NCBI GenBank assembly: GCA_949879025.1
Contig: CATLBO010000005.1
Coordinates: 1 to 64,000, forward strand
DNA length: 64,000 bases
Direction of reading: 5' to 3'
Source: an uncultured Hungatella sp.
GTDB taxonomy: Bacteria; Bacillota; Clostridia; Lachnospirales; Lachnospiraceae
Shown here: positions 1 to 64,000 of the stretch, piece after piece
Numbering within the stretch: position 1 is the stretch's first letter
Layout: the number at the start of each line of letters is the position of its first letter
Made by a program: the position numbers and the translations under genes
Notes under the pieces: model-generated
Seen by the model: the letters and a program-made list of their open reading frames with translations, nothing else
Databases searched by the model: none
Told to the model about the DNA's origin: nothing

Positions 1-711
1 CTTCTGGCACAGGAAATCGGCTGCTCTCCTGATCAGATTCTGGACTACGACATCTGTCTTTACAATCTGGACTCCTGTACTACCCTGGGCCTTGAAGGAG
101 AATTCTTCACTGCTCCCCGCATCGATAACCTGACTTCTGTTCAGGCCTGTCTTTCAGCCATTGCTTCCGGCTTCCGCACAGGAGGCATCAATGTCATTTC
201 CCTTTATGACAATGAGGAAGTAGGAAGCCGTACCAAACAAGGTGCGTTTTCCGCTGTCACAGACAGAGTTCTGGAAAAAATATATCTGTCCCTTGGATAT
301 TCCAGGCAGCAGTATTTAAATGCAGTTATGGACGGGTTCCTTTTATCCATGGACGTGGCCCATGCCATCCACCCAAACCACAAGGAAAAATGCGATATAA
401 AAAACCAGATTTTCCCAGGAGACGGAATTGCAATAAAAATGGCTGCAGCCCAGTCCTACGCCACAGATGCTTCCTGCATCAGCGTTATTGAGGATATCTG
501 CCGCCGCAGCCGTATTCCGTACAAAAAATTCTCCAACCGCTCCGACATAAAAGGAGGAGCCACTCTGGGTACTATTTCCTCCGCCATGCTGTCCATGAAG
601 ACCGTGGACATAGGCGTCCCTATTCTTGCCATGCATTCTGCCCGGGAGATTATGGGCACAAATGACCAGACAGCCTTAGTAGCTCTGGCTTCCGAATTCT
701 TCTTGGTATAA
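1..711 (+). CDS. M18 family aminopeptidase, C-terminal part (5' end outside window)
   Basis: Frame 1 open from base 1 to the TAA at 709-711; LYDNEEVGS...MDVAHAIHPN...GTISSA...HSAREIMG motifs of M18 aminopeptidases. Confidence 0.93.
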   Translation, partial: LLAQEIGCSPDQILDYDICLYNLDSCTTLGLEGEFFTAPRIDNLTSVQACLSAIASGFRTGGINVISLYDNEEVGSRTKQGAFSAVTDRVLEKIYLSLGYSRQQYLNAVMDGFLLSMDVAHAIHPNHKEKCDIKNQIFPGDGIAIKMAAAQSYATDASCISVIEDICRRSRIPYKKFSNRSDIKGGATLGTISSAMLSMKTVDIGVPILAMHSAREIMGTNDQTALVALASEFFLV

Positions 712-1659
712 TTCAAAAAAATCCGATGTCACCACTTGTTCCCCGCCTTCAAAGGTAATCTGGGACCACTCCTCATCTGGAATGGACACCCTGTGTTCAT
801 TCTCAAACTGCCCGTAAATCTGCTGAAAGGCCCAGTTCTTACGTTCCTTGTAAATCTGGGCCTTTCTTTCCCTTGTAGCATCCATCTCATAATCATTGAC
901 ACATTGAATAATGCAGTACATTCCGTCAGACTCCACAACAGGGCTGATTTCCCCTGATGCCAGGTTAAACGCTGCTTCCTCCAGGGCTTCTGGCTCCTCC
1001 CCCCGCCAAAGCTTCCGCTCCTGGGGGCTTGCTCCCGTCACATCCCTGACTACTGACGAAAAATCGCCGCCCTCTTCCATCATGCGCCCATAAATGGTTT
1101 CCGCCTTTACTCTGTCACCTGTTTCAGCCAGCCGTATGGTAATGACCTTTGCCTCGCTGTCGCTGACTTCCAGATCCAGCCCATCTGTCAGCACTTCCAC
1201 CACCTTGTTGGCAATGTAATAATCCTCATACAAAATCACAGCATCTTCCTCTGAAATGCCTAAATATTCAATCTCGCTTCTGGACAAAGATGAATAATAA
1301 TTTCTGGCCACTCTTCTGACTCTGTCCGCTTCTCTGCCGGACAAGGTAATTCCCCTGTCTTTTGCCAGCAAGGTCATGGTTTTCATATTTTCCAGGAATA
1401 TGCGTACCTGCCCCAAAAAGTACCTGCCGAAGGTATCCCCGTCTTCCATAATAGCATCCCAGATCCTGTCTGTGTAAACCTGCTCATACCGGTTCCTCTC
1501 CGTTAATGCGATCACCATCATCTGGGATCTGGTATACCCCACTGTCTCCAATGTTTCCGCCCCGCTGGGAACTTCCTTTTGGGAACACCCACAGGCAAAT
1601 AATACCAGCAAAATGGCAGTCAGAATGCCAATACACTTCCGTCTGTCTTTCTTTCTCAT
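676..1659 (-). CDS. Peptidylprolyl isomerase/foldase-like lipoprotein (SurA/PrsA type)
   Basis: Lipobox LLVLFACGCS; PPIC-like region ...EEAAFNLASGEISPVVESDGMYCIIQ; 3' end overlaps the convergent M18 gene. Confidence 0.8.
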   Translation of the reverse strand: MRKKDRRKCIGILTAILLVLFACGCSQKEVPSGAETLETVGYTRSQMMVIALTERNRYEQVYTDRIWDAIMEDGDTFGRYFLGQVRIFLENMKTMTLLAKDRGITLSGREADRVRRVARNYYSSLSRSEIEYLGISEEDAVILYEDYYIANKVVEVLTDGLDLEVSDSEAKVITIRLAETGDRVKAETIYGRMMEEGGDFSSVVRDVTGASPQERKLWRGEEPEALEEAAFNLASGEISPVVESDGMYCIIQCVNDYEMDATRERKAQIYKERKNWAFQQIYGQFENEHRVSIPDEEWSQITFEGGEQVVTSDFFELYQEEFGSQSY

Positions 1660-1765
1660 TTAAAAGATTCCTTTCCATAATGATCTCACACATGAGGTAA
1701 GGCCAGCCAACCCTTGTCAGAACCAATTCCGATAAATGAAATACTGCAAACCAGTGAACATGAGG

Positions 1766-2551
1766 CTACAGAAGCAGCTTAAGGATTTTCAGAACGCCGC
1801 CGTTTACATTGCTGTCAGCCTGGAACCTTGCAGCTTTTTTCACCTCTTCTCTGGCGTTGCCTACAGCAAAGCTGTAATACGAGCGTTCCAGCATCTCAAT
1901 GTCATTTAGCTGATCGCCAAAAGCCATGGTTTCCTCCGGCTTTATATCCAGATTATCCTGCAAAACCTGAATCGCCTGCCCTTTGCACACCCCTGGAGCC
2001 ATGGCATCCATCCACATGTCACCTGAAATCGTCATTTTCATCTGGCTTCCAAATTTGTCTGTCAGCCCCTTGACAGCTGCCTGAATCCCATGAGCCTTAT
2101 AGGCAGACACTTTAATAATCTCATCAGAAACCTGAGTTAGGTCTTTCACCTTTTTTACCTGGAACTTATATCCGTTAATAATCCAATCTACAAACTCTTT
2201 ATTTTCCGTATCCACATAGACCACGTCCGGCCCGCCTGCCATTACTTCCAATTCCGGACTCTTCCTGATCTCCCTGATCAGTTCCATGGCCGTATCCCGG
2301 TGAATGGGATTCAGAAAAAGATTTCTGCCATGGCACCCCACATAGGCCCCATTGTCAGATAAGTAAAACACTTTCTCTTTAATCGGTTCAAAAACAGCCT
2401 CGATACTGGCCCATTGCCGTCCGCTGGCTGCTGCAAACTGAATTCCCTTTTCCCGCAACTTTAAAATCACATCAAAAAATTCCGGATTCAGCCGATGCTC
2501 TCCGTCCTTTACCAGCGTTCCGTCAATATCGCTTGCTATCAGTTTAATCAT
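1766..2551 (-). CDS. Cof-type HAD-IIB family hydrolase
   Basis: MIKLIASDIDGTLV start and C-terminal FGDQLNDIEML motif. Confidence 0.92.
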   Translation of the reverse strand: MIKLIASDIDGTLVKDGEHRLNPEFFDVILKLREKGIQFAAASGRQWASIEAVFEPIKEKVFYLSDNGAYVGCHGRNLFLNPIHRDTAMELIREIRKSPELEVMAGGPDVVYVDTENKEFVDWIINGYKFQVKKVKDLTQVSDEIIKVSAYKAHGIQAAVKGLTDKFGSQMKMTISGDMWMDAMAPGVCKGQAIQVLQDNLDIKPEETMAFGDQLNDIEMLERSYYSFAVGNAREEVKKAARFQADSNVNGGVLKILKLLL

Positions 2552-3155
2552 ATGATTCCTCCTCTTCCATCAACCGCTTCCACTCCTGCAGAACCCGTCC
2601 TACCGGAAGCCCTACTACATTATTATAATCTCCGCAAATCCCCTGTATATAAGCTGCAAACCTTCCCTGAATCCCGTATGCCCCTGCTTTATCCATAGGT
2701 TCCTCTGTCTGGGCATAGTCCTGGATCTCATCATTTGTCATAGGATACACAAAAACCTCTGTCTTCTCTGCAAAGGTAACCCCTTTGCTGCCTTTTTCCC
2801 CTTTGTAAATCAAAGTGACACCTGTATACACCTGATGGCTCCGCCCCTGAAGCAGACATATCATCCCCTTCGCTTCCTCATGGCTTTCAGGTTTTCCTAA
2901 AATCCGGCCTTCCACTGCCACAACCGTATCCGCTCCCAGTATCAGCGTCCCTGCAGGCACCTGAGCTGCCACGTCCTCTGCTTTCCGGGCGGACAGATCC
3001 ATAACCACCTCTTTAGGTACTGCAGATGTGATCCGCTCTTCTATCCGGCTGGGCTTTACCTGCGGTTCAATCCCAATCTGGCAAAGCAGTTCCCGTCGTC
3101 TGGGGGAGCCTGAAGCCAGTATCATGGTTATATTCCTTATATCTGCAACCGTCAT
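2544..3155 (-). CDS. maf: Maf family nucleotide pyrophosphatase
   Basis: ILASGSPRRRELL ... ILGADTVVAVEGRILGKP ... YGIQGRFAAYIQGICGDYNNVVGLP. Confidence 0.93.
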   Translation of the reverse strand: MTVADIRNITMILASGSPRRRELLCQIGIEPQVKPSRIEERITSAVPKEVVMDLSARKAEDVAAQVPAGTLILGADTVVAVEGRILGKPESHEEAKGMICLLQGRSHQVYTGVTLIYKGEKGSKGVTFAEKTEVFVYPMTNDEIQDYAQTEEPMDKAGAYGIQGRFAAYIQGICGDYNNVVGLPVGRVLQEWKRLMEEEESYD

Positions 3156-3283
3156 CTCCTCTGCATTTCCTTTCTGTGTAAATAACTCTTCCCATTATAA
3201 AACATTACAGGAACTTCTACGGATTATTTTACGATATCTGATGCAAATATTCAATGCATTTCCTCCTATGCCCAATAAAAAGG

Positions 3284-3311
3284 CGTCCGCCCTGCTTTTC
3301 GCTTACGGACG
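3284..3311 (-). terminator. Intrinsic terminator overlapping the 3' end of the 3303-3860 gene
   Basis: CGTCCG...CGGACG stem followed by GCCTTTTTATT on the minus strand. Confidence 0.65.
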
Positions 3312-3860
3312 AACGCTTAACCTCCCTATGACCTGCTTTTGTTCCTCTCCCCGGGTTCGTATCTGATGCTGCAGGCACCATAAGAAATCTGTCAGATAAA
3401 ACAGCACCAAAGTCACTGCCAGCCTTTTCTCAAACCTTTGAGGCACAAAACCAGTCAGATGCATCAAAAACCCGTTAAGAAACCGAAAATACACGATTCC
3501 CAAAAGCCCCCATCCAAGGCTGCTTTCCAGACAGATGATCCCTTTATAGTTAAACTTCTTCATGCTGTAGTCCCACCAGAAGCTGCCAAACAGCCGGATC
3601 ATGGCCCTGGCAGTCACCAGTTCCATAACCGTAGCCATAATCATGGCCGCCATATACAGCTTTACCGTACTGTCAGCCAGGGGGCTTAAAAGAAAGTTGG
3701 CGCCAATAGCCCCAAAGCCGTAAATAATGCAAAAAGGCCCGTGGCCAAACCCCCGGTTCAGAACCGGAGTACGGTTTTCATAGGTGAGAACCACGCATTC
3801 CAGCAGATACCCCAGCAAGCTGCAGAGAAAAAACCAATTAATCATATAATAGACATTCAT
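3303..3860 (-). CDS. Putative ABC transporter permease-like membrane protein (CmpB/YmaB-like)
   Basis: MNVYYMINWFFLCSLLGYLLECVVLTYENRTPVLNRGFGHGPFCIIYGFGA; the internal ATG at 3860 is preferred to the ORF start. Confidence 0.7.
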   Translation of the reverse strand: MNVYYMINWFFLCSLLGYLLECVVLTYENRTPVLNRGFGHGPFCIIYGFGAIGANFLLSPLADSTVKLYMAAMIMATVMELVTARAMIRLFGSFWWDYSMKKFNYKGIICLESSLGWGLLGIVYFRFLNGFLMHLTGFVPQRFEKRLAVTLVLFYLTDFLWCLQHQIRTRGEEQKQVIGRLSVRP

Positions 3861-3995
3861 ACTTCCCTCCACGTAAAACGCCTGCAGACATCCGGCAGGC
3901 ATGGTAATATTTCACATGTTAGAGTATATCGCATCTTGTTTTAAAATACAAGTACAATATCTTAACGTTTTTCTAACATTCTTTTATTTTGCTGC

Positions 3996-4454
3996 TTAAT
4001 AAGCCATATTTACCAGCAAAGCAATTGCAATCCCCAAAACTGCACCTGCAAACACCTGCAGCGGCGTATGTCCAACGAATTCTTTCAGTTTCTTCTGGAA
4101 TTCGTGATTGTTCAGTTTAAAAAAATCCTGCTCTAAGATCATGTTGAGAAGCTTAGCCTGCTTCCCTGTTTCCTGACGCACTCCTATGGCATCATACATC
4201 ACTACTGCCGCCAAAACAAAGCTGACTGCAAATTCCGGTGACGACACGCCACAGCAGATTCCGCTGGAAACCACCAGAGCGCAAACGGTCGAAGAGTGGG
4301 AACTGGGCATCCCTCCTGATCCCACAAGACGCTCTGGAGAAAAACCGTGGTTCAGAGTACAGTCAATAATGGTTTTCAGTACCTGGGCCACCACCCATCC
4401 GGTCACCGAACTGACTAGTATCTGATTCTCAAGCATTTCCTGCCACACATCCAT
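3996..4454 (-). CDS. Divergent PAP2 family protein (YuiD-like)
   Basis: GGMPSSHSSTVCAL and YDAIGVRQETGKQAKLLN motifs. Confidence 0.88.
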   Translation of the reverse strand: MDVWQEMLENQILVSSVTGWVVAQVLKTIIDCTLNHGFSPERLVGSGGMPSSHSSTVCALVVSSGICCGVSSPEFAVSFVLAAVVMYDAIGVRQETGKQAKLLNMILEQDFFKLNNHEFQKKLKEFVGHTPLQVFAGAVLGIAIALLVNMAY

Positions 4455-4556
4455 CGTATTCTCCTGTCACCCCAGGCCTTCCCGGCCTATCCATCTTAAG
4501 AATTTCCAAAAATCCCAACCTTATATTCATGCAGCCGCTTTCCCGCAACTATGCTC

Positions 4557-5093
4557 TCATCCCATCTGTTTCGGCCAAACCGCCACCACAAGCCAGTCTT
4601 TGGCATGGCCGAAAAATTCCGTAAGCCCACACAGCTTATCCGCATATAAAATCGCATACCCTTCCCAGGACTTAGGCGGTATAGGCGTTAACGGCCACAT
4701 ATGCCTCAAAATCATGTCCTGTTCCTTTTTTGATACCTGAAAGTATTTCACAGCGTTGTTCATGGCTACCCTGGGATGGGTAAACCCGTGAAAATGTTCT
4801 CCTGTTTCCTTGGCATGGGTATGCCAGTCATACAAAAACAGATCATGAAGCAGCCCGGCTCTGGCCGCTGATCGGCTGTCCCATCCTCTGTTCCTGCATA
4901 TCTCATAGGCAATATAAGAAACCTGTATGCAATGTTCCTTGCAGGTAGTATGGCCATGCTGGATAAACTGATCCATGGACTGAAACACCTTATTTTCTAA
5001 GATATCCCGAACACATGCCATATATTCCTCGTCCCTGCTCCATCGGGCGCTTTTCTGCAAAAGCTCTTCTTTCCTCATTCTCTCCCTGCTCAT
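4557..5093 (-). CDS. HD domain protein (predicted phosphohydrolase)
   Basis: RAGLLHDLFLYDWHTH...HGFTHPRVA; ORF extends to 5201 but ATG at 5093 has a better RBS context. Confidence 0.8.
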   Translation of the reverse strand: MSRERMRKEELLQKSARWSRDEEYMACVRDILENKVFQSMDQFIQHGHTTCKEHCIQVSYIAYEICRNRGWDSRSAARAGLLHDLFLYDWHTHAKETGEHFHGFTHPRVAMNNAVKYFQVSKKEQDMILRHMWPLTPIPPKSWEGYAILYADKLCGLTEFFGHAKDWLVVAVWPKQMG

Positions 5094-5228
5094 TCCCTGT
5101 TTCCTTCCCCAAAATATACCAAATACTATGATTACAAAGAGGCAGTTTGGCACAATCAGTGCAGGAAACGCACCTACTATGCCAAACCGCCCTATTGCCA
5201 TTTAATCATTGTTTATAAGCAGCCCTTC

Positions 5229-6674
5229 TCAATAACCTATCAGCCAGTCATACAGCTCCTGATACTTAAGAGCTGAGGCATTCCAGGAATAGTCCTTAGC
5301 CATAGCTCTGTCAATCAGCTTATTCCACTCCCGTTTCTTATCATAGTAGACTCTCTCCGCATATCTGACAGACGCCAGCATCTCATGGGCATTATAATTA
5401 GTAAATGAAAATCCTGTGCCAGTGCCTTCAAATTCATTATATGGCTCAACTGTATCTTTTAAACCTCCTGTTTCCCTGACAATGGGAACCGTGCCGTAAC
5501 GCAGGGCCATCAGCTGGCTCAGGCCGCAGGGTTCAAACAGGGACGGCATTAAAAACGCATCAGAAGCTGCATAAATCTTGTGAGACATAGGCTCGGAGTA
5601 ATAAATCAGCGCAGCTACCTTGCCCGGATATTTCCATGCAAAATGGCGGAACATATTCTCGTAGCGCTCCTCGCCGGTTCCCAAAACCACCAGCTGAATG
5701 GCGTCGCTGCACAAGTCCTCCATCACATATTGGATCAGATCAAATCCCTTCTGGTCCGTCAGCCTGGATACAACGCCGATCATCATCCTGCCGTCATCCT
5801 CATCCAGCCCCAGCTCCCTCTGAAGAGCTCTTTTGTTTTTAATCTTCTCCTTGCGGAAATTCCTGGCATCATAAACCTGCTCGATCATGGAATCGGTAGC
5901 AGGATTGAAATCGTCATAATCAATACCGTTTACAATTCCTCTTAAGCTCCCGGAACGGGCTCTCATAAGGCCGTCCAGGCCCTCCCCGTAAAACGGCATC
6001 TTAATCTCTTCCGCATAAGTGTCGCTTACAGTAGTAATGGCATCTGCAAATACCACGCCGCCTTTGAGCAGATTGCCATCCTTATAAGCCTCCAGCTTAT
6101 CCGGTGCAAAATAGTAATTGGAAAGCCCTGAAAATCTCTGGATGGTCTTTACGTCCCACACACCCTGGAACTTCAGGTTATGGATGGTGAATACAGACTT
6201 CATGTTGCAGAAGAACTCACCGCCGCGGAAACGATCTTTCAGGTAAACAGGGATCAGGCCTGTCTGCCAGTCATGGCAGTGTACCACATCTGGCTGGAAT
6301 CCAATGACCGGCAGTGCGGAAAGGGCCGCATTGCAGAAGAATGAAAACTTCTCCAGATCATACAGCCAATCCCCATATGGCTTCGGACCGGAAAAATATC
6401 CTTCGTTGTCAATAAAATAGAAATGAATTCCCTCATGCTCATAATGCATGATTCCAACATAGCGGCTCTGTCCCATATAATCCATATAGAAATGGTCAAT
6501 GTAGTCCATCTTATCACGCCACTCCTGCTTAATGCAGAGATACTTCGGAATCATGACTCTCACATCATAATACTCCTTATTAAAACACTTAGGCAAAGAA
6601 CCGACAACATCCGCCAGCCCGCCGGTTTTAATAAAAGGCACAGCCTCTGAAGCAACAAACAAAATCTTTTTCAT
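5229..6674 (-). CDS. glgA: Glycogen synthase (GlgA)
   Basis: MKKILFVASEAVPFIKTGGLADVVGSLPK; C-terminal FEPCGLSQLMALRYGTVPIVRETGGLKDTV; RBS GGAGGTTATTTCAA before ATG at 6674. Confidence 0.96.
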   Translation of the reverse strand: MKKILFVASEAVPFIKTGGLADVVGSLPKCFNKEYYDVRVMIPKYLCIKQEWRDKMDYIDHFYMDYMGQSRYVGIMHYEHEGIHFYFIDNEGYFSGPKPYGDWLYDLEKFSFFCNAALSALPVIGFQPDVVHCHDWQTGLIPVYLKDRFRGGEFFCNMKSVFTIHNLKFQGVWDVKTIQRFSGLSNYYFAPDKLEAYKDGNLLKGGVVFADAITTVSDTYAEEIKMPFYGEGLDGLMRARSGSLRGIVNGIDYDDFNPATDSMIEQVYDARNFRKEKIKNKRALQRELGLDEDDGRMMIGVVSRLTDQKGFDLIQYVMEDLCSDAIQLVVLGTGEERYENMFRHFAWKYPGKVAALIYYSEPMSHKIYAASDAFLMPSLFEPCGLSQLMALRYGTVPIVRETGGLKDTVEPYNEFEGTGTGFSFTNYNAHEMLASVRYAERVYYDKKREWNKLIDRAMAKDYSWNASALKYQELYDWLIGY

Positions 6675-6893
6675 TTGAAATAACCTCCTCATTTGGAGCG
6701 AATCTCGCAACCCTTATAGCTTTAGTATACAACATTTTTGGGATTTTAGGAAGTACATTCTTGTATTTTGCAGTTGTTTTTGTTATTATTGGTCCCTAAC
6801 TGCAAACCAAACCAGATATGCCGCAATAATTTTGTGCATTCTGCACAGTTGTAACCATACTTCCTTTGGCATCCCTATGTAGTGCCCCCATTC

Positions 6894-7703
6894 TTACAAT
6901 CTTTTATAGTCCAGACGGATTTTATCGGAGAGAAGTGCAATAAATTCCGAATTGGTAGGTTTTCCTTTTCCATTGCTTACCGTATATCCAAAAATAGCAT
7001 TAATAGTGTCCATGCTTCCCCGGCTCCATGCCACCTCAATGGCATGTCGGATCGCCCGTTCCACACGGCTTGGGGTCGTCTGATGCTTTTTTGCAATGCT
7101 GGGATAAAGCACTTTGGTCACAGAAGTCAGCATCTCCTGATCTTCAACGGAAATGGTAATGGCATCTCTTAAATACTGATATCCTTTGATGTGGGCCGGA
7201 ACGCCAATCTCATGGAGAATCTGCGTCACGTCATTTTCCAGGTTCTGCTCCATATAGTCCAGCATGCTCTCAAAAGGCTTCACCTTGCGGGTTCCTGCCA
7301 GGTTCAGTCCTCTGGATTTATTCCCCCGGCCGCCGATCCGGCGTATCTTATCCACCAGCACCTCTTTTTTAAAAGGCTTCATTACAAAATAACTGGCTCC
7401 TATTCCGAATGCGTCTTCTGTCACATTCTCGCTTCCAGCTGCTGATACTACGATAAAACAGGGATTTTTATCTAAATTGCCTTCTGCTTTCACCTTTTCC
7501 ATTACTTCCACACCGTCCATTCCCGGCATGATCACATCCAGAAGCACCACATCCGGCTTTGAATCCACAATCATCTTGTAAGCTTCATCGCCTGTTTTTG
7601 CATTTCCCACCACTTCGATTCCGTCTTCATTTTTCAGCATATCTTTCAATAATTCCATGGTTTTCGGGTTATCCTCTGCAATTGCAACGTTTAATGCTGT
7701 CAT
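6894..7703 (-). CDS. spo0A: Sporulation transcription factor Spo0A
   Basis: REC domain [16 protein letters not shown]-terminal [42 protein letters not shown] before ATG at 7703. Confidence 0.97.
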
Positions 7704-7768
7704 TTTGTGTCCTCCTTTTCGCTGGTAAGATGTATTATAGTCTGTCATTTTCCCTGCTTGCAACGAAT

Positions 7769-7775
7769 TTCGACC
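7769..7775 (-). promoter_or_regulatory. Possible 0A box upstream of spo0A
   Basis: GGTCGAA on the minus strand, 6/7 match to TGTCGAA, 66 nt upstream of the spo0A ATG. Confidence 0.3.
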
Positions 7776-8018
7776 GCAAGTTTCCCCTTATTTCGCATTT
7801 TTAAAATACAAACTTTCCCCCACAGATTCTCCCTAAAAATTCATAATTCCTATGTAACCTGTAACCTTTTTCGATCAACACCTCCTTCAGATATAAAACA
7901 GCTGGCACACCGCTTCTTACGCCAAAGCGCTGCTGCCGTTTTCGTTCTGTGAATAGCCTGATACTATGCATTCCTCGAAGGGTATTGCTTTACAAAACGC
8001 ACTCTGCAAAGCAAAAAA

Positions 8019-8038
8019 GGCGCCTGCCAGACAGCGCC
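8019..8038 (-). terminator. Intrinsic terminator downstream of DUF4321 gene
   Basis: GGCGC...GCGCC stem followed by TTTTTTGC on the minus strand. Confidence 0.6.
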
Positions 8039-8299
8039 CTAAATCATCCGGTAAATAATCAGAGCCAGGGCTACGCCAATGATACTGGCCATTGTAATCC
8101 GAATGGTTAGTCCAAATGTAATGACAATCACTCCGAGATTGACAACAAGCGGTGAATCAAGTCCAAATGACTGTCCAAAATTCAGCCACGACACTCCGGG
8201 GATATTTTGTGCCACATCCCCCAAAAAGCTTCCCAGCACAATCCCGGACAGTAAAAGTACTAATAAAACCCAAAAGCTTTTATAACCCATCTTTTTCAT
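8039..8299 (-). CDS. DUF4321 family membrane protein
   Basis: Small two-TM protein MKKMGYKSFWVLLVLLLSGIVLGSFLGDV... Confidence 0.75.
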   Translation of the reverse strand: MKKMGYKSFWVLLVLLLSGIVLGSFLGDVAQNIPGVSWLNFGQSFGLDSPLVVNLGVIVITFGLTIRITMASIIGVALALIIYRMI

Positions 8300-8486
8300 T
8301 CCTCTCTTCTCACTTTAGTTTAGCACAACAAGAAAAATGTGACAACAACAAAATAACCTGTCTATCAAAAACTCATACCTTTTTCTATGCCTCTTGGCCT
8401 CAAAAGGAAAAAATTCTATAGGTTACGAAAAGGCTTTAAAACCAGGCAGCCTTGTACCTCTCATAAAAACCTGTAAAACGCCAATA

Positions 8487-8521
8487 ATCCCGGAACCCGC
8501 TTTTTGGCGGACTTCCGGGAT
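8487..8521 (-). terminator. Terminator hairpin downstream of the NhaC-family gene
   Basis: ATCCCGGAA...TTCCGGGAT with inner CCGC/GCGG. Confidence 0.6.
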
Positions 8522-8564
8522 CTGAAATCTTGTTCTGTTCTAATAGGCCTTCTGGCAAAAGCTT

Positions 8565-10187
8565 CTATTCTTCTGCAACCATGTTTCCCCGCAGCTTTAT
8601 CGCAAACAGAACTCCCACCATCAGCAAAATACCTGTGGGAAGAGCAATCCAGGCGCTCTGCACAAAGCCAGCAACAATATAGGTTACAAAAGATACTGCC
8701 GCAGCAGCCACTGCATAGGGCAGCTGAGTCGTCACATGGTTCACATGTTCGCACTGGGCTCCCGCTGAGGCCATAATCGTAGTATCAGAAATAGGGGAAC
8801 AGTGATCTCCGCACACTGCCCCTGCCATACATGCAGAGATGGATATGATCATCAGCTGCGGATTGCTGTTCTGGAACACTGCCACAACAATGGGAATCAG
8901 GATTCCAAAGGTTCCCCATGAAGTCCCTGTGGCAAATGCCAGAAGACATCCCACCACGAAAATAATCGCAGGGAGGAAATTAAGGAATCCCTTTGCGCTG
9001 GCCTCCACCATGCCTGCCACATACACATCCGCCCCCAGGCTGTCTGTCATGGCCTTTAAAGACCAGGCAAAGGTCAAAATCATAATGGCGGGAACCATGG
9101 CTTTAAATCCTTCGGGTATACAGGCCATACATTCAGAAAATTTTAATATGCGGCGGATCTGATAAAGGCCGATGGTAATCAGCAGTCCGAAAAAGCTTCC
9201 GTATGTGAGACCCAGGGAGGCATCTGATTCTGAAAATGCAGTGACAAAATCTGTCCCTGCGAAGAATCCTCCTGTATACAGCATTCCGATGACACAGCAG
9301 ATAATCAGGGAAATAATGGGAATCAAAAGGTCTATTACCGTTCCCTTCGCTTCCACAACTTCATCCTTTGCCAAGCCATATGGACGCCCTGGCGTTGTGT
9401 ACAGATCTCCCTTCAGCGCATTGGACTCATGAATCTTCATGGTTCCGAATTCCTCTTTCATAAGAACCATGCCCACCATCATTACGATGGTCAGGATGGC
9501 ATAAAAATTGTAGGGGATCGCCCGCATGAAAATGGAAAATCCGTCCTCTCCCTCTACGAATCCCGTGACTGCCGCTGCCCAGGAAGAAATAGGGGCGATG
9601 ATGCATACTGGAGCCGCCGTAGCATCAATCAGATAAGCCAGTTTAGCCCTGGACACTTTAAATTTATCTGTTACAGGTCTCATGACGCTTCCCACTGTAA
9701 GGCAGTTAAAATAATCATCAATAAAAATCAGAACCCCCAGAAGGATGGTTGCCAATTGGGCTCCTACCCGGTTGTGAATCTTGGAAGCAGCAAACTGCCC
9801 GAAAGCAGCAGAACCTCCTGCTTTGTTCATCAGGCACACCATAGCTCCCAGAATTACCAAAAAGACCAGGATGCCTACATTATAGCTGTCAGACAGGGAG
9901 CCAATGATTCCGTCCTCAAAAATATGGGTAATGGTCATCTCAAAATTAAATCCTGAATACAGAAGACCTCCCATCAGAATTCCCACAAACAGGGAACTGT
10001 AGACCTCCTTGGTAATCAGGGCCAGGCCAATGGCCACAATGGGCGGCACCAGAGCCCAGAATGTGGAATACATAACCGGCACATACTCTGTCTCCTCCTC
10101 GGCAGCCAAGACCGTAATACAGCAGGCCAGGGCCAAAAGGAAAGCAGCCGCAATCGTGCCAAAAGCTTTCTTCTTTGTCATGTACAT
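8565..10187 (-). CDS. NhaC family transporter, probable lysine-regulated LysW-type
   Basis: NhaC-type multi-TM protein (GDHCSPISDTTIMASAGAQCEHVNHVTTQLPYA); preceded by a lysine riboswitch. Confidence 0.9.
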   Translation of the reverse strand: MYMTKKKAFGTIAAAFLLALACCITVLAAEEETEYVPVMYSTFWALVPPIVAIGLALITKEVYSSLFVGILMGGLLYSGFNFEMTITHIFEDGIIGSLSDSYNVGILVFLVILGAMVCLMNKAGGSAAFGQFAASKIHNRVGAQLATILLGVLIFIDDYFNCLTVGSVMRPVTDKFKVSRAKLAYLIDATAAPVCIIAPISSWAAAVTGFVEGEDGFSIFMRAIPYNFYAILTIVMMVGMVLMKEEFGTMKIHESNALKGDLYTTPGRPYGLAKDEVVEAKGTVIDLLIPIISLIICCVIGMLYTGGFFAGTDFVTAFSESDASLGLTYGSFFGLLITIGLYQIRRILKFSECMACIPEGFKAMVPAIMILTFAWSLKAMTDSLGADVYVAGMVEASAKGFLNFLPAIIFVVGCLLAFATGTSWGTFGILIPIVVAVFQNSNPQLMIISISACMAGAVCGDHCSPISDTTIMASAGAQCEHVNHVTTQLPYAVAAAAVSFVTYIVAGFVQSAWIALPTGILLMVGVLFAIKLRGNMVAEE

Positions 10188-10281
10188 GATTTTCTCTCCT
10201 CTTTTCTTTTTGTGTTCGCTTATTTTTAAGGAAAGCTATCAGGCCTTGCTTTGGCTAAATTGCTTTCCGGATATAAAAACG

Positions 10282-10319
10282 CCACAAACATCTGTTCCCG
10301 CAAGGAAACGCGTTTGTGG
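10282..10319 (-). terminator. Expression-platform terminator of the lysine riboswitch
   Basis: CCACAAAC...GTTTGTGG stem followed by CGTTTTTAT on the minus strand. Confidence 0.85.
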
Positions 10320-10344
10320 TGTGTTAAAACCTGGAACCTGACAA

Positions 10345-10507
10345 CACAGATAGCGCTCCACATACGTGACAGTACGCCGCATATTCTGCGTCGTCCCAGA
10401 ACCTTATGCCTGAACCGGCAAAAAGCCCTTCGGCGAAATCCCCTTTCTCAGGAAACAGCGGTTCAGCTATGATCCCCTGATACTCTTGAATCCCGCACCT
10501 CTATCAT
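10345..10507 (-). ncRNA. Lysine riboswitch (L box)
   Basis: Minus strand: GATAGAGGTGCGGGATTCAAGAGTATC ... AAGGGGATTTCGCCGAAGG ... TACTGTCACGTATGTGGAGCGCTATC; P1 GATAG/CTATC and the L-box core motifs are present. Confidence 0.95.
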
Positions 10508-10713
10508 GTTAAAATGTTTGCGGTTATTTTTATCTCGTTTATTCTATCATGACTTTCCCTAAAAGGGAAGCATATTTGCGGATCTTTTTCTTCATTTTCC
10601 AGACACCGGCTGCAAAGCGGCTGCAAAAAGATGGCTGCGAGTATTGCGTACCGGTCTGATTTAGAATATAATAAAAACAGTTACTTATTTTATGGATTGT
10701 TGGAGTGTGAAAA

Positions 10714-12312
10714 ATGGCTAAATATAACTTTTTTAAGAAAAAACCGCAAGTGACATCAAATTCCGAAAGCTATAGTTCTTCAAAGCCGGAGATGTTAAAG
10801 ATGATGGAAAAAATCCGGACCAACCTGCAGGATGATTTTCCGGACAGCAAAGAAAACGCAAATGGTCCCGGTCCCTTCTACAGGATACTTGAAAAGGAAG
10901 TTAAAAAACATGTGGAGGGCCAGAAGCGGGAGCAATTGCCTGTTGATGTCCTGTCACTGTTCTATGTTTCCCCAGACTGCATGAGCGCATATGTGTGCAT
11001 CCTCCCGCCGCTGAATGACGGCAAAGAAGTTGATCAGGAACACTTTCTGGAAGATATGCGCTATGAAGGCATAACCTCCGGTATTGACCAGAATACGGTT
11101 ATGGAACTGGTTAATTCCAGAGATTACCTGAGGATCAGGAAGATTGCCACTGGCCAATATCCTGTGGATGGAATAGATGGAAAACTGGAAGAATTTTATG
11201 AGCGCAGATATGCGCAGACTCCCGAACTGGATAATGAGGAGATGCTTGCCGGCCATGATTTCAGAAAGAAAAATCTGATTCAGACCATCCGGGAGGGAGA
11301 GATCCTGTGCCGGATCACGCCTCCCATACCGGCCCAAAGCGGGTTTGATGTTTCCGGAAGCACGCTTTACGGCAGAGAAGGCGCCGCCGTCCGGATGCCT
11401 CAGGGAAAATATACCAGCATTTTTGAGGACGGTTTGGTTCTCCGTTCAGATATCAGCGGCATCGTGGTCATGGAAAACGACAATTTCTCCATCCACAGCC
11501 AGCGGGTATTGGAACAGGACATTAACGCCGGCGTAGGTAATCTGCGGTTTGACGGGGATATTTATATCCGGGGAAATGTAGATGACAAAGTTACCGTTGA
11601 AGCTACAGGCAACATTATGATCGTGGGGGATGTCCGAAGCGGCAAAATTATATCCGGAGGAACCATCTGCATACAGGGAGAGGCTAAGGGAACTTCCAGA
11701 ATAAAGTTAAAAGCCGCCAAGCAAATCCAGTGCCTGATTATGGAAAATGTCACTGCCTCTGCCATAGAAGATATCTATGCAGGTGTTATTGCTGACAGTG
11801 ATGTTATTAGTGAGAAGGGTTCCGTCTATGCTCTCATGGGACGGGGGCTGATTTTCGGCAGCAGCGTCACATCAGGTAAATCTGTCTATGCAAAAAAAAT
11901 CGGCAATATTTCAGGCTGCGTAAACAATATCACCTTGGGCCTGGAGGCTGAATTTGAGCGGCGGAAAAAGTCCATTCATGATGAATTGGAAGAAATCAAC
12001 AGAACTCTGGAGCAGCTTCGAAAAAATATTTCCAATATGCAGATTTTAGGCAAAAGCCACCGAAATGATTCTCAAAAGGAGTACAGCGATTTGGTGGATC
12101 AGCGCACTACATACGGAGAGTTAAAAAGGGAAAAGCTGGATGAGCTGGATGAATTAAATAAAAGCCTTCGTTCAATCCGTGTGGGCAGTATAATCTGTGA
12201 AAATATTTACCCTGTTACAAAAATAAGCATCGAACGGGTCAGCCTGACTATTGAACAAAGAGAAAGCGATTGTGACATCCATCTGCAGTCAGGACAGATT
12301 CTGTTAAAATAG
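10714..12312 (+). CDS. FapA family protein (DUF342)
   Basis: Repetitive beta-helix-like GDIYIRGNVDDKVTVEATGNIMIVGDVRSGKIISGGTICIQGEAKG and a C-terminal coiled coil. Confidence 0.88.
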   Translation: MAKYNFFKKKPQVTSNSESYSSSKPEMLKMMEKIRTNLQDDFPDSKENANGPGPFYRILEKEVKKHVEGQKREQLPVDVLSLFYVSPDCMSAYVCILPPLNDGKEVDQEHFLEDMRYEGITSGIDQNTVMELVNSRDYLRIRKIATGQYPVDGIDGKLEEFYERRYAQTPELDNEEMLAGHDFRKKNLIQTIREGEILCRITPPIPAQSGFDVSGSTLYGREGAAVRMPQGKYTSIFEDGLVLRSDISGIVVMENDNFSIHSQRVLEQDINAGVGNLRFDGDIYIRGNVDDKVTVEATGNIMIVGDVRSGKIISGGTICIQGEAKGTSRIKLKAAKQIQCLIMENVTASAIEDIYAGVIADSDVISEKGSVYALMGRGLIFGSSVTSGKSVYAKKIGNISGCVNNITLGLEAEFERRKKSIHDELEEINRTLEQLRKNISNMQILGKSHRNDSQKEYSDLVDQRTTYGELKREKLDELDELNKSLRSIRVGSIICENIYPVTKISIERVSLTIEQRESDCDIHLQSGQILLK

Positions 12313-12314
12313 GC

Positions 12315-12358
12315 ATTATGCCCTGCAGCCAGCCTTTTGGCCGACTGCAGGGCATAAT
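12315..12358. terminator. Hairpin between the convergent fapA-like and rtcB genes
   Basis: Perfect 14-bp inverted repeat ATTATGCCCTGCAG / CTGCAGGGCATAAT; no clear T-tract on either strand. Confidence 0.5.
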
Positions 12359-13569
12359 CACTCTTCCCCTGCTTTAAAATTATAGATTGGTTTAATCACT
12401 TTCTCAATCTTTGCCGTATCCCCAATATTTTCCACAATGTCTTCCATGCCTTTATACGCCATAGGGCATTCATCCAGCGTCTGGGCATTGACTGATGTGG
12501 TAAAAATCCCGGCCATCTCTTTCTTAAACTGAGAAACCGTGTAGGACTCCTTTGCTTTCCTTCTGGACATCAGCCTTCCAGCCCCATGAGGAGCCGAGCA
12601 AGTCCACTCCTCATTTCCCTTGCCTATGCAGATCAGGGAACCGTCTCTCATATTAATGGGAATCAGCAGTCTTTCCCCTTTCTCTGCCGAAACTGCCCCT
12701 TTACGCAGAATCATGGTATCGGTGTCTATATAATTGTGTATGGTTGTAAATTCCTCTTCTATCTTAAGCTTCATTCCCCGTATCAGCTCATCCATCATGG
12801 CTTTTCGGTTTAACATGGCAAATCTCTGTACGATTTTCATGTCATGGATATAGTCATCCATAAGTTCTCCATGACAATAAGCCAAGGCTTTGGGAACTTC
12901 CGTCTTCACCTGAGCTTTCATTGCCTCCATCGCAGCTTGAATCTCCTGCTGTCTCCCTGTCCTCTTATAATTCTCAATCCGCTTTTTTATGTCCTTTCTG
13001 GAAACGCCGCTGAGAGACCTATGAGCCTGCTCCTGATAATACTCTGCCACCTCAAGCCCCAGATGCCGGGAACCTGAATGGATCACCACATACAGATTTC
13101 CCTCCTCATCCTTATCCACTTCTATAAAATGATTCCCTCCGCCCAGAGTTCCCAGGGATCTTACCGCACGGTCCATATGAATCCTGGCCGGCCTTAGGCA
13201 CCGAAGCTGTGTCAGATCAATGTCATCATTCCGCTTATGGGCCTTATCCCGAACCGCAAACCCTGACGGAATCTTCTCATAAATCAGCTTATCCAGCTTT
13301 TCCAGTTCCAGATGCCTGCCCCGCAGCCGTATGGTTTCCATGCCGCACCCAATGTCCACACCTACCAGATTTGGAACCACCGCATCCCTTATGGTCATGG
13401 TAGTTCCAATGGTGCACCCCGCTCCTGCATGAACATCCGGCATAATGCGGATTCTGGAACCTTTTGCAAATTCCTGATCACACAGCGCCTTAATCTCTCC
13501 AAGAGCCGTATCCTCCACCACATCCGTATACACTTTTGCAGTATTATATAATCCTTCCACAAGTTTCAT
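12358..13569 (-). CDS. rtcB: RtcB family RNA ligase
   Basis: IMPDVHAGAGCTIGTTM, GVDIGCGMETI, GGGNHFIEV, HSGSRHLG, SAPHGAGRLMSR motifs. Confidence 0.96.
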   Translation of the reverse strand: MKLVEGLYNTAKVYTDVVEDTALGEIKALCDQEFAKGSRIRIMPDVHAGAGCTIGTTMTIRDAVVPNLVGVDIGCGMETIRLRGRHLELEKLDKLIYEKIPSGFAVRDKAHKRNDDIDLTQLRCLRPARIHMDRAVRSLGTLGGGNHFIEVDKDEEGNLYVVIHSGSRHLGLEVAEYYQEQAHRSLSGVSRKDIKKRIENYKRTGRQQEIQAAMEAMKAQVKTEVPKALAYCHGELMDDYIHDMKIVQRFAMLNRKAMMDELIRGMKLKIEEEFTTIHNYIDTDTMILRKGAVSAEKGERLLIPINMRDGSLICIGKGNEEWTCSAPHGAGRLMSRRKAKESYTVSQFKKEMAGIFTTSVNAQTLDECPMAYKGMEDIVENIGDTAKIEKVIKPIYNFKAGEE

Positions 13570-13757
13570 ACTTGCTTCATCTCCTTTTCTCTGATCCTAT
13601 CCAGTTTTTTCCTTTTTTCATTTATATGCCGCACTTTGGCCCTGGGAATATATTTGCCGCATTTCTGGCAATAATGGGCATGAGATGCCTCTCTGCCTTT
13701 TTTACACTGCCCTGCTGACACATAATACATACACACGGTTTCCCTATAACGTGCCAT
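13566..13757 (-). CDS. Small Cys-containing (zinc-ribbon-like) basic protein coupled to rtcB
   Basis: 63 aa: MARYRETVCMYYVSAGQCKKGREASHAHYCQKCGKYIPRAKVRHINEKRKK...; ATGA overlap with the rtcB start. Confidence 0.75.
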   Translation of the reverse strand: MARYRETVCMYYVSAGQCKKGREASHAHYCQKCGKYIPRAKVRHINEKRKKLDRIREKEMKQV

Positions 13758-13826
13758 ATCCTTTTTCTCCTTCTAATCCTTTTTTATTCTGTCTCTGCGT
13801 CTTCTGCTGTCTTCAGGCAAATAAAA

Positions 13827-13874
13827 ACAGAGCCGGCATCTGACAGCGCTGCTGCCAAACTTCATCGGCTCTGT
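13827..13874 (-). terminator. Intrinsic terminator ending the transcript that carries the 14003-14113 small ORF
   Basis: ACAGAGCCG...CGGCTCTGT 9-bp stem followed by TTTTTATTTG on the minus strand. Confidence 0.65.
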
Positions 13875-13902
13875 ATGGTTTCTTCTCTGTCCTTTTACAG
13901 CC

Positions 13903-13938
13903 GGCAGCATAATGGGAACATCTGTCCATCATGCTGCC
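13903..13938 (-). other. Strong hairpin in the 3' region of the small-ORF transcript
   Basis: GGCAGCAT-x-ATGG ... CCAT-x-ATGCTGCC, 12 bp with one 1x1 internal loop. Confidence 0.6.
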
Positions 13939-14002
13939 TGCTTCCTATAACCTGCAGGGTTTCCTGGCATTCTCAAATCATGTGCGGTGCTGCGCATCCG
14001 AC

Positions 14003-14113
14003 TTAAACAAAGAGAATCTCGCCAGAAACTGCTTCCAGGCTTTGCCAAAGGCATGATACTGCGTTCCCTATCCAATTATGAACTTTTACTTTTCTGTTAT
14101 TCAGCCGTTTCAT
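14003..14113 (-). CDS. Small ORF, 36 aa (MKRLNNRKVKVHNWIGNAVSCLWQSLEAVSGEILFV)
   Basis: AAAGGAAAGGAG RBS before ATG; TAA stop at 14003; below the size cut-off of the supplied ORF track. Confidence 0.5.
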   Translation of the reverse strand: MKRLNNRKVKVHNWIGNAVSCLWQSLEAVSGEILFV

Positions 14114-14257
14114 AGCAATTCTCCTTTCCTTTTATTTGGATATGCCGCTGTCTGCACTCCTTAGGTTATAATCTACCACATTTCCTTATTCTGGTAAAGA
14201 AACTTTCCATTACACAAATCTTACATGATTCTTACAATTGTTACATCCGTAAAAACA

Positions 14258-15454
14258 TCAATCCACTTCCTTCTCTCTGATTACCCCATTGCAGTCAATC
14301 ACCGCATTAGCGGAAATCTCTTCCAAAAAGCGGAAGATCCTTTGTCTCTCCCCTTCATCCCTAACCAATGCAGTGCGGCATCCTTTCTGAATACATGGTA
14401 CAAAGCGGAGCTCTTTCACGCCTTTAAGGGAAATATCCACCTCCACAAGCCCTGTGTCTCTTGTCTTGCTGTTAAACCAGAAATTCCCCAGGCTGTAGAA
14501 GATAGGTACCCCTTTATAATATTCCACCCCCTGCAGGCAGTGAGGATGATCCCCAATAACCAGATCAGCCCCTGCGTCAATATACTGACGGCCCAGATTC
14601 TGCTGATCCGCCTCAAACCTGTTGACACCCTCAGTTCCCCAGTGAACATAAACCACCACAAAGTCACTGGTCTCATCTGCCTTCTTTATAACTTCCAAAA
14701 AAGCTGTGGGGTCATAAGTCCTTAAGACTCCTGCTGATGCCTCTGTGGCTTCTTTCGTATATACATAGGATCGCTCCACCTGAGTTGCACTGACATAGGC
14801 AATTTTCATGTCACCTGCCTGGAAGTATACAATCTCCTTCGCCTCCTCCAGATTCCTTCCCGCGCCAACATACAAAATCCCATATTGGTTAAGCGTATCC
14901 AGAGTGTCTAAAAGGGCCGTTTCCCCGTAATCGTACACATGGTTATTGGCCAGTGAAACAATATCCGCTGACAACACTGACAGATTCGCTGCCGTCTCCG
15001 GCCTTGCCCGAAACGTAAACGTCTTGCCAGGCAATGGCTTTCCTCTGTTGCTGTATGTAAACTCATTATTTACCATCATAATGTCTGCGGCATCCATCTG
15101 CGCAATCACCTCTGGCGCAATGCACTTTGTAATATCATCGCCATTGCTGTGATAATAGCTCATGTTGGCATATCCTTCCGCAAAACTGATATCCCCTGCA
15201 AAGCATAAGGTTACCTTCCCTTTCTCTTGAGGCTCCTTTATGTAAACTTGTTCCCCATCATTCTCTTCCATCGTTTCCTTATGGCTTTGGTTTTCAATGC
15301 TTCCGTCCTTTTTCTGTCTGCTGTCCCAGGCATTGATGCTGTCTCTGTTTTCCGCCAGCATAATTCCAGTACCTGCCCCGGCAGAATTTAATGTTCCGAA
15401 ACCTGATACCGCCAAAAATGCTGTGCTTATGAAAGCCATGATCCGTCTTTTCAT
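14258..15454 (-). CDS. CapA family protein (poly-gamma-glutamate synthesis type metallophosphatase)
   Basis: LCFAGDISFAEG...VNNEFTYS...SLANNHVYDYG...VIGDHPHCLQG...FYSLGNFWF; RBS AGAAAGGA before ATG at 15454. Confidence 0.9.
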   Translation of the reverse strand: MKRRIMAFISTAFLAVSGFGTLNSAGAGTGIMLAENRDSINAWDSRQKKDGSIENQSHKETMEENDGEQVYIKEPQEKGKVTLCFAGDISFAEGYANMSYYHSNGDDITKCIAPEVIAQMDAADIMMVNNEFTYSNRGKPLPGKTFTFRARPETAANLSVLSADIVSLANNHVYDYGETALLDTLDTLNQYGILYVGAGRNLEEAKEIVYFQAGDMKIAYVSATQVERSYVYTKEATEASAGVLRTYDPTAFLEVIKKADETSDFVVVYVHWGTEGVNRFEADQQNLGRQYIDAGADLVIGDHPHCLQGVEYYKGVPIFYSLGNFWFNSKTRDTGLVEVDISLKGVKELRFVPCIQKGCRTALVRDEGERQRIFRFLEEISANAVIDCNGVIREKEVD

Positions 15455-15488
15455 ATAGTATCCTTTCTTAATGGAGCCATATCTGATC

Positions 15489-16703
15489 TCACTTGTTACC
15501 ATTTCTTTTTATTACATCCGGATACTGTTCCCTTACAAATCTCTCCAATACTGGGACAGAACGTTTTACTTTCTCCGTATCAATACAGTAGGCCATTCGA
15601 AAATATCCTTTAACGCCAAAATTATCTGACGGAACCAAAATCAAATCATACTTTTTCGCCTTCATGCAGAATGTTCCCGCATCCTCTTCCAGCGCTTTGG
15701 GGAAAATATAAAATGTTCCTCCCGGCTTCACCACATGGAAGCCCATATTTGTAAGGGCATCATAAAGCAGGTTTCTGTTGGTTTCATATACGGACAGATC
15801 ACTGGTCTGATCCAAAACCTCAGCCACTGCCAGCTGCACGCTTGAAGGCGGGCAGTTATGCCCGATTCCCCGGCTTATCTGTCCGCACATTACAGCAATA
15901 ATGTCAGCGTCCCTGCACCTGGGGTTCACTGCCACGTATCCAATACGCTCCCCTGGAAGGCTTAAGCTTTTTGAGAAAGAGTAACAGGAAATAGAATTAT
16001 CATAAAATTTAGAAACGTAAGGGGAATCCGCCTCCCTAAACACGATCTCACGGTAAGGCTCATCGCTGATCAGGAAAATGTCATGACCGTATTCCTTCTG
16101 TTTTACGGAGAGAAAGCCTGCCAGCCTTTCAATGGTTTCCGTATTGTAAACAATTCCCGAAGGATTGTTGGGAGTATTAATTAGAACCGCCATAACCTTC
16201 TGGTTCATCATTTCCTCCAAAGCCTTAAAATTTATCTGAAAATTCTCCGTATCTGCCGGAACCACTTTAAGTGCTGCTCCTGTATGGCTTATATAAGGCC
16301 CATACTCCGGAAAATACGGCGCAAAAATGAGGATCTCATCCCCTGGCCTGGTAACGCACCGGAAGGCGTGGGCCAAGGCCCCTGCCGCTCCGCAGGCCAT
16401 AAAAATGTGTTTTGTATCATAATCCATAGCAAACCGGCGGTTCAGGCTGTCTGCTACTGCTTTCCTGACGCTTTCAATCCCAAGAGAAGGGCTGTAGCCA
16501 TGGATAGCCATAGGGTCCTCATTCATAAGCATCTTTGTCAAAGCATCTGTATACCCCTGAGGGCAGGGCACGCTGGGATTGCCCAGGCTATAGTCAAAAA
16601 CATTGTCTTGCCCGATCTCCTTTCCCCTGGCCGCAGCATATTCGCTTAGCTCACGGATAACGGATTTTCCCTGAAGCATTTGTCTGTAGTTTTCATTAAT
16701 CAT
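15489..16703 (-). CDS. Pyridoxal phosphate-dependent aminotransferase (class I/II)
   Basis: NTPNNPSG, ISDEPYREIVF, SFSKSLSLPGERIGY motifs. Confidence 0.93.
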   Translation of the reverse strand: MINENYRQMLQGKSVIRELSEYAAARGKEIGQDNVFDYSLGNPSVPCPQGYTDALTKMLMNEDPMAIHGYSPSLGIESVRKAVADSLNRRFAMDYDTKHIFMACGAAGALAHAFRCVTRPGDEILIFAPYFPEYGPYISHTGAALKVVPADTENFQINFKALEEMMNQKVMAVLINTPNNPSGIVYNTETIERLAGFLSVKQKEYGHDIFLISDEPYREIVFREADSPYVSKFYDNSISCYSFSKSLSLPGERIGYVAVNPRCRDADIIAVMCGQISRGIGHNCPPSSVQLAVAEVLDQTSDLSVYETNRNLLYDALTNMGFHVVKPGGTFYIFPKALEEDAGTFCMKAKKYDLILVPSDNFGVKGYFRMAYCIDTEKVKRSVPVLERFVREQYPDVIKRNGNK

Positions 16704-16910
16704 AGTATTGTCCTCTTTTTATTTATTTTGAGTTTTTACTGTTCATTGGCGCCCGCCAAACAGGAACTGAGTTTTTCAATACGGTGGCGGCAGTAAATAC
16801 CATTGACAGCGAAAAGAATATCAATTAAAATCAGCCTGTTACTAACCGTCCGTAAAAACAGGAAGAAGAGAAATTCTCAGAATATGCGGAAATTATCAGG
16901 AGGAAAAAGC

Positions 16911-17543
16911 ATGATTCGGAAAATAATTCAGATCGACAAAGAAAGCTGCAATGGATGCGGCCTCTGCGCCCATGCCTGCCACGAAGGGGCCATTGGCATC
17001 ATAGACGGGAAGGCCGTCCTGCTGCGGGACGATTACTGTGATGGGCTGGGAGACTGTCTTCCTGCCTGCCCAACCGGAGCCATCTCCTTTACAGAACGGG
17101 ATGCTGCACCATATGACCAGTCTGCTGTATCAGCACATCAGAAGAGCACATTAAAGGAGTCCCCTTTATCCGCCTGCTCCCAGCTTGGCCAGTGGCCCGT
17201 CCAGATTAAGCTGGCTCCTGTATCCGCCCCGTATTTTGCTAAAGCCCGCCTGCTGATTGCCGCAGACTGCACCGCCTTTGCCTACGGCAATTTCCACCAG
17301 GACTTTATGAAAGGAAAAATAACCTTAATCGGCTGCCCTAAGCTGGACACCATTGATTACAGCGAAAAGCTGACAGAAATCATCAAAACCAATGACATAA
17401 AGGATATAACCATCCTGCGCATGGAAGTGCCCTGCTGCGGCGGTATCGAGAACGCTGTTATAACCGCTGTAAAAAACAGTCAGAGGTCTGTCTCGTGGCA
17501 GGTGGTGACCATTTCCATTGACGGCAAGGTTCTGAACCGCTGA
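16911..17543 (+). CDS. 4Fe-4S dicluster ferredoxin-domain protein
   Basis: CNGCGLCAHACHEGAIG ... CDGLGDCLPACPTGAI; RBS CAGGAGG before ATG at 16911. Confidence 0.88.
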   Translation: MIRKIIQIDKESCNGCGLCAHACHEGAIGIIDGKAVLLRDDYCDGLGDCLPACPTGAISFTERDAAPYDQSAVSAHQKSTLKESPLSACSQLGQWPVQIKLAPVSAPYFAKARLLIAADCTAFAYGNFHQDFMKGKITLIGCPKLDTIDYSEKLTEIIKTNDIKDITILRMEVPCCGGIENAVITAVKNSQRSVSWQVVTISIDGKVLNR

Positions 17544-17616
17544 TGCATCATCCTGCCCAGGCCGCAGCTTCCGTGAATATCTGAAACTCTCTTTCCCGGT
17601 ACTGCCCTTATTTCAG

Positions 17617-19002
17617 TCAGATATGTCTCACTACCTCAAACCGTTCCAGTTCCACGGCTTCCTGCTCTCCTATATTGGCCTTCTGCTTCGCTATGGCAAT
17701 CTGCTGCTCCACACTGCTGACTCCGGCCAGGTTAGGAAGCAGAAGCCCTCGTCTGGGGCCGTTGCTGACAACTACTCCATATCGTTTCACATCCAGCTGT
17801 TTTGGCGAATCAATTGGTTCTGTCTCACCTAGAACATCCACGCTGATAACCAGCTTCTGCAGTTCCCTGGACTCCACTGGCGAAAACCGGGGATCACGGG
17901 AACAGGCGCTGACTGCATTATTTATAATCTCCTCTGCCAGCGATTCATAAGATGCCTCAATGGTTCCGATACAGCCCCGCAGCCTTCCGTCCTCTTTAAT
18001 AGAAACAAAAACTCCGGCTCTGCTGTCATACAATTCTCTGGGCAAATCTTCGGGCACCTGTATCATCACTCCGGTTTTTACATACTCCTCTATGGTTTTT
18101 CTGGCAAGTTTTACATAGGCATCCTCTTTTTCATGGCGCTCCAGAATCTGTCTTCTCTCATCTTCCTCATACTTTTCCAGGAAATTCCGCTCCAAATCTG
18201 CCCCGGCAGTTTCATAGCAGCAGATGCCATAGCCTACTCCAAAAGGCCCTTCATAGGAAAGTTTCTCCGCCTTCACTGCCATCCTGTCCAAGGTGCCTGC
18301 CATTATGATAAAAGAGCGGTGTCCGCACTCTCCTGCAGTCTCGCAGAAATCTTCCGGGAATTTCAAAAGTTCCCCGAAGGCTCCCGTTCCCATAACAGCC
18401 ATGGCTTTCTGATCAAACTCCGGCCCCTCTTTCTGATAACCGTAAGGCCCATCCTCTTTCAGCCTGTGGGAAAGGTCTCCGCTTCCGATAATAACCGCAT
18501 TCCGCCCCAGAATCTTGGCCGTCTCCTGAATACACTGACCTAATTCATAATGCATGGAAAGAGGCAGGCCGGAAAGACCGATTCTTACCAATTTATAGTC
18601 TTTCCAGTATTGATTTACAAAATACAGCGGCACCATGGTACCATGATCCAGATTTTTGTCACGCTCGCCCAAGGTCCCCGCCTTCAGTCCCTGGGCTGCA
18701 GCCTGCCTGCTCAGTTCCTCCACAAACTCCGTATCATAGGAAACATCTATGCTTACGTTTTCTGCGCCGAACTGTCCGAAGTCCCCATGAGCCCCTTCAC
18801 CCGGCGATATGTGGAAATAGTCGCCATACATGATCTGATGCGGTGAAAACAATACAATGGTATCTGGCTTCCACCCAGCAATTCTCCTGGCTGCCTCCTG
18901 ATATCCATCAATGGTGCTCTGGATCTTCTTCTCTTCTCCCTTACCGATATCTGGTATGATAATCGGCGGATGTGGAACCATAACTGCTCCTAAAATTCCC
19001 AT
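17617..19002 (-). CDS. AmmeMemoRadiSam system protein: fused MEMO1-like (B) and AMMECR1-like (A) domains
   Basis: N-terminal VMVPHPPIIIPDIGKGEE...GSGDLSHRL; C-terminal AGVFVSIKEDGRLRGCIGTIEASYESLAEEIINNAVSACSRDPRFSPV. Confidence 0.92.
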   Translation of the reverse strand: MGILGAVMVPHPPIIIPDIGKGEEKKIQSTIDGYQEAARRIAGWKPDTIVLFSPHQIMYGDYFHISPGEGAHGDFGQFGAENVSIDVSYDTEFVEELSRQAAAQGLKAGTLGERDKNLDHGTMVPLYFVNQYWKDYKLVRIGLSGLPLSMHYELGQCIQETAKILGRNAVIIGSGDLSHRLKEDGPYGYQKEGPEFDQKAMAVMGTGAFGELLKFPEDFCETAGECGHRSFIIMAGTLDRMAVKAEKLSYEGPFGVGYGICCYETAGADLERNFLEKYEEDERRQILERHEKEDAYVKLARKTIEEYVKTGVMIQVPEDLPRELYDSRAGVFVSIKEDGRLRGCIGTIEASYESLAEEIINNAVSACSRDPRFSPVESRELQKLVISVDVLGETEPIDSPKQLDVKRYGVVVSNGPRRGLLLPNLAGVSSVEQQIAIAKQKANIGEQEAVELERFEVVRHI

Positions 19003-19230
19003 AAAATAACCTCCAATACATGATTTAACTGCATGCCCTGCAGAATCAAACGCTTATGTAAGCTGTTCACTTCCTATATTATACCCTAAACCAGTATGGA
19101 TTGCCAGTCATTTATCCCATATGCCTTTTTCATGTCATACGCTGAAAGTTCCTATTTCTTCCTGCGTCTGTCCGACTGATTCAAAAGGCTGTCCAGGCTC
19201 ATTATGGTATTGTCTCAGCTCCATTTACAA

Positions 19231-19280
19231 AAAGCGGCTTTGGGGAAAACGGTTTTATGGTTCTCCTGCAAAGCCGCTTT
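19231..19280 (-). terminator. Terminator downstream of the spore coat genes
   Basis: 12-bp perfect inverted repeat AAAGCGGCTTTG / CAAAGCCGCTTT with T-rich flank on the minus strand. Confidence 0.65.
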
Positions 19281-19403
19281 CTTTAGTTTGGCATTATGGT
19301 CAGAGTATGGTTCTGCCATTGGTGTCCTTTTCAAGCCCTTCTGCCGCCATTTTCCCTTGAAGCCATATAGAATCCGGGAATTGCACCGGCAGTTTCCTCA
19401 GCT

Positions 19404-19649
19404 TTACATTCCTGCAAACTGGTTCTTTACCTTCTGTACCTTCTGCTGCTCGGCTGTCTCCGCAGAGTACCATCCTTTTGCAGACATCTTCTTATAAATA
19501 TCATCCTGCATGCACAGGCTGTCTCCCAAAGCCTTATCAAACATCTGATGCACATTCTGGGTAGAAGACTCTATGGTACCATGCAGGTACAGATCACATA
19601 CGCCCTTTGTTGTCAGAAGCAGGTTCTCCATTATACATCTGTCATCCAT
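19404..19649 (-). CDS. CotF-like spore coat protein
   Basis: MENLLLTTKGVCDLYLHGTIESSTQNVHQMFDKAL...QDDIYKKMSAKGWY. Confidence 0.75.
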   Translation of the reverse strand: MDDRCIMENLLLTTKGVCDLYLHGTIESSTQNVHQMFDKALGDSLCMQDDIYKKMSAKGWYSAETAEQQKVQKVKNQFAGM

Positions 19650-19667
19650 ATTCTCATCCCTCCTGGC

Positions 19668-19841
19668 TTATATCAGATTATAAAAATTGTCAAATATCTG
19701 CTGATGTTTCTGCGAAAGCTGCTCCACGCTGGATTTCAGCTCCAGGTCCTGCAGATTCTTTACTGCCTCCTGGCACTGGGTCTTCAAAAACTTTTCATGG
19801 CCAAGGGCATCCTCAATATACGTTAATTCCTTTGGACTCAT
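19668..19841 (-). CDS. Small protein, probable spore coat associated
   Basis: MSPKELTYIEDALGHEKFLKTQCQEAVKNLQD...; tandem with the CotF-like gene. Confidence 0.6.
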   Translation of the reverse strand: MSPKELTYIEDALGHEKFLKTQCQEAVKNLQDLELKSSVEQLSQKHQQIFDNFYNLI

Positions 19842-19963
19842 TGTGCATACCTCCTGTTCCTGTACATTTTTTAATTTCATATCACACCCTTAATATGTAC
19901 AGGACAAAAGAAAACCATGCTGGCAGAAACTTCATATCCCGCATGGCCGTTGAAATAAAATTT

Positions 19964-20725
19964 TTATAAAAATAATTGATTATCTTTTCTCCCCAGGCAG
20001 GCTTTCCTAAGCTTCATGGAAGCAGCGAAAACCATCACCTTATTTATCTTTCTTCTGTGTTCCGGACAGATGCTGACGCACCGCATACAGGAAATGCATT
20101 TTTCTGTATCCGTCTTTTGAGGATCAGCTTTTGAAATCGCCGCCGCCGGGCACTGTTCAGCACAAAGTCCGCACTTTCGGCAGGTTTTATCCGCCTTGGG
20201 AACCATAGGTATGGTATGGTACTCTTTATAGGGATATCGTCCCGGCACAAAAAAGTCTTTCCATGAATCCGGCCTTAAAAGCTTCTTCCTGATCCTTCCA
20301 GCCATGGCTTTTAAATCCTGGATATCCTTACGCTCCGGCCTTCCTGCCCCATATTGGTGCATAATCGAATGCTCTGTTACTGCAGCAACAGCTGCCACCA
20401 CCTTGAAGCCGCAGCCTTCCATGGCTTTCCGCAGTTCCAGAAGCGTATCCTCATAGGCCCTGTTTCCATAGGCAACCACCACAACTGCGGCAGCCCCATG
20501 AGCCTGTACCTTTGTCAGGTTCTTAAGGGCGGCATCTGGGACACGTCCTCCAAAAGAAGGCACTCCTATAAAACATACATCTCCTGGTTCAAACCGGTAT
20601 ATTCCATAATTTTTATTGAAAGCCGAAAAATCCATCTCCACCGGTGTTCCAAATTCTCCGGCCAAAATGTCAACCACCCGTTTTGTTCCGCCGGTGGGAC
20701 TGAAATACATTGTATACACGTTCAT
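19964..20725 (-). CDS. EFR1 family ferredoxin (flavodoxin-like plus 2x[4Fe-4S])
   Basis: MNVYTMYFSPTGGTKRVVDIL...; C-terminal CRKCGLCAEQCPAAAI and CISCMRCVSICP. Confidence 0.88.
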   Translation of the reverse strand: MNVYTMYFSPTGGTKRVVDILAGEFGTPVEMDFSAFNKNYGIYRFEPGDVCFIGVPSFGGRVPDAALKNLTKVQAHGAAAVVVVAYGNRAYEDTLLELRKAMEGCGFKVVAAVAAVTEHSIMHQYGAGRPERKDIQDLKAMAGRIRKKLLRPDSWKDFFVPGRYPYKEYHTIPMVPKADKTCRKCGLCAEQCPAAAISKADPQKTDTEKCISCMRCVSICPEHRRKINKVMVFAASMKLRKACLGRKDNQLFL

Positions 20726-20744
20726 CTTTTTTCCTCTGTCAGAA

Positions 20745-20794
20745 ACAGCCCCGGAGCTGACAAAAAGCAATATTCAGATACGCTCTGGGGCTGT
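20745..20794 (-). terminator. Terminator hairpin between ferritin and the EFR1 ferredoxin gene
   Basis: ACAGCCCCGGAGC / GCTCTGGGGCTGT imperfect stem. Confidence 0.5.
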
Positions 20795-20896
20795 CCTTAA
20801 CCTCAGCAACCTTTCTCCCTATGCATCAAAACAGTCCCTTCGGCCTTTTCAGGCAGCATATGCTGACGGGCATCTTCTTTCTGCAGGCAAATTTCC

Positions 20897-21409
20897 TTAC
20901 AGTACCAGGGACGGTGCGGAATATACTCTTCCACCCAGTTCACTGTCCAGCATGTAAAGGGCTCTTGGATCTGACCCGAACAGCTCAAATTTCTTAATCA
21001 GCGCCTCTGCATTGGTCTCTTCCTCGCCCTGCTCTTTCACAAACCAGTCTAAAAACTGCATGGTGCGGAAATCTTTCGCCTGGCCTGCAGCCTCATAAAT
21101 CATGTGAATTAAGCTGGTAACATATTGTTCATGCTCATAACCTGCATGAAGGGGGTCTGCAAATCCTTTCAGTTCCCTGTCCGGCTTGTCAATGGCTTCC
21201 AGTGTTACCTTGCATCCGTTATTCTGCAGATACTGCATGAACAGCATGGCATGATCCCGCTCTTCCTGGGCCTGGATCTTATACCAGTTTCCAAAGCCTT
21301 CCAGCCCCTGCTCCATATAGTAATTAGAAAAATCCAGATACAGGTATGCGGAATAAAACTCCTTGTTTATCTGTGTATTCAGCAGTTCTGCTACTTTTGC
21401 ATCTAACAT
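20897..21409 (-). CDS. Ferritin
   Basis: MLDAKVAELLNTQINKEFYSAYLYLDFSNYYMEQGLEGFGNWYKIQAQEERDHAMLFMQYL. Confidence 0.95.
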   Translation of the reverse strand: MLDAKVAELLNTQINKEFYSAYLYLDFSNYYMEQGLEGFGNWYKIQAQEERDHAMLFMQYLQNNGCKVTLEAIDKPDRELKGFADPLHAGYEHEQYVTSLIHMIYEAAGQAKDFRTMQFLDWFVKEQGEEETNAEALIKKFELFGSDPRALYMLDSELGGRVYSAPSLVL

Positions 21410-21520
21410 ATTAAAATTTCCTCCTTTGTGATCATGAATTATTCTATCATTTTTTGCGGAAAATGTCACTTGTTTTTCAGCAACTGGAAAATCTTGTACT
21501 GCCAGGCTCATAACGTTTTC

Positions 21521-23086
21521 TCAAGAAATCAGAACAGACTTGGCTTTTATGGCCTCTCCAAACGCTTTGTCATGTTCCACACACAAAAGCGTAGGATTCC
21601 AGGTGCGGATCAGTTCTTCAATCTGTATCCTGGAATAAAGGTCAATATAATTAAAAGGTTCATCCCAGATATACAAATGGGCCTGCTGACACAGGCTTCC
21701 TGCAATCAGCACTTTTTTCTTCTGCCCTTCGCTGTAGGATTCCAAAGGCACTTCAAACTGCTCCCTTGAAAAGTCCATCTTCCGCAGCAGCGCCTTAATT
21801 AAAGTCCCGTCTGCTGTCTGCTGCCTGATATAATCATCCAGGGAACCTTTCAGATGAGCCGTGCTCTGGGAAACCCAGGAAATCTTCAGGCCGCTTGCCG
21901 TTTTCAGCGTCCCGCCTGTTATCTGTGGAACCGTCAAGGCTTCTGCCTGCCTGTCAGTTTCTGCTTCCTTTAGCATATTTTCTTTTCTGCAGGCAATACT
22001 TCTTTGGCCTGCCTGTTCCAAAATCACTTTTAAAATGCTGGATTTTCCGCACCCGTTTTCCCCCTGAAGCAGAATTTTCTCTCCGCCTTTTATCTGAAAA
22101 CTAATGGGGCCGCAGACTGTCTTACTTCCATAGCCTACCATTATCTCTTTGGCTTCCACCAATATTTCCTTATGGCAGGAAAGCGGCTCCAGCCTTAGGC
22201 TTTCCGTTGTCTCTATGTTTTTCAAAAGCCGGCTTTTCTCTTCTATGGCCCGCTCCTGCCTTCGCTCCAGATTCTTCCGCCTCTGCTGCATCCTCCGGGA
22301 TTTCTCCCCTACATAGTCTCTGTTCCTGTCATAATTTACAGACTTTTTTCCGATTTTCGTAGACTCTACCTGATCCCCCCAGTTTCCGGCCTGCCTCGCC
22401 GTCTCCTTAAGCCGCCCGATTTCCTTTTTCAGATGCTGCTGTCTGGCTGTCTCATAGGCGTCCTGCTGCTGCTTATTTTCATACCATACTGAAAAATTTC
22501 CCTTCTGCACCTGAATATCTGCCCTATTTATAGACAGCATATGGTCAACGCAGGAATCCAAAAACATTCTGTCATGAGATACCAGAATAAATCCTTTCTT
22601 CTGATTTAAATACTCTCCCAGCAGTTTTCTTCCTTCCAAATCCAGATGATTGGTAGGTTCATCAATTAAAAGGAACCTATTCTCCCGAACGAAAAGTGCA
22701 GCTAAAAGCACTTTTGTCTTTTCTCCGTGGGACAAGGACCCAATAGGACGATACAGAACGTCTTCCTTTACATGAAGCTTCGAAAGCTCCCGTTTCAGCT
22801 GCCAGAATTCTACATCCGGCATCTGTCCCAGAATCACTTCCAGCGTATCCGCCTCCTGGTTCTCAACAGGAAAGGGAAAATAATCAAACTCCACACTGGC
22901 TCCTATGCTGCCTTCATATTCATAATCTCCCTTCAGAAGACGCAGAAACGTAGTCTTTCCTCTTCCGTTTCTCCCTGTAAGCCCTAATTTCCAGTCTGTA
23001 TCAATCTGAAATGAAACATTTTCAAACACAGGCATGTAACTGCCTTCATAAGTAAATGATAAATCAGATACCTGAATCAATGACAT
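21521..23086 (-). CDS. ABC-F family ATPase of the Lsa/Vga-like (ribosomal protection) type
   Basis: Two ABC domains; Lsa-like blocks DTDWKLGLTGRNGRGKTTFLRLL, PIGSLSHGEKTKVLLAALF, IDEPTNHLDLEGR, GFILVSHDRMFLD, KEIGRLKETARQA, LYIWDEPFNYIDL; RBS AAGGAGG before ATG at 23086. Confidence 0.85.
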   Translation of the reverse strand: MSLIQVSDLSFTYEGSYMPVFENVSFQIDTDWKLGLTGRNGRGKTTFLRLLKGDYEYEGSIGASVEFDYFPFPVENQEADTLEVILGQMPDVEFWQLKRELSKLHVKEDVLYRPIGSLSHGEKTKVLLAALFVRENRFLLIDEPTNHLDLEGRKLLGEYLNQKKGFILVSHDRMFLDSCVDHMLSINRADIQVQKGNFSVWYENKQQQDAYETARQQHLKKEIGRLKETARQAGNWGDQVESTKIGKKSVNYDRNRDYVGEKSRRMQQRRKNLERRQERAIEEKSRLLKNIETTESLRLEPLSCHKEILVEAKEIMVGYGSKTVCGPISFQIKGGEKILLQGENGCGKSSILKVILEQAGQRSIACRKENMLKEAETDRQAEALTVPQITGGTLKTASGLKISWVSQSTAHLKGSLDDYIRQQTADGTLIKALLRKMDFSREQFEVPLESYSEGQKKKVLIAGSLCQQAHLYIWDEPFNYIDLYSRIQIEELIRTWNPTLLCVEHDKAFGEAIKAKSVLIS

Positions 23087-23409
23087 ACACATTCCTCCTT
23101 CACCCAGTATTGCAGCGTTTTATTACTTGCTGCAATATAAAAAATGGCTGCAAGAATCGAACCTTCAATTCCCCGCCATTTCGCTGAAATAGAAATGTTT
23201 ATGCAAAATTACCGAAAAAGCACCCACGGACCAGCATACCCTCTGCCTGACAGCAGCTGATAAATTCTGCACAAAAATAAAGGGGCGGACAAGGGAACGT
23301 TCCTGCAGAACAGGCACAAGAAATAAACAGGCCGAAGCCCAATCTCTTATGCGGTTACATTCGCAGGCCGTTATCTCATCCTCTCACCCCTCTCACATTC
23401 ATTGTCCGT

Positions 23410-23438
23410 ATTCTAGCATGAAACTAAACATCTGTCAA
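23410..23438 (-). promoter_or_regulatory. Sigma-A type promoter for the ABC-F gene
   Basis: TTGACA-N17-TAGAAT on the minus strand; implies about 310 nt of 5' leader. Confidence 0.8.
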
Positions 23439-23454
23439 TACGCTTGATCATACA

Positions 23455-23478
23455 TTTACCGCCCGCAAAGCAGTACTG
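23455..23478. repeat. Imperfect direct repeat, copy 1
   Basis: TTTACCGCCCGCAAAGCAGTACTG; 22/24 identical to copy 2, 67 bp away. Confidence 0.8.
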
Positions 23479-23521
23479 GAAAAACACTACAAGCAATGCA
23501 CACAAAACACACAGAGACACG

Positions 23522-23545
23522 TTTACCGCCTGCAAGGCAGTACTG
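23522..23545. repeat. Imperfect direct repeat, copy 2
   Basis: TTTACCGCCTGCAAGGCAGTACTG. Confidence 0.8.
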
Positions 23546-23555
23546 AAAGCCGTGA

Positions 23556-24116
23556 CTACATTCCATACAGACATATCCCCAGGCAGGCTGACAAAAGTAT
23601 CAGCACAATCGGCGACATCTTCTTTTTCCTTTTGCCACACGCCAGCAAAGCTCCTGCCAGCACCGCCGTTATCACTGCCCCCCGAACGTCCAGGCTAAAA
23701 GGTTCTGCCGCCGCACATCCTTTCACTGTCATATAGCCTCCAGTAGCCAGAATAATCCCGGCAATACATGGTTTCACCCCTCCCAGCATGGTTTTTACAT
23801 ATTGGTTCTCCACTGCATTTTTCATCATGGCAATTATAATAAGAATCAGCGTAAATGACGGAAGCGTCACCGCTGCAGTTGCCATAGCGGCGCCCCAAAA
23901 GCCTCCCTGCGCACTTCCGATATAAGTGGCTAGATTCACCATAATCGGCCCTGGCGTACTTTCACTGACAGCAATAAAATAGGTTAAGGTCTCATCATCC
24001 AGCCATCCATGGCTTAAGACCACGTCCCGTATCAAGGGAATCGCTCCATAGGCTCCTCCAAAAGCAAAACACCCGACACGGAAAAATCCAAGAAATAACT
24101 GCCAAATCACACTCAT
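23556..24116 (-). CDS. Chromate transporter, short-chain (half-size) subunit
   Basis: LFLGFFRVGCFAFGGAYGAIPLI...ESTPGPIMVNLATYIG. Confidence 0.9.
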   Translation of the reverse strand: MSVIWQLFLGFFRVGCFAFGGAYGAIPLIRDVVLSHGWLDDETLTYFIAVSESTPGPIMVNLATYIGSAQGGFWGAAMATAAVTLPSFTLILIIIAMMKNAVENQYVKTMLGGVKPCIAGIILATGGYMTVKGCAAAEPFSLDVRGAVITAVLAGALLACGKRKKKMSPIVLILLSACLGICLYGM

Positions 24117-24122
24117 CTTTTA

Positions 24123-24698
24123 TTACCTTCCTCTTCCGGCCAATCGTTTCACCCCATAAACCGCAAGACTGAATCCAGCAGCTGCCACCATCAGGGCAAC
24201 CGTAGAAAACCGCAACGAAAATATGTTGGCCAAAACCATTACCAAACAGGAAAAAACCAGTATGAAAACCGGCATTGGCTTTTTGGGCATCTTTTTTACC
24301 ATATTTACCGCCGCATTTAAAATGAGAATGCCAACTGCGATTTTGATTCCCCGGAATGCATTGGCCACCCATGTAATCTCAAGAAAACGGTCAAGACACA
24401 TGGAGATGGCAAATATAATGCAAAATGACGGCAGAACCACTCCCAGGGTTGCCGCTCCCGCCCCGGCTGTTCCTGCCTGCTTATATCCTACGAAGGTAGC
24501 GCAGTTAATAGCAATGGGGCCTGGCGTCGCCTCTGCGATAACCGTAATCTCCATCATTTCGTCATGGCTGATCCACTTTTTCTTGTCCACGCAAATATCC
24601 TCTATTATAGGAATCATGGCATAGCCGCCTCCAAAGGTAAACAGCCCGATTTTCATAAACGTAAAAAATAAAGCCTTAATCTTCAAAGTTTTCCCCAT
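24123..24698 (-). CDS. Chromate transporter, short-chain (half-size) subunit
   Basis: FFTFMKIGLFTFGGGYAMIPII...EATPGPIAINCATFVGYK. Confidence 0.9.
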   Translation of the reverse strand: MGKTLKIKALFFTFMKIGLFTFGGGYAMIPIIEDICVDKKKWISHDEMMEITVIAEATPGPIAINCATFVGYKQAGTAGAGAATLGVVLPSFCIIFAISMCLDRFLEITWVANAFRGIKIAVGILILNAAVNMVKKMPKKPMPVFILVFSCLVMVLANIFSLRFSTVALMVAAAGFSLAVYGVKRLAGRGR

Positions 24699-24723
24699 CT
24701 TAAAAGTATCCCTTTACCATTCC

Positions 24724-25320
24724 TTATTCTTTTGTCACCGTTCCATGCAGGCAGACCCGCTTTTCCCAACATTGGGCCAGCCATTCTCCGCCTAGGCCAT
24801 TGGCAAATCCTAAAATTGCCCCGGCCATAACATCGGTGGGAAAATGTACAAATAGATACATCCTGGAAAATGCAATCAGCACCGCACCAGTCAGCGCCGC
24901 AGTTCCCCATCTCCGATTATGCTTCCATATGGAATATGCTCCCTCAAAAGAAACCAGCGTATGGCCTGACGGAAAAGAATAATCCATAGGTACTGGTATT
25001 AAAAGGGGCACCTGCGGCAAAATCCAACAAGGGCGGCTTCTGGCAAAAAGATGTTTCATTATCAGATTCCCTGTCACATACCCCAATCCTATGGACAGCA
25101 GCAATGACACCCCAAGGCGCCTGGTTTTTGAAAAGCATAGAAACAAAAGCCCCAGCAATATCCATATTCTCCCATGATCCGCAAGACTGGTAATAAATGT
25201 CATCACTTGATCCAGCCACGGACTGTGAAGTTTCTGCAGCCCATACAGGATTTCAAATTCCCACTGGCCTAATGCTCCCCAGCCTCCGGCCGTCTGCGCC
25301 CCCATTAGCCCATACTCCAT
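24724..25320 (-). CDS. Phosphatase PAP2 family protein
   Basis: KHLFARSRPC...YSFPSGHTLVSFEGA...SRMYLFVHFPTDVMAGAILG. Confidence 0.93.
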   Translation of the reverse strand: MEYGLMGAQTAGGWGALGQWEFEILYGLQKLHSPWLDQVMTFITSLADHGRIWILLGLLFLCFSKTRRLGVSLLLSIGLGYVTGNLIMKHLFARSRPCWILPQVPLLIPVPMDYSFPSGHTLVSFEGAYSIWKHNRRWGTAALTGAVLIAFSRMYLFVHFPTDVMAGAILGFANGLGGEWLAQCWEKRVCLHGTVTKE

Positions 25321-25321
25321 A

Positions 25322-27811
25322 TCAGGAATCCTCCTTTATCACAGACTCTGCAAAATTCACGGATGCCATAGCGTCCCTGCAGTAGTGGTCTGCTCCAATC
25401 GTACGGGCGTATTCTTCTGTAAGCACAGCGCCGCCTACCATCACTTTTACCCATGGGGCATCTTTCCTCAGCCTTTTTATGGTTTCCTCCATGCTGGGAA
25501 CCGTAGTAGTCATTAAAGCGCTTAAGCCTACCAGCGGCACATGGTGTTCCACTGCCGTTTCCACAATACGCTCCGGCGCAACGTCTTTCCCCAGATCCAG
25601 CACTTCATAGCTGTAATTTTCCAAAAGGACTTTCACAATATTTTTTCCAATGTCATGAATGTCCCCTTTCACTGTGGCAAGCACTATAGTGCCTTTTTTC
25701 TCCTGGCTGAGACCTTTTTTTGACATCTCGTCTTTAATGACGTCAAAAGCCGCTTTGGCTGCTTCTGCACTCATAAGCAGCTGAGGGAGGAAAACAGTTC
25801 CCTTCTCAAACCCTTTTCCCACATAATCCAGGGCCGGAATCATCTCCTCATGAATAATATCCAGAGCACCTTTTTGGGCTAAAAGTTGTTTCACCGCCTC
25901 ATGGGCGCGCTCTTTCAGCCCCCTGCGGATACAGTCCCCAAGTTCCATGACATTCTGTCCTGCCGAAGGACTGGCAACTAAAGCGCTGGGGCGGCCAGAC
26001 GTCAGGCCTCTGCCTGCCATACTGCTGTTTTCGCCTTTCTCCCCTGCTGCTTTGGCGTCTCCGGCCCCGCTTCCTGCCGAAGTATTGCCATAAACTTCAA
26101 TATAGTCTCCACACTGTCTGTCCAGATCCGCCAGAGCCCGAAAACTGTAATAAGCTTTCATCATTACTTGGGAATTGGGGTTGATGATTGCTGCATTCAG
26201 CCCGTTTGTCATGGCCATAGTAAAAAATGCCCCATTGATAATCTCTCTCTGAGGAAGGCCGAAGGAAATATTTGACACCCCTAAAATCGTCTTCCCTCCC
26301 AGCTGGTCTTTCACTCTTCTCACTGTTTCCAAAGTGGTCAGAGCACCTTTGCTGTCAGAGCTTACAGTCAGGCAGAGTCCGTCAATCAGAATATCCTTTG
26401 CCTGAATTCCATATTCGGCTGCCTTTTTGTAGATCTTTTCTGCTACTTGAATCCGCCCGTCTGCCGTATCCGGTATCCCCTTCTCGTCCAGGGCTAAGGC
26501 TACCACCACGCCGCCATACCGCTTTACCAAGGGAAATATTGCCTCCATGGATTCTTTCTTCCCATTGACGGAATTAATCAGCGGTTTTCCGTTATAAATT
26601 CTCATGGCACGCTCCATGGCCGTTAGATCTGACGTGTCAATCTGCAGGGGCAGATCAATGATGCTCTGCAGTTCTTTGATGACTTCTTCCATCATACGAG
26701 GCTCGTCAATCTCCGGCAGGCCTACATTTACATCAAGTATATGGGCACCCTGATCCTGCTGAACCACGCCCTCCTGAAGAATGTATTCCAGATTATGTTC
26801 CCTTAAAGCCTGCTTAAATCTAGACTTCCCGGTAGGGTTAATCCGTTCCCCGATAATCACTGGGTCTCTGTCTATTACCACGGCATGGGTGTAGGAAGAA
26901 ACCACTGTCCGGTTTTTCTGGCCCGGCAATACCTGTCTCTGGTTTTTGCATCGGTCTGTCAGCTTCCTGATATGCCCTGGCGTGGTTCCGCAGCATCCGC
27001 CCAGCACATTGGCACCCATCTGTCCGATTTCTTCCATTACGGCTGCAAACTGATCTTCATCAATATCGTACACTGTAGTTCCTTTTTCACTTCTGGGAAG
27101 TCCTGCATTTGGGTTGACAATCACCGGTATTGATGCAGCAGCCAGGATTTCTTTTAAAATATCTTTCATCTGTACTGGTCCCAGGCCGCAGTTAATTCCC
27201 AGGGCATCTACACCCAGCCCCTCCAGCAGTGCCACGGCGGACTCCACATTTCCTCCGGTCAGAAGCTTTCCTTTTCCGTCAAATATCATGGTAGCAAACA
27301 CTGGAAGGCTGCTGTTCTCCTTTGCCGCCAGTACTGCCGCCTTGGCCTCATAGCTGTCGCTCATGGTTTCTATCAGGATCAGATCCGCTCCTGCCTGGCA
27401 TCCTGTTATCACAACTTCTCTGTATATGTGATAGGCATCATCAAAGTCCAGGTCCCCCAAAGGTTTCAAAAGCTTCCCTGTAGGCCCCAGATCCAGGGCC
27501 ACAAATCCTTTTCCTGCCTTTTTTACGGCCCATCTGGCATTCTCTACAGCCGCCTTTATAATTGCTTTTAAATCAAAATCTCCTCCTGCCGGATATTTGA
27601 GCCTGTTGGCGCCAAAGGTATTTGTAGTCACAATATCGCATCCTGCTTCCAGATAAGACCCGTGAATTTCCTTTAAAATCTCCGGATGCAGCAAATTCCA
27701 AGTTTCCGGCAGCTCTCCCGCCTTAAGCCCTTTGGCCTGCAAAAGGCTTCCCATGCCTCCGTCGCAAAACACTTTCCGCCTGCTGATCTCTTCCAGTATA
27801 TTGGTACTCAT
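25322..27811 (-). CDS. metH: Cobalamin-dependent methionine synthase (Hcy, pterin, B12 domains; no activation domain)
   Basis: N-terminal homocysteine-binding domain with GGCCGT; pterin domain GERINPTGKSRFK; B12 domain VKGDIHDIGKNIV; ends without the reactivation domain. Confidence 0.93.
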   Translation of the reverse strand: MSTNILEEISRRKVFCDGGMGSLLQAKGLKAGELPETWNLLHPEILKEIHGSYLEAGCDIVTTNTFGANRLKYPAGGDFDLKAIIKAAVENARWAVKKAGKGFVALDLGPTGKLLKPLGDLDFDDAYHIYREVVITGCQAGADLILIETMSDSYEAKAAVLAAKENSSLPVFATMIFDGKGKLLTGGNVESAVALLEGLGVDALGINCGLGPVQMKDILKEILAAASIPVIVNPNAGLPRSEKGTTVYDIDEDQFAAVMEEIGQMGANVLGGCCGTTPGHIRKLTDRCKNQRQVLPGQKNRTVVSSYTHAVVIDRDPVIIGERINPTGKSRFKQALREHNLEYILQEGVVQQDQGAHILDVNVGLPEIDEPRMMEEVIKELQSIIDLPLQIDTSDLTAMERAMRIYNGKPLINSVNGKKESMEAIFPLVKRYGGVVVALALDEKGIPDTADGRIQVAEKIYKKAAEYGIQAKDILIDGLCLTVSSDSKGALTTLETVRRVKDQLGGKTILGVSNISFGLPQREIINGAFFTMAMTNGLNAAIINPNSQVMMKAYYSFRALADLDRQCGDYIEVYGNTSAGSGAGDAKAAGEKGENSSMAGRGLTSGRPSALVASPSAGQNVMELGDCIRRGLKERAHEAVKQLLAQKGALDIIHEEMIPALDYVGKGFEKGTVFLPQLLMSAEAAKAAFDVIKDEMSKKGLSQEKKGTIVLATVKGDIHDIGKNIVKVLLENYSYEVLDLGKDVAPERIVETAVEHHVPLVGLSALMTTTVPSMEETIKRLRKDAPWVKVMVGGAVLTEEYARTIGADHYCRDAMASVNFAESVIKEDS

Positions 27812-28494
27812 AAGTTTTCCCTCCTATAAAGGCAATCTGTCTTATTGCATGCTGTGCATCCTTTTATATTCCATTTGTCCCCATCTGAAGCAGCCTGAAC
27901 ATCTGTATTCCAGCTTCGCTTTGCCGGGGCCGGACTGACCCCTATGACCGCTGTCACCGATTTTGACGGCATCATCAGCAGACTGTCTGTCAGAGTTATG
28001 CCTATGCGCTTTCCTGCCTCCAGCCCCCATATAAGCGCCGGCTGGCAGTTCAGGGAAAAATCCCCGTATCCCGGGCTGAAACGGGGCCGCAGATACAAGC
28101 CTTTCTTTTCATATTCCTGTCGTATTTCCTGATTAATCTGATCACAGTAATCCTCAAGCATGGCAGAGGCGGCAGCCTGCATCACCACTGCCCTGCTCAT
28201 CTGCACATGGCTGTATCTGCGAATCAGGTTGTCTGCCTGAACCCCCAGGGTAGCTGCAAACAGCACCACATGGCTGCAGCCTTTCAGGTTTTTCTCCAAT
28301 GCCTGGCTTTCTGTCTGAAAGCATCCCATATCCAGTCTCCCATCCTGAATGGAAATGGGGAACTCTTTATAGCAGGATCTTTTTTCTGCCCTTTTCTCTA
28401 ATTCCTGCCAGCATTCCTCTGCCAGTTTCAGCGTCTGTTCATCAGCCATATTTCCTTTATATCCCAGATATCGAAAGGTTTCTTCAAGATTCAT
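27808..28494 (-). CDS. Stand-alone vitamin B12-dependent methionine synthase activation domain protein
   Basis: RPRFSPGYGDFSLNCQP...MMPSKSVTAVIGVSP; 4-bp overlap with metH. Confidence 0.88.
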   Translation of the reverse strand: MNLEETFRYLGYKGNMADEQTLKLAEECWQELEKRAEKRSCYKEFPISIQDGRLDMGCFQTESQALEKNLKGCSHVVLFAATLGVQADNLIRRYSHVQMSRAVVMQAAASAMLEDYCDQINQEIRQEYEKKGLYLRPRFSPGYGDFSLNCQPALIWGLEAGKRIGITLTDSLLMMPSKSVTAVIGVSPAPAKRSWNTDVQAASDGDKWNIKGCTACNKTDCLYRRENL

Positions 28495-28845
28495 CGTTTG
28501 CCTCCCCTGCCTGTTCGAAACCCATTATGAATCTTCCCTGCACTCTTTTCTGCAGTTTGGATTCTCAGACATTTTTTAAACTGCTGATTGCCATTGTACT
28601 ATGACTTCCATGAAATGACAACAAAAAACACCACATCTATGCGGGTTTCTGGAACTCTAAAAGAGTTTTTAATGTCAACAGGTTCGGCTCAGATGTTCTC
28701 CGGCAAATTGTAATAATCCTCCTTTTGTGCAGATACCTGCCGCTTTTTCTCAAAAGATTCCGAAGATTAATCGCAGGAAATGGACAATTTGAATTGTGAA
28801 ATGGTATAATAAAAGCACTGCCCATAATCTGACGGAGGATAGCAT

Positions 28846-29262
28846 ATGGAAATCAAGGTCGTAACAGATAGTGATAAAAAATTTGTAATGAGTATTGATA
28901 AGCATGTTGATGATACAGGCTATGCTAATCGGGTGTATACAAAATCTGCTTATGTTATATGGGAAAAAAAGCAGCAAATTGGAATCATAGTGCATTGCAT
29001 CCTGTGGGATAGTCTCCCATTTATGAATCTTATATATATCAAAGAAGAATATCGCAGGAAAGGATTTGCCAAACAGGCAATAATCTGTTGGGAGAATGAA
29101 ATGAAAAGCCAAGGTTATAAAATGACTTTGCTTTCAACGCAGGTTGACGAAAAAGCACAGCATTTATATCGAAAATTAGGATATGTGGATTGTGGGGGGC
29201 TATTATTTAATAATACGCCATTTGACCAGCCTATGGAAATGTTCCTTAGAAAAGTTTTATAG
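28846..29262 (+). CDS. GNAT family N-acetyltransferase
   Basis: LIYIKEEYRRKGFAKQAIICWENEMKSQGYK...AQHLYRKLGYVDCGG. Confidence 0.9.
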   Translation: MEIKVVTDSDKKFVMSIDKHVDDTGYANRVYTKSAYVIWEKKQQIGIIVHCILWDSLPFMNLIYIKEEYRRKGFAKQAIICWENEMKSQGYKMTLLSTQVDEKAQHLYRKLGYVDCGGLLFNNTPFDQPMEMFLRKVL

Positions 29263-29375
29263 AAAATACATTTTCAGTTTATCTCCTATTATTACCTGTA
29301 TATACCTAATTGGGGGATACAGGCTCGGCTGGAAATACTGGAGAGACAATCTCCGCTATTCATTCCAATACCGAA

Positions 29376-29452
29376 TACAGCCTGCTGAAACCACTATGTA
29401 ACAGATTTGGCTGTCAATCAGTTTGGTCTGTGACATTTTTCAGCAGGCTGTA
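29376..29452. repeat. 15-bp perfect inverted repeat with 47-nt spacer
   Basis: TACAGCCTGCTGAAA (29376-29390) / TTTCAGCAGGCTGTA (29438-29452). Confidence 0.75.
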
Positions 29453-29478
29453 ATAATCCTCTTTGCTTTAAAAGTCCC

Positions 29479-29495
29479 GCCGCCGATTAGGCGGC
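29479..29495 (-). terminator. GC-rich hairpin, possible terminator of the lipoprotein gene
   Basis: GCCGCC-GATTA-GGCGGC; minus strand continues GGGACTTTTAAAG. Confidence 0.45.
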
Positions 29496-29501
29496 ATGAA
29501 T

Positions 29502-29576
29502 TCAAGGATGTCAAATGCACCCACCTGACTTTCATGTATGGTGGTGCGTCCGCTGCCGGGCGCATGCAGGTTTATT
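29502..29576 (-). repeat. 75-bp 3'-end repeat element, copy 1
   Basis: About 79% identical over 75 ungapped positions to 31081-31155; conserved CACC.CC/GG.GGTG stem and GAAAGTCA loop (minus strand). Confidence 0.8.
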
Positions 29577-29605
29577 ATCCACACCAGTTGTTATATTCTA
29601 CTTTA

Positions 29606-30763
29606 TTACACTGCTTTATTCTTTAGCGGATTAAAAAATGCAAAATCAAATGTTCCTCCATATACGCCCTGATATGTTATAAATATGTATTTCTTATCTC
29701 TTGTCACATCCATATTACACTCATACTGCCTCCATTCATTTTCACGAAAATACTGAATAAATACAGAAACGCTTTTTCCATATCTCTCTATGGGTATGTA
29801 AACCGTAATCTCACCAGAATCTTCCCGATTTATGGAATATACCTCTGACAACGGATTTCCGCTGTTTTCTTCCAGTTCCATCCATTTATTCTGGCTCTTC
29901 GAGATTATCAGATCATTTCCTTCTTCCCTGTCAATGCAGCAAAAAACCATGCCATCATATTCCTGCAGTTCGAAACGGCATGCATCCATATCCTCCTCCT
30001 CAAAAGAGGCATAGGAGTTAATATACAGTCCGTCATCCCAAATTCCAAAATCCAGAACTCCCCCTCTCCCATATACATGCTCATAACCGTTCTGATAATC
30101 AGCTTCGCTTTTGTAGGAAATTAAAATTGCTTTCATTCCGCTTTCCCTGGCATACTCCTGTAAGCATTTGACAGCAGCCGGTTTATTCCTCTCCAGTTCT
30201 GTTAAATCCTGGTTTTCACAGTCATCAATTCTGATGTTTATAGAATATTCCTTCATAAAGTTTTTAAAATCTCCGGTCTCATATGACTTTTCAAGCATAT
30301 ATTTCACATGGCAGGATGGAAAGGAGTCATCGGGTCTCTCTTTTTCCTTATATTCCAGATAAATGTCATATATGTCGTAGCCCAGCAAATCCCTAAAATA
30401 TGCTTCCGCCTCATTTCTGATCTGTTCCTGCTGAAAATTATCCCTCCCCCGCAGACCAGGTTCTTCCCCATTTATATGAACCTGGAACTTTTTATCCCCG
30501 CAAATCATAGAAACTATTACATATCCATTTGCCCATGGAAGCGGGTCAGTATCCCCTATCTCCATACATATTTCTGTATCCACAATCTCTGGTATAAATC
30601 CATATTTATTTCGGATATAGTCTGCTGCATTTTCCTTTCCCTGCTCTTCAATATGATCCATACGCATCTTCTCTTCTTTTGAATATCCGCAGGCACATAA
30701 AAAGATGCACATAAGAGAGATTATAATTCCTAATGACAGCAATTTTAAAAAGCGGTGATACAT
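29606..30763 (-). CDS. Hypothetical lipoprotein
   Basis: Signal peptide with lipobox MCIFLCACGYSKEEK; no recognised domain. Confidence 0.75.
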   Translation of the reverse strand: MYHRFLKLLSLGIIISLMCIFLCACGYSKEEKMRMDHIEEQGKENAADYIRNKYGFIPEIVDTEICMEIGDTDPLPWANGYVIVSMICGDKKFQVHINGEEPGLRGRDNFQQEQIRNEAEAYFRDLLGYDIYDIYLEYKEKERPDDSFPSCHVKYMLEKSYETGDFKNFMKEYSINIRIDDCENQDLTELERNKPAAVKCLQEYARESGMKAILISYKSEADYQNGYEHVYGRGGVLDFGIWDDGLYINSYASFEEEDMDACRFELQEYDGMVFCCIDREEGNDLIISKSQNKWMELEENSGNPLSEVYSINREDSGEITVYIPIERYGKSVSVFIQYFRENEWRQYECNMDVTRDKKYIFITYQGVYGGTFDFAFFNPLKNKAV

Positions 30764-30984
30764 ATTGCGCCTCCAGTCTGTTATTGATTATTTCACATGG
30801 CTTATGTCATGTTCTGTAATAGCGTCTTCTATTGCAAGAATCTATTTCAGTCCACATTCCCGCAGAGGGAACGACGCAAATGCGTTTATAATTTTCAACT
30901 ACAAACTACACGTATATACTGTATCATACTAAAGAAAGTAGGTAAAGAGGATTCTGCCAGTCAAAACAAGACTAAAACAGAACA

Positions 30985-31011
30985 GCCGGAGCATGACTGA
31001 TATGCTCCGGC
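30985..31011 (-). terminator. Strong intrinsic terminator, probably for the FAD reductase gene (potentially bidirectional)
   Basis: 10-bp perfect stem GCCGGAGCAT / ATGCTCCGGC; T-rich on both strands. Confidence 0.75.
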
Positions 31012-31080
31012 ATTCTTTTTATTTGCAGAAGCATCCCTTTTCCATAGGTTCACCCTTCCGCAAAAAACATATATTTCTAT

Positions 31081-31155
31081 TCAGGTATGCCAAATACACC
31101 CGCCTGACTTTCGTGTGCGGCGGTGCGTCTCCGACCAGGTGCATGCAAGTTTATT
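31081..31155 (-). repeat. 75-bp 3'-end repeat element, copy 2
   Basis: Partner of 29502-29576; overlaps the stop codon of the 31151-33187 gene. Confidence 0.8.
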
Positions 31156-33187
31156 TTGTAACTGTTTCGCCTGCCAGCTTGCCAAATACAACCGTATCAA
31201 CAACCGCATTGCCGCCTAAACGGTTAGCTCCATGGATACCGCCTGTGATCTCGCCTGCTGCAACCAGGCCTTCGATTGGAGTTCCGTCCTCTTTCAGAAC
31301 ACGGCCTTCTGTATCAATCTTAACGCCGCCCATGGTATGGTGAACACATGCCTGACGTGGAGTTGCAACCCATGGTCCGTTCTCCAGCTTAACGCTGTAA
31401 AGAGTACGGCCAAACTCGTCCTCGCCGCTGTCTACGGAAGCATTAAACGTATCTACTGTAGCCTTCAGAGTCTCTGCATCGCATCCCAGCTTCTCGGCCA
31501 TCTCCTCCAGAGTATCGGCAATAATAATGTATCCCTGCTCCTCCATCTCCTTAAACGTAAAGCCGTCTGCTGTCAGCGCCGTCTCAACATCCGTATAGTC
31601 GCCGTCTGCGGACTCCAGGAAATAGAACATGGCATCCGGCTGAGACAGCACCTGCAAACAAATCTCATCACGGCGTCCGTCTTCTCTTACGAAGCGCTCG
31701 CCATTCTTATTGATAAAGATCTCCTGATCCGTGCCGTTTACGCAGCGGGCCGGATATTTGGTCAGGCCGCCGTCCTTCACGTTGCCAAGATACAGAAGCT
31801 GAATCTGTTCCATTTGATACAGGGCTGCGCCGATGTCCTGAGCCATCAGGATACCGTCACCCTGGGAGCAGCCGAAACGGTTGGTAGTGGGAACCTTGGA
31901 CAGGTCATTCCACTTTCCTGTCGTATTGTTGTCATTTACCATTTTAGAATTGGCTGCAAAACCGCCGGTAGCCAAAACCACGCCCTTGGAGGCCTGGAAC
32001 TTGTATGTATTGCCGTTAACATCCTCTGCCTCTACGCCTACTACCCGTCCTCTGTCATCCTGAATCAAGCTGGTAGCTGTTGTGGAGGTAAGCATCTCAA
32101 TATTATCGTCCTTGGCAATATTCTCCACATAGGTGGAAATGAAGCCGGTACCCATAGGCTTTGTGGAGGTATGGGTTCTCTGCCAAAGAGCTCCTGCGCC
32201 CTGACCGATGGTGTCATTAAATTCCATGCCCAGCCCCTTGATCCATTCATATCCTTCTACTGCATTGTCGCACAGAACCTTAACCAAATCAAGATCAGCC
32301 ACATTGTCTCCGCCGTTATAGGTTTGGAGGGTAAACCAGGCATCAGAATCAAACAAGGTAGTCTTTCCATCAGCCTGATGCTGCTTCCACTCTTCTGAAA
32401 CCGTATTAATCAACTCCTTGTGGGCATCATCCACAGGATCTACAGCAATGCCTGCCTCCAGAGTCTTCTTCACTGCATCACTCATCTCAACCTTGCTCTG
32501 CAGTTCTTCATCCGGGTTATTGTAAATTGCGCCGCAGACCAGAGTATCTCCGCCTACTGCACCGTTCTTCTCCACTACGATTACCTTTGCGCCGTTCTCT
32601 GAGGCGGAAATAGCCGCAGCCAGTCCGGCTCCGCCGCCGCCTACTACAATAACGTCGGCATCCATCTCAATCTCTTTTCCCGGTTCTTTCTCCACTTCCG
32701 TTTTCCACTCGTCCGCATTGGCACCTGCCTGAGTCAGGCAGTCTTCTACAGCAGACTTAATCGCTGCGCTTGTAATGGTAGCTCCCGCCACTGCATCAAC
32801 AGCAATAGACTGGTTCTCAACAATAGCAGCAGGAATGGAAACTGTGGGGACTGTTCCCTCTTTCACTCCGTCTACCAACGGGGAGCCGATACCAGGCGTT
32901 TCCTGGTTATCTGTCACGGTTACGGAAACGATGGAAGAATCATCCGTCACTACCTCTACGGTCACATCACCGTTCATGCCGCTCTTGGACGCAGTATAAG
33001 TGCCTGCCGTAAGCCCTCCGGCTTCTGCTGCCGTAGTTTCTTCCTCCTCTGCCTTGGTAGTCTGCTCCGGTGCGCTTGTTGTAGTTGTCTCCGGCGCAGC
33101 TGTGGTCGCCTCCTGGCTGCCTCCTGAGCATGCTGTCAAACTGACTGCCAGCATCACGGAAGCCACACATGATAGTTTTTTCTTCAT
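31151..33187 (-). CDS. Secreted lipoprotein FAD-dependent reductase (fumarate reductase/flavocytochrome c-like) with FMN-binding domain
   Basis: Lipobox AVSLTACSGG; Thr/Glu-rich linker; FMN-binding domain ending VAGATITSAAIKSAV; DVIVVGGGGAGLAAAISASENGAKVIVVEK and C-terminal GRVLKEDGTPIEGLVAAGEITGGIHGANRLGGNAVVDTVVFGK. Confidence 0.93.
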   Translation of the reverse strand: MKKKLSCVASVMLAVSLTACSGGSQEATTAAPETTTTSAPEQTTKAEEEETTAAEAGGLTAGTYTASKSGMNGDVTVEVVTDDSSIVSVTVTDNQETPGIGSPLVDGVKEGTVPTVSIPAAIVENQSIAVDAVAGATITSAAIKSAVEDCLTQAGANADEWKTEVEKEPGKEIEMDADVIVVGGGGAGLAAAISASENGAKVIVVEKNGAVGGDTLVCGAIYNNPDEELQSKVEMSDAVKKTLEAGIAVDPVDDAHKELINTVSEEWKQHQADGKTTLFDSDAWFTLQTYNGGDNVADLDLVKVLCDNAVEGYEWIKGLGMEFNDTIGQGAGALWQRTHTSTKPMGTGFISTYVENIAKDDNIEMLTSTTATSLIQDDRGRVVGVEAEDVNGNTYKFQASKGVVLATGGFAANSKMVNDNNTTGKWNDLSKVPTTNRFGCSQGDGILMAQDIGAALYQMEQIQLLYLGNVKDGGLTKYPARCVNGTDQEIFINKNGERFVREDGRRDEICLQVLSQPDAMFYFLESADGDYTDVETALTADGFTFKEMEEQGYIIIADTLEEMAEKLGCDAETLKATVDTFNASVDSGEDEFGRTLYSVKLENGPWVATPRQACVHHTMGGVKIDTEGRVLKEDGTPIEGLVAAGEITGGIHGANRLGGNAVVDTVVFGKLAGETVTK

Positions 33188-33239
33188 TACAAACCATCCT
33201 CCCTTATACTTTGTTAGGCGCCTATGGCACCTTGCCCTT

Positions 33240-33268
33240 ACTATACCTCTTTGGCAGAAAAATGTCAA
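33240..33268 (-). promoter_or_regulatory. Sigma-A type promoter for the FAD reductase gene
   Basis: TTGACA-N17-TATAGT on the minus strand. Confidence 0.8.
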
Positions 33269-33434
33269 CCGCATTTTTGTGCATTTTATCCATAAAAATA
33301 TGATTATTTTTTCATCATTTAGGTATTTTTATTCAATCTCCGGCCTTATAGATGCTTTGCCAGCATTGAAAACAGCATGCATCACAGCCAAAGCAGCCAT
33401 AATGCATGCCGTAAACACCTGTAAAACAGAACCG

Positions 33435-34304
33435 TTATTTTCCCCTTCCCAGAATCTCTGACAGGTTCTCCTGTATCTGCGCTGCCACATCAGGCTTGTT
33501 CATAGAATAAATATGTATTCCATTGACCCCATTGGCAATCAGATCAATAATCTGTTCCGTGGCATAGGCAATTCCTGCCTGCTTCATAGCCGCCGGATTG
33601 TCTCCAAACCGATCCACAATGGCTTTAAACCGTGACGGCAGGTACGTACCGGACATGTGGCAGATCCTTTGGATCTGGGACGCATTTGTCACTGGCATAA
33701 TTCCTGCCACCACCGGCACGGTAATTCCTCTTTCCCGAATCCGGTAAAGATAATTATAAAGAATATTGTTGTCAAAGAACATCTGAGTCGTGACAAAATC
33801 GCAGCCTGCTTCCACTTTCTGTTTCAGATAGGTAATGTCTTCCATCTTATTAGCAGATTCCACATGGCCTTCCGGGTAACAGGCCGCCCCGATGCAGAAA
33901 TCCCCGCTGTGCTTAATCTGGGAGATCAATTCCGAGGCATACCTGTAATCATGGGCAGTTCTTCCGCCCTCTGGTATATCTCCCCGCAAGGCCAGCACAT
34001 TCTCAATGCCCTTATCCTTCAGCTCCTGCAAAACATGGAGGACATGCTCTTTTGTAGAAGACACACATGTCAAATGGGCCAGTGTAGGTACCTGGTATTC
34101 ATTGTTTAAGGCAGCGGCAATATCCACCGTATATCGGCTGGTTCCTCCTCCCGCTCCGTAAGTCACGCTCATAAAATCCGGCATCAGTTCTGCGATTTTC
34201 CTGGCAGCCGCCTCCACGGTTTCATATTTGTCTTCCGTTTTAGGAGGAAACACCTCAAAGGAAAGGGTCGGCCTTCCCTGACTTAATATGTCACTTATCT
34301 TCAT
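33435..34304 (-). CDS. metF: Methylenetetrahydrofolate reductase
   Basis: LSFEVFPPKTEDKYETVEAAARKIAELMPDFMSVTYGAGGG...DFVTTQMFFDN. Confidence 0.95.
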   Translation of the reverse strand: MKISDILSQGRPTLSFEVFPPKTEDKYETVEAAARKIAELMPDFMSVTYGAGGGTSRYTVDIAAALNNEYQVPTLAHLTCVSSTKEHVLHVLQELKDKGIENVLALRGDIPEGGRTAHDYRYASELISQIKHSGDFCIGAACYPEGHVESANKMEDITYLKQKVEAGCDFVTTQMFFDNNILYNYLYRIRERGITVPVVAGIMPVTNASQIQRICHMSGTYLPSRFKAIVDRFGDNPAAMKQAGIAYATEQIIDLIANGVNGIHIYSMNKPDVAAQIQENLSEILGRGK

Positions 34305-34348
34305 TTCTGTCTGCTCCTGTTCTCCCTATTTCTGTACTTTCAAAGTCC

Positions 34349-35221
34349 CTACTGCCCTGTGAAAATCCTGGCAATAGGTGAATCCCCTGGCAGAATCAGC
34401 GTATTCCGGCTGCCTGTCAGAGAAGCCCTGGCTGCCTCCAGGGCTCTTATAAACCCGTAAAATTCCGCCCGCTCCGGCGTATTATATGCTGCCGCCAGAA
34501 TCCTCATGTATTCCGCCTCTCCTTCAGCCGTAACTGCTGCCGCTTTTGCCTGGGCATCGGAAACGCTGATGGCGATTTCCCTGTCTGTGGTGTTTTGGAT
34601 CACTTTGGCCTCAGCCTGGCCTTCCGCCTGATACGTAGCTGCAATCTTATCCCGCTCGGAAATCATTCTCTCATAAACCGCTGCCTTGTTATCAGACGGC
34701 AGATCCAGCTGCTTAGTCTCCACAGCCAGAATCTCTATACCATACTGCTCCATGCCTTCCCCGATATTGCCCATGATTGCCTCTGACAGCTGCCCGTCAC
34801 GGCCGCTGATCACATCATTCTGGCTTAAGCTGCTGATAACATTCTTAATGGAATTGAAAACCGTAGCATCGATTCTCCTCTCTGCATTGAGAAGGGAGAA
34901 ATTCAGGGTCTGGGCAAATTTCAAAGGATCAGTAATCTTCCACAAAACATAACTGTCTGACATCATGGTTTTTTTATCCATAGTAATCACGTCCGACGGC
35001 GCCAGATCATAAAGAAGGATCTCCTTTGGCAAAGTGTCTGCACTCTGAATAAACGGAACCTTAAAGCTTAGCCCGGCGCTGTCAATCACTTTGCTGACAC
35101 GCCCGAACTCCCGAATCAGCTTATATTCATTTTCCTTAGTAATCACCATAGACTCGCCCAATCCAATAACAGCCGCTATGGCTAAAACCAATGTCAAAGT
35201 CTTTCCCATTATTTTTTTCAT
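34349..35221 (-). CDS. hflC: HflC-like SPFH/prohibitin protein
   Basis: KENEYKLIREFGRVSKV...; AERRIDATVFNSIKNVIS; start after hflK stop. Confidence 0.92.
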   Translation of the reverse strand: MKKIMGKTLTLVLAIAAVIGLGESMVITKENEYKLIREFGRVSKVIDSAGLSFKVPFIQSADTLPKEILLYDLAPSDVITMDKKTMMSDSYVLWKITDPLKFAQTLNFSLLNAERRIDATVFNSIKNVISSLSQNDVISGRDGQLSEAIMGNIGEGMEQYGIEILAVETKQLDLPSDNKAAVYERMISERDKIAATYQAEGQAEAKVIQNTTDREIAISVSDAQAKAAAVTAEGEAEYMRILAAAYNTPERAEFYGFIRALEAARASLTGSRNTLILPGDSPIARIFTGQ

Positions 35222-35225
35222 AGCT

Positions 35226-36275
35226 TTATTCCTCCCCACTTGGGTCATCTTCCGCTTCGTTTCCCTGCGCAGGTTCCGGCCTCCCGCCTGTCAGGCCCCC
35301 TGCCTGAACCTGCGGCGCATTCTCTGTCTCTGCACTGTAAAAACTGTCAAGGGGAAGGATGGTGCTTGTCTGGTCTGTACCGTCAATGACCACTTTCAAT
35401 CCTGGAAGCACATCCTCCATAGTTTCATAGAACATTCTCTGCCTGGTAACCTGGGGGTTCTTGACATACTCATCATACATGGCGTTAAATTTGGCCACTT
35501 CCCCATTGGCCTCGTTGATCCTTCTGGTCTTCTCTGCCTGGGCATCCTGCATAATCTTGTCAATCTGCGCTTCTGCCCCCGGCAGTTTTTCATTGCGGTA
35601 CTTGTTGGCATTATTAATCGCCGTCTCCTTGCCCTGCTTGGCAGTTTCCACTGCTTTAAACGCCTCCATAACCTCTGCCGTAGGCGGCTCCGAATCCTGG
35701 ATGGTCACATTAACCACCTGCAGTCCCACATCGTGTTTGTCCAGCTGGCTTATGATCATGTCCCTGACCTTTGATTGGATCTCATTTTTTCCCGTGGTCA
35801 GCACCGAATCCACATCATAGCTTCCGATAACCGTCCGGACACAGCTTTTGCTTATATTCCGAAGAATCAGAACCGGGTCTTTGGAAGCATACACTGCCTT
35901 CACCGGATCTGCCACCTTGTACTCAATAAAAAAATCCACATTTACAAAGTTGTAATCGCTCGTAATCATCAGAGAGTCCTCTTCCATACTCTCATTGTCA
36001 TCCTGGTTATACCCCAGGGCAAATCCCTGGATCGTCGTATTGACCTTCTGCACTTTCTGAATCAGGGGAATCTTAAAATGAAGCCCTGGGGTTGTCACGC
36101 TGACTGCCTTGCCAAAAGTAGTCAGCACTGCCTGCTCCTGCTCCTCTATATTATAAAATGACCCTGTGCCCAATACAAAAGCAATTATCAGAACCAGGCC
36201 AAGCCCTGTAAACCTCTTGGCTTTTTTTACTGCATTCTTTACTTTCTGTTCCATATCCGGATTATAACTTTCCAT
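35226..36275 (-). CDS. hflK: HflK-like SPFH/prohibitin protein
   Basis: NIEEQEQAVLTTFGKAVSVTTPGLHFKIPLIQKVQKVNT...; adjacent to hflC. Confidence 0.92.
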   Translation of the reverse strand: MESYNPDMEQKVKNAVKKAKRFTGLGLVLIIAFVLGTGSFYNIEEQEQAVLTTFGKAVSVTTPGLHFKIPLIQKVQKVNTTIQGFALGYNQDDNESMEEDSLMITSDYNFVNVDFFIEYKVADPVKAVYASKDPVLILRNISKSCVRTVIGSYDVDSVLTTGKNEIQSKVRDMIISQLDKHDVGLQVVNVTIQDSEPPTAEVMEAFKAVETAKQGKETAINNANKYRNEKLPGAEAQIDKIMQDAQAEKTRRINEANGEVAKFNAMYDEYVKNPQVTRQRMFYETMEDVLPGLKVVIDGTDQTSTILPLDSFYSAETENAPQVQAGGLTGGRPEPAQGNEAEDDPSGEE

Positions 36276-36432
36276 AAGAATATGACACCTCTCTTTACCT
36301 ATGAGCAAGCCGGACGCAAACCTACGTCCGGCCTCGCTGCACTCTCTATTGTCTACCTGAACAGTATACCACAGGTTGCTTGATTTTGTCACAAACTTCA
36401 CAAATATTTTACTCTTTTTATCCTTTTATAAC

Positions 36433-37473
36433 TTAGCCGTTTTTCATTCCCACCAGCTTCTTCCACCTGGCATCTTCTTTTAAAAATCCAAAGCTGTCCT
36501 CATCATGAAACAGTTTTATCAAATTATCCTTTAGGTTCCTGAAAAATTCCGGATTCACGTTTTTAAAAGCCATATGCTGGTACAGATCAGACTCCATCCA
36601 TATGCACAGGCTGTCTGCATTTAAAATCATTTTTTCCATAATATTTATGGCAGCATCTGCATCCTTCTCCATAGCAGCAAGCTCCAGGCTTCCTGAAACC
36701 TGATAGTATTCCCCCATTTCAAAGACTTTGGCCAAATCCCCCATCTTTCGGGCTGCCATATGGGCCTTTTCCATATTTCCGCTGTCTATGGCCAGCCTGA
36801 AAATGCCGTAAAAATATACGCTTACTCTCTGATAGGAAGAAAACAGCAGTTCTTCATAAGCTTTATAAGCCTCCTCCGTTTTTCCTGTTTCTCTGTAAAT
36901 TTCAGCCAGCCTCCATTTCTTTTCCGGATTCTGATCCGAGAAAAAGCCCACGCATTTCTCCGCCTTATCGTACTGCCCTTTCCTCTTGTAAAATCCAAAA
37001 AGCCCGTCAGCTGCCATAATGCGGATATCTTCATCCTTGCTTTCCAAAGCCCTCTGGTACCACCAAAGGATCACATCCTCATACTGTTTTTCATGAATCC
37101 CTTTCAGCACGCCATTGGCATCCAGCACCACTGCCATCTGTACCATCAGCCTCTGGCAGTCCGGATATTCCTCCACCTTTCTCTTTACCCACTGAAAAGT
37201 TTCTTCATAAGTGCCTTCTCTCATCCTTTTGTCCGTTTCACGGACAATTTCTCCAATCTCTTCCTCTGTCATTTCCTCCCGAAATTCCAAAAGAGTATCT
37301 GGAGTAATATTCAAAAGTCTGGCAATAGGCGCCAAAAGCATTATATCCGGAAATGAATTACCGTTCTCCCATTTGTTCACCGCCGGAGCGCTTACTCCCA
37401 AACGGCTGGCCATCTCCTCCTGGGTCATATTCTTTATTTTCCTGTATTTCCGTATTACCTGTCCCATCTGCAT
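36433..37473 (-). CDS. XRE-family HTH regulator with C-terminal TPR-like region
   Basis: MGQVIRKYRKIKNMTQEEMASRLGVSAPAVNKWENGNSFPDIMLLAPIARLL; ORF extends to 37611 but RBS AAGGAGG favours ATG at 37473. Confidence 0.85.
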   Translation of the reverse strand: MQMGQVIRKYRKIKNMTQEEMASRLGVSAPAVNKWENGNSFPDIMLLAPIARLLNITPDTLLEFREEMTEEEIGEIVRETDKRMREGTYEETFQWVKRKVEEYPDCQRLMVQMAVVLDANGVLKGIHEKQYEDVILWWYQRALESKDEDIRIMAADGLFGFYKRKGQYDKAEKCVGFFSDQNPEKKWRLAEIYRETGKTEEAYKAYEELLFSSYQRVSVYFYGIFRLAIDSGNMEKAHMAARKMGDLAKVFEMGEYYQVSGSLELAAMEKDADAAINIMEKMILNADSLCIWMESDLYQHMAFKNVNPEFFRNLKDNLIKLFHDEDSFGFLKEDARWKKLVGMKNG

Positions 37474-37798
37474 CTTTTTATACGCTGCCTCCTTACCTTT
37501 ATCCTGATCTCCTATGTTCTGCGTCGGCCTTTGCTCATTAATCATATCAGACACTGATATGCTGTTCAACTGAATGGATGTTAATGATTCAGAAATAAAT
37601 TTAACTGCCATTCATATAATCTCTACTTGCTGCCAATACTTAAAAGGTAAATCTATTTTATCTTGGTGCAATATATAAGTATTTATTATGCATTATATAA
37701 TTAATATTGATTTTACTTATGCCTTTTTTTCATATATTCTTACTATGTCGATTTACTGTATGAAATGATCCAAATTTAAAACAGGAGGTTTTCAAGAA

Positions 37799-39073
37799 AT
37801 GGTAAGAGCAATCGTAGGCGCCAACTGGGGCGACGAAGGAAAAGGGAAAATCACAGATATGCTGGCAAAGGAATCCGATATTATCATCCGATTTCAGGGC
37901 GGCAGCAATGCAGGCCACACGATTATTAACAATTACGGCAAATTTGCCCTGCATCTCCTTCCTTCCGGCGTATTCTACGGACACACCACCAGCATCATAG
38001 GCAACGGCGTAGCCCTGAACATTCCCTATCTTTTTAAGGAAATCCAGTCGCTGACCGAAAAAGGAGTTCCGTCCCCCAAAATTCTGGTATCCGACAGGGC
38101 CCAGCTTCTCATGCCGTACCACATGCTGCTGGACGCATATGAGGAGGAACGTTTAGGCGGCAAGTCCTTCGGCTCCACCAAGTCGGGAATCGCTCCTTTT
38201 TACTCTGATAAATATGCCAAAATCGGGTTTCAAGTGTGTGAGCTTTTTGATACGGAGACTTTAAAAGAAAAAGCAGCAAGAGTCTGCGAACTGAAAAATG
38301 TAACCCTGCAGTATCTCTATCATAAACCGCCCATAGATCCCCAAGATCTGTTAAATACGCTTTTGGAGTATCGGGACATGGTTAAGCCTTATGTATGTGA
38401 TGTGTCTGCATACCTTCACCAGGCCATCAAAGAAGGTAAAAATATTCTTCTGGAAGGCCAGTTAGGTTCTTTAAAAGACCCTGATCACGGCATTTATCCC
38501 ATGGTAACCTCCTCCTCCACCCTGGCTGCTTACGGAGCCATCGGAGCCGGAATCCCTCCCTATGAGATCAAAAACATTACCGCCGTGGTAAAAGCCTACT
38601 CCAGCGCCGTAGGCGCAGGTGCATTTGTCAGCGAGATTTTCGGCAGCGAGGCAGACGACTTACGGCGGCGCGGCGGCGATGCGGGGGAATTCGGCGCCAC
38701 AACCGGGCGTCCCAGGCGAATGGGCTGGTTTGACGCAGTGGCATCCCGTTATGGCTGCCGAATTCAGGGAGCCACCGAAGCTGTCCTTACGGTTCTGGAT
38801 GTGTTGGGATATCTAGATGAAATTCCTGTCTGCGTGGGATACGACATAAACGGGACTGTCACAAAAGATTTTCCCACTACAGTGCAGCTGGAGAAAGCCA
38901 AGCCTGTTTATACAAAGCTGCCGGGATGGAGCTGCAGCATCCGCGGCATCAAAAAATATGGCGATCTGCCTAAAGAATGCCGGGAATATGTAGAATTTAT
39001 TGAAAAGGAGCTGGAGGTGCCTGTAACTATGGTATCCAACGGCCCTGGCAGAGACGAGATTATCTATCGCTAA
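37799..39073 (+). CDS. purA: Adenylosuccinate synthetase (Lachnospiraceae-type variant)
   Basis: GANWGDEGKGKITDML, FQGGSNAGHTI, LPSGV, GATTGRPRRMGWFDAVASRYG. Confidence 0.92.
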   Translation: MVRAIVGANWGDEGKGKITDMLAKESDIIIRFQGGSNAGHTIINNYGKFALHLLPSGVFYGHTTSIIGNGVALNIPYLFKEIQSLTEKGVPSPKILVSDRAQLLMPYHMLLDAYEEERLGGKSFGSTKSGIAPFYSDKYAKIGFQVCELFDTETLKEKAARVCELKNVTLQYLYHKPPIDPQDLLNTLLEYRDMVKPYVCDVSAYLHQAIKEGKNILLEGQLGSLKDPDHGIYPMVTSSSTLAAYGAIGAGIPPYEIKNITAVVKAYSSAVGAGAFVSEIFGSEADDLRRRGGDAGEFGATTGRPRRMGWFDAVASRYGCRIQGATEAVLTVLDVLGYLDEIPVCVGYDINGTVTKDFPTTVQLEKAKPVYTKLPGWSCSIRGIKKYGDLPKECREYVEFIEKELEVPVTMVSNGPGRDEIIYR

Positions 39074-39096
39074 AAGCTTTTGGACAACAAAACCAT

Positions 39097-39144
39097 TAAA
39101 GGCTGCCATATGGAGGCCCAAAGCCTTCCATATGGCAGCCTTTA
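39097..39144 (+). terminator. Terminator downstream of purA
   Basis: Perfect 18-bp inverted repeat TAAAGGCTGCCATATGGA / TCCATATGGCAGCCTTTA. Confidence 0.8.
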
Positions 39145-39198
39145 TGTATCAGATGTAGCCACTTGAGACAATCTCTCAGCCGTTTCTGTCAGGCAGCT

Positions 39199-40110
39199 CT
39201 ACAGCCGCTGAAGAATGTCCAGTCCTTTATACTCTTTCACTCTGTCGGCCACTTGTTCCCATGTAATGCCGGAAGCAACAAACTCGTAATCACGTTCCAT
39301 GCGTTCCAGCTCTGCCTTGATCTGAGGCACTTCTTCCAATACCTCTGCGCCGGTGCGTACATAATAGTCAGGCAGCAGCGTACAGCCTACCATACAGATA
39401 TCAGCAGCCGGAGGTTCTTGATTCTGGCTTAAAGCGCTTAACAGACGGAGGTGGTTATCCAAATAAGTGTTAAGCTCCAGATGCACGCCCATCATGCCAT
39501 TTAAGTCGAAAACCTGAAACGGCGCACCGCCGGGAACATCAATCTCACTGCCGCCGTAAAAAGCTTCCGTATCGCCTATATCATAGAGAGCATTGCAGAT
39601 GCTCATCAGCTGATCATATTCGCCCTGGGAAACAGGCTCCTGGAATGACTTAAGCATGGTATCCACAGCCCACCCCAGGCTTCCCAGCACTTCGCAGCCT
39701 GGAATGTGGCTTAACCGCTATCCCAGGCTCACCAGACGGGCAGCAGACAGCATGCCCCATATTCTGACCTGAATATCGCTCAGTTCCTCTGCTTTCTCTT
39801 CTGCTTCAGACGGAATGTTGTTGTAAAGCAAAGCCGCATCCTCAAGCTTTCCGATGCGGTCTGAACAGTCGGTGACAATTTCCTTGTGAAACAGCCGGTT
39901 TTTCCCTGCTTTCTCATATACATCGTCCCTTGCGCTGTAAACCGTATCCGCACGGTTCAGCCATAGAACAGCCTTATTCAGGTCACCCTTGTCCATAGCT
40001 GCAGCGCCCAGGTCATAGTAAGCCCTGGCCAAGCCGTCCCAGTCTCTCTTTCTCAGGCACTCTTCCAGCCGTTCTTCCGGATTCTTTTTCTTTTCAAATA
40101 AGCCAAACAT
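39199..40110 (-). pseudogene. TPR-like protein gene interrupted by an in-frame TAG
   Basis: ORFs 39718-40110 and 39199-39690 share a frame; only TAG at 39718-39720 separates them (...SAARLVSLG*RLSHIPGCEVLGSLGW...). Confidence 0.75.
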
Positions 40111-40180
40111 AATGGTACATCCCCTTTTTTATTAAAAATTTTTCAAATGTATTCCCATAGATGTCCATCTAATTCTATCA

Positions 40181-42613
40181 CTAAACATGTCGGATGGCAA
40201 GCTTCCGCTCCTCCCAAAACTCCCTGACCGCATTGCCCACATTTTCCCGCCTTACGACCTTATAGTCCTGCCACTCCCTTGGAAACAGGGCCTGATACTC
40301 ATCTCTCAAAAACCGGTCGTCCATTAAAAGGATAATGCCTTTATCTTCCATAGTCCGAATCACCCGTCCTGCGGCCTGCATCACCTTATTCATCCCCGGA
40401 TATTGGAATGCATAGTCAAATCCGCAGCCATGTTTCTCGTCAAAATAGTTCCTCAGTATTTCCTGCTCTGTGCACACCATAGGAAGTCCTGTTCCCACCA
40501 CCATAACACCTATCAGCCTGTCCTCTTTCAGGTCAATGCCCTCCGAAAAGATGCCTCCCATAACGCAGAAAGCCACAAGGCTGTCCTGCCTCTGCTCTTC
40601 AAACTCTTTTAGAAATTCTTCCTTTTCCTGCTCATTCATGCGGCTTCCCTGAATCAAAAGCCTAAATCCTTGATCCTTTAACGCTTCCTCCTGCTCTCCC
40701 CACAGCCTTAATACCTCATTCATATATTGATAGGAAGGAAAAAATACCATATAATTTCCTTTCTTCTGTCCTGCTGCGTCTAAAATGTAAGCCAGAATCT
40801 TTTCAAACTCTCTTCGGTTCCGTCTCGTATATCTGCTGCTTACATCCCGGGCCACCATAAGCAGCCGGTTCCCTGCAGGAAACGGACTGTTTATATACAC
40901 TGCATAGTCTTCCGGGTTCCCGCTTAAAAGTTCCTTATAATACAGCACCGGAAGCAATGTGGCAGAAAAAAACACTGTGGCCCGCCCTTTATCCATGCAT
41001 TCTTTTAAATGCGATGCCGGGTTCATGCAAAACAGTTTCACCATAAACCGCCCGTCCCCCTGCAGCTCCGAGTAAATCCGGTAGGCCTCATCCATTCCCT
41101 CAAATGTATTAAGAAAATTCCTTAGCTGAAAATAAAAATCCAGAACAAGATCCCGATCCTCAAACTCCCGGTGTTCTTCCATAAATGTTTCCATCTCTCC
41201 AAACAAAGACATTAGCGTTGCAGCCAGATGATTGATGCTTTCATGGATCACATAGCTTTCACATTCCCTCTTCATATCAAGAAGCTGCTTATTACACCGT
41301 TCCAGCAGCCTGGCCACCTTGTCCGACTTGTTTTTAAGCACTTTTTTTACAAGCAGCACATCCTCCTTTACAAGTGCCGCACTGTACATCTCCCTTCCCC
41401 TTGATACCAGATTATGGGCTTCATCCACTAAAAACAGATACTCTCCGCCCATGCCGTCAGAAAAATATCTCCTTAGCCTGGCATTGGGGTCAAACACATA
41501 GTTGTAATCGCAGATAATGCCATCCACCCAATTGGTAATGTCAAGGCAGAATTCAAAAGGACATACCTGGTACTCCAAAGCATATTGAATCACTATTTCC
41601 CTGGTAATGCCGAATTCCCGGTGAATGATATTATATACCGCATCATTTACCCTGTCAAAATGTCCCTTGGCGTAAGGGCAGGCATCCGGATTGCATTGGG
41701 GAGAATCCAGTAAACACACCTTTTCCTTGGCAGTAATGGTCACGGCCCGCATGTACATTCCCCTCTGACGCAGCACGGCAAAAGCCTCCTCTGCCACACT
41801 GCGCATAATGGTCTTGGCTGTCAGATAAAAAATCTTCTCAATATGTCCCTCCCCCATAGCCTTCAGCCCAGGATAGATTGCAGACAGGGTCTTTCCCACT
41901 CCTGTAGGCGCCTGAATAAACAGGTTCCGCCTCCTTACTACAGAGCGGTAAACCGATACTGCCAGATCTTTCTGCCCCTCCCGGTATGCATAGGGAAATT
42001 CCAGCTCCTTTAAAGACGCATCACGCCGAAGGCCATGCTCATACAGATATCTGGCCCATTTTACATACTCATGGATCAGCCCTTCAAACCATTCCTTCAG
42101 CTCATCAAATGAGTAATCCTTCTGCAGCCTGCGGATTTCCTCCGTTTCCAGGTTACAGTATGTCATCTGTATTGCAATGCTGTCCAGGCCATGGTCAAGG
42201 CAATAAATATATCCATAGCACCTGGCCTGCGCCAGATGGACGGCAACGGGCTCATCTATCCGGCTGATATCCATATACACGCCCTTAATCTCGTCGATCA
42301 TAACTCCTGCTGGCCCTGTATAGATACCATCCGCCCGGCCCTCCACGGCAATGCGGAATTCTCCTTCATCGATCACATGCTTTAAAACAACCTCCGCCTC
42401 ATACCCTGGCCCCATAGACTTCTGTATCTTCCTGTGAATCCGGCTTCCTGCCTCCATGGCATTTTTCTGTCCTGCCCCTGTCTGCCGATTGTCCAAATCT
42501 CCGCTGCGCAGAACGAACTCCACTAAATTGCGGACAGAAATCTTTATGGTCTCAGGAGCAGCTATGCTGTCTCCTATTAAGCCTTTTGCGCCCCTGTTTT
42601 CCTCCGAATCCAT
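40181..42613 (-). CDS. XPD/DinG-like ATP-dependent helicase with N-terminal PD-(D/E)XK nuclease-like domain
   Basis: FIQAPTGVGKTLSAIYP, LVDEAHNLVSRGREMYS, Fe-S type cysteines (CLLDSPQCNPDACPYAKG...CPFEFCLD), QAAGRVIRT; N-terminal AGSRIHRKIQ...EGRADGIYTG...IDEIKG...QARCYGYIY. Confidence 0.88.
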   Translation of the reverse strand: MDSEENRGAKGLIGDSIAAPETIKISVRNLVEFVLRSGDLDNRQTGAGQKNAMEAGSRIHRKIQKSMGPGYEAEVVLKHVIDEGEFRIAVEGRADGIYTGPAGVMIDEIKGVYMDISRIDEPVAVHLAQARCYGYIYCLDHGLDSIAIQMTYCNLETEEIRRLQKDYSFDELKEWFEGLIHEYVKWARYLYEHGLRRDASLKELEFPYAYREGQKDLAVSVYRSVVRRRNLFIQAPTGVGKTLSAIYPGLKAMGEGHIEKIFYLTAKTIMRSVAEEAFAVLRQRGMYMRAVTITAKEKVCLLDSPQCNPDACPYAKGHFDRVNDAVYNIIHREFGITREIVIQYALEYQVCPFEFCLDITNWVDGIICDYNYVFDPNARLRRYFSDGMGGEYLFLVDEAHNLVSRGREMYSAALVKEDVLLVKKVLKNKSDKVARLLERCNKQLLDMKRECESYVIHESINHLAATLMSLFGEMETFMEEHREFEDRDLVLDFYFQLRNFLNTFEGMDEAYRIYSELQGDGRFMVKLFCMNPASHLKECMDKGRATVFFSATLLPVLYYKELLSGNPEDYAVYINSPFPAGNRLLMVARDVSSRYTRRNRREFEKILAYILDAAGQKKGNYMVFFPSYQYMNEVLRLWGEQEEALKDQGFRLLIQGSRMNEQEKEEFLKEFEEQRQDSLVAFCVMGGIFSEGIDLKEDRLIGVMVVGTGLPMVCTEQEILRNYFDEKHGCGFDYAFQYPGMNKVMQAAGRVIRTMEDKGIILLMDDRFLRDEYQALFPREWQDYKVVRRENVGNAVREFWEERKLAIRHV

Positions 42614-42747
42614 ATTCTGCCTCTTTCCCGGCTATTTGCCGCCCCATTGTAAATATCAATTATACTCTATTCCTATTAAAATGGAAAGCTCCCATTACCT
42701 CCTGTTCACTCATGCATGTCAAAAAACGTTTTTAAAAAACAGAACAA

Positions 42748-42771
42748 CCGGCACAGCTTACGCTGCGCCGG
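42748..42771 (-). terminator. Terminator downstream of the OYE-family gene
   Basis: CCGGCACAGC-TTAC-GCTGCGCCGG imperfect stem followed by TTGTTCTGTTTTTTAAAAA on the minus strand. Confidence 0.75.
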
Positions 42772-42813
42772 CCTGGCAAATCATCTTCCTATTCTTTCCT
42801 GTTTGACTTAAAG

Positions 42814-44730
42814 TTACATCGTTCTTACTGCATGATACGCCTCATGAACCGCTGTCAGTATCTTTCTCGGCGCAACTGCATCGCCAACTGTCACCACATC
42901 TTCATACATCTCGTCCAGCACTGCCTCCAGCTGATTATTTGCTCTGAATCCGGCAGCGTTCAAAACCGTATCGCAGGAAATTGTCTGTGTCTTTCCATCC
43001 CGTTCAAAAGTCACAGAATCTGCAGTAATCTCCGTCACTTTGGCATTGGCTTCCACTTTCACACCCCGGGTCTTCACCATTTTCCTCAAATGCTGGTCAT
43101 TATTCAGGCAATGAGCCGCAGCCGCCAGAATATCCGGCAGCATCTCAATGATAGTCACCTGATCAGCTTCAGGCGCAATGTCGCATGCAGCCTCTGTACC
43201 TGCCAGGCCTCCGCCGATAATCACCACGTTCTTTCCCACCTGAACCTTTCCGGTCAGATAGTCGGAAGCCAGCTTTGTATGCTCAATTCCTTTAATGGGA
43301 GGCATCACCGGTATGGAGCCGGCAGCCAAAATCACCCTGTCATAATCACCTTTTTTCAGGTTCTCCGCCGTAACTTCGCTGTTCAAATATACATGTACTC
43401 CTGTTTTTTCACACTGAGTCTCTAAATATTTAATCAACTTCACAACATCCTTTTTAAAGTCACAGCCTCCGGCCGGCCACAGTGTTCCGCCCAGCCTGTC
43501 AGTCTTCTCATATAAATCTGCATCCCAGCCCCGTCTCCTGGCTGTAATGGCAGCCTCCATTCCAGCAGGGCCTCCGCCGATAACCAGGACTTTCTTTTTG
43601 CTTCCGTCTGCCTTCGGCAGCTGATAGTGAGCCTCTGCATAGCAGGCAGGGTTAACGGCACAATAGTAATGCTTTCCAGAAAAGCCAGCCAGAAGACACT
43701 CATTGCAGCCAACGCAGGGGACAATATCTTCTGTATTGCCTTTCTTCACCTTTACCGCCCAGTAAGGATCTGCCAGCATTTGATGTCCCATCCCTATGTA
43801 ATCCAGCACTCCGTCTGCAACCACCTTTTTCGCCAGCTCCGGGTCCTTTAAATTGCCGTCGCCTAAAACCGGAACATGGACCATCTTTTTAATCGCCTCC
43901 TGGACGTCCAGCTTGTGCCCTTTATCACTGTAAACCGTAGTAATGGCCTGGAACCATTCCTCATAGCATCCTGTATCTACATGAAGAGCATCCACACCGG
44001 CATTCTCCAGGATTCTGGCCATCTCCATGCCTTCCTCAATGGTTCTGAACCCTTCCACTCTATGGTGAGGCGTAAACTTCACAAGAACAGGAAATCCTGC
44101 CGGCACATTCTTCTTAATCGCCTCTATACATTCCAAAGTAAACCGCATCCGGTTCTCCAGAGAGCCGCCGTATTCATCTGTCCTGTTATTCCACTGGGTC
44201 GAATGGAACTGATCCAGCAAATATCCTCCATATGCATGCAGTTCCACGCTGTCCGCCCCGGCTGCCACTGCCAGAGAAGCCGAATACCCCACTCTCTGAA
44301 CCAGGTACTTAATATCCTCCACCGCAAAAGGCTTGCATACTAAATCCGGAAACCAGAACGCCCCTACGCTGCCAGCACTGTAAGGCGGGGTAAACGGATC
44401 TGTAAACTGCTGCCTTCCAAGACCAGGAGACAGCTGAACACACACTTTGGTTCCGTACGCATGGCACCGTTCAATAAGCATATTCAGCCTCTCCACATGA
44501 TGGAAATCTGACAGCTCTGTACATGGCCTGGGCTCATATTTTGTGGACACAACATTAGCCCCGGTAATAATAAGTCCGACCCCGCCTTTTGCCCTTTCCT
44601 CAAAATAGTCAATCCCCTCATTGCAGTAAGCCCCGTCTGCTTCCCCTGTTGTCCCCATCGGCGACATGAAGATCCTGTTTTTCAGCTTCATAGTTCCAAT
44701 GCTGGTTTTGTCAAATAATGTTTTTGCCAT
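42814..44730 (-). CDS. NADH:flavin oxidoreductase / 2,4-dienoyl-CoA reductase-like (OYE, 4Fe-4S, FAD/NAD domains)
   Basis: OYE barrel; CVGCNECLLAGFSGKHYYCAVNP cluster motif; KKVLVIGGGPAGMEAAITARRRGWDADLYEK; KNVVIIGGGLAGTEAA. Confidence 0.92.
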   Translation of the reverse strand: MAKTLFDKTSIGTMKLKNRIFMSPMGTTGEADGAYCNEGIDYFEERAKGGVGLIITGANVVSTKYEPRPCTELSDFHHVERLNMLIERCHAYGTKVCVQLSPGLGRQQFTDPFTPPYSAGSVGAFWFPDLVCKPFAVEDIKYLVQRVGYSASLAVAAGADSVELHAYGGYLLDQFHSTQWNNRTDEYGGSLENRMRFTLECIEAIKKNVPAGFPVLVKFTPHHRVEGFRTIEEGMEMARILENAGVDALHVDTGCYEEWFQAITTVYSDKGHKLDVQEAIKKMVHVPVLGDGNLKDPELAKKVVADGVLDYIGMGHQMLADPYWAVKVKKGNTEDIVPCVGCNECLLAGFSGKHYYCAVNPACYAEAHYQLPKADGSKKKVLVIGGGPAGMEAAITARRRGWDADLYEKTDRLGGTLWPAGGCDFKKDVVKLIKYLETQCEKTGVHVYLNSEVTAENLKKGDYDRVILAAGSIPVMPPIKGIEHTKLASDYLTGKVQVGKNVVIIGGGLAGTEAACDIAPEADQVTIIEMLPDILAAAAHCLNNDQHLRKMVKTRGVKVEANAKVTEITADSVTFERDGKTQTISCDTVLNAAGFRANNQLEAVLDEMYEDVVTVGDAVAPRKILTAVHEAYHAVRTM

Positions 44731-44742
44731 GTTCCCCTCTCC

Positions 44743-44755
44743 TTTACCTTAGTAA
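44743..44755. promoter_or_regulatory. Operator-like site 1
   Basis: TTTACCTTAGTAA; 21 bp from site 2. Confidence 0.55.
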
Positions 44756-44763
44756 TATTTTTC

Positions 44764-44778
44764 TTTACCTTGGTTAAA
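44764..44778. promoter_or_regulatory. Operator-like site 2
   Basis: TTTACCTTGGTTAAA, imperfect palindrome just downstream of the -10 of the OYE gene promoter. Confidence 0.6.
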
Positions 44779-44806
44779 ATTTATCATAAAAACATCCAAC
44801 TGTCAA
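44778..44806 (-). promoter_or_regulatory. Promoter for the OYE-family gene
   Basis: TTGACA-N17-TAAATT on the minus strand. Confidence 0.6.
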
Positions 44807-44956
44807 TAGAATCCGCATTGATTTTTTCATCAAATTGTTCTAAAATAGGTTAAAAGCGTGTCTAAAATGCAGCAGTTCAGATACTAATCGCATCTTTCCC
44901 AGCCAATCCTGCTTTTGCATGCTTTAAATTTATTTTCATCCCAGAAAGGTAACGCT

Positions 44957-45553
44957 ATGCCTAAAATCGACAAAGCCGTCATCACGGCCAATGCCATAGA
45001 ATTATTTAAAAAACATGGTTATAACAATGTGACCATTAACGATATCTGCCAGTCTTGCTGCATTACAAAGCCTACATTTTATAACTATGTAAACTCCAAG
45101 GAAGACCTGATCCTGGATGTCTACGACCACACCATTAATAACATTCTTCATGACACCTGCCTTTTTATCCAGGCCGAGTCCCACATAGAGCAGCTCTATA
45201 TGGTATTTTCCTCCCTTATTGCCGACACTCTGGCTATGGGATGGGATCTGTTCAGCCAGCTTTTAATCTCCAATCTGAATCAGAACCGGCACAGCTTTGA
45301 CATGAGAGAATCTCTTACCGATTTATGCATTATTATCATAAAAAAGGCACAGGAAAAAGGGGAAATCCATAACATGAATTCCCCCCAATTAATTTATCAG
45401 ATGATAGCCTACTCCTTTATGGGCTTTGAAACTAACTGGTGCATCCAAAACGGCAGTCTTAATTTTGTCGAGCCATTTTTCAGAGGCATGAACGCCATCC
45501 TGCTGCCAAACAGCCAGTATGATGACTGTTTTCTAAAATATTTATCTCCTTAG
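44957..45553 (+). CDS. TetR/AcrR family transcriptional regulator
   Basis: ITANAIELFKKHGYNNVTINDICQSCCITKPTFYNYVNSKEDLI; RBS AGAAAGG; divergent to the OYE-family gene. Confidence 0.92.
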   Translation: MPKIDKAVITANAIELFKKHGYNNVTINDICQSCCITKPTFYNYVNSKEDLILDVYDHTINNILHDTCLFIQAESHIEQLYMVFSSLIADTLAMGWDLFSQLLISNLNQNRHSFDMRESLTDLCIIIIKKAQEKGEIHNMNSPQLIYQMIAYSFMGFETNWCIQNGSLNFVEPFFRGMNAILLPNSQYDDCFLKYLSP

Positions 45554-45569
45554 CTTCAAATATTAAAAA

Positions 45570-45596
45570 GACCGGAACACATCCTGCGTCCCGGTC
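45570..45596 (+). terminator. Terminator downstream of the tetR-family gene
   Basis: GACCGG...CCGGTC followed by CCCTGTTTTTCTTTT. Confidence 0.65.
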
Positions 45597-45628
45597 CCCT
45601 GTTTTTCTTTTCTCATTATAAAACGCTT

Positions 45629-45871
45629 TTAAGCGGCAGTACGCCTGCTTGCAGACTTTTTCTCCAAAAATGCCTCAAATTCTTTATTCTCCCCGTCATA
45701 CTCCACAGTCAGAACACGGGTCAAATCCAGGCTCAGCACCCCCAGAATGGATTTGGCATCAATAATAATGCGGTTATAAAAAATATCAATCTCAAAATCA
45801 CACTGGGAAGCCGCCGCTACAAATTTCTTTGCATCTTCGATAGTCGGTAAAAATATTCTTTTCTGTTTCAT
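45629..45871 (-). CDS. HPr-like (PTS phosphocarrier fold) protein lacking the catalytic His
   Basis: MKQKRIFLPTIEDAKKFVAAASQCDFEIDIFYNRIIIDAKSILGVLSLDL; RBS AAGGAG; HPr-like KSILGVLSL block. Confidence 0.75.
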   Translation of the reverse strand: MKQKRIFLPTIEDAKKFVAAASQCDFEIDIFYNRIIIDAKSILGVLSLDLTRVLTVEYDGENKEFEAFLEKKSASRRTAA

Positions 45872-46207
45872 GAACTTCATCTCCTTATGGCTATGACGTG
45901 CAGCAAACGATTTTGCTGTTATCCACGTTATAACATTTTTCCTGCATGTTGTCAAATTTTACCTAATTACCATATTTATGGAATTTCTTGTGCAAAAAAG
46001 TACTTTCTAATTTTTATCTTCTGAACATTTTATGCAAACAAACACTTAATTGTTTCTTTCCCTTCCGTCAATTCCCGTTTTATCTCGCATGTTTTCCCTG
46101 AAGAATGCCGCTGGAAATCCTTAATTTTGGTAAAAATTCCTTTCCTGTCCGGCATCCGCCTTCAAAAGTCCGCTGGCTGCGGTTTCCTTACAATCGCCCA
46201 GTCATAG

Positions 46208-46822
46208 TCATCCGCTTAAACTTTGGCCCCAGAGAAATGGCCGCCCAGTTTTCCTAACGTTAATGACCCTTTTTTCCGTAACTACAAAGTCCATAACCCA
46301 GTCATGTTCTTCCTTTGGAATACGTTCTGTCAACATTTCCTCCCTGCATAGCACTGCTGCAGGAGCCAAAGTCCCTGGCAGGTACCGGTCATAGTAACCG
46401 CCTCCATACCCAAGCCTCACTCCCGCTTCGCAGCAGCATACACATGGAACCAACACCAGCCCTATATCTTTGGCCTGCACCTCCTGACACCATTTCACCG
46501 GCTCCAAAATGTCATGGGTTCCTGGCTCAAGCTCCCCCATATTTTCGATGCCATATGCTTTCATAATTCCCTTTTTCCCGCACCTTGGAACTGCCACCTG
46601 TTTTCCGTCATTCAAAGCATGCAGAATTAATTCTCTGGTATCCGCCTCTTTTTCCATGCTTACATAAGTAAAAATCACCTCTGCCTGCCTGTATGCCTCC
46701 ATCTCCAAAATCTGCTCCAAAATCCCTCTGTCCGAATCCATGCAGTAACCTTTTTCCAGCCTGTCCCGTTTTTCAAGCATCTGTCTTCTCAGCTCCGCCT
46801 TTTGTGTCATCACATCATCCAT
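46208..46822 (-). CDS. 5-formyltetrahydrofolate cyclo-ligase
   Basis: LRRQMLEKRDRL...; VLVPCVCCCEAGVRLGYGGGYYDRYL. Confidence 0.92.
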   Translation of the reverse strand: MDDVMTQKAELRRQMLEKRDRLEKGYCMDSDRGILEQILEMEAYRQAEVIFTYVSMEKEADTRELILHALNDGKQVAVPRCGKKGIMKAYGIENMGELEPGTHDILEPVKWCQEVQAKDIGLVLVPCVCCCEAGVRLGYGGGYYDRYLPGTLAPAAVLCREEMLTERIPKEEHDWVMDFVVTEKRVINVRKTGRPFLWGQSLSG

Positions 46823-46897
46823 ACTCTTCTCCTCTTTGTTTCTTCTCTGAGCAACAATGCGCATTTTCAAAATTCGCTAAAAAAGTCAAAAAAGAAG

Positions 46898-46926
46898 TTG
46901 ACATACTTTCACTTCTATGATATATT
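46898..46926 (+). promoter_or_regulatory. Promoter for tRNA-Trp
   Basis: TTGACA-N17-TATATT. Confidence 0.85.
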
Positions 46927-46976
46927 ATTTCTTGCGTTCAGTAAACATTTTAAAGCATTACAGCAGTATTTCATAC

Positions 46977-47047
46977 AGGGGAATAGTTCAATGGTAGAGC
47001 AGCGGTCTCCAAAACCGTAGATGGGGGTTCGAGCCCCTCTTCCCCTG
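46977..47047 (+). tRNA. tRNA-Trp (CCA)
   Basis: Cloverleaf with acceptor AGGGGAA/TTCCCCT, anticodon loop CTCCAAA, T-loop GGTTCGAGCC; no encoded 3' CCA. Confidence 0.96.
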
Positions 47048-47056
47048 CTGATTATA

Positions 47057-47087
47057 GGTTAAAGTTTCTTTGCAGGAAACTTTAACC
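47057..47087 (+). terminator. Terminator downstream of tRNA-Trp
   Basis: GGTTAAAGTTTC / GAAACTTTAACC followed by TTTTTTTG. Confidence 0.9.
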
Positions 47088-47149
47088 TTTTTTTGTTTTT
47101 CTTTTCCCACTCTCCTCCCAAACATCTCCATCCAAAAGCAGAGGCTGCC

Positions 47150-47890
47150 CTACAGCAGCCTCTGTCTCACAATCTCATAAGCCAAAACTCCCGCTGCCAC
47201 AGAGGCATTCAGGGAATCAATTTCCCCTTTCATGGGAATTGACGCAGCCAGATCACATTTTTCTCTCACCAGTTTGCTGACACCATCTCCTTCATTTCCA
47301 ACCACCAGCCCAATGGGGCCCTTTAAATCCAGCCGATACATCAGCTCTCCGCCCATATCTGCGCATACAAACCAAAGTCCTTCTTTTTTCAGCTTTTCAA
47401 TGGCAGCTGACAGATTTGTAACCTTGGCCACGCCTGTATAGTTCAGAGCCCCTGCCGATGTCTTGGCCACCGTGGCCGTCAGTCCCACAGCCCTTCTTTT
47501 GGGGATAATAACCCCATGGGCTCCAGCCAGATTAGCCGTCCTGATAATTGCTCCCAGGTTATGAGGGTCCTCAATGCCGTCCAGCAGGATCACAAAAGGC
47601 GGCTCCCCCTTCTGCCTGGCCTTCTCCAGAATATCCTCCACCTGCACATATCCATATGCGGCTCCCTGGGCAATAACTCCCTGATGGTTCCTGGTTCCAG
47701 ACAGCTGATCCAGCCTCTCTCTGGAGGCAAACGTAATAATGGTATCCTGTTTCCTGGCTTCTCTGATAATGGTCTGTACCGGCCCATCTTTGCATCCGTC
47801 CAATACATACAGCTTATCAATGGTCTTTCCGGATCGGAATGCCTCAAGCACTGCGTTTCTGCCTTCTATCAGTAAATTTTCCTCATTCAT
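47150..47890 (-). CDS. rlmB: 23S rRNA (guanosine-2'-O-)-methyltransferase, TrmH/SpoU family
   Basis: LIEGRNAVLEAFRSG...LLDGIEDPHNLGAIIRTANLAG...VVGNEGDGVS. Confidence 0.95.
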   Translation of the reverse strand: MNEENLLIEGRNAVLEAFRSGKTIDKLYVLDGCKDGPVQTIIREARKQDTIITFASRERLDQLSGTRNHQGVIAQGAAYGYVQVEDILEKARQKGEPPFVILLDGIEDPHNLGAIIRTANLAGAHGVIIPKRRAVGLTATVAKTSAGALNYTGVAKVTNLSAAIEKLKKEGLWFVCADMGGELMYRLDLKGPIGLVVGNEGDGVSKLVREKCDLAASIPMKGEIDSLNASVAAGVLAYEIVRQRLL

Positions 47891-47896
47891 TGCTAT

Positions 47897-48346
47897 TTAA
47901 GCTTCTCCTATCTCTTCTAATCCTTGGCTGATGAGTTGCGACAGCCGTTCAAACCGTTCCGACAGGTACAGATATCCCACCAACGCCTCAAATCCAGTGG
48001 CCATACGGTAATCGGTGATTGTGGCATTCTTTGCCGCAGTCGCAGACTTGGCGTTTCTTCCCCGCTTAAATACCGCCCTCTCTTCATCCGTAAGTTCCGG
48101 CTCCAGCAGCCGTATCATCTTGGCCTGAGTCTGGGCTTTTACCAGGGAAGTGCTTTTCTTATGCATTTTATTTACCTGCATATTGCCCTGGCTCAGAACC
48201 TTGGCGCGGATCATCAGCTCATAAACCCCGTCGCCCAAATAGGCAAGCACCAGAGGGGAATACATGGCCGGATCAGCCTTCCCGATTCCCATCTTCTCCT
48301 GGTACGCCTCTGTAAACCCTATAGACGTCCTTATGCCCTCTTCCAT
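47897..48346 (-). CDS. mrnC: Mini-ribonuclease III
   Basis: PLVLAYLGDGVYELMIRAKV...; KRGRNAKSATAAKNATITDYRMATGFEALVGYLYL. Confidence 0.94.
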   Translation of the reverse strand: MEEGIRTSIGFTEAYQEKMGIGKADPAMYSPLVLAYLGDGVYELMIRAKVLSQGNMQVNKMHKKSTSLVKAQTQAKMIRLLEPELTDEERAVFKRGRNAKSATAAKNATITDYRMATGFEALVGYLYLSERFERLSQLISQGLEEIGEA

Positions 48347-49740
48347 TTAACGCCTTCCCTCGTGTCCTCCAGCACAATGCCCATATCCAGAAGCTTTTGG
48401 CGTATCTCGTCTGCACGAGCAAAATCCTTCTCTTTCCTGGCCTGCCCTCTGGCAGCAATCATGGCCTCCACTTCCTCATCCAGAACTTCCTTCTTCCGCT
48501 CTGTCACAATTCCCAGAACATCGCAGAGGGCTTCCAGAGTCTTTCTCAGAGCTGCCACATACTCTCTGCTGCTGTCAGAGGATGCTGTAGAATTGCCCAG
48601 CTTCACCAGTTCAAATATTGCTGACACTGCATCCGCTGTATTAAAATCATCTTCCATAGCCGCCTCAAATTTGGCAGTTAAGTCCAGAGACTCCTGGTAC
48701 GATATTTTCTCACTGTCCAAAAGTTTTTCTTCCTTAGTCTTGGCTTCCAGTTCTCTCAGCCTATCCAGGCCGTTATAGATCCGCTCCAGACCGTTTTTCG
48801 ACGCCTCCATAAGTCCCCCGCTGAAATTCAGGGGGCTGCGGTAATGGGCGCTGAGCATAAAGAAACGAAGTATCTGCAGATCAAATCTCTCAGCGATCTC
48901 CCGGACTGTAAAAAAATTCCCCAAAGATTTCGACATCTTTTTATTGTCAATATTCAGAAACCCGTTATGCATCCAGTATTTGGCAAACTCTTTTCCGCTG
49001 GCAGCCTCACTTTGGGCGATCTCGTTTTCGTGATGAGGGAAGATCAGATCCTCGCCGCCGCCATGGATATCAATCTGCTCCCCCAGATATTTCCTGGACA
49101 TGGCGGAACACTCAATATGCCATCCGGGACGTCCTTCACACCAAGGTGACTCCCAGTAAGGCTCCCCTTCTTTTTTCGGTTTCCACAGCACGAAATCCGA
49201 CGGTTCCTCTTTCTTGTCCTCCCCTGTTACTTTCAATTCCCGGAACCCTGACTGCAGGTCGTCCAGATTCTTGTGAGACAGCTTCCCGTATTCCTTAAAA
49301 GAGGAAGTCCTGAAATACACTGTTTTATCCTCCGCCACATAGGCATGGCCCTTGTCGATCAGTGTCTGAATCAGGTCCTGCATCCCTTCGATCTCTTCCG
49401 TAGCCTTCGGATGAACCGTAGCAGGCCTTACGTTCATGGCTGACATATCTGCTTTGCACTCTTTAATATACCGTTCGGAAATAACAGCGGAATCCACATC
49501 TTCTTCCATGGCTTTCTTAATGATCTTGTCATCCACATCTGTAAAATTTGAAACAAAATTTACCTCGTATCCTTTATACTCCAGATAGCGGCGTACCGTA
49601 TCAAATACGATCATAGGCCGCGCATTGCCGATATGAATAAAATTGTACACAGTGGGGCCGCAGACATACATCTTCACTTTTCCCGGCTCCAAGGGAACAA
49701 ACTCTTCCTTTCTGCCGCTTAATGTATTAAAAATTTTCAT
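48331..49740 (-). CDS. cysS: Cysteinyl-tRNA synthetase
   Basis: [47 protein letters not shown]. Confidence 0.97.
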
Positions 49741-49746
49741 AAGTTT

Positions 49747-50319
49747 TCACTCCTCCTTAACTGATTCCGGCGCCATATTTCTCTGTCCGCATCCCTGGCA
49801 GCCACCGCACCCATTTCTTTCCATTCTGTCATCATAGCAGTAATCTGCTGCAGATGTCAATAATGTAATGGCCTGGGAAGAAATTCCTTCCCCTGTTCCA
49901 GTAAAACCAAGTCCCTCCTCCGTAGTGGCTTTCACGCTTACCCGGCCTTTTTCAAGCTTTAGGGCCTGCTCAATGTTTTCCGCCATTTGAGGCCGGTAAG
50001 CAGCAAGTTTGGGCCTTTGGGCAATAATCGTGGCGTCAATATTTTCAATAACATACCCTTCCGCCTCCAAAAGCGCTCCCACATGCTTTAAAAGCTCTAT
50101 GCTGGAAATCCCCTCATACTTTGGGTCTGTATCAGGAAAATGCTGCCCGATATCCCCCAGCGCCGCTGCCCCTAAAAGAGCATCCATCACTGCATGAACC
50201 AGCACATCCGCATCTGAGTGTCCTAAAAGCCCTTTTTCATACGGAATCTCCACCCCGCCTAAAATCAGTTTCCTGCCTTCTATAAGGCGGTGTACATCAT
50301 ATCCCAGGCCTGCTCTCAT
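49747..50319 (-). CDS. ispF: 2-C-methyl-D-erythritol 2,4-cyclodiphosphate synthase with Cys-rich C-terminal extension
   Basis: [58 protein letters not shown]; tail ...[20 protein letters not shown]. Confidence 0.94.
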
Positions 50320-50419
50320 ATTTATATTTCCTCCATCTCTTTGCATTGTCAGTCTGTCAGGTTCTGCTTTTTTGCAGCTTTATCTTATGGAAGCCTTGCC
50401 TTTATCCGGCATTCCATGC

Positions 50420-51343
50420 CTATACAATCATCCGGACCTTTCCCTGAATACATCTTAAATGAATATCCTTCTGATTCATGCAGCTTTCCCCATCCACATG
50501 AACCGGCATAGGCCTTTCCGTATGGATCTCTACTTCCCTGCACTGATAACTTCTGATCCCCCGATATTTCTTGTAGTGTCCCATTAGTGATCTGATAAGA
50601 AACGGAATTAACTTTATCTTCCCGCTGTGATGAACCACGCACAGGGTCAGCTTTCCGTCACATGGGTCAGCCGCTGGAGCAAATTTAAACCCGCCGCCTT
50701 CATATGCGTGAATATGGGCAGATATGAAATAAATGTGGTTCAATTCCACTTTCTGACTCCCATCCAGCAAAAGGTACCCTTTCACTGGGTAACAAGTAAA
50801 CAGCTGCCGAATCCCCATTACCCAATAGCTTAGCTTTCCCGCATGCAGCTTATTCAATGTCTGCTTCATCTTCCAGCATGCCAAGCCATGGCATACTGCC
50901 CCGTCCATGCCTATACCGGCACTGACCATAAACCTTCTGTGCTCCATTTTCTCCCCGTAGGAAAGCACCCCGTAATCCAGAAGCTTATAATATTTGGGAT
51001 TCAGAATCTTCCTTAAGCACTTGGACGGCCGCACAGGCAGTTTCAGGCTTTTGGCCAGATCGTTGCCGGCCCCTGCAGGTATATATCCCAAAGTAACCGG
51101 CCCGCAGAACGCCACCCCGTCCAGCACTTCATTCATGGTTCCGTCGCCTCCTACGGCAATGATGACCCGAGGTTCCCGGCAGCCTTCCGTAATCTCGGCG
51201 GCATAAGCCATTGCATCCAAAGGTTTCTCTGTCACATAGGCTTCGTATGGGATTTCCAGATGATTCAGCTGTCGTTCCACGCGTTTCCATATCTTATTGC
51301 TTCGGCCGCCGCTGGCATTAGGGTTTACAATAAAATAATACAT
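50420..51343 (-). CDS. Diacylglycerol kinase family / YegS-like lipid kinase
   Basis: YFIVNPNASGGRSNKIWKRVE...VAVGGDGTMNEVLDG...YIPAGAGNDLAKSL. Confidence 0.93.
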   Translation of the reverse strand: MYYFIVNPNASGGRSNKIWKRVERQLNHLEIPYEAYVTEKPLDAMAYAAEITEGCREPRVIIAVGGDGTMNEVLDGVAFCGPVTLGYIPAGAGNDLAKSLKLPVRPSKCLRKILNPKYYKLLDYGVLSYGEKMEHRRFMVSAGIGMDGAVCHGLACWKMKQTLNKLHAGKLSYWVMGIRQLFTCYPVKGYLLLDGSQKVELNHIYFISAHIHAYEGGGFKFAPAADPCDGKLTLCVVHHSGKIKLIPFLIRSLMGHYKKYRGIRSYQCREVEIHTERPMPVHVDGESCMNQKDIHLRCIQGKVRMIV

Positions 51344-51464
51344 GACAGGCTCCTCTCTTTCATTATCCTACAGTATACCATACTTTAAACAAAAAGGAAA
51401 TTATACCGAAAAAATACCGGAAAAATAGTTCCAAAAAAAACTTCAAAAAAATGTCAAAAAAATG

Positions 51465-51493
51465 TTGACAATTGGCACAATATCAATTATACT
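51465..51493 (+). promoter_or_regulatory. Promoter for the tRNA-Val/tRNA-Met pair
   Basis: TTGACA-N17-TATACT. Confidence 0.88.
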
Positions 51494-51525
51494 AATGGAG
51501 CAGTCGCAAGTGCGGCAAGGTATAC

Positions 51526-51598
51526 GGGGTCTTAGCTCAGCTGGGAGAGCATCTGCCTTACAAGCAGAGGGTCATAGGTTCGAGCCCTATAGGCCCCA
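51526..51598 (+). tRNA. tRNA-Val (TAC)
   Basis: Cloverleaf with acceptor GGGGTCT/AGGCCCC and anticodon loop CTTACAA. Confidence 0.96.
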
Positions 51599-51615
51599 TA
51601 CCACAAATATTATAT

Positions 51616-51689
51616 GGCGGAATAGCTCAGTTGGCTAGAGCATACGGTTCATACCCGTAGTGTCGAGAGTTCAAATCTCCCTTCCGCTA
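51616..51689 (+). tRNA. tRNA-Met (CAT)
   Basis: Cloverleaf with acceptor GGCGGAA/TTCCGCT and anticodon loop TTCATAC; elongator-like acceptor. Confidence 0.94.
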
Positions 51690-51699
51690 TTAAAAAAGG

Positions 51700-51728
51700 A
51701 ACATCTGCTGGTTGGCGGATGTTTTTTT
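51700..51728 (+). terminator. Terminator downstream of the tRNA-Val/Met pair
   Basis: ACATCTG...CGGATGT followed by TTTTTTT. Confidence 0.8.
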
Positions 51729-51961
51729 GTGCTGCTTCCATTTTAGCTTCAAAATGAGATGCTGTTGCTTCAACTCCCATTACTTCTGCTTGCAGTTTCA
51801 AGCTGTCCGCTTCCAAATAAAAATAGCATATATGGGAAAACGGGGTCTTTATATAGGTAAAATAGGCTTTCCGTTTTTACATAAGAAAGGGTAATTTTGC
51901 AGTCTTTAAATAAAAATAAGATACGGGAGAGGCGGACTGCCCCTCTCTCATATCTCATTTT

Positions 51962-54499
51962 CTAATTAATATATTTTTCCAAAACTCTCATCACTTCCCT
52001 GATGTCAATCGGTTTTGCCACATGAGCGTTCATTCCATATTCCAGGCACTTTTTAATATCCTCTGAAAAGGCATCTGCCGTCATGGCAATAATCGGAATG
52101 TCTTTATCCGTTCTGTCCATGCTTCTGATAGTCTGGGATGCCTCATATCCTGTCATCACCGGCATACGGATATCCATAAGAATAGCATCATAATATCCTT
52201 GTTCGGAATGTAAAAACATATCCACACATTTTCTTCCGTCTTCAGCCCAATCCAGCTTCAGCCCCTGAGCTGAAAGAAGTTCGGACGCAATCTCCCAGTT
52301 CAGTTCATTATCTTCTGCAAGAAGCACCCTGTATCCGCCCAGCCTTTCTTTCTGCTCTTCCTGTTTCTCTACCGGTTTTTCAGTGCTTCGTCCCATATAC
52401 TGCCGCAGCCCATAGAATAATGTGGATTTAAACAGCGGCTTGGAAATAAATCCGCTGATACCGGCTTCCTTTGCCTCTTTCTCAATGTCATTCCAGTCAT
52501 AAGCAGAAATAAGAATAATGGGAATATCGTCCTTTAAAATCCGGTTAATCCTGCGGGCCGTTTCGATGCCGTCGATTCCAGGCAGCTTCCAGTCCATAAG
52601 GATAATCTGATAATCATTATGCTCCCTGTGCCGCTGCTGTACCATTATCAAGGCACTTTCCCCGTCCTGAGTCCAGTCAGCCTTAATACCGATGTCTTTC
52701 AGAGATGCTACCGTGCTCTCGCACAGAAGATGATCATCATCCACCACAAGCATATTCCAGTCAGGCAGAATCATGTCCATTTCCTCAATTTCCGCCCTCT
52801 CCATATCCAGAGTTACGTGAAATTCGGTTCCCTGGCCCTGTTTGCTCTGCACCTCAATGGTTCCCTTCATGGCATCCACAATATACTTGGTAATGGCCAT
52901 TCCCAGTCCCGTTCCCTCTGTCTTGTTAACCCGGGCATTGTCCTCCCTGACAAATGATTCAAAAACTTTTTTGCAGAATTCCTCGGACATGCCGATTCCT
53001 GTGTCCTTCACTACAATATGATCCCTTACATACCCCTCACCAACAGGCGAGTCTTCCTGATACATGGCAATATTGATAGCTCCGTTTTCGGGCGTAAACT
53101 TAATGGCATTGGACAAAAGATTCAGCAGCACCTGGTTCAGGCGCACACTATCGCAGTATACATTCTCTGAAGTAATATCATAGATCTGAACCTCAAACTG
53201 CTGGTTCTTTGCCCTTACCTGAGGCTGTACAATGCTCACAATACTGTCCATAACCTCCCGCAAAGATACCTGCTCCAGGTTCAGAGTCATCTTTCCGCTT
53301 TCAATTTTCGACATATCCAGTACATCATTAATAAGTCCCAGAAGATGCTTGCTGGACATGGTAATCTTTCTAAGACAGCCCCGGACTCTCTCTCTGTCAT
53401 CCAGATTTGCAGAAGCTATAGCCGTCATGCCCACGATGGCATTCATGGGCGTCCGAATATCGTGACTCATGTTGGAAAGGAATTCGCTCTTCGCCTTATT
53501 GGCGGCAACCGCTTCCTTCCTCGCATTATCCAAAGCTGCCATCTGAATCCGGTTCAGCTTAAAATACCTGATAAAAACAATCAGAAGCACTAAAAGTACC
53601 AGGCTGCAGCTTCCTGTAACCATAAATCCCCACTGAGTATTTAATTCCCCCACCGTCTCATCCAGAGTTCCATAAGGCATGATCGTCACCAAATACCATT
53701 CCGAATAGGGAAGCTTATCACAGTACATATGGCGCCGCTCAGTTCCTACATCAATAATGCTGGAATAGCTCCTGTTATTCTCCATAGCCAGTGACAATTC
53801 TTCTACATACTTTTCTGCGTTGTCTGCATTTCCTTTTTTAAAAATCTCCCGCAGCCTCTGAAAATACGTATTTCTGAAAGCACCGGCGCTGCGGATGACG
53901 AAGCTGCCATCTTTCCTGATAATATGAGAATACACCAAAGTATCGTTCTCGTCCAGGAAAAGCACCTCTTTTATATAGTCAGAAGGAAGCCCTGCCACCA
54001 ACGCCATACTGGTCTGACCGTCTGACATCTCATAGCCGGCAGGAACTGCCATAAGGATGATGCCATTCCCATCCTCGTCAGTTCCCACTGCAACCTTTTT
54101 TTCGTTATTTCTCAATGACTCTAGAAACGGCTCCGGATCAGTCACCTTCACAGAACTTCCGAAAAACATTTCAAACTCACCGTCCTGGGAACATGCGGCT
54201 AGATAGTCAAATCCCCTTGCTTTTGCACTGTAAGCCAAGCCCTGCCTGTCACTGCTGTTTCCCACGGACGGATGCTCCTCCACTAATGCATTCACCTGAA
54301 ACAGCCGCATCTCAATGGTAGTCGTGAAATGCATAGAAATCCTCTCGTTCATACCTGTCATGTAGATCGTTCCTACCTTGGTAATCGTGTCGCTGCTCTG
54401 CTTATTCATATAGATCGCCAGAAATGAAAACACAACAAGGCAAAGTAGGGATATCCCCACAGCGCTGACAGCTAAAAAACGAGTCATTCTGTCTTTCAT
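51962..54499 (-). CDS. Hybrid sensor histidine kinase with two receiver domains
   Basis: N-terminal TM plus extracytoplasmic region; HisKA SEFLSNMSHDIRTPMNAIVG; HATPase GTGLGMAI; two REC domains (LMDWKLPGIDG, LMDIRMPVMTG). Confidence 0.94.
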   Translation of the reverse strand: MKDRMTRFLAVSAVGISLLCLVVFSFLAIYMNKQSSDTITKVGTIYMTGMNERISMHFTTTIEMRLFQVNALVEEHPSVGNSSDRQGLAYSAKARGFDYLAACSQDGEFEMFFGSSVKVTDPEPFLESLRNNEKKVAVGTDEDGNGIILMAVPAGYEMSDGQTSMALVAGLPSDYIKEVLFLDENDTLVYSHIIRKDGSFVIRSAGAFRNTYFQRLREIFKKGNADNAEKYVEELSLAMENNRSYSSIIDVGTERRHMYCDKLPYSEWYLVTIMPYGTLDETVGELNTQWGFMVTGSCSLVLLVLLIVFIRYFKLNRIQMAALDNARKEAVAANKAKSEFLSNMSHDIRTPMNAIVGMTAIASANLDDRERVRGCLRKITMSSKHLLGLINDVLDMSKIESGKMTLNLEQVSLREVMDSIVSIVQPQVRAKNQQFEVQIYDITSENVYCDSVRLNQVLLNLLSNAIKFTPENGAINIAMYQEDSPVGEGYVRDHIVVKDTGIGMSEEFCKKVFESFVREDNARVNKTEGTGLGMAITKYIVDAMKGTIEVQSKQGQGTEFHVTLDMERAEIEEMDMILPDWNMLVVDDDHLLCESTVASLKDIGIKADWTQDGESALIMVQQRHREHNDYQIILMDWKLPGIDGIETARRINRILKDDIPIILISAYDWNDIEKEAKEAGISGFISKPLFKSTLFYGLRQYMGRSTEKPVEKQEEQKERLGGYRVLLAEDNELNWEIASELLSAQGLKLDWAEDGRKCVDMFLHSEQGYYDAILMDIRMPVMTGYEASQTIRSMDRTDKDIPIIAMTADAFSEDIKKCLEYGMNAHVAKPIDIREVMRVLEKYIN

Positions 54500-54502
54500 A
54501 AT

Positions 54503-54865
54503 TTATCCTTCCAGCCCTTTCTGCAATTCCTCAATAGCAGCAGTTACCTGCTTATAGTCTGCTTTCACCCGCTCCACCAAGCCGGCGGCAGCATCGCTCC
54601 ATCCAGAGCGGAGAGCCTCTGTCAGGTCATGGCTGGATTCATATAACCTGGTAAAGCTTAAGTTCTGGCATACCCCTTTTATGGTGTGGGCGGCCCGAAA
54701 CGCCTCTCCATAGTCCTCTGCTTCCAGGGAACTGCACAGAAGATCATAGCTTTTATCATTTAAAAATTTAAGCACAAACTTCTGAACCAGCTTTTCTGTC
54801 CGAAGCCGGCCCAAAACGTCTTCGTAATCGCCTTCCAAAGCCCCATAACATTCTTTTAAATTCAT
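54503..54865 (-). CDS. Hpt domain phosphotransfer protein
   Basis: EDYGEAFRAAHTIKGVCQNLSFTRLYESSHDLTEALR. Confidence 0.92.
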   Translation of the reverse strand: MNLKECYGALEGDYEDVLGRLRTEKLVQKFVLKFLNDKSYDLLCSSLEAEDYGEAFRAAHTIKGVCQNLSFTRLYESSHDLTEALRSGWSDAAAGLVERVKADYKQVTAAIEELQKGLEG

Positions 54866-54885
54866 GTTTTATCCTCCTAGCCTCA

Positions 54886-56919
54886 TTACATAAGCTTTAT
54901 ATAGTTTTCTCTGTGTTTTGGGCCGTTTTTCTTCGCTGCCCGCAAGGCTGCGTCCGCTCCATGGAACAAAACGTTATAATTGGTTCCCATATTCCTGGTC
55001 CCCGCCATCCCTATACACACAGATATCTGAAATCCTTCATATTCGCCCTCAGCAGCCCTGGCAACTTTTTCCGCAGCGCTGTCCAAATCCATATCGCATT
55101 TCGACAAAAACAAAAATTCGTCGCCGCTGATTCTGGCCACCACTTCATCGCTTCCGGCAATCTCCTTCATGTGCTTTGCCACATGAATAAGAACCTTGTC
55201 GCCAAACTCCCGGCCTTTCATATCATTGGCTTTCTTGATGCCGTCCACATCTATCAGCATCAAAACATAGTCTTCCCCTTCCCGGTTTTTAAGCAGTTCC
55301 TGAATCTGATTCTTCGCATAATCATAGTTATAAAGCCCTGTCATGGAATCGTGGGAAGCCATTTTTTCCAAAGCGTCTATGCGCATTCTGGACTCATGGA
55401 TATCTACAGCCTTTCCGATAGCCCCTGTAAATTGTGATTCGTCATCAAAAGACCACATGGCCTGGCATACAATGCTTACCCATCTGGATTCCCCGCCTAT
55501 GTTGGCCTTACAGTCATATTTCACCACCGGTTTCTCATGGGATGCCTCTGTCAAAATACGCAGAAATTCTGCAATGTCCCCTCTTTCTATAAGGGAGTAC
55601 AGAGGCCCGTTTTCCTTAAACGGGTCCATAATAATCTCCGGAAGCCGGAGCTTCTTTGCTCCCCATTCGGACAGCGTAAGCATGGGAGGGAACAGGGTAT
55701 ATTCAAATTGTATCTCATCAGACATGGATGCATAGAAGCTGCACTTCATACGTTCCTTCTCCAACAGCCGCAGCGTCCGCTCCGACGCAGAGGAATCCTT
55801 TGGCTGAAGCTTATTCTCCAGTATCTCCTGCAGTTCCTGTTCATTGGTCCGCCCCGGATTGCATTCTTTCAGTCTGTCCGGCAAAACATCCGCAATGTCA
55901 TTAAAACATTTCAAAATCAGAGGGTTAAAGGTTCCGCATTCCCCGTTGCAGATCATCCGGACAGCTTCCTCATGGGGGATCGCCTTTTTGTAGACCCGCT
56001 CGCTGGTTAATGCGTCATAGACATCTGCAAGAGCAACCACCTGCGCAGAAATAGGAATGTCATCCCCCTTTAATCCGTCTGGATATCCTCTCCCGTCATA
56101 CCGCTCATGATGCCACCTGCAGATGGCATAAGCCTCTTTGACCAATGGTTCATCCTGGTGGAAAGCCAAATTCTTAAGCATGTCAGCCCCAATGGTGGTA
56201 TGAGTCTTCATCGTGTCAAATTCTTCTTTTGTCAAACGCCCTGGCTTGTTAAGTATCTCGCCGGGAATGGAAATCTTTCCAATATCATGAAGGGCGGAAG
56301 CCATGCTGATCAGGGAAATCTCTTCCTGGTTAAAATGATGTTTATCCGAAATCTGAACAAGATGTTTTAAAATCTGCTCTGTCAGTATCCTGATATGCAG
56401 CACATGAAGCCCGCTTTCGCCGTTTCTGAACTCCACAATATGGCTGAGGATATCAATCATCAAAGCATTCTGCTTCTCATTTTCATCAATCTGCTCCATA
56501 ACAAGAGCAGCCAGTTTCTTCTGCTTTGCATAGAGCATAATGGTATTGACCACTCTCCTGTGAACCACCGCAGAATCAAAGGGCCTGCTGATATAATCGG
56601 AAATTCCCATCTCGTAGGCTCTCTTTACCGGTGCAGCGCCGCTTTCTGAAGAAATCATGATCACAGGCACTTCTTCTATCCACTCCCGCTTATTCATAAT
56701 CTCCAGAACCCCGAAGCCGTCCATCTCCGGCATGACGATATCCAACAGGATCAGGGACAGCTCCGCCCTGCACTCCTCAATAACTGCAACTGCCTCTGTC
56801 CCGTTTTCTGCTTCAATAATCTCATATTCGCTTTCAAGCATATCCGCCAAAATTGCCCTGTTCATCTCTGAGTCGTCTACAATCAGTATTTTCTGTTTCA
56901 ATTCTAGTTCCTTGCTCAT
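54886..56919 (-). CDS. Response regulator with HD-GYP and GGDEF-type domains
   Basis: REC ILLDIVMPEMDGFG; HDIGKISIP...HHERYDGRGYP; VARISGDEFLFLS. Confidence 0.94.
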   Translation of the reverse strand: MSKELELKQKILIVDDSEMNRAILADMLESEYEIIEAENGTEAVAVIEECRAELSLILLDIVMPEMDGFGVLEIMNKREWIEEVPVIMISSESGAAPVKRAYEMGISDYISRPFDSAVVHRRVVNTIMLYAKQKKLAALVMEQIDENEKQNALMIDILSHIVEFRNGESGLHVLHIRILTEQILKHLVQISDKHHFNQEEISLISMASALHDIGKISIPGEILNKPGRLTKEEFDTMKTHTTIGADMLKNLAFHQDEPLVKEAYAICRWHHERYDGRGYPDGLKGDDIPISAQVVALADVYDALTSERVYKKAIPHEEAVRMICNGECGTFNPLILKCFNDIADVLPDRLKECNPGRTNEQELQEILENKLQPKDSSASERTLRLLEKERMKCSFYASMSDEIQFEYTLFPPMLTLSEWGAKKLRLPEIIMDPFKENGPLYSLIERGDIAEFLRILTEASHEKPVVKYDCKANIGGESRWVSIVCQAMWSFDDESQFTGAIGKAVDIHESRMRIDALEKMASHDSMTGLYNYDYAKNQIQELLKNREGEDYVLMLIDVDGIKKANDMKGREFGDKVLIHVAKHMKEIAGSDEVVARISGDEFLFLSKCDMDLDSAAEKVARAAEGEYEGFQISVCIGMAGTRNMGTNYNVLFHGADAALRAAKKNGPKHRENYIKLM

Positions 56920-56986
56920 TTTGATTCCTTCCTGAATATGTTACTTTTATGTAAAACGTGTTTTTTTCCTTCCCACTCTCTTATTC

Positions 56987-57015
56987 ATTATAAAGAATAC
57001 AGCCCAAAATTACAA
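56987..57015 (-). promoter_or_regulatory. Promoter for the REC-HD-GYP-GGDEF / Hpt / kinase operon
   Basis: TTGTAA-N17-TATAAT on the minus strand. Confidence 0.7.
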
Positions 57016-57237
57016 GTCTAATCTGTAAGACTTTTCTCCTCAGGCCTTTGTCCAAGGAGAATTTTCCCCAGCCATTTGCCGGCTTTCCCCTGTAAAACAT
57101 AAAGAAAATGCTCTCTTTCCGGATGCAGATGCACTGCTGCCTATAAATGTCTGCCAGGCGGATCGGAGATGTCTCACCTCTTAAGGCCGTTATGGGTCAG
57201 GTTCCCGGAGCAGCCTGAAATCTCATGGCAAAAATAA

Positions 57238-57276
57238 GGGGCTTCTGCATATAACTGCTTTCATGCAGAAGTCCCC
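57238..57276 (-). terminator. Terminator downstream of the YitT-family gene
   Basis: GGGGCTTCTGCAT...ATGCAGAAGTCCCC with TTATTTTTG on the minus strand. Confidence 0.8.
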
Positions 57277-57365
57277 TGTAGTATTTATAAACACGAATGA
57301 CGTCTTCCTGTCCGTCAATCGATGAACAGTCCCATTTATGCGCAGACCAGCTCCCATTGCCTATG

Positions 57366-58232
57366 TTAGCTGCTTAAGAATCCTTTCCCAATAATCTCGC
57401 TTGAATTGGTAACCATCATAAATGCAGAAGGCTCCACGTTGCGGATGTAATTCCGCAGCTGTACCGCCTGCCCCCGTTTCATGGTAGTCATGACCACTGT
57501 CTTTTTGTGATGGGTAAACGCCCCCTGGGCTTCATACACGGTAGCGCTGCGGTGAAGCCGGTTAATAATATAATCGCAGATGGGAAGAGGATCGTCACAT
57601 ACAATATTAAAACATTTGCACAAATTAATGTTTTCAATAACCCCATCCACCATTAAAGACTTGGCCATAAGCCCCAGGCTGGAAAAAAGCCCTGTAGCCG
57701 GTCCGAAGATAAAGAAAGACGATGCCACTGCAAAAAGGTCTGCCAGAAAGAGAGCCGTTCCGATATTGAAGCTGGTGTACTTTTTTAATATCAGCGCAAT
57801 AATGTCCGTCCCCCCACTGGAAGCGTTGATATTAAACAGCACTGCCGAACCTACTGCCGGAAGCAGTATGGCAAAGACCAGCTCCAGCACAGGCTCTGAA
57901 GTCAGCGGCCTGTCCATGGGATATAATTTTTCCAGAACGCTTAAAGACACGGACATCAAAATGCTGGCATACACTGTCTTAATGCCGAACTGCCGCCCTA
58001 CAAAGATAAAGCCTGCCAGAAGAAGCACCATATTAGCCGCAAAGGTAAACTCGCCTGCCGACAGCTGCGTAACTGCACTTATCACCGTGGAAAAGCCGGT
58101 AACCCCTCCGAAAGCAAAGTGGTTGGGGAATTTAAAAAAATACACGCCTGCCACCATAACCAAAATGCTTGCCGTGATGAGGCCATACTCCCACAAAAGC
58201 TTCATTACTGGATTCTTAAATTCTCTTGTCAT
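57366..58232 (-). CDS. YitT family membrane protein (DUF161/DUF2179)
   Basis: FKFPNHFAFGGVTGFSTVISAV...NASSGGTDIIALILKKYTSFNIG...VMTTMKRGQAVQLRNYIRNVEPSAFMMVTNSSEIIGKGF. Confidence 0.93.
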   Translation of the reverse strand: MTREFKNPVMKLLWEYGLITASILVMVAGVYFFKFPNHFAFGGVTGFSTVISAVTQLSAGEFTFAANMVLLLAGFIFVGRQFGIKTVYASILMSVSLSVLEKLYPMDRPLTSEPVLELVFAILLPAVGSAVLFNINASSGGTDIIALILKKYTSFNIGTALFLADLFAVASSFFIFGPATGLFSSLGLMAKSLMVDGVIENINLCKCFNIVCDDPLPICDYIINRLHRSATVYEAQGAFTHHKKTVVMTTMKRGQAVQLRNYIRNVEPSAFMMVTNSSEIIGKGFLSS

Positions 58233-58416
58233 TACGTTTCAGCAACCGGCTGCCCATCCTTATGCAGCCCCATTGCCGCCTCCCTGTTTTTCAATTTTTC
58301 CTTCTCCCTGAATATAACTCCTGAGGACATCAAATGCAAACATCATTACTCTTGGAAGGGCCACAATGCTTTTGTTGTGAAAGGACAAGGAGGCTGTCCC
58401 TTTAACCGGACATTCT

Positions 58417-59436
58417 TTAGTTAAACCCGAAAAACTTCTGGCTGATCTTATACCCGGCAATGGACACCTTTCTTCCGCCTTTTCCCGGAAGATTCATCCC
58501 CTGCCCCAGAAATCCGAAGCGAAGCCTTAAAAACAACAGGAAATTGCTTTTCCTGACATACTGCCACAGTTCTTTTTTCTTAGCCATATTCTCCTCTGTT
58601 CCTGACCGTATAGCGAGAATAGACGAGATCACCATCATGATCTCCAGATACCGCACCATATAGAAGCGCAGCTTCCAGTTGGTTATCTTTGCTTCATTAT
58701 AATAATCAATCATCAGCTTATTGACCAAAATCTGCTGGTCAATCCGCCCTATCATCACGCTTTCATTGACCGACTGATCATCCCGCCCAATAAAGTACCG
58801 GTAAAAATTCACGTCCAGATAGTACATGGTCTTAACATAGGGCAGAGGCTGGTAGACGAAAATATTATCTACATAAAATGTGTGTTCCGGCAGTTTGAGG
58901 CTGCACTGCTGTAAAAGTTCCGTGCGGTAAATCACGGAATGCATCAGGATATACTGTCCAAGTATAAACATTTTTGTGTCTTTCCAGGTAAATATCTGAT
59001 CTTTCGGCAGCGGAACGCGGTAGTTCATCACTTTTTTCCGCCAGGCTCCCTGTTTTTCATACACAAAATTAGAAATCAGCATATCAAGAGTCTCGTTTCC
59101 GTACACAAACTCTTTAAGAACTCTTAAGACTTCCATATAAGCGTCTTTATCCACCCAGTCATCGCTGTCCACCACTTTAAAGTAGATCCCTCTGGCATTT
59201 GCAAGTCCAGTGTTCACCGCCCCGCCATGCCCTGCGTTTTCCTGGTGAATCGCCCTGCATATCCCTGGGTAATTCTTTTCGTACTCGTCAGCGATCTCCG
59301 CCGTCCGATCTTTTGCAGAACCGTCGTCCACAATAAGGATCTCCACCTGTTCTCCTCCCTCCAGCAGAGATTCTATACAATGCCTCATATAATTCTCCGA
59401 GTTATAGCACGGAATTACTACGGATAGCAGTTTCAC
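58417..59436 (-). CDS. Glycosyltransferase family 2
   Basis: LLSVVIPCYNSENYMRHCIESLL...ILIVDDGSAKDRTAEIADEY...VVDSDDWVD; GTG start with RBS AAAGGAGG. Confidence 0.92.
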   Translation of the reverse strand: MKLLSVVIPCYNSENYMRHCIESLLEGGEQVEILIVDDGSAKDRTAEIADEYEKNYPGICRAIHQENAGHGGAVNTGLANARGIYFKVVDSDDWVDKDAYMEVLRVLKEFVYGNETLDMLISNFVYEKQGAWRKKVMNYRVPLPKDQIFTWKDTKMFILGQYILMHSVIYRTELLQQCSLKLPEHTFYVDNIFVYQPLPYVKTMYYLDVNFYRYFIGRDDQSVNESVMIGRIDQQILVNKLMIDYYNEAKITNWKLRFYMVRYLEIMMVISSILAIRSGTEENMAKKKELWQYVRKSNFLLFLRLRFGFLGQGMNLPGKGGRKVSIAGYKISQKFFGFN

Positions 59437-59467
59437 CTGATGTTCCTCCTTTATCATTATATGTACT

Positions 59468-60169
59468 CTATGCCGCATTTGTCAAAACGACCGATGTCAA
59501 GTTAGCTGCCATGTGCATCAGGACAGGCGCCTTGATCGTACCCTCCTGCTCCATTCCCCATGCCAGAATCAATCCCATAACAACGCCATAAATCCCCTGA
59601 AGCATATTGCCATGGTACATGCCGAATACAGCCGCTGACAGCCACGCTGACAAGGCAAACGGATGGTCTTTCCGAAGTCTTCCGAAAATCAGTCCTCTGA
59701 ACACAAGTTCCTCTGCCCAGGGGATCACCACTCCCATGGCTACTGCCTGAAGAAGTAAAGAAGGGCTGTACAGTTTATGCGCCATGCCGGAAAAGCCCGG
59801 AAAATACTCTGGAAGGGGGCTGAGCATAATCAAAGTATTTACTGCCCAACTGGCGCCTATTCCTATGGCAATGCAAAACAGCCCGTCTTTTATTTGAAAC
59901 CGCACCTGCCTCCCTGCGGCGTTTTCCCCTCCGGCAGCCCATCTCCGGCTTGTATCCAATGCACTTTTCGGCATGTTTTTGTACAGCCATCCAAAAACAG
60001 GAACCGCCAGGCAGGCTCCTGCAAATGTGCTAAAAAGCGTCTCTTTGCTTTTGCACAGAGCTGACCATATATCTGTCATAAGGCCATATGCCAAAACCGG
60101 CCAGCATATCTGCCATATAAGTTCCGCCATCTCAATCATCCCTCTTATATTCTGCCTTACGACATTCAT
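59468..60169 (-). CDS. CPBP family intramembrane metalloprotease
   Basis: PWAEELVFRGLIFGRLRKDHPFALSAWLSAAVFGMYHGN...APVLMHMAANL. Confidence 0.9.
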   Translation of the reverse strand: MNVVRQNIRGMIEMAELIWQICWPVLAYGLMTDIWSALCKSKETLFSTFAGACLAVPVFGWLYKNMPKSALDTSRRWAAGGENAAGRQVRFQIKDGLFCIAIGIGASWAVNTLIMLSPLPEYFPGFSGMAHKLYSPSLLLQAVAMGVVIPWAEELVFRGLIFGRLRKDHPFALSAWLSAAVFGMYHGNMLQGIYGVVMGLILAWGMEQEGTIKAPVLMHMAANLTSVVLTNAA

Positions 60170-60422
60170 TATATATCAGAAAGCATTTCCTATCAACAAT
60201 CAAATTTCATGCTGTAAATCCAAATGTTTCCCATATAGCTCTCACTCTTTGGAAAGCTTAACAGAAATCTTCTATTTTAAATTTTATGTTTCTTGTCAAA
60301 TACTATAAAGGACAGCAAAAATCACATTTTAAAGGCTGCTGCAAAATTAAAGGTACTGATATTGAAAAAATTCCGTTTTGCAGCTGCCTGACCTGTTTTA
60401 AAGAGAAAGGAGTGTTGCCCTT

Positions 60423-60605
60423 ATGCCAAACTGTTGTTCCTCCAAGAAGAGCAGCTGCTGTTCCTCCCCTGTTCTGGCCATTACCACGGTTCCTATACAG
60501 CCCTGGGAGGAGCCTTACGAGCCTTGTCAGGCCTTAAAGGCAGGAACCATTTTTCCTGGACTTGACCTTCCGTTTTTTGTAACAGGAGGTGAAAAACATG
60601 GATGA
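60423..60605 (+). CDS. cotJA: Spore coat associated protein CotJA
   Basis: LAITTVPIQPWEEPYEPCQALKAGTIFPGLDLPFF; followed by cotJB and cotJC. Confidence 0.88.
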   Translation: MPNCCSSKKSSCCSSPVLAITTVPIQPWEEPYEPCQALKAGTIFPGLDLPFFVTGGEKHG

Positions 60606-60921
60606 CAGAAACACGCTTTTGAAAGAAATTGACCAAGTCAGCTTCTACCTGGATGATCTGCGTCTGTACCTGGACACCCATCCTCTGGAAGAAAAAGCCC
60701 TGGATCTTTACCAGCAAAAACATCAGAAAAGGCAGGAACTTTTAAAAGAATATGCTGAGAAGTTTGAGCCTCTGACCTGTCACTGCGTGGATCTAACCAC
60801 CAACGGCAGTCAGGCCTCAGACACCTGCTGCCTGGGCCATAAGCACTGGACCTGGAGTGACGGCCCCATTCCCTGGGAAACTGCTGCCAACAGCTGCCAT
60901 ATTTCAAAAGGAGGTGTTTAA
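60598..60921 (+). CDS. cotJB: Spore coat protein CotJB
   Basis: LLKEIDQVSFYLDDLRLYLDTHPLEEKALDLYQQ...; overlaps the cotJA stop. Confidence 0.9.
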   Translation: MDDRNTLLKEIDQVSFYLDDLRLYLDTHPLEEKALDLYQQKHQKRQELLKEYAEKFEPLTCHCVDLTTNGSQASDTCCLGHKHWTWSDGPIPWETAANSCHISKGGV

Positions 60922-60924
60922 GAC

Positions 60925-61536
60925 ATGTGGAGTTATGAAAAACGCCTTCAGTTCCCGGTGCACATTACCAAAACCTGTCCTAAAACCGCTTCCCTCCTTA
61001 TGAGCCAATTCGGCGGCCCTGACGGAGAACTGTCTGCTTCCATGCGTTATCTTTCCCAAAGATATACCATGCCATGCAAAGAAGTAGGCGGCCTTCTTAC
61101 GGACATCGGCACTGAAGAGCTGGCACACCTGGAAATCATATGCGCCATTGTCTACCAGCTGACCAAAAACATGAATGTGGATGAAGCCAAAGCCTGCGGT
61201 TTTGACGCCTACTATGTAGATCACACCTCGGCCCTGTGGCCCGCAGCGGCAGCCGGCGTTCCCTTCAATGCCTGCGAATTTCAGTCTAAAGGCGATGCCA
61301 TCGCCGATTTAATGGAGGATCTTGCTGCAGAACAGAAAGCCCGCACCACATATGACAACCTGATCCGGATCATTGATGACCCTGAGGTAAGGAATCCACT
61401 GAAGTTTCTGCGGGCCAGAGAGGTAGTCCATTTCCAAAGGTTCGGGGAGGCCATGGAAAAGATTAAGGACAGCCTGGATGCAAAAAATTTCTATTACTTT
61501 AATCCGGAGTTTGATAAGCAGTTTGTAAAGGAATAA
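60925..61536 (+). CDS. cotJC: Manganese catalase family spore coat protein CotJC
   Basis: MWSYEKRLQFPVHITKTCPKTASLLMSQFGGPDGELSASMRYLSQRYTMPCKEVGGLLTDIGTEELAHLEIIC. Confidence 0.95.
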   Translation: MWSYEKRLQFPVHITKTCPKTASLLMSQFGGPDGELSASMRYLSQRYTMPCKEVGGLLTDIGTEELAHLEIICAIVYQLTKNMNVDEAKACGFDAYYVDHTSALWPAAAAGVPFNACEFQSKGDAIADLMEDLAAEQKARTTYDNLIRIIDDPEVRNPLKFLRAREVVHFQRFGEAMEKIKDSLDAKNFYYFNPEFDKQFVKE

Positions 61537-61542
61537 GGAAAA

Positions 61543-61571
61543 GCCCTCGCTATATGCTAAACAGCGAGGGC
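61543..61571 (+). terminator. Terminator downstream of cotJC
   Basis: 9-bp perfect stem GCCCTCGCT / AGCGAGGGC followed by CTTTAC. Confidence 0.7.
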
Positions 61572-61695
61572 CTTTACATCATAAACTTTCCAAGCCAGGC
61601 AGTTACGAAACAAACGGTTATGGCTGCTCAGCAAACCTGCTTATTTCACCTGGCAAACCCAAATGACAGCTGTCCCTGTTTTGCAGCTTTATTTG

Positions 61696-62621
61696 TCAGG
61701 CAGACGCATCTGTCAATTCTTCCTCTACTTCCTGCATGTCAAAGTAGATTCTCTCCTTCTCATTTCCAGAACTGTCATATACATATCCCATCTTTGCGTA
61801 CCCTTCTGCGCAGTTGACGATGTGGCCTTTCTGATCATAATATGTTTCATAAGCAAGCCTTCCCTGGCTGTCATGAAATATTCCTGGCCATAGCTGCGAT
61901 ATTTATCCCTTTCCCCTTTTCTGTAGCAGCAGACAATCCGGAACGCAGGCTGAAACATCCTCATTCCGTACAGTGAGGAATACTCTCTCATAACTTCCAT
62001 CTGTCCATAAGGCTCCTGGTACTCCAGCTCCACTCTGCTTTTTATAGGATAGTTTTGGATCTTCCAGTATCCGGCGCAATTCTGCCTTTCTGCCGCAGAC
62101 ATAGGTTCCCCTACCCCCATGGGGATTCCAAAGACTTCGGCCACGTTTCTGTAGTATTTTGTGTCATGATAGTTGTAGACAGTAAAGCCAATTAAAACAG
62201 CCATTGCCGGTAAAACAAGCCGGAGCCTGGGGTATGCCTCTTTCATCCAAAGGAACAAGTCTTCTATGCCGCTCCGTAATCCTTTAAAAAAGTTTTTTAT
62301 TTTTCCCCATCCCAGCAGACAAACAAAATCCCAAATGGAAAGGCCGCCAAAAAACAGGATGACCATTATAGAAAAAATATAGAACCACTCTGTCTTCTGA
62401 TACTCGGCAAAGGCTAAACTTATGGTGCAATAAGCAGCCACCGTAGCCATGTTCATCAGCATTTGAGCGAAATCATGCCAGCCTCGGTTTTTGTTCTTTT
62501 TATCTATTTTCTCCTTTAGTTTTCTTAATAGGCTCTTTTGCCTCCAAAATTTCTCTATAAACCAGCTTTTTAAGCTATTTACTTTATTATTTACAGCTTC
62601 CTTTATCTTCTGCATAAACAA
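61696..62621 (-). pseudogene. Multi-TM hypothetical protein gene with a probable one-base frameshift near its 3' end
   Basis: Annotated frame ends in implausible ...MTAREGLLMKHIMIRKATSS; the -1 frame after about 61878 reads FHDSQGRLAYETYYDQKGHIVNCAEGYAKMGYVYDSSGNEKERIYFDMQEVEEELTDASA*. Confidence 0.75.
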
Positions 62622-62999
62622 AACTCCTTTTTTGCACTGGAAATTAGTCTACTTATTTCTATTTTAAATCAAATAATATCTTGATACAGCGATCCTATAA
62701 TACCCGTTTTCTGATAACTTATTTTTGTTTACCCTTATATAATTTTGCTGCTTTTCCATCCCTCTGCCCCGAATGACAAATTTTATTATAAAAAGATATT
62801 CCCAGAAGCCCTCCTGTTCTTGCCTTGACTAATTGGATTTACAGCTGTATAGTAGTAACAATTCAAATAAATTTGCAATTTGCCGCGCCTTCCAGGAATG
62901 CATGCAGAATGCAAAAAGCAGAAGTGAAGTCAAATAATGAAAATACATGAAAGTGTCCGTATCATAACGTCAGCCATCTGTCCCAGCGAGGTATCAGAC

Positions 63000-63911
63000 A
63001 TGCTATTAGAAGAAAAGCTAAGACAGCAAGAACATATGTCACCTGGAGAAAAAAGCGTGGCAGATTACATTCTCACTTTGGGAAAGGAATTAAGCCGGTA
63101 TTCCACCCGGAATCTGGCGGATGCGTCCTACACCTCTCCCCCTACAGTGATCCGGCTGTGCAAAAAGATGGGTTACAGCGGTTTTGAACAGTTAAAGGAG
63201 CAGTACTGCAAAGAGCTGGAATATCTGGAACAGGATTTCGGGCAGGTAGACGTAAACTTCCCCTTTGACAGCAGCGACACATTGTCCAAGGCCGCCAGAA
63301 AAATGTGCCGCCTGTATGAAGAGACTGTAAAAGATACTCTGTCCATCATGCAGTACGATATGCTTTTAAAGGCAGTGACCCTTATAAAATACTGCCAGAC
63401 CATCTATGTGTTTTCCGCCGGGACCACCCTGAATCTGGCAGTTGCATTTAAAGAAAAAATGATGAAGATCGGCCGCAGCGTAGCCATCCCCAACAATTTA
63501 AACTATCAGCAGTATGAAGTAAACTGCATGAAAAAGCAGGATCTTGCCCTGATCATATCCTACTCCGGCGAGACAGGGGCTATTGTCCAAGCAGCACGTA
63601 CCTGCAGAGAAAAAGGAATCCCGGTTATTGCCATTACGTCCTTTGGGGACAACACCTTAAGCCGTCTTGCCTCATGCAAACTTCTGATTTCCACCAGGGA
63701 AAGCCTGTTTTACAATATTGGTGATTTCAGCAGCCACATTTCCGTCAATTTTCTGCTGGATACTCTGTATGGCGCTTATTTTCTGCAGGATTATGAAAAG
63801 AACTATGACCGCAAACTGGAGCTTGTGCAGCAGATGGAAAAACTGCGCCATTCTGATAATCCCTGCCTTACGGCCCAGAGCAGAAAGTCTGCCTCCAGCA
63901 GCCATGGCTGA
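63000..63911 (+). CDS. MurR/RpiR family transcriptional regulator
   Basis: HTH MSPGEKSVADYILTLGKELSRYSTRNLADASYTSPPTVIRLCKKMGYSGFEQLK plus SIS domain YVFSAGTTLNLAVAFKEKM...ALIISYSGETGAIVQAA. Confidence 0.93.
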   Translation: MLLEEKLRQQEHMSPGEKSVADYILTLGKELSRYSTRNLADASYTSPPTVIRLCKKMGYSGFEQLKEQYCKELEYLEQDFGQVDVNFPFDSSDTLSKAARKMCRLYEETVKDTLSIMQYDMLLKAVTLIKYCQTIYVFSAGTTLNLAVAFKEKMMKIGRSVAIPNNLNYQQYEVNCMKKQDLALIISYSGETGAIVQAARTCREKGIPVIAITSFGDNTLSRLASCKLLISTRESLFYNIGDFSSHISVNFLLDTLYGAYFLQDYEKNYDRKLELVQQMEKLRHSDNPCLTAQSRKSASSSHG

Positions 63912-64000
63912 AACAGTGTTCCGCCCTTTTACAGGAAAACTGCCCCGGGGATTTTAACACTGTTACAATCTGCTGCCAAACTGTTACCAAAACCTCTTTT

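Follow-up and report, generated by a model that had tools for sequence, protein, structure and literature searches.

An ORF-bearing leader upstream of the zf-rtcB operon in an uncultured Hungatella sp. is a probable transcription attenuator

The window, a 64,000-nt stretch of DNA from an uncultured Hungatella sp. (GenBank:CATLBO010000005.1, positions 1 to 64,000), carries on its minus strand an operon consisting of zf and rtcB, with capA directly upstream on the same strand. Examination of the window sequence and its list of ORFs located a 36-codon ORF between capA and zf, preceded by AAAGGAAAGGAG-N7-ATG and followed by a hairpin (P2, 13 bp, arms at 13926-13938 and 13903-13915) and an intrinsic terminator, the stem of which (about 13827-13874) runs into TTTTTATTTG (Table 1). 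A sequence-only reading had described a 36-aa ORF with a strong ribosome-binding site, a possible -10 element upstream, a hairpin at 13903-13938 and a terminator at 13827-13874, and had suggested a self-contained short transcript specifying a small protein, a dual-function sRNA or a leader peptide. The ORF and both structures were found with the sequence and at the coordinates described, and the -10 element proved to be TAGATT (14170-14175), to which a conserved -35 element, TTTACC (14193-14198), situated 17 nt farther upstream, can now be added.

Table 1. Features of the leader region and the operon in the window
Feature	Position	Strand	Evidence or remark
Triple direct repeat TGTAAG-N5-TGTAAG-N5-TGTAAT	14209-14236	-	Kept in about eight aligned leaders including that of the window, with differing upstream genes
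Sigma-A type promoter TTTACC-17-TAGATT	14170-14198	-	-35 and 17-nt spacing kept in aligned relatives
P1 5' arm: Shine-Dalgarno (SD) AAAGGAG, start codon and codons 2-3	14107-14127	-	Pairs with ORF end in 10 of 10 leaders tested
Leader ORF, 36 aa, MKRLNNRKVKVHNWIGNAVSCLWQSLEAVSGEILFV	14003-14113	-	SD-led ORF in 12 of 13 leaders (exception, G016); dN/dS about 0.2 in near relatives; column-shuffle P<2e-4
Segment 1, UAUCAUGC, around the Cys21 codon, inside the ORF	14051-14058	-	Complementary to P2 5' arm
P1 3' arm: final ORF codons	14009-14029	-	Alternative local or downstream hairpin also possible
P2 hairpin, GGCAGCAUGAUGG / CCAUUAUGCUGCC	13903-13938	-	Covariation at columns 7-40, 8-39 and 14-33 of alignment A1
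GGC tail of P2 3' arm	13900-13902	-	Unpaired within P2; invariant in 11 leaders of A1
Intrinsic terminator, proposed attenuator	13823-13874	-	5' arm ACAGAGCCGAU 13864-13874; 3' arm 13827-13837; U-tract 13823-13827
zf, 63-aa zinc-finger-like protein, first operon gene	13566-13757	-	Without Pfam/NCBIfam assignment
rtcB, RNA ligase, controlled gene	12358-13569	-	Pfam PF01139, E=2.8e-65

The triple TGTAAG-type repeat lies 5' of the promoter with an 11-bp period; it was the sole perfect match in the genome, the runner-up having 2 mismatches. The consensus of the WalR/VicR box is TGTWAH-N5-TGTWAH. The repeat resembles this box in its TGTAA-type direct half-sites and 11-bp period, but differs in having three repeats and in that two half-sites end in G and are off consensus. 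By its sequence, it is probably a site for an OmpR-family response regulator. The string TGTWAH-N5-TGTWAH is used in PMC4168254. It was also noticed that a related triplet, TGTAAC/TGTAAA/TGTAAC, is present at another locus (L130), close to a gene encoding a secreted CAP-domain-like protein. In G049, a genome of another genus, the counterpart of the promoter was TTTACA-17-TATATT.

By itself, the 36-codon ORF is unremarkable compared with chance. The 362-nt leader stretch folded better than all of 100 shuffled sequences (z -4.3), and promoter, SD, ORF, hairpin and terminator recurred jointly in relatives whose RtcB is as little as 64-75% identical. The same-genus relatives were found by DNA search, and a covariance model made of the hairpin plus the terminator was run on 26 genomes of the genus; the resulting sample comprises 13 leaders of this kind (type I), which are related to one another, and many of the genomes are metagenome assemblies. 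The full leader was present in nine of the 26 genus genomes, each with rtcB directly downstream; eight of them have zf-rtcB, and the ninth, G024, has rtcB and a broken zf. At the G024 locus (L004), zf has suffered an internal deletion and a frameshift, the leader and rtcB being kept. Further leaders were found outside the genus, in G049, at L023 (genome G752) and at L149 (G896). G015 (L005) has lost its rtcB operon along with the 3' half of its leader; the promoter and the ORF are left, adjoining capA, and similarity stops at the ORF stop codon. In G016, P2 and the terminator were kept and the ORF was absent. Since capA is upstream only in the nearest relatives and other genes take its place elsewhere, the leader module is independent of capA; the unit that is conserved is promoter, leader, (zf) and rtcB.

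The distance between the U-tract and the zf start codon was 23 nt in L023, 30 nt in G022 and 34 nt in G006, and in the window the terminator ends 65 nt before the next ATG, with no promoter predicted between them. Because 23-34 nt leaves no room for a promoter, the terminator must be conditional, with rtcB reached by read-through. When the covariance model (R1) was run across the family, the other matches, scoring 28-39 bits, lacked an rtcB in their vicinity and looked like unrelated terminators, several of them located behind a Cys-rich KTR-like ORF; they were set aside. A terminator with a AGAGCCGAUGA 5' arm was also observed after a Cys-rich KTR-like ORF at L105, L107 and similar loci of many Lachnospiraceae genomes, without rtcB; this look-alike is probably a chance resemblance or a mobile-element terminator.

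The zf family was found as well in phage-like contexts without rtcB, with members at L142, L143, L151, L152, L155 and L158. No leader of this type accompanied the zf homologs in the phage-like contexts of L142, L143, L151 and L152, and searches of plasmid and viral sequences with the 63-aa zf protein gave no matches.

Examination of the leaders revealed a chain of possible pairings. The first, P1, joins the SD and start region to the end of the ORF, with energies of -18.6 to -24 kcal/mol in 10 leaders compared with means of -7 to -11 for shuffled sequences (at most 1 of 500 shuffles being as good); for L149 the value was -13.1, matched by 0.008 of the shuffles. The 3' arm of G049 gave -20.3 with its own 5' arm versus -9 to -13 with the arms of other leaders, and the own-versus-cross-species permutation gave p=5e-5, a test that, like the other own-versus-cross permutations below, ignores phylogeny and uses pairing segments aligned by hand. 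In several leaders the P1 3' arm can pair alternatively with nearby or downstream sequence; no role is claimed for this pairing, because its form varies among clades.

Within the ORF, segment 1 (codons ~19-22) was more complementary to the P2 5' arm than any other stretch of the leader in nine of the 10 ORF-bearing leaders, G005 showing a tie and L023, with no clear pairing, being the exception. Compensatory changes were seen at 5 of 10 pairs in the hand-made alignment compared with 0-2 in slid controls, and the own-versus-cross permutation gave p=5e-5. In folding calculations with the SD and start codon masked, segment 1 was on the P2 5' arm at a probability of at least 0.82 in eight of 10 leaders, whereas P1 competed when they were unmasked; for L149, folding left segment 1 off P2. 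The conservation of Cys21 and its neighbours, Cys21 being the most conserved codon between the ORF ends, is apparently explained by this base pairing.

The 3' tail of P2 is in turn complementary to the terminator 5' arm. C-GGC after P2 and GCCGAU in the terminator 5' arm were invariant in 11 leaders, whereas the terminator 3' arm varied. The GGC tail and the preceding C are the proposed antiterminator strand, on the basis of these invariant bases and of one compensatory change, found in L149, where GGC in the P2 tail became AGC and GCCG in the terminator became GCUG (GUCAGC / GCUGAU). The own-versus-cross permutation gave p=0.09 for this pairing, because nearly all leaders are invariant there. 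Folding of the full-length RNA preferred P2 and the terminator in 10 of 11 leaders; with the P2 5' arm of the nascent RNA blocked, the predicted antiterminator probability was 0.37-0.66 in eight of the 11, but fell to 0.23 for the window, to 0.06 for G024 and to 0.01 for L023, which has a weak P2. Two other arrangements were considered and dropped: 1) a ribosome covering P2 from the stop codon was rejected as a general mechanism, the stop-to-P2 distance ranging from about 18 to 75 nt, and 2) a 5'UTR segment, GCGGCAUA, able to pair with the P2 3' arm was present in the window but not conserved.

The locus thus has an SD-led leader ORF, a terminator ahead of the gene with no intervening promoter, and an upstream pairing that overlaps the ORF. 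We consider it rather likely, from comparison of sequences, that it serves the zf-rtcB operon as a leader acting in cis and works by leader-ORF transcription attenuation. Ribosomes moving along the entire ORF would mask segment 1, P2 would form and the terminator would halt transcription (OFF). If a ribosome were to stall within the initial codons, it would hold P1 open and leave segment 1 free; segment 1 would then take the P2 5' arm and the P2 3' tail would take the terminator 5' arm, allowing read-through into zf-rtcB (ON). In an untranslated leader, P1 may keep the switch OFF, or may lock it ON if P1 and the segment 1 pairing coexist as a pseudoknot. The input is likely to be translational distress, a condition producing RtcB substrates; candidate triggers would be broken ribosomes or tRNAs, and antibiotics.

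Leaders of other kinds were also found before rtcB in Lachnospiraceae. Type II, unrelated to type I, was upstream of 11-12 of 30 fetched rtcB loci, whose RtcB is ~50-55% identical to that of the window (L032, L033, L034, L038, L039, L040, L043, L046, L047, L048 and L052). It consists of a shared operator/promoter (TTATACCACAAGTATAATGACAA in most), the SD GGAAAGGA, an ORF of 39-50 codons and a terminator, ACCGCUUAUCUU...AUAGGCGGU, before rtcB; the ORF often has an SYK-like motif. In 10 of 11 loci the sequence most complementary to the terminator 5' arm was an ORF segment at codons ~28-38, which ranked second in L034, and the own-versus-cross permutation gave p=5e-5. Type III (L150, L154 and L156) has an ORF of 24-27 codons, an SD that pairs with the ORF end, and zf downstream of rtcB instead of upstream. 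Here the terminator 5' arm had its best complement at codons 11-20 in all three, with an own-versus-cross p of 0.17 for these three sequences. A mechanical criterion, namely an SD-led ORF and then a strong terminator at most 130 nt from the gene, by which an rtcB located behind zf cannot score, selected rtcB genes only: 6 of 35, compared with none of the 128 other genes at the same loci (p=7e-5). We tentatively suggest, with slightly less confidence than doubt, that three or more leader-ORF attenuators of independent origin may control rtcB in Lachnospiraceae, each with the antitermination strand within its own ORF; a failure of translation, through damaged ribosomes or tRNAs or translation inhibitors, would then turn on the repair enzyme directly.

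Alternatively, the attenuator may be controlled by a protein or ligand, with zf, RtcB or another factor binding P2 or the antiterminator and the ORF serving as a passenger or folding tuner. We regard this as unlikely, though it is favoured by G016, which keeps P2 and the terminator without an ORF, and by the zf protein, which is small, basic and Cys/His-rich and accompanies rtcB in two gene orders. Yet 12 of 13 leaders retain SD, start codon and an ORF, near relatives show a coding signal, and ORF-internal complementarity was found in two unrelated types of rtcB leader; in one of them, type II, no zf gene separates the leader from rtcB. Screening with the Rfam 15 covariance models, riboswitches and T-boxes included, gave no match to the leader at gathering score, and none of the nine leader-bearing loci had an Rfam match at E<=0.5 except for one tRNA outside the leader. 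Elsewhere in the window, a lysine riboswitch (Rfam RF00168, 97.7 bits) was located at 10343-10511 (minus strand); the gene downstream of it (8565-10187) encodes an NhaC-like antiporter/transporter.

A degree less likely again is a self-contained short gene, encoding a small protein or a dual-function sRNA, that stops at a terminator of its own while zf-rtcB forms another transcription unit. Its layout of promoter, ribosome-binding site, ORF and terminator is complete, G015 retains promoter and ORF despite the loss of rtcB, and the nearest relatives show purifying selection on the peptide: the dN/dS value that the sequence-only reading had called for was ~0.2 in the four nearest leaders, in which amino-acid conservation exceeded that of column shuffles and of alternative frames, in codons outside the RNA arms as well. 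In the next clade, however, the coding signal was weak (P=0.06), the ORF has lost its frame register with the conserved 3' motif in G006 and L023, which kept P1, and the ORF is missing from G016. For a stand-alone small protein, selection on the reading frame would be looked for in all relatives, and it was seen in the near ones only; the peptide may still have a role in trans as a small protein. Translation is probably conserved in most lineages and the peptide sequence probably only in some. Separate transcription is further opposed by the lack of promoter room past the terminator in L023, G022 and G006, and, within the genus, the full leader is always accompanied by rtcB, which argues, indirectly, against a stand-alone sRNA too. 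A self-contained transcript is therefore not upheld as the function, since the leader follows zf-rtcB whatever gene is upstream and lies, in those three relatives, with its terminator 23-34 nt from the next start codon; among the three options offered earlier, the leader peptide, travelling with the operon, is the one favoured. That the structure is an ordinary intergenic terminator of the adjacent, co-oriented capA with a chance ORF is very improbable, as its own promoter and structure are kept under different upstream genes and show covariation.

The preferred reading, a leader-ORF attenuator, has known parallels. According to the available part of PMC4191407, the bmrBCD leader of Bacillus subtilis likewise has a leader ORF (~50 codons) with the regulated genes downstream, its terminator has overlapping anti- and anti-anti-terminator elements resembling those proposed for the rtcB leader, and translation of the leader bmrB is required for induction by ribosome-targeting drugs. 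By the same part, it differs in that its target is an ABC drug transporter and its terminator is inside bmrB, whereas that of the rtcB leader follows the ORF; no counterpart of P1, in which the SD is paired with the ORF end, was seen there, and no sequence relation is claimed. With trp-type attenuators the rtcB leader would share a chain of mutually exclusive pairings that ends in a terminator or antiterminator and is decided by ribosome position, but it has no run of codons for a single amino acid, its target is RNA repair, and the strand proposed to free the antiterminator is part of the ORF. The same enzyme, RtcB, is encoded by the Salmonella rsr-yrlBA-rtcBA operon, which is expressed upon RNA damage and whose CARF-domain activator RtcR senses tRNA fragments (PMC7790460); the rtcB leader differs from this control in having a sigma-A type promoter and a probable attenuator. 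As the available part of PMC12606134 states, Rtc expression aids survival of E. coli under ribosome-targeting antibiotics. By analogy, it is reasoned that a translation-sensing leader would suit RtcB. No report of rtcB control by an attenuator, leader peptide or riboswitch was found in the open-access literature searched; control of rtcB by a translated leader is thus apparently undescribed, and its kind is most likely the leader-ORF attenuator already known.

These comparisons indicate that a small ORF resembling an unannotated gene can be chiefly an RNA device. The stem between SD and ORF end would be an unusual device tying initiation to the switch, and three unrelated leaders with the same logic before the same gene would, if true, be a clear case of convergence. 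If the leader does read the state of translation, it would name the signal for RtcB production in bacteria without RtcR.
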